35,346 bases of DNA from Candidatus Ruminococcus equi. GTDB lineage: Bacteria; Bacillota; Clostridia; Oscillospirales; Acutalibacteraceae. The position numbers were made by a program, and so were the translations under genes. Shown in pieces: positions 1 to 35,346 of this stretch. Within the stretch, counting starts at the first letter, position 1. Every line of letters begins with the position of its first letter. The notes below the pieces were generated by a model, which made no database searches, was not told the DNA's origin, and worked only from the letters and a program-made list of their open reading frames with translations. Where the stretch lies: assembly GCA_018065465.1 (NCBI GenBank), contig JAGHTC010000037.1, positions 1 through 35,346 on the forward strand. The letters are read 5' to 3'.

Positions 1-87
1 AGCATATATGAATAAAAAATTCTACTATACGTTGTTTAAAAAATGAGGATAATAACACTTATATCAATGTTAAATATAAATTCCAAA

Positions 88-129
88 ATGAGCATTATTG
101 AATTTTTAGAAAATAATCAAATCGCATAA
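88..129 (+). other. possible 13-residue leader ORF
   Basis: A short ATG-to-TAA reading frame encodes MSIIEFLENNQIA and stops 8 bases before the terminator hairpin that precedes the integrase gene. There is no good ribosome binding site in front of it. It is listed only because a mini-ORF followed by a terminator and then a gene is the layout of an attenuator. It may equally be chance in AT-rich DNA. Confidence 0.15.
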
Positions 130-137
130 TTGATAAA

Positions 138-187
138 GTCGACCTGCAGCGATATAATTATATTGTTGAACATTGGTCGGCTTTTTT
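138..187 (+). terminator. intrinsic terminator or attenuator just before the integrase gene
   Basis: GTCGACC (138-144) pairs with GGTCGGC (175-181). Inside it, CAGCGATATAA (147-157) pairs with TTATATTGTTG (158-168) using G-U pairs that exist only in plus-strand RNA. Six T follow at 182-187, and the integrase ribosome binding site begins about 4 bases later. It either ends transcription from element genes left of the window or conditionally limits integrase expression. Confidence 0.7.
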
Positions 188-201
188 GAAAGGAGGAAAT
201 A

Positions 202-1341
202 ATGCCGACAACAGGATTTTTAGCGGTTAAGAATGGAAAATATTATGCTGTTCTGAATTTATATGACTGTTCAGGAAAACGCAAACCGAAATGGATTTCA
301 ACTGGTTATTCCGAAAAGAATAACAAAAGAAAAGCAGAAAAGTTATTGCGTGATTTATGTGTTGAAAGGGACAATAAAAATGTAAAATACTATACAAACA
401 TTAAAGTACACGAATATTTTACAAAATGGTTAGATGAAATAAAAACTCAAGTGCGCCCAAACACATTCAGAGGATACAAAGGAAATATGGAAAACCACAT
501 TATTCCTTATTTCAGAGCCTTAAATGTAGAACTCCAAGAATTGAAACCGTTTGAATTAAGTACCTATTATAGGTTAAAAGTCGGAACGATCAGCGTTACT
601 ACCATAAAACACCTTCACCAAAATATTTCGAAAGCACTTTCAGATGCAGTAGAAAAAGGACTAATAAGCACAAACCCTGCAACAGCAGCAAAAACACCAA
701 AATCAACAGAAAATTTTCAATCTGAATTTTTAAATCGGAGTGAGATTAAACAACTTATTGAAACTGTAAAGGGTTCACCAATTTACATACCCACTTTTTT
801 AGCCTCAGTCTATGGTTTGAGAAGAAGTGAAGTTTTAGGTCTAAAATGGCATAATATTGATTTTGAAAACGAAACGATTTGGATAAGAGAAACGCTGCAA
901 CAGTGTACAAAAGATATTACCGGAGAGAGTAACTATACCTCAGAAACAAAAACTGAAAGCAGTAATCGTACTTTACCAATGACACCACAAGTTAAAGAAG
1001 TCTTGCTCAAACATAGAAATCTTCAAAAAGAACGCCGAGTGCTTCTCGGAAGTGCTTACCATATAAATGACTATGTTTGTACCTTTGATAATGGTAAAGA
1101 GATTTCTCCTAACTATCTTAGCAGGACTTTTCACAAAACAATTGAAAAAACTGATTTGCCTATGATTCGTTTTCATGACTTAAGACACAGCGTAGCAAGT
1201 AATCTCCTTAATGATGGATTTACAGTCGTACAGGTCGCACAATGGTTAGGTCATAGCAGTTCATCAACCACATTAAAATTTTATGCTCATATTGACAAAA
1301 CTTCAAAGATGGCAATAGCAAACAGCCTTGCTCCAATATGA
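202..1341 (+). CDS. int: tyrosine recombinase (integrase of an integrative element)
   Basis: This is a 379-residue site-specific recombinase of the phage/ICE integrase family, which joins an element's attP to a chromosomal attB through a 3'-phosphotyrosine intermediate. The N-terminal ~55 residues resemble an arm-type DNA-binding domain, a SAM-like core-binding domain follows (about 65-160), and the catalytic domain occupies the C-terminal half. Catalytic residues are visible: Arg in YGLRRSEVLGLKW, HDLRH (His-x-x-Arg), WLGHSS (second His) and the Tyr in LKFYAH. A strong GAAAGGAGG site precedes the ATG. The gene points at the 3' end of tRNA-Trp 156 bases away, the usual arrangement for a tRNA-targeting integrase, so the element extends left out of the window. 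No excisionase gene is visible in the 201 bases upstream. Confidence 0.95.
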   Translation: MPTTGFLAVKNGKYYAVLNLYDCSGKRKPKWISTGYSEKNNKRKAEKLLRDLCVERDNKNVKYYTNIKVHEYFTKWLDEIKTQVRPNTFRGYKGNMENHIIPYFRALNVELQELKPFELSTYYRLKVGTISVTTIKHLHQNISKALSDAVEKGLISTNPATAAKTPKSTENFQSEFLNRSEIKQLIETVKGSPIYIPTFLASVYGLRRSEVLGLKWHNIDFENETIWIRETLQQCTKDITGESNYTSETKTESSNRTLPMTPQVKEVLLKHRNLQKERRVLLGSAYHINDYVCTFDNGKEISPNYLSRTFHKTIEKTDLPMIRFHDLRHSVASNLLNDGFTVVQVAQWLGHSSSSTTLKFYAHIDKTSKMAIANSLAPI

Positions 1342-1345
1342 TTTC

Positions 1346-1413
1346 TACTGTTTTCTACAATAAATAAACACCAAGCAAACAACTAATTGATAGAAAAATG
1401 ATAGAAAACAGTA
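1346..1413. repeat. 12-bp inverted repeat between integrase and tRNA-Trp
   Basis: TACTGTTTTCTA at 1346-1357 is repeated exactly in inverted orientation as TAGAAAACAGTA at 1402-1413, with 44 bases between. A partial third unit (GATAGAAAAATG) lies at 1389-1400. Its place between the integrase stop codon and the target tRNA suggests integrase or excisionase binding sites in the attachment region. That role is inferred from position only. Confidence 0.5.
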
Positions 1414-1443
1414 CACTTTCAAGCTTAGTAAAATCTTTGTGTT

Positions 1444-1492
1444 GAAAGAAAAATCCTCGAAAACGGCTTATTCAAGCCATTTTCAAGGATTT
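1444..1492 (-). terminator. terminator of tRNA-Trp
   Basis: A 19-bp stem (1451-1469 with 1474-1492) begins 6 bases after the tRNA CCA end. Two positions form G-U pairs only in minus-strand RNA and would be mismatches on the plus strand, so the hairpin is built for minus-strand transcription. A T-rich run (TTTTTCTTTC read on the minus strand) follows. If the tRNA 3' end is the integration site, this terminator came with the element. Confidence 0.8.
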
Positions 1493-1497
1493 GAGCT

Positions 1498-1573
1498 TGG
1501 CAGGGGCAGAAGGACTTGAACCCTCGGCACGCGGTTTTGGAGACCGCTGCTCTACCAACTGAGCTATACCCCT
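1498..1573 (-). tRNA. tRNA-Trp(CCA)
   Basis: The 76-base gene folds as a full cloverleaf. The acceptor AGGGGTA pairs with TGCCCCT, followed by discriminator G and an encoded CCA. The anticodon stem GCGGT/ACCGC closes loop CTCCAAA with anticodon CCA, and GGTTCAAGTC gives the T-loop. Its 3' end faces the integrase and is the likely attB. Confidence 0.95.
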
Positions 1574-1612
1574 GTATCTTCAATTTTGCACAAGTTCTCT
1601 CGTGCGGGAATT

Positions 1613-1641
1613 ATTCTATCATTTTATGGCGATATTGTCAA
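1613..1641 (-). promoter_or_regulatory. sigma-A promoter of tRNA-Trp
   Basis: On the minus strand a perfect TTGACA (-35, 1636-1641) is followed by 17 bases and TAGAAT (-10, 1613-1618), about 40 bases upstream of the mature tRNA 5' end. An inverted GCAC/GTGC pair (1589-1606) lies in the transcribed leader. Confidence 0.8.
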
Positions 1642-1682
1642 GTCAGATTACAATTATGTCACTACCTATTTTATATTTTTTA

Positions 1683-1691
1683 TGATATACT
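1683..1691 (+). promoter_or_regulatory. possible extended -10 promoter of the symporter gene
   Basis: TGATATACT (1683-1691) matches an extended -10 element about 65 bases upstream of the start codon. No convincing -35 lies at the right distance. Confidence 0.3.
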
Positions 1692-1756
1692 GTAAAATGA
1701 AATAAAATATTTCTTATTTTTTTCGCATAAAATCTATAAAAACTTTGGAGGGTACT

Positions 1757-3202
1757 ATGAGTTTTAATGACATTATCACCACTGTTGATGACTATGTCTG
1801 GGGTTGGGTACTGATTATAGCGATACTTGCTGTCGGTATTTTTATGACCGTTGCTTCGGGAGGAGTACAGATATTCCATCTCGGAAAAGCCCTGAAATTT
1901 ATGGTCAAAAACGAAGACGACGGCAAAGGCGAAGTCACTTCATTCGGTGCGTTGTGTACTGCACTTTCCGCTACAATCGGAACAGGTAATATCGTCGGCG
2001 TTGCTACCGCTATTTGTGCAGGCGGTCCCGGAGCACTTTTCTGGATGCTTGTTGCCGCATTCTTCGGTATGGCAACAAAATACGCAGAAGGTCTGCTCGC
2101 CGTAAAATTCCGTGAAGACAAAGGCGACGGCCACTACCTCGGCGGTCCTTTCTACTACATCGAAAAAGGTCTCGGAAAAGGCTACAAATGGCTTGCAAAA
2201 TTATTTGCCCTTTTCGGTGCATTGGCAGGACTTCTCGGTATCGGTACAATCACACAGATTAACGGTATCACCACAGCAGTAAAACATTTCTTTGACCCGG
2301 AAAATACAAATATTGCATTTAGTTTAAATGGTCTTGATTATTCATGGGCTACCGTAATAACAGGCATTGTTGTTACTGCCCTGTCTGCCCTTGTTATCAT
2401 CGGCGGTATCAAAAGAATAGCAAAGGTCAGCGAGTTCGTTGTTCCCTTTATGGCTATTGCTTATGTTGTATTTGCACTCATCATTGTTTTCTGTAATATC
2501 ACAAAAATCCCCGCAGCGATTGCACTTGTTGTAAAAAGTGCTTTCAATGTTGAGGCTGTCGGCGGTGCTATCGTAGGTCTTACACTGAAAATCGCAATGC
2601 AAAAAGGTATCGGCAGAGGTATTTTCTCTAACGAAGCCGGTATGGGTAGTGCTCCTATTGCGGCGGCAGCAGCCCAGACAAACGAGCCTGTTCGTCAGGG
2701 ACTTGTTACAATGACAGGTACTTTTATCGACACAATTATCATCTGTACAATGACAGGACTTTCCATCGTCATCACAGGCGCGTGGAATCCCGCTGTTACA
2801 GGCAAAGCACTTGAGGGTGTCGAAGTTACTACCTACGCTTGGCAACACGGACTTCCGTTTAACCCCAATGTTTCTTCTGTTGTCCTTATGCTTTGTCTTG
2901 CATTCTTTGCATTTACGACTATACTCGGCTGGAACTACTACGCCGAAAGATGTCTTGAATATCTCACAAACGGAAACAAACCCGTTCTTCTAATTTACCG
3001 CATACTCTACATCGGTGCAGTATTCATCGGACCGTATCTTACAGTTGCGGCTGTATGGAATATCGCGGATATTTTCAACGGACTTATGGCATTCCCGAAC
3101 CTCGTTGCCTTGTTCCTGCTCGGCGGTGTTGTATCCAAAGAAACTAAGGATTATTTCGAGCGACATCCGTCAAGACTTTCATTCTACAAAAAGAAAGATT
3201 AA
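1757..3202 (+). CDS. sodium:alanine/glycine symporter, AGCS family
   Basis: This 481-residue integral membrane protein is predicted to import alanine or glycine with Na+ (or H+). The family signature is clear: the stretch GGPGALFWMLVAAFFGMATK around residue 90-110 and FSNEAGMGSAPIAAAAAQT around 290 are highly conserved in AGCS proteins, and about 10-11 hydrophobic segments can be counted. Length is normal for the family. The ATG at 1757 is chosen because GGAGG (1747-1751) lies 5 bases upstream; a TTG at 1745 overlaps that site and is rejected. The gene stands alone, between tRNA-Trp and a bidirectional terminator. Substrate choice between alanine and glycine cannot be read from sequence. Confidence 0.93.
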   Translation: MSFNDIITTVDDYVWGWVLIIAILAVGIFMTVASGGVQIFHLGKALKFMVKNEDDGKGEVTSFGALCTALSATIGTGNIVGVATAICAGGPGALFWMLVAAFFGMATKYAEGLLAVKFREDKGDGHYLGGPFYYIEKGLGKGYKWLAKLFALFGALAGLLGIGTITQINGITTAVKHFFDPENTNIAFSLNGLDYSWATVITGIVVTALSALVIIGGIKRIAKVSEFVVPFMAIAYVVFALIIVFCNITKIPAAIALVVKSAFNVEAVGGAIVGLTLKIAMQKGIGRGIFSNEAGMGSAPIAAAAAQTNEPVRQGLVTMTGTFIDTIIICTMTGLSIVITGAWNPAVTGKALEGVEVTTYAWQHGLPFNPNVSSVVLMLCLAFFAFTTILGWNYYAERCLEYLTNGNKPVLLIYRILYIGAVFIGPYLTVAAVWNIADIFNGLMAFPNLVALFLLGGVVSKETKDYFERHPSRLSFYKKKD

Positions 3203-3233
3203 ACGTTTTTTGAATTTTCAACAACTTAAAACT

Positions 3234-3263
3234 AAAAAACCTCCCAAAAATGGGAGGTTTTTT
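3234..3263. terminator. bidirectional terminator
   Basis: CCTCCC (3240-3245) and GGGAGG (3252-3257) form a stem flanked by an A run on the left and a T run on the right, so it works in both directions. It ends the symporter gene on the plus strand and the zinc-ribbon gene on the minus strand. Confidence 0.9.
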
Positions 3264-3499
3264 CAGTCTATATACCATTTATAAGCACAGTTTTGACAAA
3301 GGCAAACAGTATGATTTTCTACTTTTGTTTTGGATTTACCTTTTGACCTGCCAACAAGAAGCCAAAGCCCGCAGGTACATATAATCAAAAGGGTTCTTCC
3401 AAAACTCCAAAGGCAACCTCTGCCCCTGTTTCTTGTTTGCATTGAAGTTGTTTCTATAGTAATGCTGACATTTTGTGACTGACATCTCGGACAAACCAT
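3263..3499 (-). CDS. small zinc-ribbon protein with a hydrophobic segment
   Basis: This 78-residue protein has CPRC near the N-terminus (C3, C6) and CLCQNC near the C-terminus (C66, C68, C71), a split zinc-ribbon pattern that could bind one metal ion. Between them, residues about 36-50 (LLIICTCGLWLLVG) are hydrophobic, suggesting membrane association. An AAGGCGG site precedes the ATG. It lies 58 bases downstream of a larger zinc-ribbon membrane protein read the same way, so the two may be co-transcribed. Its stop codon touches the shared terminator. No function is recognised; such small proteins are often described only as zinc-ribbon domain proteins. Confidence 0.75.
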   Translation of the reverse strand: MVCPRCQSQNVSITIETTSMQTRNRGRGCLWSFGRTLLIICTCGLWLLVGRSKGKSKTKVENHTVCLCQNCAYKWYID

Positions 3500-3557
3500 A
3501 TTTTTACCGCCTTGTTTTTTCTAAATAAAACACCTTAACCGATACTTTATCGAACGA

Positions 3558-4556
3558 TTAATACGATGCGCTTGCTAATCTTTTTGTTACTCTTTGGGTT
3601 ACTTCAAGATAATATGCAAGGTCTGCTTCTGACAAACTGTCTTCGTCAACATCGTTTATTTTCTTTGTGAACTCTGTATATCTGTTCATAAAGTCAAGAT
3701 AATCGTTGAGTAACTCGGCAGCATTTCCGGAATTCTTATATTTCTCCATGAAGTCACAATATTCATTCATAAATGCTTCGTATTCGTCGAGCATTTCTTT
3801 AAAAGAAACGGTTACGCTTTGGCTGTCGTTCGATTTCTTTTCTTCTGCTTTGGATTCGACTTTGGACTCTGCTTTTGTTTCTGCCTTTGATTCAACTTTT
3901 GATGCTTCCGACTTTTCTTTTTCTATTTTTAAATATGAATCGAGAGAAATGTCCATTTCGCTGTATTTTTCGTCGTAGTCAAGTCTTAATCTGTTACCCT
4001 TTTTATCTTTTGCCGAGAAATATGTATTCATTGAAGACACATCTTCCGTAAATCCTTTTTTCTGACATTCGTCTATATATTCATTATAATCAGAAGACGA
4101 TGTTTTCAAGACATCTACAGCTAACGTATCCATTTCATCTTTATTAACATCTATTGCTGTGGATTTCGGCTCGGGCAACAACTTTGCAAGTCCGCTTTGA
4201 GGCCAAGAATCCACTGCTGATGCAATTCTTATTTCCTGCATTCTTCTATCGCTGTTACAACTTTGAACAGAAGGAACAACTACCGCAAAAATAATAATAA
4301 CGACAATAATCAAAAGTATCCAAAACCATGCTCTTTTAAAAATCGGTTTTTTCACTTTTGTATTTTGTGGCATAACGGGAGTATAGGGTGTGTTATTCTG
4401 CACATTCTGCACCGGGGTTACAGGTTCTGCTGTTTGGTTATTGTTTTCTATGGGGCTTACACTTTCTTTGTTTTCAGGCTGTGCGTTTTCAAGCGGTGCT
4501 CCGCAGTTGTTACAGAACTTTCCGCTTTGTTCGGTGTTACATTTCGGACAAATCAT
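3558..4556 (-). CDS. zinc-ribbon membrane protein with extracytoplasmic helical domain
   Basis: The 332-residue protein starts with a zinc ribbon (MICPKC at 1-6, CNNCG at 15-19). A Pro/Gln/Asn-rich linker follows, then one membrane helix at about 76-96 after a KR-rich stop (KKPIFKRAW), then an outside region. The latter contains a mixed domain (about 110-200), a low-complexity Lys/Glu/Ser run made of repeated SKAE/SKVE units (about 205-235), and a C-terminal Tyr/Phe-rich helical domain (about 245-332). AAGGAGG lies before the ATG. The kinase gene lies upstream on the same strand but is cut off by a terminator. Proteins of this layout are common in Clostridia and have no established role; sensing or scaffold work at the membrane is a guess. 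Confidence 0.8.
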   Translation of the reverse strand: MICPKCNTEQSGKFCNNCGAPLENAQPENKESVSPIENNNQTAEPVTPVQNVQNNTPYTPVMPQNTKVKKPIFKRAWFWILLIIVVIIIFAVVVPSVQSCNSDRRMQEIRIASAVDSWPQSGLAKLLPEPKSTAIDVNKDEMDTLAVDVLKTSSSDYNEYIDECQKKGFTEDVSSMNTYFSAKDKKGNRLRLDYDEKYSEMDISLDSYLKIEKEKSEASKVESKAETKAESKVESKAEEKKSNDSQSVTVSFKEMLDEYEAFMNEYCDFMEKYKNSGNAAELLNDYLDFMNRYTEFTKKINDVDEDSLSEADLAYYLEVTQRVTKRLASASY

Positions 4557-4580
4557 AATTTACCTCCTTATTTTGTTGCC

Positions 4581-4621
4581 GTAAAAAATAAAAAAGCAAC
4601 TATGATTATAATTACATAGTT
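4581..4621 (-). terminator. terminator of the kinase gene
   Basis: In minus-strand RNA, AACTATG (complement of 4615-4621) pairs with CATAGTT (complement of 4598-4604) and is followed by GCTTTTTTATTTTTT (4581-4595). It separates the kinase transcript from the downstream zinc-ribbon gene. Confidence 0.8.
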
Positions 4622-4634
4622 ACTTTTGTTATTG

Positions 4635-4651
4635 GTATGCTGTCAGCATAC
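4635..4651. repeat. perfect 17-base palindrome downstream of the kinase
   Basis: GTATGCTG-T-CAGCATAC is a perfect inverted repeat with a single central base, between the kinase stop codon and its terminator. It could be a second hairpin of the terminator or a protein-binding site. Confidence 0.5.
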
Positions 4652-4681
4652 ACTTTTAATTTTAAATTGTGATATCATTTT

Positions 4682-5737
4682 CTAAACTACAACAGTAAAA
4701 AGAATTACCACTCCGATAACAATGGATAAAACTCCCAACGCCTTTTCGATATACCTGCCTTTTTCCTCGTCTTTTTTGCACAGTTTGCGTGAAAGTCGTC
4801 CGACATCACCGAACAGAATATAAGGCAGTCCCGTAAAGAAAACGAAGATAATGAGGAAATTGCATATTTGAATGTACAAGGGGTCCGCGCTTACTCCGGC
4901 ATCCTGCGTTATCATCGCATAAATATAGTAAAACTCAAAAAAGAAATAGCAAGATAGAATAACCGTCATAAAAATTTTCAGCAATACACTTTTTCCGCGA
5001 AAACCGGGTAGCGGACGATACTTTCTGTCGTCTGTTCTTTTGCCGAGTATTGCTAACTTAAGTTGTGAAATATTGCTGTATCGTTTATCTTTATCTATTT
5101 CGGTGCATTTTTCTATTATCGGCGTGAAAAAGCCTTGATAAATTTCCTCGTTAATCAGTTTTCCTGTCAAAAGAAAGTTCATCAAAACTCCACAGGAATA
5201 TATATCTGCTTTGTTGTCGGTTTGAGAAAATCCGAACTGTTCGGGAGAAGCATAGCCAACAGTACCGAGAATTTCAGTATCTTGATTTGCACCCCTTTTA
5301 ACTTCTCTGCTGATATCATAGTCAATGATTTTGATATTGCCGCTACGGTCAATCATAATATTTTCGGGCTTGATATCGCGGTGAACTATCCCGTTGTAAT
5401 GCAAAGCAGAAAGCCCATCACACACCGAGAGCATAATGGCTTTTGTTTCCTTTTCGGTGAATGTACCGTAACGCTCAACTCTGTCGCAAAGCGAAATCCC
5501 GTCTATATATTCGCAAAGGCAGACACATCTGTTGTCGATTATAGCAACATCAAAAATTTTCATAAGATATTTACAGGAAATACGGCTGACTTTTTGCATA
5601 ACTTCAAAACTGTCTTTGCTCAAAACCCGCTTTATCATCAGTTGCCCGCTTGCCCTGTTTCTTACGACAAAAGTATTGTTATTCAGTTTTGATATCTCAT
5701 CATTTTGCCATAACGCAAACTTTTGTGTATCTGTCAT
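4682..5737 (-). CDS. membrane-anchored Ser/Thr protein kinase (Hanks type)
   Basis: The 351-residue protein has an N-terminal kinase domain (about 15-240) and three membrane helices in the last ~100 residues. Visible kinase features are the ATP-binding Lys in LMIK (K36), the catalytic loop IVHRDIKPENIMID (HRD at 119-121), IIDYDIS in place of the usual DFG motif (DYD at 139-141), and GTVGYASPEQFG (SPE at 164-166). The metal-binding Asp is kept, so activity is plausible. There are no PASTA repeats, unlike the PrkC/PknB cell-wall kinases. The ATG at 5737 is preferred over an upstream start at 5767 because AAGGGG lies 5 bases before it. It is divergent from an HTH gene 97 bases away, which may be its partner. 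Confidence 0.9.
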   Translation of the reverse strand: MTDTQKFALWQNDEISKLNNNTFVVRNRASGQLMIKRVLSKDSFEVMQKVSRISCKYLMKIFDVAIIDNRCVCLCEYIDGISLCDRVERYGTFTEKETKAIMLSVCDGLSALHYNGIVHRDIKPENIMIDRSGNIKIIDYDISREVKRGANQDTEILGTVGYASPEQFGFSQTDNKADIYSCGVLMNFLLTGKLINEEIYQGFFTPIIEKCTEIDKDKRYSNISQLKLAILGKRTDDRKYRPLPGFRGKSVLLKIFMTVILSCYFFFEFYYIYAMITQDAGVSADPLYIQICNFLIIFVFFTGLPYILFGDVGRLSRKLCKKDEEKGRYIEKALGVLSIVIGVVILFTVVV

Positions 5738-5834
5738 TATTGCCCCTTGTAAAAATTTTGTTTTCAATGTATTATTAGCATATTACCATATCCATTATAT
5801 TTTATAAAAACGATAAAATCAACAGGTAAAGAAA

Positions 5835-6257
5835 ATGAAAAAAACTACAGACGAATTGCTGAAATCTCTAAAAAGCAAAAAGACGCTTGAAGAATACTTT
5901 TCCGACAATCACAGCGAGATATTTTTTGAATCCCTGCCGGAAATTATTGAGTTTTTTATTGCAAGCAAAAAACTGTCAAAAAGTGAAGTCATACGAAAAT
6001 CGCAGATAGAACGCCACTATGCGTACCAGATAATCAGCGGAGAGAAAAAGCCATCAAGGGATAAACTCATTATGCTTTGTTTCGGGCTGGAACTTTCGCT
6101 CGACGAAATGGGACAAGTGCTGAAAAAATGCGGATACAGCGAACTGTACCCGAGAGATTTGCGAGATTCGGTCATCATTTTTTCCGTTTATCACAATATG
6201 TCGCTCATGGACACAAACGAATTACTCTTCGATATGAAACTGAAAATTCTGCAATAA
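5835..6257 (+). CDS. helix-turn-helix protein beside the kinase
   Basis: This is a 140-residue soluble protein. Residues about 50-105 form a Cro/CI-like HTH (SKSEVIRKSQIERHYAYQIISGEKKPSRDKLIML), while the N-terminal 45 residues are acidic and helical. The C-terminal part (LLFDMKLKIL) is hydrophobic. The family is familiar from Clostridia as a small XRE-like protein, often seen near Ser/Thr kinases; that association is from memory, not from a search. The ribosome site is weak (AGGTAAAG). Divergence from the kinase gene and a strong terminator right after it suggest a two-gene signalling pair in which this protein could be the phosphorylation target or the regulator of the shared promoter region. 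Confidence 0.75.
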   Translation: MKKTTDELLKSLKSKKTLEEYFSDNHSEIFFESLPEIIEFFIASKKLSKSEVIRKSQIERHYAYQIISGEKKPSRDKLIMLCFGLELSLDEMGQVLKKCGYSELYPRDLRDSVIIFSVYHNMSLMDTNELLFDMKLKILQ

Positions 6258-6261
6258 AAAT

Positions 6262-6299
6262 CACCCGTAGATGAGAACTTCACCTACGGGTGTTATTTT
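6262..6299 (+). terminator. terminator of the HTH gene
   Basis: CACCCGTAG (6262-6270) pairs with CTACGGGTG (6284-6292), then TTATTTTTTT. Convergent with the leftward dockerin relic. Confidence 0.9.
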
Positions 6300-6303
6300 T
6301 TTA

Positions 6304-6360
6304 TCAATCTATTCCTGCGAGGATTTTTTGGATTTGGGTGGCGTCCATAATGGTGATTAC
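6304..6360 (-). pseudogene. relic of a dockerin C-terminus fused to the end of the DUF1295 gene
   Basis: Read on the minus strand, 6360-6304 encodes VITIMDATQIQKILAGID and a TGA stop. This matches the second half of a dockerin repeat: compare ATIVDVTKIQRYLAKIIDVL and LSITDATQLQLSIANKT in the two dockerin proteins of this window. Nothing before it in that frame looks like the rest of a dockerin, because the frame runs straight into the 3' end of the DUF1295 gene, whose TAA overlaps it by a shifted frame. The simplest reading is a deletion or rearrangement that removed a secreted dockerin gene and left its last ~18 codons. Confidence 0.6.
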
Positions 6361-7208
6361 TTTATCGGCAAAAGCATATGAGTAGCCTTTTTATATTCTT
6401 CAAAGCCCTCTTTTTCAGCCTGCCGATTATCCGCCATCGGAATACTTATAACAAGAAACATAAGTGTATTTACAAATGCTCCCAAAAGAAGATACCACAA
6501 GTTCGGCATTACGCTTATTACAGACAAGCCTACACCCCACCACATCAAAATCTCGCCGAGGTAGTTTGGGTGGCGTGAATATTCCCAGCATCCTGTTCTG
6601 ATAAAGCCGCTGTGAATATCTCGTCTGAAGCGTTGCATCTGTATATCCGAAACCCCCTGCAAAACAACTGCCGAAATTGACGCAAAGAAAAACAATACGC
6701 TCAATATGTTTATTCCTGTTTCATAATGAAAAGCGAAAACCGCGGGAAGCACGCAAAGATAGACAACAATAGTCGGGAACAAATGTATACCCAAAAAGTT
6801 TACAATCGGGTACAAAGCGCCTGTTTTCTTACAAAGCATAGTGTATCGCCAGTCCTGATGAGTAAGGTCTTTGAAAGTATACGCCCAGTTTGCAGTAAGG
6901 CGTACTCCCCAAATGCAAACGCTGACAAGTAAAAGTACACGCAGAGGATTAAGTCCGTTTACCAAAGCACAGTATATAAGAATTACTATCGGCTGAACAC
7001 TCCAATACGGGTCATATACAGAAGAATTTTTGAAGATAAGACTTCCGATAAAAGTGACAACGGTTGCACAGATATCGGCAATCAAAAGATTAAGCCAAAA
7101 TGAAAACGGCAACAATCGATAGACAATTATGCCGACAGCAGTCGCGACACAATAAACTGCAAAAATGATAATAAAACTGACAGTGCGGTTTGTTTTATAT
7201 GTTCCCAT
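6357..7208 (-). CDS. DUF1295-family integral membrane protein
   Basis: The 283-residue protein has about seven hydrophobic helices and the C-terminal signature of the DUF1295 / steroid 5-alpha-reductase-like / isoprenylcysteine methyltransferase fold: RRDIHSGFIRTGCWEYSRHPNYLGEILMWWG (split here by family knowledge into the GxxRHPNYxGE core) and the end EGFEEYKKATHMLLPIK. DYPYWSVQP-like text near residue 65 (VYDPYWSVQPI) is also typical. Proteins of this class are predicted SAM- or NAD(P)H-dependent membrane enzymes acting on lipids; the actual substrate is unknown. It is last in a leftward operon after nadE and a 47-residue ORF. The stop codon overlaps a dockerin relic, but the protein ends where relatives normally end, so it appears intact. 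Confidence 0.85.
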   Translation of the reverse strand: MGTYKTNRTVSFIIIFAVYCVATAVGIIVYRLLPFSFWLNLLIADICATVVTFIGSLIFKNSSVYDPYWSVQPIVILIYCALVNGLNPLRVLLLVSVCIWGVRLTANWAYTFKDLTHQDWRYTMLCKKTGALYPIVNFLGIHLFPTIVVYLCVLPAVFAFHYETGINILSVLFFFASISAVVLQGVSDIQMQRFRRDIHSGFIRTGCWEYSRHPNYLGEILMWWGVGLSVISVMPNLWYLLLGAFVNTLMFLVISIPMADNRQAEKEGFEEYKKATHMLLPIK

Positions 7209-7243
7209 AACTATAATTTTCCCCTTGATTTTCTATATTGATA

Positions 7244-7387
7244 TCACAAATCCCAACCGATGTATTTTAAACCAAGCATTGTGATATTGCTTGTTTCTTC
7301 GATATCTTTTTCAACATCGGTAAGAGTAGACGCGATAATCGCAAGTCTGCTTTGAAATCGTTTTGAAATAGTCCGCGCTTTTTTCAT
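7244..7387 (-). CDS. 47-residue ORF between nadE and DUF1295
   Basis: The frame MKKARTISKRFQSRLAIIAS... ends with LGLKYIGWDL. It begins 25 bases after the nadE stop codon, with GAGGT about 6 bases before the ATG, and ends 35 bases before the DUF1295 start. The N-terminal third is strongly basic, the middle acidic (TDVEKDIEE). It is not recognised. Good spacing and a ribosome site in an operon argue that it is translated; its short length leaves doubt. Confidence 0.5.
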   Translation of the reverse strand: MKKARTISKRFQSRLAIIASTLTDVEKDIEETSNITMLGLKYIGWDL

Positions 7388-7412
7388 AGTAATACCTCAA
7401 TAACCCTTGGTA

Positions 7413-8138
7413 TCAGATATCCGGAATAAATGACGGCATCAAACTCAGTTTAAACAAATTCATCTTGTGCTTTTTGTCTATTATTTCTTTCTTATTCACA
7501 TCATCAATAACGCCTTCGCGGATATATCTGTCAAGCTCGGCGTAAGTAAATCCGAGGTTTTCTTCGTCTGTTTTACCGCAAAGCCCGTCAATCGGAACTT
7601 TATCTACAAGCACCGCCGGAAGTCCGAGAAGTCTGCCGATTTCTTTCATTTCGGCAACGGTAAGATTTGAACAGGGGCTGAAATCCCCGACAGAGTCACC
7701 GTAGCGGGTGGAATATCCCACCCAATCTTCGGAAAGATTACAGGTGTTTGCTACTCTGCCGTTATGAGTTTGAGATACTGCATAAAGTGTAGACATTCTG
7801 ATTCGCGGGGGCAGATTTTCTATGCTCTGTTTTGAAAGTTCAAACGGTATATTCTTTATTACTCCGTCCACGGCATCCTTTATATTAACAATGTAATGCT
7901 TGATACCGAGATGGTCAACAAGCAGCTTTGCCATATCAATGTCGTGCTGTTCACCGCAGGGCATCAAAACGCCGATAACACGTTCCTTGCCGAGTGCTTC
8001 AACACACAGTGCCGCTACAATGGAACTGTCTTTTCCGCCCGAAATGCCGACAACGGCATTACATCCTTTTCCGTTTTCTTCAAAAAAATCTTTTATCCAC
8101 TGTACACAATCGTTTTTTACCTTTTGAGCATCAAACAT
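7413..8138 (-). CDS. nadE: ammonia-dependent NAD+ synthetase
   Basis: NadE makes NAD+ from nicotinic acid adenine dinucleotide, ATP and ammonia, the last step of NAD synthesis in the cytoplasm. The 241-residue length is that of the ammonia-dependent form; no glutaminase (nitrilase) domain is fused. The PP-loop SGGKDS (33-38) binds ATP pyrophosphate, and the stretch around residue 130-165 (NTCNLSEDWVGYSTRYGDSVGDFSP) carries the conserved NLSE/GYSTRYGD segment of the NaAD site. GAGGTGA precedes the ATG. It lies 13 bases after a nicotinamidase-like gene, so the pair covers the first and last reactions of nicotinamide salvage. The pncB and nadD genes are not in the window. Confidence 0.95.
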   Translation of the reverse strand: MFDAQKVKNDCVQWIKDFFEENGKGCNAVVGISGGKDSSIVAALCVEALGKERVIGVLMPCGEQHDIDMAKLLVDHLGIKHYIVNIKDAVDGVIKNIPFELSKQSIENLPPRIRMSTLYAVSQTHNGRVANTCNLSEDWVGYSTRYGDSVGDFSPCSNLTVAEMKEIGRLLGLPAVLVDKVPIDGLCGKTDEENLGFTYAELDRYIREGVIDDVNKKEIIDKKHKMNLFKLSLMPSFIPDI

Positions 8139-8151
8139 AAAATCACCTCAA

Positions 8152-8679
8152 TTATATAACATCTATCTGACAACTTCTCATTGTTTCGAGTGCAGCCTCG
8201 TGCTTTTCGGGTGTGACTCCTGCACAGCAGGATGAGTCTACTGTAATCTTTGCATTCGGATAACCGGCACGCATAATAAGCACATTGGAAACAACACAAA
8301 TATCGGTGCAAAGTCCGACAAACTCGACTTCCATTTCTTCACCCGGATATCTGTCTTTGAGTCCCCTGGAAATGCTGAAACTGCCAAAGCCCGCCTTGAT
8401 AACATTTTTATATTCCTTTGTGCTTAAGGCTTCTTTTATTTCGGCATTCAAATCGTGACCGTATGTTCCGTCGATACAATGAGGAACGGGAAGCTTTTGT
8501 CCCTCAAGCGTATTGAGGTAATTGTCATAATGAGTGTCATAGGTTACAAATAATTCATCACCGTCAAATTCACGAATTTTCTTTGCAACATTCGGCACAA
8601 TCGCCACAGCTTCTTTTGTTCCGAGTGCACCGTCAACAAAATCGTTTTGCATATCAACAACAACTAATACTTTTTTCAA
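8152..8679 (-). CDS. nicotinamidase-like cysteine hydrolase (isochorismatase superfamily)
   Basis: The 175-residue protein carries the catalytic triad of the superfamily: Asp9 in VVDMQNDF, Lys95 in VIKAGFGSF and Cys128 in GLCTDICVVSN. Asp48, His50 (YDTHYDNY) and His67 (PVPHCIDGT) match the metal site of nicotinamidases, which convert nicotinamide to nicotinate and ammonia. The adjacent nadE supports a role in NAD salvage, and the ammonia released is a NadE substrate. TTG at 8679 is chosen as start: AAGGG ends 9 bases upstream, while the ATG at 8688 sits directly on that site. The promoter at 8762-8790 excludes the longest frame. A different amidase substrate remains possible. Confidence 0.85.
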   Translation of the reverse strand: MKKVLVVVDMQNDFVDGALGTKEAVAIVPNVAKKIREFDGDELFVTYDTHYDNYLNTLEGQKLPVPHCIDGTYGHDLNAEIKEALSTKEYKNVIKAGFGSFSISRGLKDRYPGEEMEVEFVGLCTDICVVSNVLIMRAGYPNAKITVDSSCCAGVTPEKHEAALETMRSCQIDVI

Positions 8680-8761
8680 AACAATCATCCCTTTTCTTTC
8701 AAAATAACGTATATCATAAACAAAATGACTATATTTATTTTTCTTGCCGATTATTACCAAC

Positions 8762-8790
8762 ATTATACTAATAAAGTAAAATGTAGTCAA
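8762..8790 (-). promoter_or_regulatory. sigma-A promoter of the nicotinamidase-nadE operon
   Basis: Minus strand TTGACT (8785-8790), 17 bases, TATAAT (8762-8767). The leader of about 75 bases shows no obvious riboswitch fold. Confidence 0.8.
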
Positions 8791-8867
8791 TGCGAAAAGT
8801 CCTATTTTTACAAATTATTACACTTGTATTTGCAGTAGAAAAAAGTAAAGATTCAGCTATAATGCAT

Positions 8868-8889
8868 GGATATACATTAATGTATATCC
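8868..8889. promoter_or_regulatory. perfect 22-bp palindrome, likely operator of the XRE gene
   Basis: The half-site GGATATACATT is followed at once by its exact reverse complement. It ends 4 bases before the -35 box of the gene's promoter. A second overlapping inverted pair, TATATCCC (8883-8890) and GGGATATA (8906-8913), embraces the -35 and spacer. Such symmetry suits a dimeric XRE regulator binding its own promoter. Confidence 0.65.
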
Positions 8890-8893
8890 CATA

Positions 8894-8922
8894 TTGCAAG
8901 TGATGGGGATATATGATATAGT
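8894..8922 (+). promoter_or_regulatory. sigma-A promoter of the XRE gene
   Basis: TTGCAA (8894-8899), 17 bases, TATAGT (8917-8922). The start codon is 23 bases downstream of the -10, with GAGGTG as ribosome site. Confidence 0.7.
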
Positions 8923-8945
8923 TTCAATAGTGTGAGGTGTGAACT

Positions 8946-9425
8946 ATGGGAAAAATATCTACTAAAGAAAACAAAAATATATATCAAACCACAAGAGAAA
9001 GGCTGGGTTTGAGCAGGGCTGCCGCCGCCGAAAAAATGTATGAATACGGCTTAACGGAATATCGTTTGGTAAAAATCGAAGACGGTACCGTAAAAATTCA
9101 GCCCGAAGATGTGGTCGCTATGTCAAAAGGATATAATGAACCCGAACTTCGCAATTACTATTGCTGCAAAGAATGTGCAATAGGCAGGATTGACGCACCC
9201 GAAGTAGTTTACAAAAACAATGTTCACGAAATTCTTGTCAATATGGCGGTTTCACTTGAAAGCGTTAATCAAAAGAAAGTTCGACTTATGGATATTCTCG
9301 CCGACGGGAAAGTCAGCGAAAATGAATTAGTTGAATTTAATGAAATTTACAAAGAACTTGAAAAGATTTCTATGACCATAGAAGCACTGCAACTTTGGTG
9401 CGAAAAGATGAAATCCGATTACTGA
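8946..9425 (+). CDS. XRE-family regulator with a Cys motif and helical C-terminus
   Basis: The 159-residue protein has an N-terminal Cro/CI-like HTH (about 13-65: TTRERLGLSRAAAAEKMYEYGLTEYRLVKIEDG). Next come a CCKEC motif (YYCCKECAIG, about 75-83) that could bind metal or sense redox state, and a helical C-terminal half rich in Glu/Lys (about 95-159). Proteins of this build, with ELRNYYCCKECxIG, recur in gut Clostridia as XRE regulators of unknown target. The gene is a single transcription unit with its own promoter, an upstream palindrome and a terminator, so autoregulation is likely. What else it controls is not evident; the two tiny genes after it are candidates only by nearness. Confidence 0.85.
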   Translation: MGKISTKENKNIYQTTRERLGLSRAAAAEKMYEYGLTEYRLVKIEDGTVKIQPEDVVAMSKGYNEPELRNYYCCKECAIGRIDAPEVVYKNNVHEILVNMAVSLESVNQKKVRLMDILADGKVSENELVEFNEIYKELEKISMTIEALQLWCEKMKSDY

Positions 9426-9442
9426 TTCTATACATATCCCAC

Positions 9443-9479
9443 ACAGCGTTTTGGTGAAAATCGAAACGCTGTTTTTTTA
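9443..9479 (+). terminator. terminator of the XRE gene
   Basis: ACAGCGTTT (9443-9451) pairs with AAACGCTGT (9464-9472), followed by a run of seven T. Confidence 0.9.
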
Positions 9480-9599
9480 TTTTGCTGTTTTTGTATAAAT
9501 AAGCACTGTTATTTTGCTGAGGTTATCATTTCGACTTTTTTCGAAATAGTATATTATTTGATTACTGAATACAAAACAAAATCAAAAGCGGTGAAAATA

Positions 9600-9722
9600 A
9601 TGAATACAAAACAGAGAGTACTTGCACTGAAATATTTAAGAAAGCAAGAAAAAAATCCGACTTTTGCAAATGAGTTGGGCATAGAAGTAAAAATTATACA
9701 AAGGGAAAAGAAAGAAGGATAA
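9600..9722 (+). CDS. 40-residue basic ORF, first of a tiny gene pair
   Basis: The frame MNTKQRVLALKYLRKQEKNP... ends in KREKKEG-like basic residues (IIQRE KKEG). GGTGA lies 7 bases before the ATG. The AAGGA within its last codons serves as ribosome site for the next gene, whose ATG is 2 bases past this stop codon, so the two look translationally coupled. A 13-bp direct repeat TGAATACAAAACA occurs at 9566-9578 in the leader and at 9601-9613 at the start codon. Not recognised; could be a short DNA- or RNA-binding peptide. Confidence 0.45.
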   Translation: MNTKQRVLALKYLRKQEKNPTFANELGIEVKIIQREKKEG

Positions 9723-9724
9723 AT

Positions 9725-9937
9725 ATGATAATACTGTCTTTAGTAATATTGTGTGCTGTATTTTGGCTGGGAATTAAAATTACGGGAACGCTGCTCTCTG
9801 CTTTTATATGGCTCATAATCAAACTGCCCTGTATGTTAGTTTTATGGGCAATCGGTTTTTTGTGTTTTTGTACTATTATTCTGTTTCCTGTCGGCATAAT
9901 GCTTTTCAGAGCCGGCACAAGAATAGCTTTTTGTTAA
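9725..9937 (+). CDS. small hydrophobic membrane protein
   Basis: The 70-residue protein is almost wholly hydrophobic, with two membrane helices (about 2-25 and 30-62) and a short polar end (FRAGTRIAFC). The start is fixed by AAGGA 6 bases upstream and by the coupling with the preceding ORF. It has the look of a small membrane peptide such as a type I toxin or a membrane-protein partner, but no family is recognised and the partner gene is basic rather than antitoxin-like. The terminator at 10041-10084 follows about 100 bases later. Confidence 0.5.
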   Translation: MIILSLVILCAVFWLGIKITGTLLSAFIWLIIKLPCMLVLWAIGFLCFCTIILFPVGIMLFRAGTRIAFC

Positions 9938-9996
9938 TTTGTATTAGCAAATAGCAGTAAACATCTCGACTTGCAGGTGTTAAGCAGGGAATATAA

Positions 9997-10078
9997 AACA
10001 AACAACAAATTGCATATTTTTGCAAAATTTTATAAAAAAGAAATCGCTTGGTAGCCAAATATCGGCTGTGCCAAGCGA
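9997..10078 (+). repeat. dispersed structured repeat, copy A
   Basis: About 82 bases nearly identical to 16165-16246 (copy C) and partly shared with 12640-12718 (copy B). Order: AACAAACA(T)CAAATTG leader, a 5-bp hairpin TTGCA-TATTTT-TGCAA (10010-10025), an A-rich stretch, then a larger hairpin with stem CGCTTGG/CCAAGCG and inner pair AGCC/GGCT. The similarity extends well beyond the terminator-like hairpin, so this is a repeat family and not only a terminator. Confidence 0.75.
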
Positions 10079-10084
10079 TTTTTT
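10041..10084. terminator. bidirectional terminator inside repeat copy A
   Basis: AAATCGCTTGG (10041-10051) pairs with CCAAGCGATTT (10071-10081). T runs follow in both directions, TTTTTT on the plus strand and TTTCTTTTTT on the minus strand. It serves the small membrane gene on the left and the minus-strand membrane gene on the right. Confidence 0.85.
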
Positions 10085-10094
10085 GTTGAACTGA

Positions 10095-10757
10095 TTATCT
10101 GCAAAGTAATATCACTGTTGCGAGTGCAACAAAGAACTGACAGAAAACGTTTGAAATCTCAATCACCCAATGTACCTTTGCATTTTTGAGATTGGAAAAT
10201 ATCCCAACAAGGCAAAGAAATACAAACAGACAGATTGCAAGTGCGTAAAAAATGACAGGCAGTACTACGCCTGCCCGTATAGAAAGCGTAATCATAGAAA
10301 CGTAGAGCATCAGGTAGCCGACAGCACCGATAAGCACGGCAACTGTGTTGAATTTCCCCGTTTTATACCACAGAAATCCTATAATGCACACCGCACAAAG
10401 TAAAACGACGACAAGTATCAATGGCTTAATTTTGACTACATGGGAAACAAGAGCAATACCGGAGAGCAAAATTCCTGTGTTCACGAATGATACAAGATTG
10501 ACAGGCATTTTAAACTGCATTTTTCCTAAGCCCACAATGAGCTTGACAGTCGGAATAGATAAGCCGAAAATCATCGCGATTACCGCACCTAATGCAAAGA
10601 GAATGTAAGTCAGCATACTCATTTCGCCGAACATTTTTACAAGGATTGTAATAACGGTTATTCCGTAAAAAATCGGATTGATATAGTCGAACAAGCCGAG
10701 CGCAACAGAAAATTTTCCGATTGTCGTATCGCTTGTTGTCTTCTGATTGTTACTCAT
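10095..10757 (-). CDS. polytopic membrane protein of unknown function, third gene of the MarR-MATE operon
   Basis: The 220-residue protein has about seven hydrophobic helices connected by very short loops, and a short polar N-terminus (MSNNQKTTSDTTIGKF). No family motif is recognised. The ATG at 10757 overlaps the MATE gene by eight bases (ATGAGTAA), so translation is coupled to the transporter and the protein probably works with it. An upstream TTG at 10766 is only 3 bases from the GGAGG and is less likely. A bidirectional terminator follows its stop codon. Confidence 0.75.
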   Translation of the reverse strand: MSNNQKTTSDTTIGKFSVALGLFDYINPIFYGITVITILVKMFGEMSMLTYILFALGAVIAMIFGLSIPTVKLIVGLGKMQFKMPVNLVSFVNTGILLSGIALVSHVVKIKPLILVVVLLCAVCIIGFLWYKTGKFNTVAVLIGAVGYLMLYVSMITLSIRAGVVLPVIFYALAICLFVFLCLVGIFSNLKNAKVHWVIEISNVFCQFFVALATVILLCR

Positions 10758-12135
10758 TGGGAACAACTACCTCCGCTTTTGAAAAATCGGTTTTCCTGAT
10801 TTTATGCCACAGCATAAAGATAACAACTATAAGCGAAAGAACATCCGCAATCGGCTGTGCCCATATAAGTCCATCTACACCGATGATGGCTTTCATAATG
10901 AACACTGCGGGAATGAAGATGATACCTTGACGGAAAATCGAAGCAAGCAGAGCAGGGGTTGCCGCACCGACTGCCTGTAAAGTGTTCTGACATACAGCAA
11001 ATGCTCCGATGAGCCATGCCGTGCTCATAAGAATTCGTGTGAAATGTACACCCGATTCAAGGGAGGTCAAATCGGTCAAAAATATTTTTACAATCGGTTC
11101 TGCGAAAATATAACAAAGTGCAGATACGACGGCACAGAAAACAAGTCCGAACAATGCGGAGAAACGAATTCCGGAAATGAGTCGTTTCTTTTCTTTAGCA
11201 CCATAACAAAAGCCGAGAAACGGCTGAACACCGCTGCCGATACCAATGCCGATTAGTGTGACAATCATAATGACTTTTGCAGTAACACCGTAGCCTGCGA
11301 CAAGCATATCGCCGTTTTCATATTTAGCAAGTTGCGAATTTACAACAATAGAAGAAACGCTGACAAGCAGATTGGCAAGGGAAGCAGAAATACCTACCGA
11401 AAGTACTCCTGACAGTATCTTTTCTTTCATCGAGAAATATTTGGGACTGATAGAAAGTGCTGACTTACCTTTGAGAAAATACAGGATATAATATCCCGCA
11501 GCAACGGCATTACCGATGACGGTAGCAACTGCCGCACCGACAACACCCCATTTGAATAAGAGAATGAAAATCGGGTCGAGGATAATATTGAGCAAATTAC
11601 CGATAAGTGTACCTGTCATTGCTTTCATAGCCTCGCCTTCGGTACGGACAATAGAGGAAAAGCAGTTTGAAATCATCGAAAAAATACCGCACCCAATGGC
11701 AATGGCAAGGTAATTCTTTGTCAACCCTACGCTGTCTGCACTTGCACCGAGCATTAAAGTAACATCATCAAGAAATATCCAAAGAACAGCCATCATAATG
11801 CCACCGACAGCGACACATGCCCACATACAAAACGAGCAGGCTTTCTTTGCATATTCTGTTTTTCCTTCACCGAGTGCACGGGAGATAACCGAAGTACCGC
11901 CCACACCGAACAGAGTGCCGAGTGACATAAAAATCATAAACAACGGGGTAGCAAAGGATACCGCCGTTACCATTAAATCATTATGAGTAAGACCGAGAAA
12001 AAATGTGTCTGCAAGGTTATAGACCATAACCATCATCATAGCGATGAGTGCGGGAATACTGTTTTTGATAACAATTTTTGGTATTGAATCTGTCTTGAAA
12101 GATTCTATAGACGATGCTTTGTTTTCGTGATTCAT
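10750..12135 (-). CDS. MATE-family multidrug/Na+ antiporter
   Basis: This 461-residue inner-membrane exporter has twelve predicted helices in two six-helix halves. Family features include the N-terminal IVIKNSIPALIAMMMVMVYNLADTFFLG (first helix with a conserved P and the NxxDxxFLG end) and the symmetric second-half start with VSSIVVNSQLAKYENG. MATE proteins export drugs, cationic compounds or metabolites using Na+ or H+ gradients. The ATG overlaps the MarR stop codon (ATGA), with GGAGG 9 bases upstream inside marR. The operon order MarR-exporter predicts that a toxic substrate releases MarR and induces the pump. The Rnf complex elsewhere in the window could supply the ion gradient; that link is general, not specific. 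Confidence 0.92.
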   Translation of the reverse strand: MNHENKASSIESFKTDSIPKIVIKNSIPALIAMMMVMVYNLADTFFLGLTHNDLMVTAVSFATPLFMIFMSLGTLFGVGGTSVISRALGEGKTEYAKKACSFCMWACVAVGGIMMAVLWIFLDDVTLMLGASADSVGLTKNYLAIAIGCGIFSMISNCFSSIVRTEGEAMKAMTGTLIGNLLNIILDPIFILLFKWGVVGAAVATVIGNAVAAGYYILYFLKGKSALSISPKYFSMKEKILSGVLSVGISASLANLLVSVSSIVVNSQLAKYENGDMLVAGYGVTAKVIMIVTLIGIGIGSGVQPFLGFCYGAKEKKRLISGIRFSALFGLVFCAVVSALCYIFAEPIVKIFLTDLTSLESGVHFTRILMSTAWLIGAFAVCQNTLQAVGAATPALLASIFRQGIIFIPAVFIMKAIIGVDGLIWAQPIADVLSLIVVIFMLWHKIRKTDFSKAEVVVPNE

Positions 12136-12566
12136 TGGCACTTTCCTCCGTCGTTTGTAAGTTTTTCTGCGGCGGTAAGCAGCCGTTCACAGTAATTTTC
12201 AAATTGCTTTTGTTCTTTTTCGGATAGACAGGTCATGATGTCAGAAAGCCAGTTGTTGTGAATATCGATAAGCTCAGATACCTTTTTCTTTCCGATTTCG
12301 GTTAGTAGGAGTCTTTTAATGCGTTTGTCGGCTTTGTCCTGTGTTCGAACAACGCAAGACTTGTTTTCAAGTGACATAAGTGCTTTTCCGACTGTCGTTT
12401 TGTCGGTTTTCAGTGCAACAGAAACATCATCCTGCGAGCAATTTTCGTGAGAATAGATGTAGGAACATATCATACATTCCGTGTCGCTCAATTCCTGCTT
12501 GCGGATTTTTTCGTGGCTGAACTCTTTGTTACAGCGAAACAGAAGATTCAATATTTGATAATCCAT
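12132..12566 (-). CDS. MarR-family transcriptional regulator
   Basis: The 144-residue protein has the winged-helix layout of MarR. LSDTECMICSYIYSHENCSQDDVSVALKTDKTTVGKALMSLENKSCVVRTQDKADKRIKRLLLT spans the HTH and wing, with the conserved DKRIKRLLLTEIGKK signature at about residue 85-100, and helices at both ends for dimerisation. The ATG at 12566 is chosen because GGAGG lies close upstream; the longer frame would begin inside the promoter and operator. It heads a three-gene operon with a MATE exporter and is expected to repress it through the 26-bp palindrome just upstream. Confidence 0.92.
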   Translation of the reverse strand: MDYQILNLLFRCNKEFSHEKIRKQELSDTECMICSYIYSHENCSQDDVSVALKTDKTTVGKALMSLENKSCVVRTQDKADKRIKRLLLTEIGKKKVSELIDIHNNWLSDIMTCLSEKEQKQFENYCERLLTAAEKLTNDGGKCQ

Positions 12567-12576
12567 TTTTGCCTCC

Positions 12577-12602
12577 AAAATAGTAGAACTTTCTACTATT
12601 TT
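12577..12602. promoter_or_regulatory. MarR operator
   Basis: AAAATAGTAGAA (12577-12588), two central bases, then TTCTACTATTTT (12591-12602): a perfect 12+12 palindrome. It covers the predicted transcription start and part of the -10 box, and ends at the ribosome site of marR. Size and position fit a MarR dimer repressing its own operon. Confidence 0.8.
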
Positions 12603-12626
12603 AGCACAAGTGTCCGTTAATTGCAA
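12598..12626 (-). promoter_or_regulatory. sigma-A promoter of the MarR-MATE operon
   Basis: Minus strand TTGCAA (12621-12626), 17 bases, TAAAAT (12598-12603). The -10 overlaps the MarR palindrome. Confidence 0.65.
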
Positions 12627-12639
12627 TAAAAGTTGCAAT

Positions 12640-12718
12640 AAACATCAAATTGCTTATTTTAGCAAAAAATTCAAAAAATTATGCCCGTTAGAGAATCAAT
12701 TCTAATGGGCATAAGTTT
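12640..12718 (+). repeat. dispersed structured repeat, copy B (diverged)
   Basis: AAACATCAAATTGC matches copies A and C. The small hairpin is TTGCT-TATTTT-AGCAA (12650-12665), with the same six-base loop and a swapped closing pair relative to the other copies. The large hairpin differs in sequence: TTATGCCCGTTAGA pairs with TCTAATGGGCATAA around 12679-12714, with one G-U pair only in plus-strand RNA, followed by GTTTTCTTT. It lies between divergent genes, where a plus-strand terminator has no evident client. Confidence 0.6.
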
Positions 12719-12788
12719 TCTTTATAAAAAGTCCTTAAATTTTATATTGTTTTTTATTACAAGTTTTTTGTTTTATAATGCTCCAAAA

Positions 12789-12817
12789 TTGTCACATACC
12801 CTTTGATACAATATAAT
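12789..12817 (+). promoter_or_regulatory. promoter of the coiled-coil/LRR operon with a putative WYL site
   Basis: TTGTCA (12789-12794), 17 bases, TATAAT (12812-12817) is a near-consensus sigma-A promoter. The -35 is part of TTGTCACATA (12789-12798), a 10-mer found twice more in the window, both times at the WYL regulator's own promoter. A protein bound there would block RNA polymerase. Confidence 0.75.
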
Positions 12818-12840
12818 TATCAACTTTTGGAGGGATGAAT

Positions 12841-13692
12841 ATGGCAAACAAAGAACAAGTAAACGCAGTTAAAAAGGCATTGGAGTTGACTTCTCAAATT
12901 GAACTGGAAAAGTCGAATCTCGCAAGGTACAAAGCAGAAAGGTTTAGAGCAAAGCCAAAACCACCTACTCACGAAACGGTAACGGCTACATATCCTCAAA
13001 TCAAATCGGATATAAAATTTTGGTCGCCTATCTTGTTGCTAACCATAGTGTTTTTACCGTTTCCGCTGATTTACTACTATTTAGTATATAAACCAAAACA
13101 CGAAGAAGATATAGAGAGAATTCGTAACAGTGAAGAGTATAAAAAGCAGTGTTCTGATATTGATAAGGAAGTAAGTCGAAAGCAAAAAGAGATTGACGAT
13201 GCTTTTGAGAAAGCGACAAAAGAATATAACGAAGTAACAATTCCAAATTACGAACAAGAAAAAGCAAAATGGGAAGATGATATAAAACAAAAAATCGCCG
13301 ACTCAAAATCAAGACTTGAAAACACACAAAACGAATTAGAAGAGTTATATAACTCTACAAGAATACTGCCTATGCAGTACAGGAGTATTGATGCTTTGGA
13401 GTATATCTACAACACGATTTATGCATCAGAATACGACATCAAAGGTGCGATTGAGTTATATGACAAACACTTGCAGCGTTGTCTTGACGAAGAAATATTG
13501 CGTGAACAACAACTTGCAAATGCACTCGCTGATGAGCAAAATATGTTAGCAGCTCAACAGATAGAAGCAACAGAAAGACAGAGCGAAGAAATACGCAAAG
13601 CAAAGAATCATCAAGATATAGCAAATGCAATCGGCGCAGTCCAGCGCCACAACACAAACAAGGCGGTAAAAAACCACTTCGGGAAAAAATAA
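12841..13692 (+). CDS. coiled-coil membrane protein, putatively WYL-regulated
   Basis: The 283-residue protein has one hydrophobic segment (about 60-83: FWSPILLLTIVFLPFPLIYYYLV) between charged helices. Residues about 8-40, 86-170 and 215-262 are rich in Glu, Lys, Gln and Ala with heptad-like spacing, so long coiled coils are expected. No enzyme motif or signal peptide is seen. The ATG at 12841 is preferred to the one at 12835, which is 1 base from GGAGG. The next gene, an LRR protein, starts 24 bases after its stop codon. Similar TM-plus-coiled-coil proteins occur in gut Firmicutes without known function. A structural or membrane-remodelling role, or a sensor in a host-defence cassette, would be guesses. 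Confidence 0.75.
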   Translation: MANKEQVNAVKKALELTSQIELEKSNLARYKAERFRAKPKPPTHETVTATYPQIKSDIKFWSPILLLTIVFLPFPLIYYYLVYKPKHEEDIERIRNSEEYKKQCSDIDKEVSRKQKEIDDAFEKATKEYNEVTIPNYEQEKAKWEDDIKQKIADSKSRLENTQNELEELYNSTRILPMQYRSIDALEYIYNTIYASEYDIKGAIELYDKHLQRCLDEEILREQQLANALADEQNMLAAQQIEATERQSEEIRKAKNHQDIANAIGAVQRHNTNKAVKNHFGKK

Positions 13693-13716
13693 CAGATATA
13701 AAGGATAGGTAAAAAT

Positions 13717-14130
13717 ATGAGTGATTTATCAGATTTTATAGTTAAAAACGGTGTGCTTACGAAGTACACAGGAAATGATGCAGATGTAACACTTCCCGAC
13801 AACGTAACGAGTATTGGAAATTGGGCGTTTTTTAGTTGTTTAAGTCTTAATAGCGTTACAATTCCTTATGGTGTGACAAGTATAGGAAACAATGCATTCT
13901 ATGATTGTTCGAATCTTTATAGTGTCATAATCCCCAATAGCGTAGCGAGTATTGGAGAAAGTGCATTTGAAGGATGTACAAACCTTGAGGGTATAATAAT
14001 CCCAGATAGTGTGACAAGTATTGGAGATTTTGCATTTAGTGAGTGCCCAAGTCTAGTAATTCACACTACCGCAGGAAGTTGTGCAGAAAAATATGCAAAA
14101 GAAAACGACATAGAATATGTAATAGAATAA
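13717..14130 (+). CDS. small BspA-type leucine-rich-repeat protein without signal peptide
   Basis: The 137-residue protein consists of a short N-terminal cap (SDFIVKNGVLTKYTGNDADVTLPD) and four LRR_5 repeats of about 23 residues. The repeats read VTSIGxxAFxxCxxLxxVxIPxS and start at about residues 29, 52, 75 and 98; the last one runs into the usual end CAEKYAKENDIEYVIE. BspA-type LRR proteins are usually long, secreted adhesins with dozens of repeats. This one has no signal peptide or anchor and so should stay in the cytoplasm, where an LRR commonly serves as a protein-binding surface. AAAGGA precedes the ATG. It shares a transcript with the coiled-coil membrane protein and a strong terminator follows. 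Confidence 0.88.
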   Translation: MSDLSDFIVKNGVLTKYTGNDADVTLPDNVTSIGNWAFFSCLSLNSVTIPYGVTSIGNNAFYDCSNLYSVIIPNSVASIGESAFEGCTNLEGIIIPDSVTSIGDFAFSECPSLVIHTTAGSCAEKYAKENDIEYVIE

Positions 14131-14147
14131 CAAAAAGCAATAAAAAA

Positions 14148-14186
14148 CACCGTCACTATCAATTAAGTAGTGACGGTGCTTTGTTG
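14148..14186. terminator. bidirectional terminator between convergent operons
   Basis: CACCGTCACTA (14148-14158) pairs with TAGTGACGGTG (14168-14178). On the plus strand a moderate T-rich tail follows (CTTTGTTGTT); on the minus strand the tail is TTTTTTATT. It separates the LRR operon from the WYL operon. Confidence 0.88.
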
Positions 14187-14192
14187 TTAGTA

Positions 14193-14258
14193 TTAAAAAT
14201 TAAAAGCATCAAAAACCTGGTCTGTACATGATGTGCGTAGTAATTCAATTTTGCTCAT
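14193..14258 (-). other. possible 21-residue ORF after the unknown gene
   Basis: MSKIELLRTSCTDQVFDAFNF then TAA, starting 13 bases after the stop codon of the 188-residue protein. No clear ribosome site. It could be the surviving start of a truncated gene or a chance frame. Confidence 0.2.
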
Positions 14259-14271
14259 ATTGCGCTATCCA

Positions 14272-14838
14272 TTAATTCCAGTTTATTAAGTCAAATAATA
14301 AATTCCCGCCGTCGTGCCCATTTTCTATAAGTTTATTATGTATTTCTTTCTGGACACATAGATATTCTTTTTTGTCCATTTTTGTCCATACAGTATGCTT
14401 TGTTCCTAACTTGTTAAGAATATTACTATCAATCGGACAGTCATATCCAATAGAATCTATTTTGTATCCTCTAAAAATAGGTTTGTCAAATTCATATAGA
14501 CAAACTAAATATTTAAGAGTCATATTTACTAATTTTTGTATAGCACCAAACTCTACATTAGGAAATTTTTTACACAAGTAGCAAATCAAATCAGATGATT
14601 TAGCAGGCATGTTATTATTACATAATTTTTTTTCAGTGATATACTTGTATAAAACAATAACAAGTGAATTTTCGTTTGAACCATTCTTTGAATTACAATA
14701 ATTTGGCAAATAAAATCTTCCACTCAATACATCACGATGAGCTTTGAAAACTGCATCGTATATTCTATCTTTTTCTTTGCTTTTTGGCGGAATTGTTTCT
14801 CTCAAAAGAAATTGCACAATCAATTTGTTATTTAGCAT
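14272..14838 (-). CDS. unrecognised 188-residue protein in the WYL operon
   Basis: This soluble protein has no signal peptide or membrane helix. Its N-terminal half is helical and basic (FLLRETIPPKSKEKDRIYDAVFKAHRDVL). Its centre has three cysteines in KKLCNNNM and LICYLCKKFP, and the C-terminal part has CPIDSNILNKLG and ends in GHDGGNLLFDLINWN. I do not recognise a family. The ATG at 14838 is used because GGGAG lies 7 bases upstream. It follows the WYL gene by 16 bases, so it is co-transcribed and controlled by the same sites. The coding sequence is more AT-rich than the rnf or ABC genes, which suggests acquisition by transfer. Candidate roles are effector or partner of the regulated system. 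Confidence 0.7.
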   Translation of the reverse strand: MLNNKLIVQFLLRETIPPKSKEKDRIYDAVFKAHRDVLSGRFYLPNYCNSKNGSNENSLVIVLYKYITEKKLCNNNMPAKSSDLICYLCKKFPNVEFGAIQKLVNMTLKYLVCLYEFDKPIFRGYKIDSIGYDCPIDSNILNKLGTKHTVWTKMDKKEYLCVQKEIHNKLIENGHDGGNLLFDLINWN

Positions 14839-14854
14839 AATAAAACTCCCTTTA

Positions 14855-15910
14855 TTAATTATCATATTTTTCTACCGCTTTTTGTAGGCGGTTTTTTACT
14901 TTTTCTGCGAGATGTTTCGGCTCTAACACTACAACATCGGGTGCAAAACTTTGGGCGAAATGCTCGATTGACATTGCGTTTGCGTTGACTGTAACCGTAA
15001 CGCCGTTTTCATCTTCATTTGAAAAACTGACATCTTTTCCAAACATATCAATTATATCACTTATCATCGGTTTAACAATACGCAGTTTTGCCTTGCAGTT
15101 GTCGCTTGAATACATATACACATGGCTTTTCATATATTTAGAAAGGTCAAGCGGCATTTTATTTGCACCCTGTAAGGTTTCAAAAGGTTTAACACTTTCG
15201 TCTAAAATCTCAATGTCTTTCATTCTGTCAATTCGATAGTTTGAAATATCGTTGTATTTGTCAAAATTGCAGATGAGATAATACTTGCCTTCTTTTGCCG
15301 CCATTTGGTATGGACTGACAATATAAATTTCTGAGCCGTCATAGCGTTTTTTTGGGTGCATTTTCTTGTCAGTTTGGTATTCAAGATAGCGAAAAGCGAT
15401 TTTCTTTTTATGTGAGATTGCCTCGTCTATTTGTTCAACATTGAAGAATACTTGCTTGTTGTCTGTACTGTTGTCCTGCATTGTCGCAATGTGCTTTACA
15501 CGAGAGCGAAAGTATATGTTAGAAAGTCCTTCTAACTTGTCAACGAGTTCTTTGCATTGACTGTACGGCACATGCTTTGAAAAGAGAAGTCCGTCTATAA
15601 GTAGCCTTAGTTCGCCGTCTGTAAAGTCCCTGACAAGATAGAAGTCCGATAGCATATAACTTTCTTCCATTTCGCCCGTTTTAGGGTTTTTGACCATACG
15701 ACAAGACTCGCTGTATTCAATCTCGTATCCAAACTCAATAAGGTTCATAAGATTGCGTTTAATAGATTTGCGGTCTGTTTTCATATTGTATTCTTTTTTC
15801 AAAATATCTTCGATTTCCTTTTGACTGAGCCTGTGATTTTCGTCAGTATATTTCTTCAAAATATCAAGGATATTCATTATCATAAGTTTCTTCGGTTGCT
15901 TTGCGTTCAT
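14855..15910 (-). CDS. WYL-domain transcriptional regulator
   Basis: The 351-residue protein has an N-terminal HTH (about 1-70, with LSQKEIEDILKKEYNMKTDRKSIKRNLMNL), a WYL sensor domain (about 150-245), and a C-terminal WCX extension (about 255-340). In the WYL domain the stretches IAFRYLEYQTDKK, YIVSPYQMAAKEGKYYLICNF and SNYRIDRMKDIEIL are typical. WYL regulators often bind nucleic acid or nucleotide ligands and in many bacteria control phage-defence islands (BrxR and CapW types). GAGGAGG precedes the ATG. Two copies of TTGTCACATA flank its promoter, and a third lies at the neighbouring operon, so it probably regulates itself and that operon. The Arg in RIDR expected for ligand binding is present. 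Confidence 0.93.
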   Translation of the reverse strand: MNAKQPKKLMIMNILDILKKYTDENHRLSQKEIEDILKKEYNMKTDRKSIKRNLMNLIEFGYEIEYSESCRMVKNPKTGEMEESYMLSDFYLVRDFTDGELRLLIDGLLFSKHVPYSQCKELVDKLEGLSNIYFRSRVKHIATMQDNSTDNKQVFFNVEQIDEAISHKKKIAFRYLEYQTDKKMHPKKRYDGSEIYIVSPYQMAAKEGKYYLICNFDKYNDISNYRIDRMKDIEILDESVKPFETLQGANKMPLDLSKYMKSHVYMYSSDNCKAKLRIVKPMISDIIDMFGKDVSFSNEDENGVTVTVNANAMSIEHFAQSFAPDVVVLEPKHLAEKVKNRLQKAVEKYDN

Positions 15911-15961
15911 ATTGTTGCCTCCTCGCTTTATCTATATATTACCACAGCAGATGCCCCCTTT

Positions 15962-15971
15962 TTGTCACATA
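15962..15971. promoter_or_regulatory. putative WYL operator, proximal copy
   Basis: TTGTCACATA (TATGTGACAA on the gene strand) covers the predicted start of transcription of the WYL gene, about 50 bases before its ATG. It shares 16 of 17 bases with the distal copy (CCCxTTTTTGTCACATA). Confidence 0.6.
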
Positions 15972-15972
15972 G

Positions 15973-16001
15973 ATTATATAATATAACTTGCAAATTTTCA
16001 A
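15973..16001 (-). promoter_or_regulatory. sigma-A promoter of the WYL operon
   Basis: Minus strand TTGAAA (15996-16001), 17 bases, TATAAT (15973-15978). It is bracketed by the two putative operators, a layout suited to repression by looping or by blocking both ends. Confidence 0.8.
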
Positions 16002-16017
16002 TATAAGTATCCCATTT

Positions 16018-16027
16018 TTGTCACATA
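16018..16027. promoter_or_regulatory. putative WYL operator, distal copy
   Basis: Second TTGTCACATA, same orientation as the proximal copy and 56 bases from it, upstream of the -35 box. Confidence 0.6.
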
Positions 16028-16164
16028 AAGTTTAGTAAAAAAACGCTTGCCTTTTAGATTGCAGAAAATGTTTCAACAACTGGAACTGTATTGTTCTTTT
16101 CTATGGAATTAAGTCGAGAGAAAACAAAAAGTAATAATTAGCTGATGTAATTAAACAAACATCA
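16028..16164. other. AT-rich stretch with nothing recognised
   Basis: Between the distal WYL site and repeat copy C no open frame, promoter or strong hairpin is seen. With the flanking elements it makes a gene-free gap of about 450 bases (15911-16364). Confidence 0.5.
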
Positions 16165-16246
16165 AACAAACATCAAATTGCATATTTTTGCAAAACTCTG
16201 CAAAAAAGAAATCGCTTGGTAGCCGTATAATGGCTTTGCCAAGCGA
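16165..16246 (+). repeat. dispersed structured repeat, copy C
   Basis: It matches copy A at roughly nine bases in ten over 82 positions. The small hairpin TTGCA-TATTTT-TGCAA is at 16178-16193, and the large hairpin CGCTTGG/CCAAGCG has inner AGCC/GGCT. An extra tandem AAACAAACATC unit precedes it (16154-16174). Unlike copy A, no T run follows on the plus strand, but TTTCTTTTTT follows on the minus strand. Confidence 0.75.
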
Positions 16247-16249
16247 CAA

Positions 16250-16318
16250 AAGGGGTCCCCGAAATCTCTGATTTTGGGGAGAGGAGGAGCAACAAAGCGA
16301 GTACTGCGGGGATTTTTT
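16250..16318 (+). ncRNA. structured non-coding element with alternative pairings
   Basis: CCCCGAAAT (16257-16265) pairs with ATTTTGGGG (16271-16279), one G-U pair existing only in plus-strand RNA. The same CCCCG can instead pair with CGGGG (16307-16311), which is followed directly by TTTTTT (16313-16318). A purine-rich AGAGGAGGAGC and an AGTACT palindrome lie between. There is no reading frame. It resembles an intergenic element I believe recurs in gut Clostridia, though I cannot verify that here. It could be a small RNA, an attenuator-like switch, or part of the repeat just before it. Confidence 0.45.
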
Positions 16319-16320
16319 GT

Positions 16321-16361
16321 AAAAAAACAAAATCGCCGCAAACGAGTGATGTTTGCGACGA
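16321..16361 (-). terminator. terminator of tRNA-Thr
   Basis: Minus-strand TCGTCGCAAAC (16361-16351) pairs with GTTTGCGGCGA (16343-16333), with one G-U pair specific to that strand, followed by TTTTGTTTTTTT. Confidence 0.85.
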
Positions 16362-16364
16362 CGA

Positions 16365-16440
<76 letters not shown>

Positions 16441-16464
16441 AAAAGCATTTTTTGATGCTTAACT

Positions 16465-16493
16465 ATAATAGCACAAGAGAAATGAAATTTCAA
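16465..16493 (-). promoter_or_regulatory. sigma-A promoter of tRNA-Thr
   Basis: Minus strand TTGAAA (16488-16493), 17 bases, TATTAT (16465-16470). A hairpin AAGCAT/ATGCTT lies in the leader at 16443-16460. Confidence 0.7.
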
Positions 16494-16517
16494 TAGTTTT
16501 TTGGTTATTTTAAATTT

Positions 16518-16541
16518 CCCCGATTTTCGGGGATTTTTCTT
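16518..16541. terminator. hairpin after spoVAE
   Basis: CCCCGA (16518-16523) and TCGGGG (16527-16532). The T run (ATTTTTCTTTT) is on the plus-strand side, while the minus-strand side has only AAATTT. It therefore looks like a plus-strand terminator, or a weak one for spoVAE. Confidence 0.6.
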
Positions 16542-16545
16542 TTGT

Positions 16546-16899
16546 TTACTTTTCCTTTGCGTTTGCGAAAATGCTTACAAAAAACGAAAGCACTATCGCC
16601 GCGGTTATTCCGCCGGCTGATGCGGTCAGTCCACCTGTGAAAATTCCGAGAAAGCCGTACTCATCTACTGCTTTTTTCACCCCGTTTGCCATAAGGTTTC
16701 CGAAACCGCAAAGTGGTACAGATGCACCCGCACCCGCAAAATCTGAGATATAGCCGTAAATTCCAAGCGCACCGAGAACTACTCCGACTACCACATATCC
16801 CGTCAGGATTTTTGCGGGAGTAAGGCTCGTTTTGTCAATCAAAATCTGACCGACTGCGCAGAAAGCCCCACCGACAAGAAAAGCGTATAAATATTGCAT
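16546..16899 (-). CDS. spoVAE: stage V sporulation protein AE (SpoVAE)
   Basis: The 117-residue membrane protein has about four helices and the family's conserved text: GGAFCAVGQILIDKTSLTPAKILT near the start, GAGASVPLCGFGN in the middle and GGLTASAGGITAAI near the end. In spore formers SpoVA proteins form the inner-membrane channel that moves Ca2+-dipicolinate into the forespore and out at germination. GGAG precedes the ATG. It normally sits in an operon with spoVAC and spoVAD, but here it stands alone, with a divergent rnf operon on one side and tRNA-Thr on the other. The partner genes must be elsewhere or lost. No sigma-G promoter could be assigned with confidence. Confidence 0.9.
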   Translation of the reverse strand: MQYLYAFLVGGAFCAVGQILIDKTSLTPAKILTGYVVVGVVLGALGIYGYISDFAGAGASVPLCGFGNLMANGVKKAVDEYGFLGIFTGGLTASAGGITAAIVLSFFVSIFANAKEK

Positions 16900-16984
16900 A
16901 AAATCAACTCCGTACTCGATTTTAGTTAAATTAGTTCATTTCCGATATAGATTATTTTTTCCGCAATAAAGTTCATTATTCATA

Positions 16985-17013
16985 TTGAAAAATTGCTATA
17001 TTAATGGTATAGT
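16985..17013 (+). promoter_or_regulatory. sigma-A promoter of the rnf operon
   Basis: TTGAAA (16985-16990), 17 bases, TATAGT (17008-17013), giving a leader of about 48 bases before rnfC. Confidence 0.7.
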
Positions 17014-17067
17014 ATAAAATAAGAAAGTTTGTATCTTTCGTAAATACGAATATAAGGGGATAAGAGT

Positions 17068-18435
17068 ATGGCAGAAAAACTGATTTTTCCGAAGCACGCT
17101 TATCGTACACACGGAGGAGTTCACGCCCCTCACAACAAGAACACGGCACAAAAAGAGTCTGTTGTGATGACGGATGTAAAGAGCGTAACTATTCCGATGA
17201 GTATGCACATAGGCGCACCGTGCAAGCCCACGGTCAAAATCGGCGACACCGTCAAAATCGGCGATATTATCGGCGACAGCGAGGCATTTGTATCCGCACC
17301 TATTCACGCGAGCATTTCGGGAACAGTCAAAAAGATTGACAAAATTACTATGCCCGATTCGTCAAAGGTCGATGCGATTACCATCGAATCCGACGGCGAG
17401 ATGGCAGTATCCGAAAGTGTAAAAGCACCAGAGGTTGAGAACCTCGACGACCTACTCAAAGCCGTAAGGCAAAGCGGTCTTGTCGGCTTGGGCGGTGCAG
17501 GTTTTCCCGCACACGTTAAGTTGAACATTCCAAAAGGCAAAACCGTTGACACCCTCATCATCAATGTTGCCGAATGTGAGCCTTACATAACAAGTGACCA
17601 CAGAGAAGTTATAGAAAACAGTTGGGATATTATGGCGGGCGTTTACGCCGTTAAGGATATTCTCGACATTCACAGAGTTATCATCGGTATTGAAAACAAT
17701 AAACCAGATGCAATAAAAATCTTAAGAGAGATTGCCGACAACGAAGTTGACAAATACGACGAAGTCCGAGTTCTTCCGCTGAAAGCATCTTACCCGCAGG
17801 GCGCAGAGAAAATACTCATCAAAGCCTGCACCAACCGCGAAGTACCGATAGGCGGACTTCCCGCAGATGCCGGATGTATCGTTATGAATGTCGGCTCGAT
17901 TTCGTTCCTGTCAAGATACTTAAAAACAGGTATGCCACTTGTGACAAAACGAATCACCGTTGACGGCACTGCGATAAACAATCCGCAAAATGTTATCGCC
18001 CCAATCGGCACACCGATAAAAGACATTATCGAGTTTTGCGGTGGCTACAAAGGCGAGCCGAAGAAACTCCTTATGGGCGGTCCGATGATGGGTAATTCAC
18101 TTGCAGATGATTCTATGCCTGTGATAAAACAGACAAACGCAATAATCGCTTTCGCAGAAAAGGAAGCAAAACTGCAAACACCCTCTGCCTGTATCAGATG
18201 CGGCAGATGCGTTAGTGCCTGCCCGATGAAACTTATGCCCCAGTCGCTGTCGAATGCTGTCGACAGAAAAGACTTTGAGGCACTTTCAAAACTCAACATA
18301 TTAAACTGTATGGAATGTGGATGTTGTTCTTTCTCCTGTCCTGCAAAACGCCATATTGTTCAAAATTTGAGGCTTGGAAAACAACTCTACAATAACTACA
18401 AAAAAGAACAGGCACAAAAGGAGGCGAAAGAGTAA
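17068..18435 (+). CDS. rnfC: Rnf electron transport complex subunit RnfC
   Basis: RnfC is the peripheral, NADH-binding subunit of the Rnf complex, which couples ferredoxin oxidation and NAD+ reduction to Na+ or H+ export. The 455-residue protein begins with the typical HGGVHAPHNK segment, followed by a barrel-sandwich domain (about 30-115). A glycine-rich NADH/FMN-binding region follows (GLGGAGFPAHVKL at about 140; NVAECEPYI at about 170). Two [4Fe-4S] motifs lie at about 375 (CIRCGRCVSACP) and 414 (CMECGCCSFSCP). AAGGGG precedes the ATG. Its stop codon overlaps the rnfD start by one base. It is the first gene of a six-gene operon in the standard clostridial order C-D-G-E-A-B. Confidence 0.96.
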   Translation: MAEKLIFPKHAYRTHGGVHAPHNKNTAQKESVVMTDVKSVTIPMSMHIGAPCKPTVKIGDTVKIGDIIGDSEAFVSAPIHASISGTVKKIDKITMPDSSKVDAITIESDGEMAVSESVKAPEVENLDDLLKAVRQSGLVGLGGAGFPAHVKLNIPKGKTVDTLIINVAECEPYITSDHREVIENSWDIMAGVYAVKDILDIHRVIIGIENNKPDAIKILREIADNEVDKYDEVRVLPLKASYPQGAEKILIKACTNREVPIGGLPADAGCIVMNVGSISFLSRYLKTGMPLVTKRITVDGTAINNPQNVIAPIGTPIKDIIEFCGGYKGEPKKLLMGGPMMGNSLADDSMPVIKQTNAIIAFAEKEAKLQTPSACIRCGRCVSACPMKLMPQSLSNAVDRKDFEALSKLNILNCMECGCCSFSCPAKRHIVQNLRLGKQLYNNYKKEQAQKEAKE

Positions 18436-19373
18436 TGGAAAACAAACTTTATGTAAGTTCTTCTCCGCATTTGAGCTCAAATGCAAGCACAAGAAGAATT
18501 ATGCTTGATGTCATTATCGCTCTTTTGCCGACATCCGTTGCCGCTTGTATCATCTTCGGTATGCGTTCGCTTGTACTCATCGGTGTATGTGTTGCATCCT
18601 GTGTGCTGTGTGAATATATCGCAAGAAAGATTATGAAGCGTGACACAACTATCGGTGATTTGTCCGCTGTTGTCACAGGACTTTTGCTTGCGCTCAATCT
18701 CCCCGTAAACATAAATCCGCTTATCGCCGTTTTCGGCTGTATTGTTGCTATTGTTGCTGTAAAACAACTTTTCGGCGGTATCGGTATGAACTTTGTAAAC
18801 CCCGCTTTGGCAGCAAGAATCGTTCTGCTCGTTTCTTTCCCCAACGATATGATGACATATCCGAAAGCCTTTTTCTACAAAGAGGGCGTTGATGCTTTAA
18901 CTTCCGCTACCCCTCTTTCCGATATCGGCTCATACTCATACATAGAATTGTTCCTCGGTAAATGCCCCGGATGTATCGGCGAAGTTTGTGCCGCTGCTTT
19001 GATACTCGGCGGTATCTACCTTGTAATTCGAAAAGTAATCAGCCCCGTTATTCCCGTTGTATATGTCGGCGTTGCTGCCTTGATGACACTTGTTGTCGGC
19101 GGTGACCCCTTGTATCAGATTCTTTCGGGCGGTCTTTTGCTTGGTGCTATCTTTATGGCTACCGACTACACAACATCACCGATTACTTTCTCGGGAAAAA
19201 TCATTTTCGCCGCAGGTTGCGGTATCCTCACTATCCTTTTGCGTACATATTCGAATATGCCCGAGGGCGTATCGTTCTCCATCCTGCTTATGAATGTACT
19301 TGTTCCTCATATTGAAAACCTGACCACTCCGAAATCGCTCGGCACGGTCAAAAAAGCAAAGGGGGAGAAATAA
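18435..19373 (+). CDS. rnfD: Rnf complex membrane subunit RnfD
   Basis: This is a 312-residue integral membrane subunit with about nine helices. It carries covalently bound FMN on the threonine of the D-x-T-S-A-T motif, seen here as DALTSATPL (T159). GIGMNFVNPALAARI at about 115-130 is strongly conserved. RnfD sits in the ion-translocating core with RnfA, E and G. GGAGG lies a few bases upstream inside rnfC, and the start codon shares one base with the rnfC stop; the same one-base overlap (TAATG) joins it to rnfG. Confidence 0.96.
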   Translation: MENKLYVSSSPHLSSNASTRRIMLDVIIALLPTSVAACIIFGMRSLVLIGVCVASCVLCEYIARKIMKRDTTIGDLSAVVTGLLLALNLPVNINPLIAVFGCIVAIVAVKQLFGGIGMNFVNPALAARIVLLVSFPNDMMTYPKAFFYKEGVDALTSATPLSDIGSYSYIELFLGKCPGCIGEVCAAALILGGIYLVIRKVISPVIPVVYVGVAALMTLVVGGDPLYQILSGGLLLGAIFMATDYTTSPITFSGKIIFAAGCGILTILLRTYSNMPEGVSFSILLMNVLVPHIENLTTPKSLGTVKKAKGEK

Positions 19374-19963
19374 TGAAAAAAGTAACTTTCAAAGATATTT
19401 TCATCCCCACCTTTTCGCTTTTCCTTATCTGCCTTATCATCACGGCGGCACTTGCATTCACCAATGCCGTAACAAAAGACAAGATAAGCGAGAATGACGA
19501 AAACTCAAAACAGGCGTCTATGCTCGTTGTAGTAAAAGACGCAAAGACTTTTGAAGAAGTCGAAGACGGCATTTTCAAAGCACTTGACGAAGACAATAAT
19601 GTTGTCGGCTATGCAATCTCAACCGTGTCAAACGGCTACGGCGGACAGATTAAAGTTATGACCGGAATTAAAGACGGAGAAATCCTCGGTATTGATGTCT
19701 ACTATAACGATGACGAAACCCCCGGTCTTGGTAAAAACACATCAAACGAATCATTTACTGACGGCTTTGTCGGACTTCTCTCCAATCCCGACCTGATTGT
19801 CAACAAAGACTACTCGGGAGAAGGTCAATCCGTTGACGCGGTTACATCGGCAACAATAAGTTCGCGTGCGGTAATTGCGGCAGTAAACGAAGCGTGTGAA
19901 AAATATCAGTCGGTTGTATTCGATACGGCTGTGAGCGATACATTTGCAGGAGGTGAGCAGTAA
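19373..19963 (+). CDS. rnfG: Rnf complex flavoprotein subunit RnfG
   Basis: The 196-residue protein has one N-terminal membrane helix (about 11-31) and an extracytoplasmic FMN-binding domain. The flavinylation motif is DAVTSATIS, with T161 expected to hold FMN through a phosphoester bond added by ApbE. GYGGQIKVMTGI and ETPGLG are further family marks. RnfG passes electrons outside the membrane between the ferredoxin and NADH sides. An apbE gene is not in the window. Starts and stops overlap its neighbours by one base (TAATG). Confidence 0.96.
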   Translation: MKKVTFKDIFIPTFSLFLICLIITAALAFTNAVTKDKISENDENSKQASMLVVVKDAKTFEEVEDGIFKALDEDNNVVGYAISTVSNGYGGQIKVMTGIKDGEILGIDVYYNDDETPGLGKNTSNESFTDGFVGLLSNPDLIVNKDYSGEGQSVDAVTSATISSRAVIAAVNEACEKYQSVVFDTAVSDTFAGGEQ

Positions 19964-20685
19964 TGGCAGAAAAAAGTTTATTCCGTGAATTTACAAAAGG
20001 CATTGTAAAAGAAAATCCCGTTTTGTGCCTGGTACTCGGTACCTGTCCCACGCTTGCCGTTACCACTTCGGCATCAAATGCTATCGGTATGGGTATTGCC
20101 GCTACTGCGGTACTTGTTTGCTCAAATGCCGTTATCTCCCTTTTGCGTAAAGTTATCCCCGACAAAGTCCGCATTCCCGCATACATAACCATTATCGCAG
20201 GCTTTGTTACCATTGTTCAAATGCTTGTAAAAGCGTTCTCACCCGCTATTAACGATTCGCTGGGAATTTATCTTCCGCTTATCGTTGTTAACTGCATCAT
20301 CTTAGGTCGTGCCGAAATGTATGCAAGCAAAAATCCCGTTTTGCCGTCTATTCTCGACGGTCTCGGTATGGGCGTCGGCTTTACTGCGGCATTACTCCTT
20401 ATGGGTATGATAAGAGAATTTTTGGGTTCGGGCTCACTTTTCGGTGTACAGATTATGCCCATTCAAATTCTTATTTTCATTCTTCCTCCCGGTGGCTTCT
20501 TTGTCTTCGGTATGCTTATTGCCCTTGCTAACAAACTCAACACAAAGGCGGGCAAAACTCCTGTCAATAAGCCCTGTGCAGGCTGTCCGATGAAAGACAA
20601 ATGCTCACAGACAGAATGTGAAGGAACAAAAACCGCTTTATCCGATAATGCAGACGATAACGGAAAGGAGGCGGCAGTATGTTAA
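19963..20685 (+). CDS. rnfE: Rnf complex membrane subunit RnfE with a Cys-rich tail
   Basis: This is a 240-residue membrane subunit with six helices, a paralogue of RnfA. Together they form an antiparallel pair that holds an Fe centre inside the membrane. Family text includes ENPVLCLVLGTCPTLAVTT near the start (the Cys in LGTCP is a metal ligand) and LGIYLPLIVVNCIILGRAE at about 105-120. After the last helix a hydrophilic tail of about 40 residues contains CAGCPMKDKCSQTEC and ends in a Cys; such a tail is not part of the membrane core and might bind a metal or cluster. The stop codon overlaps the rnfA start by seven bases (ATGTTAA). Confidence 0.96.
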   Translation: MAEKSLFREFTKGIVKENPVLCLVLGTCPTLAVTTSASNAIGMGIAATAVLVCSNAVISLLRKVIPDKVRIPAYITIIAGFVTIVQMLVKAFSPAINDSLGIYLPLIVVNCIILGRAEMYASKNPVLPSILDGLGMGVGFTAALLLMGMIREFLGSGSLFGVQIMPIQILIFILPPGGFFVFGMLIALANKLNTKAGKTPVNKPCAGCPMKDKCSQTECEGTKTALSDNADDNGKEAAVC

Positions 20686-21302
20686 TTAAATCATTAGTTG
20701 CCGTTTTCCTTGCGGCTATATTGACCGAAAACTATGTCCTTTGCAAATTCTTAGGAATTTGTCCTTTCCTCGGTGTTTCCAAAAAGCTCAACACCGCTGT
20801 CGGTATGAGTGTTGCCGTTACCTTTGTTATGGTACTTGCTACGGCAGTTACTTTCCCGATATATACCTATCTTCTTTTACCAAACGGACTTGACTACCTG
20901 CAAACGATAATATTCATTCTCATCATCGCGGGACTTGTTCAATTAGTTGAAACCGTACTCAAAAAGTACATCCCCTCTCTTTATAAATCACTCGGCGTGT
21001 ATCTGCCCCTTATTACAACAAACTGCTGTATTTTGGGCGTTACTATGCTCGTTTTGCAGAAAGTTACTACAACCACGGCATATACATACACCTACGGTCA
21101 CGCTTTAATCAACGCTTTGGGCGCAGGTATCGGCTTCCTGGTTGCTATGGTAATGTTCGCAGGCGTCAGAGGTAAAATGGAAAACTGCGATATTCCGAAA
21201 TCGCTCCAAGGTCTTCCGATAACTCTTGTTGCGGCATCGCTCGTATCCCTCTCATTCTTGGGATTTGCAGGCTTTGTCGACAAGCTCATCCCTTTGGGTT
21301 AA
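20679..21302 (+). CDS. rnfA: Rnf complex membrane subunit RnfA
   Basis: The 207-residue protein has six membrane helices and pairs with RnfE. The start ENYVLCKFLGICPFLGVSKK and the mid-protein YLPLITTNCCILGVTM contain the two conserved Cys positions that ligate the intramembrane iron centre shared with RnfE. GGAGG lies upstream inside rnfE. An AAGGAGG for rnfB follows 1 base after its stop codon. Length and layout are standard. Confidence 0.96.
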   Translation: MLIKSLVAVFLAAILTENYVLCKFLGICPFLGVSKKLNTAVGMSVAVTFVMVLATAVTFPIYTYLLLPNGLDYLQTIIFILIIAGLVQLVETVLKKYIPSLYKSLGVYLPLITTNCCILGVTMLVLQKVTTTTAYTYTYGHALINALGAGIGFLVAMVMFAGVRGKMENCDIPKSLQGLPITLVAASLVSLSFLGFAGFVDKLIPLG

Positions 21303-21314
21303 GGAGGAAATGAT

Positions 21315-22151
21315 ATGAATTTTGATTTTTCTTCGATTATTTTTGCCGTTGTCGTTGTAGCGGGAATGGGACTTCTTATCGGTCTTATTCTCGCAGTATC
21401 TGCGGCAGTTATGGCAGTTAAAAAAGACGAAACCGCTGAAAGAGTACTTGAAGTTTTGCCCGGTGCAAACTGTGGTGCCTGTGGTTTTTCCGGTTGCTCG
21501 GGCTATGCCGAAGCACTTTCAAAAGGAACTGCCAAACCCGGACTTTGCCCTGTCGGCGGTGAAGCGTGTGCTAAAGATGTTGCAGCAGTTTTGGGAGTAG
21601 AAGCAGGGGCAGTTGAATACAAAACCGCTCTTGTTCACTGTATGGGCAACTGCGACAACACTCAAGACAAAGCAATCTACGACGGAATTACAAGTTGCGC
21701 CGCAGCCGCAAGAATCGGCGCAGGCGTTACCTCGTGTTCTTACGGCTGTATCGGTTTGGGCGACTGCGAAAGAGCCTGCCCTTACGGTGCAATCAGCGTT
21801 TGCAACGGTGTTGCCCTCGTTGACAAAGACAAGTGCAGAGGTTGTTCTGTCTGTGTAAAAACCTGCCCTCGTCATATTATTTCTTTTGTCAGCGACAAAG
21901 ACCAGGCAGTTGTCCGTTGTTCAAACAAAGACAAAGGCGCAGTATCACGAAAAGCCTGTGCTGTTTCCTGTATCGGCTGTAAAAAGTGCGAAAAAGTCTG
22001 CGAAGCAGGTGCTGTCAAAGTCACCGACTTCTGTGCTTTTGTTGATGAAAGCAAATGTACAGCCTGCTACAAATGTGTGGAAAACTGTCCGCAGGGTTGT
22101 ATTACACTTTTCGATTCCGACAAAGACGACACCGTAACTTTGTCAGTGTGA
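21315..22151 (+). CDS. rnfB: Rnf complex ferredoxin-accepting subunit RnfB
   Basis: RnfB receives electrons from reduced ferredoxin. The 278-residue protein has one N-terminal membrane helix (about 8-33). A CGACGFSGC cluster domain follows (about 53-62, plus Cys at 76 and 84), then a CMGNCDN segment and a series of ferredoxin-type Cys motifs: CSYGCIGLGDCERACP, CRGCSVCVKTCP, CIGCKKCEKVCE and CTACYKCVENCP. That makes several [4Fe-4S] clusters. It is the last rnf gene. No strong terminator follows; the next operon begins 110 bases later, so some read-through into the ABC genes is possible. Confidence 0.96.
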   Translation: MNFDFSSIIFAVVVVAGMGLLIGLILAVSAAVMAVKKDETAERVLEVLPGANCGACGFSGCSGYAEALSKGTAKPGLCPVGGEACAKDVAAVLGVEAGAVEYKTALVHCMGNCDNTQDKAIYDGITSCAAAARIGAGVTSCSYGCIGLGDCERACPYGAISVCNGVALVDKDKCRGCSVCVKTCPRHIISFVSDKDQAVVRCSNKDKGAVSRKACAVSCIGCKKCEKVCEAGAVKVTDFCAFVDESKCTACYKCVENCPQGCITLFDSDKDDTVTLSV

Positions 22152-22221
22152 CGGTTGTCTATTGATTTTGTGTTGTTTTTCTGAAACTTTTGCAAAATCG
22201 CTTTTCAATAAATTTTTGTGT

Positions 22222-22241
22222 AGTATTATATTTGTAATACT
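22222..22241. repeat. 7-bp inverted repeat before the ABC operon
   Basis: AGTATTA (22222-22228) and TAATACT (22235-22241) lie just upstream of the ribosome site of the ABC ATPase gene. The left arm contains a TATTAT that could be a -10 box, so this may be an operator or a leader hairpin. No good -35 is seen. Confidence 0.4.
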
Positions 22242-22261
22242 CTTTTGTAGGAGATGATTTT

Positions 22262-23200
22262 ATGGTCGAGGTAAAGAACCTCACTAAATGCTACGGCGAT
22301 ATTAAGGCTGTTGATGACATCAGCTTTACTGCGCAGACGGGCGAGATACTCGGATTTTTGGGCCCCAACGGTGCAGGAAAAAGTACAACAATGAATATCA
22401 TCACAGGCTATCTTTCGTCAACAGACGGTACTGTCACGATAGACGGCAGTGAAATTTTGGACGAACCGATAAAAACAAAGGCTAAAATCGGCTATCTTCC
22501 CGAAATTCCTCCGCTTTATCCCGATATGACGGTTATAAAGTATCTTGAATTTATGTTTGACCTGAAAAAGGTAAAACTTCCGAAAGCCGAACATATCAAA
22601 GAGGTTATGGAAATTGTCAAGATTGACGGGGTAAAAGACAGGATTATCAAAAACCTGTCAAAGGGATATAAACAGCGTGTCGGCTTTGCCCAGGCACTTT
22701 TGGGAAATCCGCCCGTACTTATCCTTGATGAGCCTACTGTAGGTTTGGACCCGAAACAGGTTGTCGAGATAAGAACTCTTATCAAAAGCCTCGGTAAAAA
22801 GCACACGGTTATTTTCTCATCCCATGTTTTGTCGGAAGTTTCCGCTACCTGTGACAGGATAGTTGTTATCTCAAACGGCAAAATCGTTGCCGATGCTCCG
22901 ACAAAAGACCTTGCAAATGTCATTTCCGGACAGGGTGAACTTCTCCTTGAAGCCGAAGGCTCACAAAACGAAATAAGCGAAATACTCAACAATGTTTACG
23001 GCGTCAAAAAAGTCCGCACTGTAGGACTAAACACCTACAAGATTGAGTACGACTCCGATACTGATATTCGAAAAAGTGTTTTCAGGGCTATGGCAAAGGC
23101 AGACTGCCCCATCCTTATGATGAAAAACGGCGGTATGTCGCTTGAAGAAAGTTTCCTGAAACTTACCGAAAATTCTACAAGAAAAGGAGGAAACAACTGA
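22262..23200 (+). CDS. ABC transporter ATP-binding protein, GldA/CcmA type
   Basis: The 312-residue ATPase has Walker A GPNGAGKST (about 34-42), signature LSKGYKQRVG (about 132-141), and Walker B LILDEPTVGLD (about 152-162) with the H-loop His in SSHVLSEV. The C-terminal ~90 residues form the extension seen in ABC-2 export ATPases. GGAG precedes the ATG, and the stop codon overlaps the permease start. With the next three genes it matches the GldA-GldF-GldG-DUF4340 arrangement found in many Bacteroidetes and Clostridia, whose substrate is not known outside gliding bacteria. Confidence 0.93.
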   Translation: MVEVKNLTKCYGDIKAVDDISFTAQTGEILGFLGPNGAGKSTTMNIITGYLSSTDGTVTIDGSEILDEPIKTKAKIGYLPEIPPLYPDMTVIKYLEFMFDLKKVKLPKAEHIKEVMEIVKIDGVKDRIIKNLSKGYKQRVGFAQALLGNPPVLILDEPTVGLDPKQVVEIRTLIKSLGKKHTVIFSSHVLSEVSATCDRIVVISNGKIVADAPTKDLANVISGQGELLLEAEGSQNEISEILNNVYGVKKVRTVGLNTYKIEYDSDTDIRKSVFRAMAKADCPILMMKNGGMSLEESFLKLTENSTRKGGNN

Positions 23201-23904
23201 TGGGTGCTATACTCAAAAGAGAACTGTCATCGTATTTTAATTCGGCTATCGCATACATAGTTATGGCTGTATTCTTCTTTTTCTCGGGGCTTTATTTCTA
23301 TGTATTCTGCCTGTACTACGATTCAAGTTCGCTCACTCCCGTTTTCTCCAATATGTTTATGATTATACTTTTCCTCATTCCGCTGATTACCATGAAATCT
23401 TTTTCCGAGGAAAAGAAACTGAAAACCGACCAGGCACTCCTTACTTCTCCCGTAAGTCTTTTTGACATCGTTATGGGAAAATTCCTCTCCGCTTTTATCC
23501 TCTATGCCTGCTGTGTTGCGATTTTCATCATTTACACCATAATTATCTGCTTCTTTGTCACTCCCGATTTTGCGGTTATTCTCTGCACTATACTCGGTAT
23601 CCTGCTGTTGGGCGGTGCATTAATTGCTATCGACATTTTCATTTCGGCGTTGACAGAAAGCCAGATTATCGCAGCGATTGTTTCTATAGGTGCAGGACTG
23701 TTTATCTATATGCTTGATTCTATATCAAGCCTTATCTCCGTTGATTTTATCACAAAGATTTTCAACGCTGTTTCATTTAATCAGAATTATTCAAACTTTA
23801 CCTACGGTATTTTGAATTTATCAAATCTCGTCTTTTTCGTAAGCGTTATTGCAATCTTCATTTTCCTCACAATACGCGTACTTGAAAAAAGGCGTTGGAG
23901 TTAA
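23200..23904 (+). CDS. ABC-2 type permease, GldF-like
   Basis: The 234-residue protein has six membrane helices. The typical start is LKRELSSYFNSAIAYIVMAVFFFFSGLYFY, and the cytoplasmic loop MKSFSEEKKLKTDQALLTSPVSLFDIVMGKF (here cited by its core EEKKxxTDxxLLTSPV) is the family mark. It forms the channel for the ATPase encoded just before it (TGATG overlap). GGAGG for the next gene lies after its stop. Confidence 0.92.
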   Translation: MGAILKRELSSYFNSAIAYIVMAVFFFFSGLYFYVFCLYYDSSSLTPVFSNMFMIILFLIPLITMKSFSEEKKLKTDQALLTSPVSLFDIVMGKFLSAFILYACCVAIFIIYTIIICFFVTPDFAVILCTILGILLLGGALIAIDIFISALTESQIIAAIVSIGAGLFIYMLDSISSLISVDFITKIFNAVSFNQNYSNFTYGILNLSNLVFFVSVIAIFIFLTIRVLEKRRWS

Positions 23905-23916
23905 GGAGGTGTCGAA

Positions 23917-25488
23917 ATGGAAAACAATGAGAAAAACATTTTAGAAGTAACCCCCGAAGAAATTCCTGCAACAACTCCCGAAAAGGAGACAAAACAGACA
24001 CCTCAAAAACCGAAAAAGCAAGGAAAAATTAAGACTTTTCTCAAATCAAGAAAAGCAAAACATGGCTCTATTGCAATACTTCTCACCGTAATTTTCCTTG
24101 TAATCGTAATCGCACTCAACATAGTAACAAATCTTCTTGTAACGCGTTTTCCCGCTTTGTCATTCGACTTTACATCAAGTTCGGTTTACGAACTTCAAAA
24201 CACAAGTATAGAATATGTAGAGTCCCTCACAAAAGATGTTACTATCTATGTACTGCAAAATGAAAAGGATTTTGAAGCCGCTGATGAATACTATGTTCAG
24301 GCTAACAAATTGCTCAAAAAGTTTGAACAGTACAGCGACAAAATCACATTAAAATATATCGACCTTTCAAAGAACCCGACATTTACATCAAAATATCCGT
24401 CTGTCAATTGGTCTGACGGCTCATCACTTTTATTAGTTGAATCGGGCGAAGATTACCGCGTAGTCACTACCGAAGATATGTTTGATTACAATCAGGAATA
24501 TCTTTACACCTACGGTTCTTATGTAATCGAAAGCCAGCATGTAGAACAGGCTGTCGTTACCGCCATACTCAATGTCACCACCGAAGAAAAGGTGAAAGTT
24601 ACCATACTTTCCGGACAGGGCGAACTTGACAGCTCATACCTTTCAAAAGTTCTTGCCAACAATGCCTACGAAACAGAAGAAGTTTCACTTTTGTCGGGTA
24701 AGATAAGCGACGATTCGCAGTTTGTCATTATGTATGCTCCGACTCAGGATATCGACGCAAATGTCTTTGAAACTCTTACAAACTGGCTCTACAACGACAG
24801 CAACTACGGTCACACCCTCCTCTACATTCCCAACGACCACGCAACAGACGAATTGCCGAACATCGAGGCTCTGCTCGACGAATGGGGAATGTCGGTACAA
24901 AAAGGCTATGTCTTTGAAACAGATACAAGCCATATGACAAACACCCAGCAGCCGTATCTTATCACCATTTACGACTATGCTGACGAAACATATACAAAGG
25001 CTCTCAAAGAGAAAAACATCCCCGTTGTTATGCTCTACACCATGCCGATAAGCATAAAAGACGAAGACAAAGCAAAAGCAATACTCACTACTTCCGAAAG
25101 TGCTGTTTTGATGCCTCTTAATGCCGACGAAAACTGGGACTACAACGACGAAAAACCGCAGACACTAAACGGTGCGGTTGTATCCACCCAAGGTACAGAA
25201 GACAAAAAATCAAATGTTATCGTAATCGGCTCTTATGACGCCCTTTCCGAGGGTGCTTTGTCTACAACATCTTTCAACAATTCAGCATACTTTATAAATA
25301 TGTTTAACACAGTTTCACAGCGTGATGATATCGGTATCACAATTGAGGGCAAAAACCTTGATGCACAGCAACTCGGTATTGCATCCTCGGCAACGGCTAC
25401 GATTATTTCAGCCTTTGTCCGCTTTATTATCCCGATAGCCGTTATCCTTATCGGTTTGATTATTTGGCTTCGCAGGAGGAACAAATAA
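23917..25488 (+). CDS. GldG-like ABC-associated protein
   Basis: The 523-residue protein has a charged cytoplasmic N-terminus (about 1-50, Pro/Lys/Thr-rich) and a membrane helix at about 53-75. A large extracytoplasmic domain follows with the GldG family pattern (SSVYELQNTSIEYVESLTKDVTIYVL; VTILSGQGELDSSYLSKVL), and a C-terminal membrane helix lies at about 495-518 ending in RRRNK. Families of this kind (ABC-type uncharacterised transport, IFT52/GldG-like) are always coupled to a GldA/GldF pair. The stop codon shares one base with the next start codon. It probably engages the exported substrate or the outer face of the permease; no enzyme motif is seen. Confidence 0.88.
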   Translation: MENNEKNILEVTPEEIPATTPEKETKQTPQKPKKQGKIKTFLKSRKAKHGSIAILLTVIFLVIVIALNIVTNLLVTRFPALSFDFTSSSVYELQNTSIEYVESLTKDVTIYVLQNEKDFEAADEYYVQANKLLKKFEQYSDKITLKYIDLSKNPTFTSKYPSVNWSDGSSLLLVESGEDYRVVTTEDMFDYNQEYLYTYGSYVIESQHVEQAVVTAILNVTTEEKVKVTILSGQGELDSSYLSKVLANNAYETEEVSLLSGKISDDSQFVIMYAPTQDIDANVFETLTNWLYNDSNYGHTLLYIPNDHATDELPNIEALLDEWGMSVQKGYVFETDTSHMTNTQQPYLITIYDYADETYTKALKEKNIPVVMLYTMPISIKDEDKAKAILTTSESAVLMPLNADENWDYNDEKPQTLNGAVVSTQGTEDKKSNVIVIGSYDALSEGALSTTSFNNSAYFINMFNTVSQRDDIGITIEGKNLDAQQLGIASSATATIISAFVRFIIPIAVILIGLIIWLRRRNK

Positions 25489-27188
25489 TGGACGAAAAAG
25501 AGATAAAAAATAACGAAGAAATAAAGGGAGAAGAAACTATAGAAGAGTCTTCTGCTCTGTCCAGTTTTCTCTCTCGCGATGTCCGTGACGACTCAAAAGA
25601 AACGAAAGAAAGCACAAAAACCGAAACCGAAGAAAAGCCGAAAAAGAAAATGAAAAAATCCACAAAGTGGATACTTATCGGTGCTTGTGCCGCCGTTTTG
25701 CTCGCAGGTGTTATCTGTCTTCTTATCTTCCTGCCAAAAAACGAAGAGCCCACTCTTGATATGGGTACAGATGTTACGGACAGCGTCGACGAAAACGGTA
25801 TGCACCAGGCAAAAGTTGTGACAAACGAAAACGGCGAACTTGAAAACAACAGTTTCGGTACACTTTTGTCCTACGCTCCAGCAAACATCAAAAAAATTGA
25901 TGTCGAAAACAAGGGCGGTTCATTTACCGTAACCGCAGAAACACCGAAAACCGAAAACGAAGACGGTGAAGAAGAAAGTGGCACCACCGTTTATACCATA
26001 GTCGGTTTTGAAGATATCCCGATAGAAGAAGGAAAGCCCGATGCTATCGCAAACGATGCGTCCAGACTCGACTTTTTGAGTGTTGCTTCCCTTGACGGCA
26101 ACAAAAGCGACTTTGGGTTTGACTCTCCGCGTGCCGTTGTCAAAACTTTCTTTGACGATGACACATCCGCTATGATTACGGTAGGTGACGAAGCGGCAAA
26201 AGGCGCAGGTACTTATGTAACTTTCGGTACAAACGACACCGTATATCTTGTCGAAAATGACGCAGTAGATGCCCTTTTGTACAATGTTCTTGACCTTGTA
26301 ACCTTGACGGTAAATCAGGCTGCCGACGATACGGCTAACGCAGATTTTCAGCGACTCACCCTTTCGGGAAAAGCATTCTCGGACGATATCGTTCTTGCAC
26401 CGAACGACGACAAAGCGATTGACTCGACTTATGTTATGCTCTCACCGAAGAAAATGTATATAAGCGAAGTTGAAGGTGCAAATATCTCGGGCGATATAAG
26501 AGGACTCCACGCAGAAAAAGCGGTCTGTGTAAATCCGACCGACAGTCAGTTGAGCGAATACGGTTTGAGTTCTCCCTACGCCGTATGCGAGGCGATTTAC
26601 TCCGATACAACCGTTACGCTCTACGCGTCACAACCGAAAGACGACAGCGTGTATCTCCTCCAAAAAGGCTCAAAAGTCATCTACAGTATGAAAGCCGAAA
26701 ATCTTTCGTGGGTTACTACCGATATGGAAAAACTACGCTCCGAAATCGTTTTGGACCCCAACAAAGAATCGGTATCAAAAATCACCGTAAAAGACAGTTC
26801 GGGTACATACACTTTTGATGTTGCAACAACGACACAGACAGTCACAAATGACAAAGACGAGGAAGAAGAAGTCACCACAACAAGCGCTACCTATAACGGT
26901 GAAAAACTCGACGATACAAACTTTGCGGTATTCTTCCAGAACATCTGCGAGATTCAAAATGTCGGCGAAGTAAAGAATGCTTCTCTCGTTTCACCGAAAG
27001 TAACCGTTACTTTCAGCTATTCAACAGGCCGCGATGACGACACCATCAATATCTATGACTACAACGATACAAAAATGGCGTGTGCCCTAAACGGTGAAAC
27101 TGTCGGTCTTGTTTACAAGAGTTTTGTCACAAAGTTTGAAACATCCGTACAGGACTTGATAAGCGGTAACACAGTTGCATCAATATAA
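25488..27188 (+). CDS. DUF4340 membrane-anchored protein of the Gld-like ABC operon
   Basis: The 566-residue protein has an acidic, Glu/Lys/Thr-rich cytoplasmic N-terminus (about 1-55) and one membrane helix (about 63-83). A long extracytoplasmic domain follows with two related beta-rich halves, the pattern of DUF4340 (repeated LDFLSVASLDG...DFGFDSPRA and LSEYGLSSPYAVCEAIY segments). The ATG at 25488 follows AGGAGG by 9 bases and overlaps the previous stop codon; a frame extending 8 codons further upstream is not used. In other genomes DUF4340 proteins sit with GldG-like genes and are thought to form part of the same machine. It is the last gene before a strong terminator. Confidence 0.88.
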   Translation: MDEKEIKNNEEIKGEETIEESSALSSFLSRDVRDDSKETKESTKTETEEKPKKKMKKSTKWILIGACAAVLLAGVICLLIFLPKNEEPTLDMGTDVTDSVDENGMHQAKVVTNENGELENNSFGTLLSYAPANIKKIDVENKGGSFTVTAETPKTENEDGEEESGTTVYTIVGFEDIPIEEGKPDAIANDASRLDFLSVASLDGNKSDFGFDSPRAVVKTFFDDDTSAMITVGDEAAKGAGTYVTFGTNDTVYLVENDAVDALLYNVLDLVTLTVNQAADDTANADFQRLTLSGKAFSDDIVLAPNDDKAIDSTYVMLSPKKMYISEVEGANISGDIRGLHAEKAVCVNPTDSQLSEYGLSSPYAVCEAIYSDTTVTLYASQPKDDSVYLLQKGSKVIYSMKAENLSWVTTDMEKLRSEIVLDPNKESVSKITVKDSSGTYTFDVATTTQTVTNDKDEEEEVTTTSATYNGEKLDDTNFAVFFQNICEIQNVGEVKNASLVSPKVTVTFSYSTGRDDDTINIYDYNDTKMACALNGETVGLVYKSFVTKFETSVQDLISGNTVASI

Positions 27189-27218
27189 ATTACTAAAAAC
27201 TAAATATCAGATACTAAA
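27189..27218 (+). repeat. ACTAAA-rich repeat, copy 1
   Basis: Tandem ACTAAA-type units (TACTAAAAACTAAATATC then AGATACTAAAAAC) lie directly between the DUF4340 stop codon and its terminator. An inverted relative lies at 29985-30021. Confidence 0.5.
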
Positions 27219-27254
27219 AACGGCAATAATGAAATTTCATTATTGCCGTTTTTT
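27216..27254 (+). terminator. terminator of the Gld-like ABC operon
   Basis: CGGCAATAATGAAA (27221-27234) pairs with TTTCATTATTGCCG (27235-27248), followed by six T. The right arm doubles as the -35 region of the next promoter. Confidence 0.9.
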
Positions 27255-27270
27255 AAAAGTATGCTATAAT
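27243..27270 (+). promoter_or_regulatory. promoter of the C_GCAxxG_C_C gene
   Basis: TTGCCG (27243-27248), 16 bases, TATAAT (27265-27270) with an extended TGC before it. The -35 lies within the terminator stem. Confidence 0.65.
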
Positions 27271-27288
27271 GTTTTTGAGGTGAAGGAA

Positions 27289-27741
27289 ATGGAAAATAAA
27301 ACAAAAGGCGAATACGCAAAAGAACTTTTTGAAAGCGGATATAACTGCTCACAAGCGGTTTTCGGTGCTTTTGCCGAAAGCCTCAATATAGATTTTGACA
27401 CGGCTGTAAAACTGTCATCCGGTTTCGGCGGTGGGTTTGCACGACTTCGGGAAGTCTGCGGTGCTGTCAGCGGAATGACACTTGTAATGTCGCTAAAATA
27501 CGGCTATACAGATTTAGACAACCACGAAGAAAAGAAAGAATTGTACAAAAAAATCCGCGAGGTCATCGAGCAGTTTAAAGAAGACAACGGCTCATATATC
27601 TGTAAAGAACTTTTGGGACTTTCAAGTCCAAGTTCTCCCGAGCCGACTGTTCGCACAAATGAGTTTTACAAAAAACGCCCCTGCGGTGAAATAGTAAAAT
27701 CCGCAGCCGATACGGTTGACGCTTTCATAAAATCACATTGA
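27289..27741 (+). CDS. C_GCAxxG_C_C family redox-type protein
   Basis: The 150-residue soluble protein has the spaced cysteines that define the family: Cys in GYNCSQAVFGAF (about 19), the CGAVSG motif in REVCGAVSGMTLVM (about 65), Cys in YICKELLGL (about 103), and Cys in KRPCGEIVKSAA (about 130). The family is widespread in anaerobes and thought to bind a metal or iron-sulphur cluster, but no reaction is established. The ATG at 27289 follows GAGGTGAAGG; a longer frame would include the upstream terminator and promoter. It is a single-gene unit ahead of the two-component system. Confidence 0.9.
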   Translation: MENKTKGEYAKELFESGYNCSQAVFGAFAESLNIDFDTAVKLSSGFGGGFARLREVCGAVSGMTLVMSLKYGYTDLDNHEEKKELYKKIREVIEQFKEDNGSYICKELLGLSSPSSPEPTVRTNEFYKKRPCGEIVKSAADTVDAFIKSH

Positions 27742-27821
27742 TATTTTCATTTACTTTATATTTCCAACATAAATCTGTCACATTGAATGTTTATTATTAA
27801 AATAGTAAAGGAGGGCAAAAT

Positions 27822-28499
27822 ATGAGCAAACTACTTGTTGTCGATGACGAATTTCGTATTCGTGAACTTATCAAAAAATATGCGGTATTCGAGGGGCATA
27901 CGGTAACCGAAGCGGGCAACGGGCTCGACGCTGTCGGCTTTTGTGAGTGCGCCGATTTTGACCTCATTATTATGGATATTATGATGCCCGACCTAAACGG
28001 CTATGAAGCGGCAAAACGCATAAGAGAAAATCACTCAACGCCGATTATTATGCTTTCCGCCCTCGGCGAAGAATACGACAAAATCAAAGGTTTTGAAATA
28101 GGTGTTGACGACTATGTTGTAAAGCCTTTTTCACCGAAAGAGCTTATGATGAGAGTAAACGCCGTGCTAAAGCGTGTAAAGACCGAAGAAAAAGTAAAAG
28201 AAGACAAATTTATCTACAAAGGTCTTTGTGTCGATTTCCTTGCCCGTACTGTTACGATAGACGGGGAACGAGTCGATATGACACCGAAAGAATACGACCT
28301 TCTGTTTTTTATGATACGAAACAAAGGGCTCGCATTAACCCGTGAAACCCTGATAAACAAAGTATGGGGGTACGACTTCTACGGTGATGACAGAACCCTC
28401 GACACCCATATAAAACTGCTTAGAAAAAGCCTTAAGGAATATGCAACGCTTATCGTTACATTAAGGGGAGTTGGTTATCGTTTTGAAACCGAAGAATAA
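27822..28499 (+). CDS. OmpR/PhoB-family response regulator
   Basis: The 225-residue regulator has a receiver domain with acidic pocket D8/D9 (LVVDDE), phospho-acceptor D52 (IIMDIMMPD), the Ser/Thr in MLSALGE and Lys in VVKPFSPKEL (about 104). A winged-helix domain follows (about 130-223: MTPKEYDLLFFMIRNKGLALTRE, DRTLDTHIKLLRKSL, LRGVGYRF). AGGAGGG precedes the ATG. The histidine kinase gene overlaps its end by 17 bases, so the pair is co-translated. Target genes are not evident. Confidence 0.95.
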   Translation: MSKLLVVDDEFRIRELIKKYAVFEGHTVTEAGNGLDAVGFCECADFDLIIMDIMMPDLNGYEAAKRIRENHSTPIIMLSALGEEYDKIKGFEIGVDDYVVKPFSPKELMMRVNAVLKRVKTEEKVKEDKFIYKGLCVDFLARTVTIDGERVDMTPKEYDLLFFMIRNKGLALTRETLINKVWGYDFYGDDRTLDTHIKLLRKSLKEYATLIVTLRGVGYRFETEE

Positions 28500-29970
28500 A
28501 AAACTTTCGTTTAAGTCTTATCTTCTGATAATCTTCCTTTCCTTTTCCGCGCTGTTGCTTATAACCCTCTGGCTGTTCCAGACGGTTTTTCTCGATTCGT
28601 TTTACAAGGCGATAAAGACAACACAGGTAAAGGGCTGTAACGAAAGTATCGTAAGTCATATTGACGAAAACGACCTTGTGTCGGTCGTAAAAGATATCGA
28701 ACAACAAAACGCCATGTCTGTTCTTATCTACGATTCATCAGAGAATATTTTTTCTCCGATATATGCCCCGCAAAGAATAGATGACAGGCATAACACAACC
28801 CTTTCTATGAGCGAGATATTCTCGTACTATAAAAGAGCAAAAGAAAACGGCGGAAAAATCACCGTTTCATCAAAAGATGAGAAAAGTTTTGACAACAAAA
28901 AACCTTTCCAAGATGACCGTTTTGATACCCTTTCTCCGCCTCCTCTTGAAAACAAAGGCGGCGAATACCTCGCCTGTGCGAGCATTACCAAAAAAGGCGA
29001 GAAAGAATATTTTATCCTTGTCGAGTCTATGATAACCCCTGTTTCAAGCGTTGTTGAAACTTTGCGGTATCAGCTTATCATAATGACCGTTATTCTTGTT
29101 GTTATCAGTATTGTTGTTGCCGTGATAACCGCGCTGAAAATCTCAAAACCGATAGCAAAAACAAACGAAAAGTCAAAAGAACTTGCAAACCAAAACTACG
29201 ATGTAGAATTTTCGGGCGGTACATTCAAAGAGATTTGCGAACTCAACGACACCTTAAACGCTACCGTAAAGGAACTCAAAAAAGTTGACGATTTGAGAAA
29301 AGAACTGATAGCAAACATCTCCCACGATTTGCGAACTCCGCTGACGATGATAACCGGTTACAGCGAAATTATGCGTGACATCCCCGGCGAAAACAACCCC
29401 GAAAATGTTCAGATTATCATCGACGAAGCAACAAGGCTCTCTGACCTTGTCACCGACCTGCTCGATATCTCGAAATACGATTCGGGTACTCCCGTGCTGA
29501 ACAAAACCGTTTTCTGTCTTACCGACTGTATTCGTGGCATTTTCTACAGATATTCAAAACTTGTCGACAGCGAAAACTATCATATTATTTTTGAAAATGA
29601 CGAAGACGTTTTCGTCTGTGCCGATGAGCTGAAAATCACGCAGGTGATTTACAATCTTGTCAACAACGCGATAAACTATATCGGTGAAGATAAAACTATA
29701 ACGGTAAAGCAAACCGTACAGGAAAACAAAGTCAGAATCGACATCATCGACCACGGTGAAGGAATAAGCGAAGAAGACCAAAAATACATTTGGGACAGAT
29801 ACTACAAAGTCGACAAAGAGCATAGACAAGCAAAAATCGGCACAGGGCTCGGACTTTCCATAGTCAAAAAAATCCTTGATTTGCACAATGCCGAATATGG
29901 AGTTATCAGTAGAGTAGGCGAAGGCTCGGATTTTTATATTATACTTGATAAAAAAAACTGTGATGAGTAA
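28483..29970 (+). CDS. sensor histidine kinase
   Basis: The 495-residue kinase has a membrane helix at about 11-32, an extracellular sensor region (about 33-192), a second helix (about 195-218) and HAMP (about 219-270). HisKA follows with ELIANISHDLRTPLTMITGYSE (phospho-His at about 280), and a HATPase domain has NNAINYIG, DHGEGISEED and KIGTGLGLSIVKKI. There is no ATG near the start: TTG at 28483 is chosen (GGGGAG 12 bases upstream), and a TTG at 28471 is also possible but abuts that site. The coding region overlaps the response regulator by 17 bases. The stop codon falls in the loop of the terminator hairpin. The sensor domain matches no family I recognise. Confidence 0.93.
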   Translation: MKPKNKKLSFKSYLLIIFLSFSALLLITLWLFQTVFLDSFYKAIKTTQVKGCNESIVSHIDENDLVSVVKDIEQQNAMSVLIYDSSENIFSPIYAPQRIDDRHNTTLSMSEIFSYYKRAKENGGKITVSSKDEKSFDNKKPFQDDRFDTLSPPPLENKGGEYLACASITKKGEKEYFILVESMITPVSSVVETLRYQLIIMTVILVVISIVVAVITALKISKPIAKTNEKSKELANQNYDVEFSGGTFKEICELNDTLNATVKELKKVDDLRKELIANISHDLRTPLTMITGYSEIMRDIPGENNPENVQIIIDEATRLSDLVTDLLDISKYDSGTPVLNKTVFCLTDCIRGIFYRYSKLVDSENYHIIFENDEDVFVCADELKITQVIYNLVNNAINYIGEDKTITVKQTVQENKVRIDIIDHGEGISEEDQKYIWDRYYKVDKEHRQAKIGTGLGLSIVKKILDLHNAEYGVISRVGEGSDFYIILDKKNCDE

Positions 29971-29989
29971 AACTCATCACAGTTTTTTA
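29957..29989. terminator. bidirectional terminator enclosing the histidine kinase stop codon
   Basis: ACTGTGATGAG (29957-29967) pairs with CTCATCACAGT (29973-29983), with T runs on both sides. It also ends the leftward lipoprotein gene. Confidence 0.9.
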
Positions 29990-30021
29990 GTATTTAGTAC
30001 CTAGTGTTTAGTTTTTAGTTA
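29985..30021 (-). repeat. ACTAAA-rich repeat, copy 2 (inverted)
   Basis: On the minus strand it reads TAACTAAAAACTAAACACT then AGGTACTAAATACTAAAA, matching copy 1 at most positions. As in copy 1, it directly abuts a terminator hairpin. Confidence 0.5.
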
Positions 30022-30027
30022 TAAAAT

Positions 30028-31014
30028 TTAGATAAATTCAAATTTTTCAGTATCAAACATCTTGTGTTCTCCGCCGAATTCTTCCATAAAGAACTTGTGG
30101 TCTTCGACATAGGAAAAACGCATAACCGTGCGGAAAATCAAAAAGCGTTTGTCAGTACATTCTACCTTGCCGTATTCTTCAAAATGATAGGTCGAAAAAT
30201 CTACCGTATCAATGGCATCGCTTATCCTTTCTTCATCGGTTTTGCCGAAATTATAAAGTCTTGCGTATGTATCGTTTGCTCTGTCCCACGCCGAATCGCA
30301 GATAAAAAACTCTCCGTCATATTTAAAGATGTTCCACATATGAGAGTCGTCGTTATAAATACAGTCGCCGTAAACGCAAAAGCAGTCTATACCCCTTTGC
30401 AAAAGTACAAAACGCATAGTATAGGCAAAACCGTAGCAAAGACCTTTTTTATCTTTTAAAAAGTTGTATATCTCTTTATCGGGATATGTAAACAGCGGTG
30501 AGTCAAGATTTTTATTATCGGTGCGGTCATAGTCATAGTTATAGCCTTTTGAAATATAGTAGTAAATCTTCAGCACCGTGTCCAATTCGTTGTCGGTTTC
30601 GGCAGCGTTGAAATTTGCTATCTTCAAAAATTCGCTGTCAAGAAATTCACACATTTCATCTTGCTCATCTTTTTCATAAGCAAATGTAAGTTTTGCGTTA
30701 CTGCCGTTTAACTCACAAGCAGAAAGGAAAAAGTAATACGGACTTTGCATGAGTAAATCAATATAAAATTTATTTTTCGTTTCATCATCTGACAAAGTGA
30801 CGCTGTCTTTTCGCGTTATTACTGCATCCATAAGTTTGCGGTAATAATTTTCGTCGTCCTTTGTCATAACTGCTTTTTCGTCGGGCTCGACAACACATCT
30901 GTCTATTTGCGTTATCGCAAAGTATTCTTTTTTTGAAGGCTCTTTTCCCGCGTTGGTGCAGGAACAAAGGAACACAAGACAAAAAGCAAGTATAAAAGCA
31001 AAAACTCGTTTCAT
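30028..31014 (-). CDS. secreted lipoprotein with a transglutaminase-like domain
   Basis: The 328-residue protein starts with a lipoprotein signal (MKRVFAFILAFCLVFLCSC, lipidated Cys at about 19). The transglutaminase-like core is in the second half: catalytic Cys in GLCYGFAYTMRFVLLQRGI (about 193), His in DSHMWNIFKYDG (about 226) and Asp in FICDSAWD (about 241). The family includes cysteine proteases, peptidases and cell-wall enzymes, and this form is anchored outside the membrane. There is no AGGAGG-type site before the ATG. The terminator of the upstream dockerin gene ends about 8 bases before it, so how it is transcribed and translated is unclear. Confidence 0.85.
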   Translation of the reverse strand: MKRVFAFILAFCLVFLCSCTNAGKEPSKKEYFAITQIDRCVVEPDEKAVMTKDDENYYRKLMDAVITRKDSVTLSDDETKNKFYIDLLMQSPYYFFLSACELNGSNAKLTFAYEKDEQDEMCEFLDSEFLKIANFNAAETDNELDTVLKIYYYISKGYNYDYDRTDNKNLDSPLFTYPDKEIYNFLKDKKGLCYGFAYTMRFVLLQRGIDCFCVYGDCIYNDDSHMWNIFKYDGEFFICDSAWDRANDTYARLYNFGKTDEERISDAIDTVDFSTYHFEEYGKVECTDKRFLIFRTVMRFSYVEDHKFFMEEFGGEHKMFDTEKFEFI

Positions 31015-31021
31015 ATCATCA

Positions 31022-31055
31022 TCAAAAAAGGCTTTGGGAATTTCCCAAAGCCTTT
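31022..31055 (-). terminator. terminator of the small dockerin gene
   Basis: In minus-strand RNA, AAAGGCTTTGGGAA pairs with TTCCCAAAGCCTTT around a one-base centre, followed by a T run that ends about 8 bases before the next start codon. Confidence 0.85.
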
Positions 31056-31068
31056 TATCCTTATAAGT

Positions 31069-31869
31069 TTATTCGGGAATTACAAAGTCCCAACCGCCGA
31101 TTCTGTAATATTTCGGAACAGTTTTATTAGCAATAGAAAGCTGAAGTTGAGTTGCGTCTGTGATAGAAAGTGAACCGTCGCGGTTTGCGTCTGCAGCAAT
31201 CTTGTCAAAAGTCTTTGAAACCTGTTTCTGTGCAACAAAAAGTTGAATTTCAGTTGCATCGGAAACGGTAATGCTGCTGCTAGCATTTGAGTCGCCTATC
31301 ATAAATGTTCTGCCTTTTGAAGTATTGCCAATCATCTTGATGCTTTGGCTCTTCGGTACCCAGTTGTTAAAAATTTTCTCACCGGTTGTGTCCTGCATAT
31401 ATTTAATGCCGGTAGAAATTTCACCGTCACCGGAATCGGTAACACGGAATTTTGCACGGATGAAAATGCAGTTGTCGTTGTCAAAGAACGCCGCGCCTCT
31501 TGCAGCAGTGAAGTTGAAGAGAATCTGTCCTGTGTAAGCGGTGTTGTAGACAAGGCTCTTTGTATAGGTAAGCGGGAACATATAAGCGTCTACGGAATAT
31601 TCCTTGTTTGTCGAGTCGTAAGCATACTCTTCGATAAGTTCAAGGCATTCGCTTGTATATGTTGTCTTTGCTTCACCGTTGACTATTTTTTCCTGACTTG
31701 CATTAAGGCAGAAAACATATTCAAACACATCGCCGACATTGATGGAAACAGGTGCTTTACCGTCTACCGTAATGCTTGCTGTCTCAGCTGCGAAAACAGG
31801 CGAAACACTGGCAATTGTAAGAGAGATTACCATAAGCCCGCAAAGCAACAGGCTGATAAATTTTTTCAT
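31069..31869 (-). CDS. secreted dockerin protein with a possible cohesin-like domain
   Basis: The 266-residue protein has a signal peptide (1-27, ending VFAAE) and a beta-rich domain (about 30-170). In that domain VSINVGDVFEYVFCLN at the start and FIRAKFRVTDSGDGEIST near the end recall cohesin or CBM-type sandwiches. A C-terminal dockerin (about 190-257) carries two Ca2+ loops, GDSNASSSITVSDATEIQL and DANRDGSLSITDATQLQL. A C-terminal dockerin lets the protein dock to a cohesin on a scaffoldin or the cell surface. If the N-terminal domain is truly a cohesin, it would be an adaptor scaffoldin. GGAGG precedes the ATG. It has its own promoter and also lies downstream of the CotH-dockerin gene, with no terminator between. 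Confidence 0.82.
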   Translation of the reverse strand: MKKFISLLLCGLMVISLTIASVSPVFAAETASITVDGKAPVSINVGDVFEYVFCLNASQEKIVNGEAKTTYTSECLELIEEYAYDSTNKEYSVDAYMFPLTYTKSLVYNTAYTGQILFNFTAARGAAFFDNDNCIFIRAKFRVTDSGDGEISTGIKYMQDTTGEKIFNNWVPKSQSIKMIGNTSKGRTFMIGDSNASSSITVSDATEIQLFVAQKQVSKTFDKIAADANRDGSLSITDATQLQLSIANKTVPKYYRIGGWDFVIPE

Positions 31870-31910
31870 AATTTTTCCTCCTTTGGGATTTTTGAAAGTA
31901 TAACAAAAGT

Positions 31911-31939
31911 ATTATAACACATTACTTTTTATCTTTCAA
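31911..31939 (-). promoter_or_regulatory. sigma-A promoter of the small dockerin gene
   Basis: Minus strand TTGAAA (31934-31939), 17 bases, TATAAT (31911-31916). Confidence 0.8.
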
Positions 31940-31961
31940 CTACAAAAATTTTCAAAGATGT

Positions 31962-34900
31962 TTAGAGCACATCAATTATTTTTGCGAGATATCTCTGGAT
32001 TTTTGTAACATCTACAATAGTAGCAAATCCGTCGTCGTCGACATCTGCTGCTTTTTCACCGAGAGGAGTAAGGAAATTCAGCCTTGCCAAATGTCTTTGG
32101 ATAGCGGTTGCGTCGATAATATCAACATTGCCCGAAAGGTTAGCGTCGCCTCTGATATATCCGCCCAAAGGAGTTGCATTTACTACAATATAGTTTATTG
32201 CAAGCTCGCCTTCTGTTGTATTAACGAGTGCGTCCGAGCCGTCAACTGTTGTCATTGAAACAGGAACAAGTTTAAATGACAAGGTTTCGCAGTCTTTTGC
32301 ATCCTCGGGTATCTCTTTAAGATTGAAATATGCTTTGTACTGTTTACGGCTTTCTAACTGTATAGTAAAATCTGCCTTCCTGATATCCTTGTAGTTTTCA
32401 CCGTCTGTACTGTACTGCAACTTCCAACTTGCGGGGCATTTGCTCGATGCCGCAAAGTACATTGTAAATCTTAATTTTTCATAGCCCTTAGAGGAAAGGT
32501 CGATTTTTACATACGGTGTACCCCACGGGTTCTTTGAACCTGCGCCCATAATCGGAGCAAGCGACTGTTCTTTTGTGCCGTATTCCGCTTTACTCCATTC
32601 CAAAGCACGGTTTTTCGTACCGCTTACGCTCATAGTAAGCAAGCCTTCGCCCTTTGTCGCTTTGTAGCCGTCATCGGCGTTACCGTATTCTTTGAGTTTT
32701 TCGCCTGATTCTTTGTCTGTTGAATCAAATATCCAAGCAGCAATAATATTAGTCAAATCAAGGTCGGGAACAGGCTCAACAATCGGTTGTGGCTCTGTAG
32801 TAGGTTCGGTAGTCGGCTCTGTTGTCGGTTCTTCTGTCGGTTGTGGGGGCTCGGGGGTATAGTGTGAAATATACTGACTGCTGATATATGCCGCACGCGA
32901 CAATGTCCAATCAATCATAAAGTCATACTGACCTTCAAAAGTTTGTTGGTCATAACGGCTTTTTGCCGGTGCTGTTGAATAGTTCACACCCGTTACCTGA
33001 CCGTATTCGTTGTATGTATATGTTGCATAGCCTTTTGTAAGTGATGAGTGGTCGCTTATCCAACCGTTTTGTGACGGTAACTCCCAGATTTGATAGTTCA
33101 TATCAGCGGCTTTTTCGAGGTAGTTGTAGTAAACATCCTGCGAGTAAATTTCGCCATCCGCTACATTTTCCGATTTGAGTATCTCAAAAGCGGGAACAAA
33201 ATCTTCAAACCAGGTTTTATAAACGGCGTTCATAACATAGGGATTCTTAGAAGCGATAACGAGTACGCAACTTGAACCGCCCTTTACATTTGCCCACCAG
33301 CCTGTGGGAAGGGTGTAGTCAGTAACACCGTATCTTCTTAATTCACTTGATACGCCTTCTGCATTACCAAGGGAGTTATCGTAGTCCCAAACAGGAGAAG
33401 CAAAGAATTTATATTTTCCGTTTTCGTCGGGTTTATATACAAAGTAAAAACTTGTAACACCGCTATCCCAGTTTTTGCCTACTTCGTTGATGAGATAAAC
33501 TTTTGCAAGGGAATCAACATCAATATATTCGTTAAGGTCTGCTGTATTTGCTTTGAGTTTTTCTATCATAGCAGAGAATTTCTGTTTTACATATCCTCTG
33601 ACACTTGCGATATTCGGGTCGGTTGATTCAAGTTTGGGGGTTTTCATCGTAATCGAATAATCGCCGACTTTGAAGTTGAAGTCATCTGCAGAAGGAGAAG
33701 CGTCTATTTCACAAACAAACGAGAAGTCGGATTTAACTCCGCCTGTTTCGGGGTTTAGGTAATCGTCATCGGCAACATCGGGGATAAGAGTATTTTTGCC
33801 GACATCAACTTTTTCAGCCATCATATAGTTGCCGTAGTATACGCCGTTGAAGTAAACTTCGGTAAACCTTGAGTCGGAAGCGTAGGGAACTTTTGCGGCA
33901 TCTGCCAAGTCGTAGAGTATTCTGTTTCGAGCAAGAGAAGCATCCTGGAAAGATGAGATAAGTGAGAACTTCTTGCACTTTTGCATACCGTCAAGGACAA
34001 CTGCACCGTCAAATGTAACATTAAAGCCTTTTTTGTCGGTGTTTGTCCACGAGGTATTACCTCTGCCCTTGACCTTCTTAATGGTTACTACTTCGCTTGA
34101 GCCGTCTGCACCGGAAATTGCACCGGTAGCGGAAACAGAATTGTTTTTGTCTTTACAAAGATAAGAGAGCATATCTCTGCCGTCAAAACTTTCCATATTG
34201 TTGACAAACAACGCAGCCTCGGCAGATGATACTGCAAACTTTATCTTATAAGTTTTTCCGCCGAATGATGTAGTATACTGTGTGTTTGGCTGAGCGTTGA
34301 TTGTTGCATATTCATTAGCGGGAATTGCAGTACCGTTTATGGTAACGGAACTTGAGAAAGTATTGTAAACCGTGAAACTGTTTTCCTTTGCCATGGAATT
34401 TGGCATAAAGAAACAGTAAACATCATTTATATTTTTCCATCTTACCCACGATTCAGAGTCAAGCGGAGTTGTGTTTGTGCCGTAGGCATAGAGGTTGTTC
34501 GGTTTTGCAATAGTAACATTAAACGAGCCTACTTTTATCGTAGCGGTCTTTGTATCAACAGCAAGCAAAGCACCGCTTGGATTTGTGACTTTTACTGTTG
34601 CCGAAACGGTATAAACACCGTTTTGTGTCGGTATGAATTTATACGCATTTTGTGATGATACTTTTTCATCGTTGATACTGATTTCGTAACTAACATTACC
34701 GAAATCAACATCGCTGTTTGAAACAGTTATATCAAACTCTTCGCCGATTTCACCTTTGTCTTTTGAAAGATTCAAAGTTGCCTTTACGCTATATGACAAA
34801 ATGCTGTCGAGATAACCTGTGTCGCTCCAATCGGTAACTACGCAGGTGTTTTTGCCCTGTGCATAATCTTCTGCCGTAATTACAACGGAATCGTTCCAAA

Positions 34901-35258
34901 GTTTCTCTGTGTTTCCGCGCCAAAAGCGCATACAGGTTTTTCCTGCGTTGTCGGCTGTGACAACATACTTGTAAGCACCTTTTTCAGTGTCATATACAGC
35001 ACCTGTGACAGGGTTGTATTTTGACTTGTCGGCACTTGCGATTATTACCGACTGGTTGCCGTTGTCCGCACGGGAATACTGAGTAAAGTTCATATAGAGC
35101 GTTGTGCCCTGAGCCATCCACGAACTCGGTGACTCAACCTTGAGATAAAGAACATCGCCTGCTTTGAAAGTGTTCTCAGCCGAAACCGCTGTCGGGAAAA
35201 CAACAGCAAGGGATAAAAGAATAACCAAAGCAAGAACTACTGATAATACTTTTTTCAT
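31962..35258 (-). CDS. secreted CotH-kinase protein with carbohydrate-binding-like domain and dockerin
   Basis: The 1098-residue secreted protein has, in order, a signal peptide (1-27), a beta-sandwich region (about 28-130) and an Ig-like domain (about 155-240). A CotH kinase domain follows (about 340-760) with VKGRGNTSW (about 394), FSLISSFQDASLARNRILYD and the catalytic-type VWDYDNSLG (about 624). A Pro/Thr/Glu linker (about 800-830, TEEPTTEPTTEP) leads to a discoidin-like sandwich (about 835-1025) and a dockerin (about 1033-1098, GDANLSGNVDIIDATAIQ and DVDDDGFATIVDVTKIQ). CotH enzymes are atypical protein kinases, known from Bacillus spore coats. Dockerin-bearing CotH proteins occur in cellulosome-forming ruminococci. 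The ATG at 35258 follows AGAGGAA; the longer frame runs into the operator. Confidence 0.92.
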   Translation of the reverse strand: MKKVLSVVLALVILLSLAVVFPTAVSAENTFKAGDVLYLKVESPSSWMAQGTTLYMNFTQYSRADNGNQSVIIASADKSKYNPVTGAVYDTEKGAYKYVVTADNAGKTCMRFWRGNTEKLWNDSVVITAEDYAQGKNTCVVTDWSDTGYLDSILSYSVKATLNLSKDKGEIGEEFDITVSNSDVDFGNVSYEISINDEKVSSQNAYKFIPTQNGVYTVSATVKVTNPSGALLAVDTKTATIKVGSFNVTIAKPNNLYAYGTNTTPLDSESWVRWKNINDVYCFFMPNSMAKENSFTVYNTFSSSVTINGTAIPANEYATINAQPNTQYTTSFGGKTYKIKFAVSSAEAALFVNNMESFDGRDMLSYLCKDKNNSVSATGAISGADGSSEVVTIKKVKGRGNTSWTNTDKKGFNVTFDGAVVLDGMQKCKKFSLISSFQDASLARNRILYDLADAAKVPYASDSRFTEVYFNGVYYGNYMMAEKVDVGKNTLIPDVADDDYLNPETGGVKSDFSFVCEIDASPSADDFNFKVGDYSITMKTPKLESTDPNIASVRGYVKQKFSAMIEKLKANTADLNEYIDVDSLAKVYLINEVGKNWDSGVTSFYFVYKPDENGKYKFFASPVWDYDNSLGNAEGVSSELRRYGVTDYTLPTGWWANVKGGSSCVLVIASKNPYVMNAVYKTWFEDFVPAFEILKSENVADGEIYSQDVYYNYLEKAADMNYQIWELPSQNGWISDHSSLTKGYATYTYNEYGQVTGVNYSTAPAKSRYDQQTFEGQYDFMIDWTLSRAAYISSQYISHYTPEPPQPTEEPTTEPTTEPTTEPQPIVEPVPDLDLTNIIAAWIFDSTDKESGEKLKEYGNADDGYKATKGEGLLTMSVSGTKNRALEWSKAEYGTKEQSLAPIMGAGSKNPWGTPYVKIDLSSKGYEKLRFTMYFAASSKCPASWKLQYSTDGENYKDIRKADFTIQLESRKQYKAYFNLKEIPEDAKDCETLSFKLVPVSMTTVDGSDALVNTTEGELAINYIVVNATPLGGYIRGDANLSGNVDIIDATAIQRHLARLNFLTPLGEKAADVDDDGFATIVDVTKIQRYLAKIIDVL

Positions 35259-35295
35259 ACTAATTCCTCTTTTCCTAAAATTGTGCATACGCACC

Positions 35296-35335
35296 GAAAT
35301 GTAAATATAATTACATTTCCTCGTATAACATTATA
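35296..35335 (-). promoter_or_regulatory. promoter and palindrome of the CotH gene
   Basis: A minus-strand -10 TATAAT lies at 35330-35335; the -35 would be outside the window. About 10 bases downstream, GAAATGTAA (35296-35304) and TTACATTTC (35311-35319) form a 9+9 inverted repeat over the first transcribed bases. This suits an operator or a 5' RNA hairpin. Confidence 0.55.
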
Positions 35336-35346
35336 TACCATATATG

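Follow-up and report, generated by a model that had tools for sequence, protein, structure and literature searches.

A predicted operator shared by a WYL regulator operon and a convergent coiled-coil protein operon in Candidatus Ruminococcus equi, and related gene islands in Clostridia

Introduction

BrxR, a WYL protein, acts as a repressor by way of inverted repeats that occur at two positions in a defence island (PMC9122601, PMC9122589). Other WYL regulators, namely SiwR, PafBC and DriD, are described as activators, and SiwR activates a neighbouring operon, binds single-stranded DNA (ssDNA) via its WYL domain and binds at the −26 region (PMC10693628). Section 3.8 of PMC9503650 sets out mosaics of predicted WYL- or Nudix-regulated anti-ADP-ribosylation systems with phosphatases, NADAR/Macro proteins and nucleases. 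Glycosylases can also be anti-phage, as with Brig1, whose structural hits are uracil DNA glycosylases (PMC11078745).

Defence islands are mostly recognised by their genes. Here we describe a locus in a 35,346-nucleotide stretch of DNA (the window) where the regulator's operator reveals the island from DNA alone. A preliminary description had seen one 10-mer, TTGTCACATA, three times in promoter contexts and proposed that it joins, as a shared operator, the genes for a WYL regulator, a protein without recognised family (X197), a coiled-coil membrane protein (COIL) and a leucine-rich repeat (LRR) protein. We find this interpretation partly supported: the gene cluster is apparently part of an undescribed family of jointly controlled gene islands in related Clostridia, and these islands are probably stress- or virus-related.

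Results

The locus consists of two convergent operons, wyl-X197 on the minus strand and COIL-LRR on the plus strand, with the following parts:

12778..12797, plus strand: predicted operator O1, ATGCTCC-AAAATT-GTCACAT, containing most of the first TTGTCACATA and overlapping the −35 box of the COIL/LRR operon
12789..12817, plus strand: predicted COIL/LRR operon promoter, TTGTCA-17-TATAAT, 11/12 consensus bases
12841..13692, plus strand: COIL, coiled-coil protein, 283 aa (alignment A2, AlphaFold2 model, hydropathy)
13717..14130, plus strand: small BspA-type LRR protein, 137 aa, second gene of the COIL operon (PF13306, E 6.5e-31)
14148..14178, plus strand: terminator-like stem-loop 3' of the LRR gene, 12-pair stem with T-rich tail
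14272..14838, minus strand: X197 protein, 188 aa, second gene of the WYL operon (ATG at 14838; no Pfam match)
14855..15910, minus strand: WYL regulator, 351 aa, with WYL and WCX domains (PF13280, PF25583)
15951..15970, minus strand: predicted operator O2, on the plus strand ATGCCCC-CTTTTT-GTCACAT, starting two bases downstream of the WYL −10 box, on the likely transcription start
15973..16001, minus strand (−35/−10 read 16001-15973): predicted WYL-X197 promoter, TTGAAA-17-TATAAT, 11/12 consensus bases
16007..16026, minus strand: predicted operator O3, on the plus strand GTATCCC-ATTTTT-GTCACAT, five bases upstream of the WYL −35 box

The two promoters are the two best −35/−10 pairs in 12600-16200. 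We placed the COIL start at 12841 rather than at the first ATG (12835) from the ribosome-binding site, judged by eye, and the family alignment; X197 starts at 14838, and its longest open reading frame (ORF) would give 197 aa.

Exact copies of TTGTCACATA lie on the plus strand at 12789-12798, 15962-15971 and 16018-16027; copies two and three are 56 bases apart and bracket the WYL promoter, just as the preliminary description had it. The first copy starts where the COIL promoter pair starts (12789), so its TTGTCA is that −35 box and the reported overlap holds. The 10-mer counts alone are only marginal evidence for an operator: allowing one mismatch, there are 7 matches in the window versus 3.06 expected, a number reached by 3 of 100 shuffles, and genome-wide there are 8 exact copies, three of them in the window, versus 4 for a reversed control.

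Comparison of predicted sites among relatives, by contrast with these counts, settles whether the 10-mer is chance. We built an operator matrix by expectation maximisation (EM) from promoters of 23 related WYL genes, window excluded (23 of 42 distinct upstream regions from 70 hits, kept at score >430 and identity >45%), and found a motif with a log-likelihood of 130.7 versus 32.3-35.7 in six shuffled sets. Its family consensus, ATGGGAC-N6-GTCCCAT, makes TTGTCACATA one half of a 20-bp pseudo-palindromic operator. The matrix ranks O1, O2 and O3 as 1, 2 and 3 among 35,327 window positions (scores 14.8, 13.5 and 12.7), followed by a fourth position at 8.7, and the proposal that a shared operator joins the WYL and COIL promoters thus passes an independent check. 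A related 8-mer near 27777 (at 27776), earlier given as a reason not to exclude chance, scores −3.2 and is not an operator site. Palindromic models of 18, 20 and 22 bp, with one near-duplicate relative dropped, again placed the three sites at ranks 1-3, O1 always first and O2 and O3 each second or third; under the 22-bp model a fourth position was level with the third site (10.9). A 16-bp palindromic model converged on a promoter-like motif, and 14- and 20-bp non-palindromic models locked on a half-site plus −35 box; none of these models ranked the window sites.

Across the host genome, the pattern RTRNNCCNNNNNNGTCACAT with at most one mismatch was found 9 times in forward and 8 times in reverse orientation, versus 2 and 3 for a reversed control, a perfect palindrome on contig C65 being counted on both strands. 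Exact matches number four, three in the window and one inside a predicted 65-aa ORF (C94). The C65 palindrome (C65:13363) sits where two convergent ORFs meet, with an A run on one side and a T run on the other, and looks like a terminator; it is discussed here from the 7 of 13 non-window places inspected. None of the five other genomic TTGTCACATA copies is among the RTRNNCCNNNNNNGTCACAT pattern matches.

The preliminary description had also proposed looking for the motif upstream of homologous genes, and predicted operators do precede WYL and other island genes in relatives. A WYL-upstream site scoring ≥14 was present in 17 of 23 relatives. Across 15 WYL loci (245 kb; L131 and L136 not included, L140 omitted as a duplicate of L052) we counted 41 sites scoring ≥12 versus 4.9 expected. 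Of the 41, 9 precede WYL and 22 fall within the 12.8 kb upstream of other genes; a further 8 are in the remaining intergenic DNA and 2 within the 208 kb of genes. In contrast, 17 control COIL loci without WYL of this subfamily, including weak hits L055, L056, L091 and L092, held 5 sites versus 3.9 expected. Sites in the related WYL islands precede conflict-type and repair-type genes, among them those for a DarT1-type NADAR antitoxin, UvrD-like and SNF2-like helicases, a PD-(D/E)XK nuclease and AAA-M41 ATPases, and up to six promoters of one island carry the operator (L049). Before COIL itself, there is a site scoring 15.2 at L072, which has no WYL within its 11.9 kb of DNA, and weak sites at L078 (10.8) and L044 (10.2); at L075 and L076 a site (14.7) precedes a P154-DSP-NADAR-COIL gene row.

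Six of the 23 relatives, three of them among the closest (L015, L016, L017), have no scored site before WYL. At the locus of L016 (L045), a site precedes the NADAR gene that heads the operon, and in L159 and L023 the half-sites of the dyad seem, by eye, to be 7 or 5 bp apart; for L015, L017 and L158 no explanation was found. Among the 17 relatives that have a scored site, 13 show, by eye, a gap of 6 bp between the end of the operator and the TTG of the downstream −35 box, which is nearly the position of O3 in the window.

WYL, X197 and COIL recur together, as established by comparing loci. The layout COIL> <X197 <WYL is found again in two other contigs (L075, L076), and 18 COIL loci including the window hold WYL in 5 (only distantly related in L081) and X197 in 7; this count excludes duplicates L054 and L085, weak hits L055, L056, L091 and L092, and L084 and L090, which have no matching ORF. 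The remaining 13 lack this WYL in the DNA examined, and several carry a small XRE-type regulator upstream instead. The preliminary description would have given up its proposal had coiled-coil and LRR homologues never occurred near WYL genes; a search for such co-occurrence finds COIL relatives beside this WYL and beside X197. Other neighbours of COIL, X197 and WYL are NADAR with a DSP-like phosphatase at L075 and L076 and NADAR with metallophosphoesterases at L044, and at L045 WYL lies with NADAR and a DSP-like gene; the DSP match is under its Pfam cut-off.

The LRR gene did not keep its proposed place as a conserved partner. Its product qualifies as BspA-type from PF13306 (LRR_5; 107.3 bits, cut-off 27.7), and no signal peptide was seen by eye. 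BLAST with this protein across 59 other loci detected LRR genes at L079, L126 (two) and L129, all large (759 to 1,329 aa); the 759-aa gene of L126, just upstream of WYL-X197, is the only one starting like the window LRR, without a signal peptide by eye. Among the 17 other COIL loci, only L079 has a BLAST-detected LRR gene (1,240 aa, two genes away). LRR is not kept beside COIL in relatives, and we dropped it as a core member. The effector-sensor pair that COIL and LRR were suggested to form gained no support.

The WYL protein carries a WYL domain (PF13280, 46.5 bits, cut-off 21.8, E 3.6e-12) followed by a WCX domain (PF25583, 27.4 bits, cut-off 23.9, E 4.4e-6), which by domain content makes it a WYL one-component regulator; its N-terminal DNA-binding domain gave no Pfam match over cut-off. 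Its subfamily (alignment A1; E 1e-80) was present in only 22 of 345 sampled genomes of the order, set against WYL in 5 of the 18 COIL loci. A contig scan with the single window WYL sequence as query gave no relative, and a scan of IMG/VR found three distant WYL relatives (L197-L199) and one distant COIL relative (L196). COIL has one hydrophobic segment at about residues 53-85 (hydropathy), then two long helices with a conserved hinge (A2, 28 sequences); its AlphaFold2 model has a pLDDT of 88 and a pTM of 0.58, no Pfam family scored above cut-off, and the best fold-search hit had E 5.4.

X197 is a member of a family without annotation that numbers at least 640 proteins, from which we drew on the 120 listed, and was found in only 16 of 394 sampled genomes of the order, set against 7 of the 18 COIL loci (26 of 32 hits inspected; alignment A3 holds 36 of 43 proteins, omitting the self hit and six shorter or partial ones). 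X197 has no Pfam match, in agreement with the earlier claim that one partner has no recognised family. Residues Q101, K102, N105, K109, P135, D137, W151 and Y159 are invariant in 162 of 162 aligned proteins (A4), a count that excludes pieces at contig or stretch ends (L052, L143) and the diverged second X197 gene of L089, where the invariant K and D are replaced by R and E. L075 and L076 are nearly identical (WYL 95%, COIL 97%, NADAR 93%; flanking DNA 89-96% on both sides), whereas between their X197 proteins identity falls to only 26%, and the DNA alignment breaks off at this gene. Divergence within this one locus pair makes X197 look like an exchangeable effector, as expected in an arms race. 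X197 was not found in phage and plasmid collections by tblastn or in IMG/VR by peptide scan, and its best match in a viral fold library had E 0.30.

The predicted fold of X197 bears a weak likeness to HhH-GPD DNA glycosylases, and the invariant K102 and D137 are candidates for the catalytic Lys and Asp, though at a spacing of 35. HhH-GPD glycosylase family models and solved members gave no sequence match to X197, and no scanned member matches Pfam OGG (PF21790). PF21790 proteins sought for comparison appeared in 0 of 20, 0 of 149 and 0 of 6 genomes or records, searches in which the control was silent too; PF22175 matched in 9 of 61 genomes, and the five of these proteins that were inspected resemble Nth.

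Discussion

We consider it probable that the locus is small and autoregulated, with a WYL repressor acting, in the manner of BrxR, on its own expression and on that of a small conflict or genome-maintenance module. A dimeric WYL protein would bind at O1, O2 and O3, each a 20-bp pseudo-palindrome whose 7-bp half-sites are separated by 6 bp, and would so couple the two convergent operons. Repression of both is most likely, because each promoter comes close to the consensus, and the −35 box (COIL) and the start point (WYL) lie under operator sites. The WYL/WCX part may sense a nucleic acid or nucleotide that signals DNA damage or infection; repression would then be lifted, and X197, as an exchangeable effector, and membrane-anchored COIL would be made together in a conditional defence or genome-maintenance response. 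While the operator, its symmetry and its presence on both promoters are established by comparison, we infer the dimer, binding by this WYL protein, the direction of control (repression, not activation), the signal and the function. Anti-phage defence is a candidate role, and a ligand and an activity of X197 are likewise putative.

The WYL protein could instead activate both operons, as PafBC, SiwR or DriD might suggest, upon binding ssDNA after damage. The operator lies just upstream of the −35 box in most relatives, so this position fits an activator as well as a repressor, and SiwR offers a precedent. However, the window promoters, with 11 of 12 consensus positions, should need no activator, and one bound at O2 would block the likely start point; we regard activation as rather unlikely. 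That the shared 10-mer is chance and the genes unrelated neighbours is highly improbable: the 10-mer counts by themselves are marginal and BspA-type LRR genes are common in such genomes, but the matrix ranking, the enrichment of targets in WYL loci and not in control COIL loci, and the three-gene layout of L075 and L076 all argue against it.

Two further readings concern function. It might be part of a response to ADP-ribosylation; the company that COIL, X197 and WYL keep with NADAR and phosphatases at L075, L076, L044 and L045, and the mosaics of section 3.8 of PMC9503650, point that way, but the module in the window itself, as far as scanned, showed no gene for NADAR, a phosphatase or an ADP-ribosylglycohydrolase, and we regard this as rather doubtful. 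X197 could possibly, though we think it unlikely, be a highly diverged HhH-GPD (8-oxoguanine-type) DNA glycosylase or lyase attacking modified or damaged DNA. More speculatively, and with considerable doubt, the window may show, in its smallest version, a kind of Clostridial conflict island not described before, in which a single WYL sensor and a single 20-bp palindrome would bring many separate promoters of exchangeable repair and conflict genes under common control. Its core effector X197 would be a large unannotated enzyme family swapped between near-identical loci, perhaps a new HhH DNA glycosylase branch directed at altered (phage) DNA, and the coiled-coil protein would be its membrane-anchored partner.

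The operator points to genes of unknown function (X197, COIL) that are apparently switched together with known conflict genes. It thereby offers a direct way to test which signal WYL regulators of gut Clostridia respond to and which genes of unknown function take part in the response.

In a literature search that left aside subscription papers and bioRxiv preprints not in PMC, no listed paper described the operator or gene set in its title or opening lines. A PADLOC scan of the four proteins gave no described system: the WYL protein matched generic CRISPR-associated WYL models and, partially, Cas3c (E 2e-5), COIL matched JetC weakly (E 0.019), and X197 and LRR matched no model, in line with the earlier view that the partners are not known defence genes.

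X197 has an invariant Lys and Asp, and its predicted fold is weakly similar to that of the HhH-GPD glycosylases OGG2/AGOG, to which it has no sequence match. Brig1 is a functional analogue only for the glycosylase reading; uracil DNA glycosylases have another fold than HhH-GPD. The related islands share with the systems of PMC9503650, as set out in section 3.8, a WYL regulator with exchangeable phosphatases, NADAR, nucleases and helicases. They differ in that ADP-ribosylglycohydrolase did not appear among the proteins scanned, and that section has no X197- or COIL-like proteins.

BrxR, like CapW of CBASS a WYL regulator of phage defence, is another close comparison. The half-sites of 7 bp with a 6-bp gap depart from those given for BrxR of plasmid pEFER (11 bp, 5-bp gap) and Acinetobacter (10 bp, 5), none of the window's genes is a PADLOC effector, and relatives carry the same operator before up to six promoters of one island; on half-site and spacer, we therefore say that the module would work like BrxR and do not class it as BrxR. 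What the two have in common, for the window by sequence only, is a WYL regulator of the one-component type and inverted repeats placed both at the promoter of that regulator and at one more promoter of the island, and in Acinetobacter the BrxR site overlaps the −35 box, as O1 does here.

A dyad operator shared by two convergent operons

The 10-mer that the preliminary description had proposed as a shared regulatory site lies exactly at its three reported places, and its first copy, TTGTCACATA, does include the TTGTCA −35 box of the promoter of COIL, the coiled-coil membrane protein gene that shares an operon with the small BspA-type gene LRR. The promoters of COIL and of WYL, the regulator gene in one operon with the unannotated X197, are the two best promoter matches of the region, each agreeing with the consensus at 11/12 positions with a 17-bp spacer. 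Judged by 10-mer statistics alone, the 10-mer could still have arisen by chance: its count with one mismatch allowed was matched by 3/100 shuffles, and the genome holds 8 copies versus 4 of a reversed control.

We derived an operator motif from WYL-gene upstream regions of other genomes (of 70 hits, 42 were distinct, and the 23 with identity >45% and score >430 bits were used, the window's own copy excluded) using a custom EM search with a palindromic 20-bp model. The resulting motif, ATGGGACAATATTGTCCCAT, reached a log-likelihood of 130.7 versus 32.3-35.7 in six shuffled sets. Sites of at least 14 bits were present in 17 of the 23 regions, 13 of them starting 73-80 bases 5′ of the WYL start codon, and in 13/17 regions the second half-site is followed, by eye, by 6 bases and the TTG of a −35 box. 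Six of the 23 relatives, including three of the closest (L015, L016 and L017), had no scored site before WYL; in the locus of L016 (L045) the site precedes a NADAR gene at the head of the operon. Across 35,327 positions of the window, the matrix ranked 12778 (14.8), 15951 (13.5) and 16007 (12.7) highest, with the fourth-best position at 8.7, and these top three contain the three 10-mer sites. With one near-duplicate relative removed, palindromic widths of 18, 20 and 22 also ranked the window sites 1-3 (at width 22 the fourth position equals the third in score); neither the palindromic model of width 16 nor either of two non-palindromic models did so.

Promoters and predicted operators (O1-O3, matrix scan) in the window
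12789-12817, +, COIL promoter TTGTCA-TATAAT
16001-15973, −, WYL promoter TTGAAA-TATAAT
12778-12797, O1, over the COIL −35 box
15951-15970, O2, starting two bases past the WYL −10 box, over the likely transcription start
16007-16026, O3, five bases short of the WYL −35 box, close to where relatives carry the operator

The predicted operator has dyad symmetry, its two 7-bp half-sites lying 6 bp apart, an arrangement expected if WYL binds as a dimer. A perfect palindrome elsewhere in the genome (ATGTGAC-N6-GTCACAT, contig C65:13363-13382, locus L190), lying where convergent ORFs meet and flanked by A and T runs, looks like a terminator rather than an operator.

Operator targets in related islands

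We applied the matrix to fetched loci at a threshold score of ≥12, with expected numbers taken from first-order random sequence. Fifteen loci with this WYL held 41 sites versus 4.9 expected: 9 before WYL, 22 in 12.8 kb of other genes' upstream regions, 8 elsewhere in intergenic DNA and 2 within 208 kb of genes. For the 17 COIL loci where no WYL of this kind was observed, the figure was 5 sites versus 3.9 expected (1 upstream of a gene, 3 intragenic).

Operator targets by locus (families from domain scans for some proteins, BLAST for others)
AAA-M41 ATPases: L044, L050, L052, L130
Metallophosphoesterases: L044, L126
DarT1-type NADAR antitoxin, first gene of the WYL operon: L045
UvrD-type helicase, also matching GajB models: L048
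SNF2-type helicases: L049 (protein scanned); L050, L051 (relatives of the L049 protein)
DnaB-C ATPase and pentapeptide protein: L049
PD-(D/E)XK nuclease: L053
DNA polymerase III alpha-like protein: L052
X197 gene: L140
Gene row P154-DSP-NADAR-COIL: L075, L076

In L072, a site scoring 15.2 lies 54 bases upstream of COIL, with no WYL in the 11.9 kb read; weak sites precede COIL in L078 (10.8) and L044 (10.2).

Distribution and exchange of the module genes

COIL is rare, occurring in 5/200 genomes of the family (E 0.001; three strong, the window's own genome counted) and 9/394 of the order. X197 was found in 11/200 and 16/394, respectively, and the close WYL subfamily in 22/345 genomes (E 1e-80), the genome samples behind these counts overlapping. 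We read 18 distinct COIL loci, counting the window; WYL of this family occurs in five (window, L044, L075, L076 and, distantly, L081) and X197 in seven (window, L044, L074, L075, L076, L088, L089), absences being no proof because some contigs are short. The window, L075 and L076 share the layout COIL> <X197 <WYL, and L044 carries WYL, NADAR, X197 and COIL in that order on one strand. Among 26 X197 loci read (from 32 hits of the X197 searches; stretches of differing length), ten contain WYL: window, L044, L046, L049, L126, L130, L131, L135, L136 and L140. The window's genome encodes a second, diverged X197 (L128:696-1295) on the 6.3-kb contig C19, which has no WYL or COIL. A second X197-like gene adjoins COIL in L089 (10686-11408), where R and E stand in place of the invariant K and D, a pattern that would fit an inactive paralogue.

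L075 and L076 are closely related: they are 95% identical in WYL, 97% in COIL and 93% in NADAR, and their DNA is 89-96% identical on either side of a break in the alignment between COIL and WYL; their X197 proteins share 26% identity across 165 residues. Such replacement of one gene in a conserved module would be typical of effectors or specificity parts of conflict systems. Where COIL stands without WYL, it is often preceded by a small XRE-type gene (L073, L077, L080, L089) and followed, at most two genes downstream, by a small resolvase (serine-recombinase) gene (L073, L074, L080, L088, L089; Pfam confirmed the resolvase domain in L088 only), as if the regulators at COIL loci were exchangeable. 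This arrangement looks like an alternative form of the module.

Genomic setting

The window is a complete 35,346-base contig of a 1.73-Mb genome. A phage-type integrase gene (PF00589, 202-1341) and a tRNA-Trp gene (1498-1573) at the contig end possibly mark an integrated element, and a tRNA-Thr gene (16365-16440) directly outside the WYL side is a possible island boundary. Also present are a serine/threonine protein kinase gene (PF00069, 4682-5737) and RnfC and RnfD/E-type genes (17068-19373) beginning an Rnf-like electron transport operon. Among relatives, most records that carry a name belong to uncultured Clostridia, with several animal-gut sources (horse faeces, goat caecum, water-deer rumen); Anaeromassilibacillus senegalensis An867 is also among them.

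Direction of control and relation to known systems

Repression of the COIL and WYL promoters is favoured because both are near-consensus and sites lie over a −35 box and a start point. BrxR is described as repressing its own and a second promoter via inverted repeats (PMC9122601 and PMC9122589), and by analogy a WYL dimer probably keeps both operons repressed until a nucleic-acid-type signal probably causes WYL to release them. The main rival is that WYL would act as an activator, like SiwR (PMC10693628).

By the comparative data, the shared operator is real. The proposal of a common system appears largely right, with the LRR gene a candidate member. In our literature searches, no listed paper describes this operator or this combination of genes in its title or opening lines. 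We regard the module as one variant among the WYL-regulated conflict islands; two of its protein families are unannotated. Section 3.8 of PMC9503650 predicts WYL- or Nudix-controlled anti-ADP-ribosylation systems, which the partner genes in the related islands resemble.
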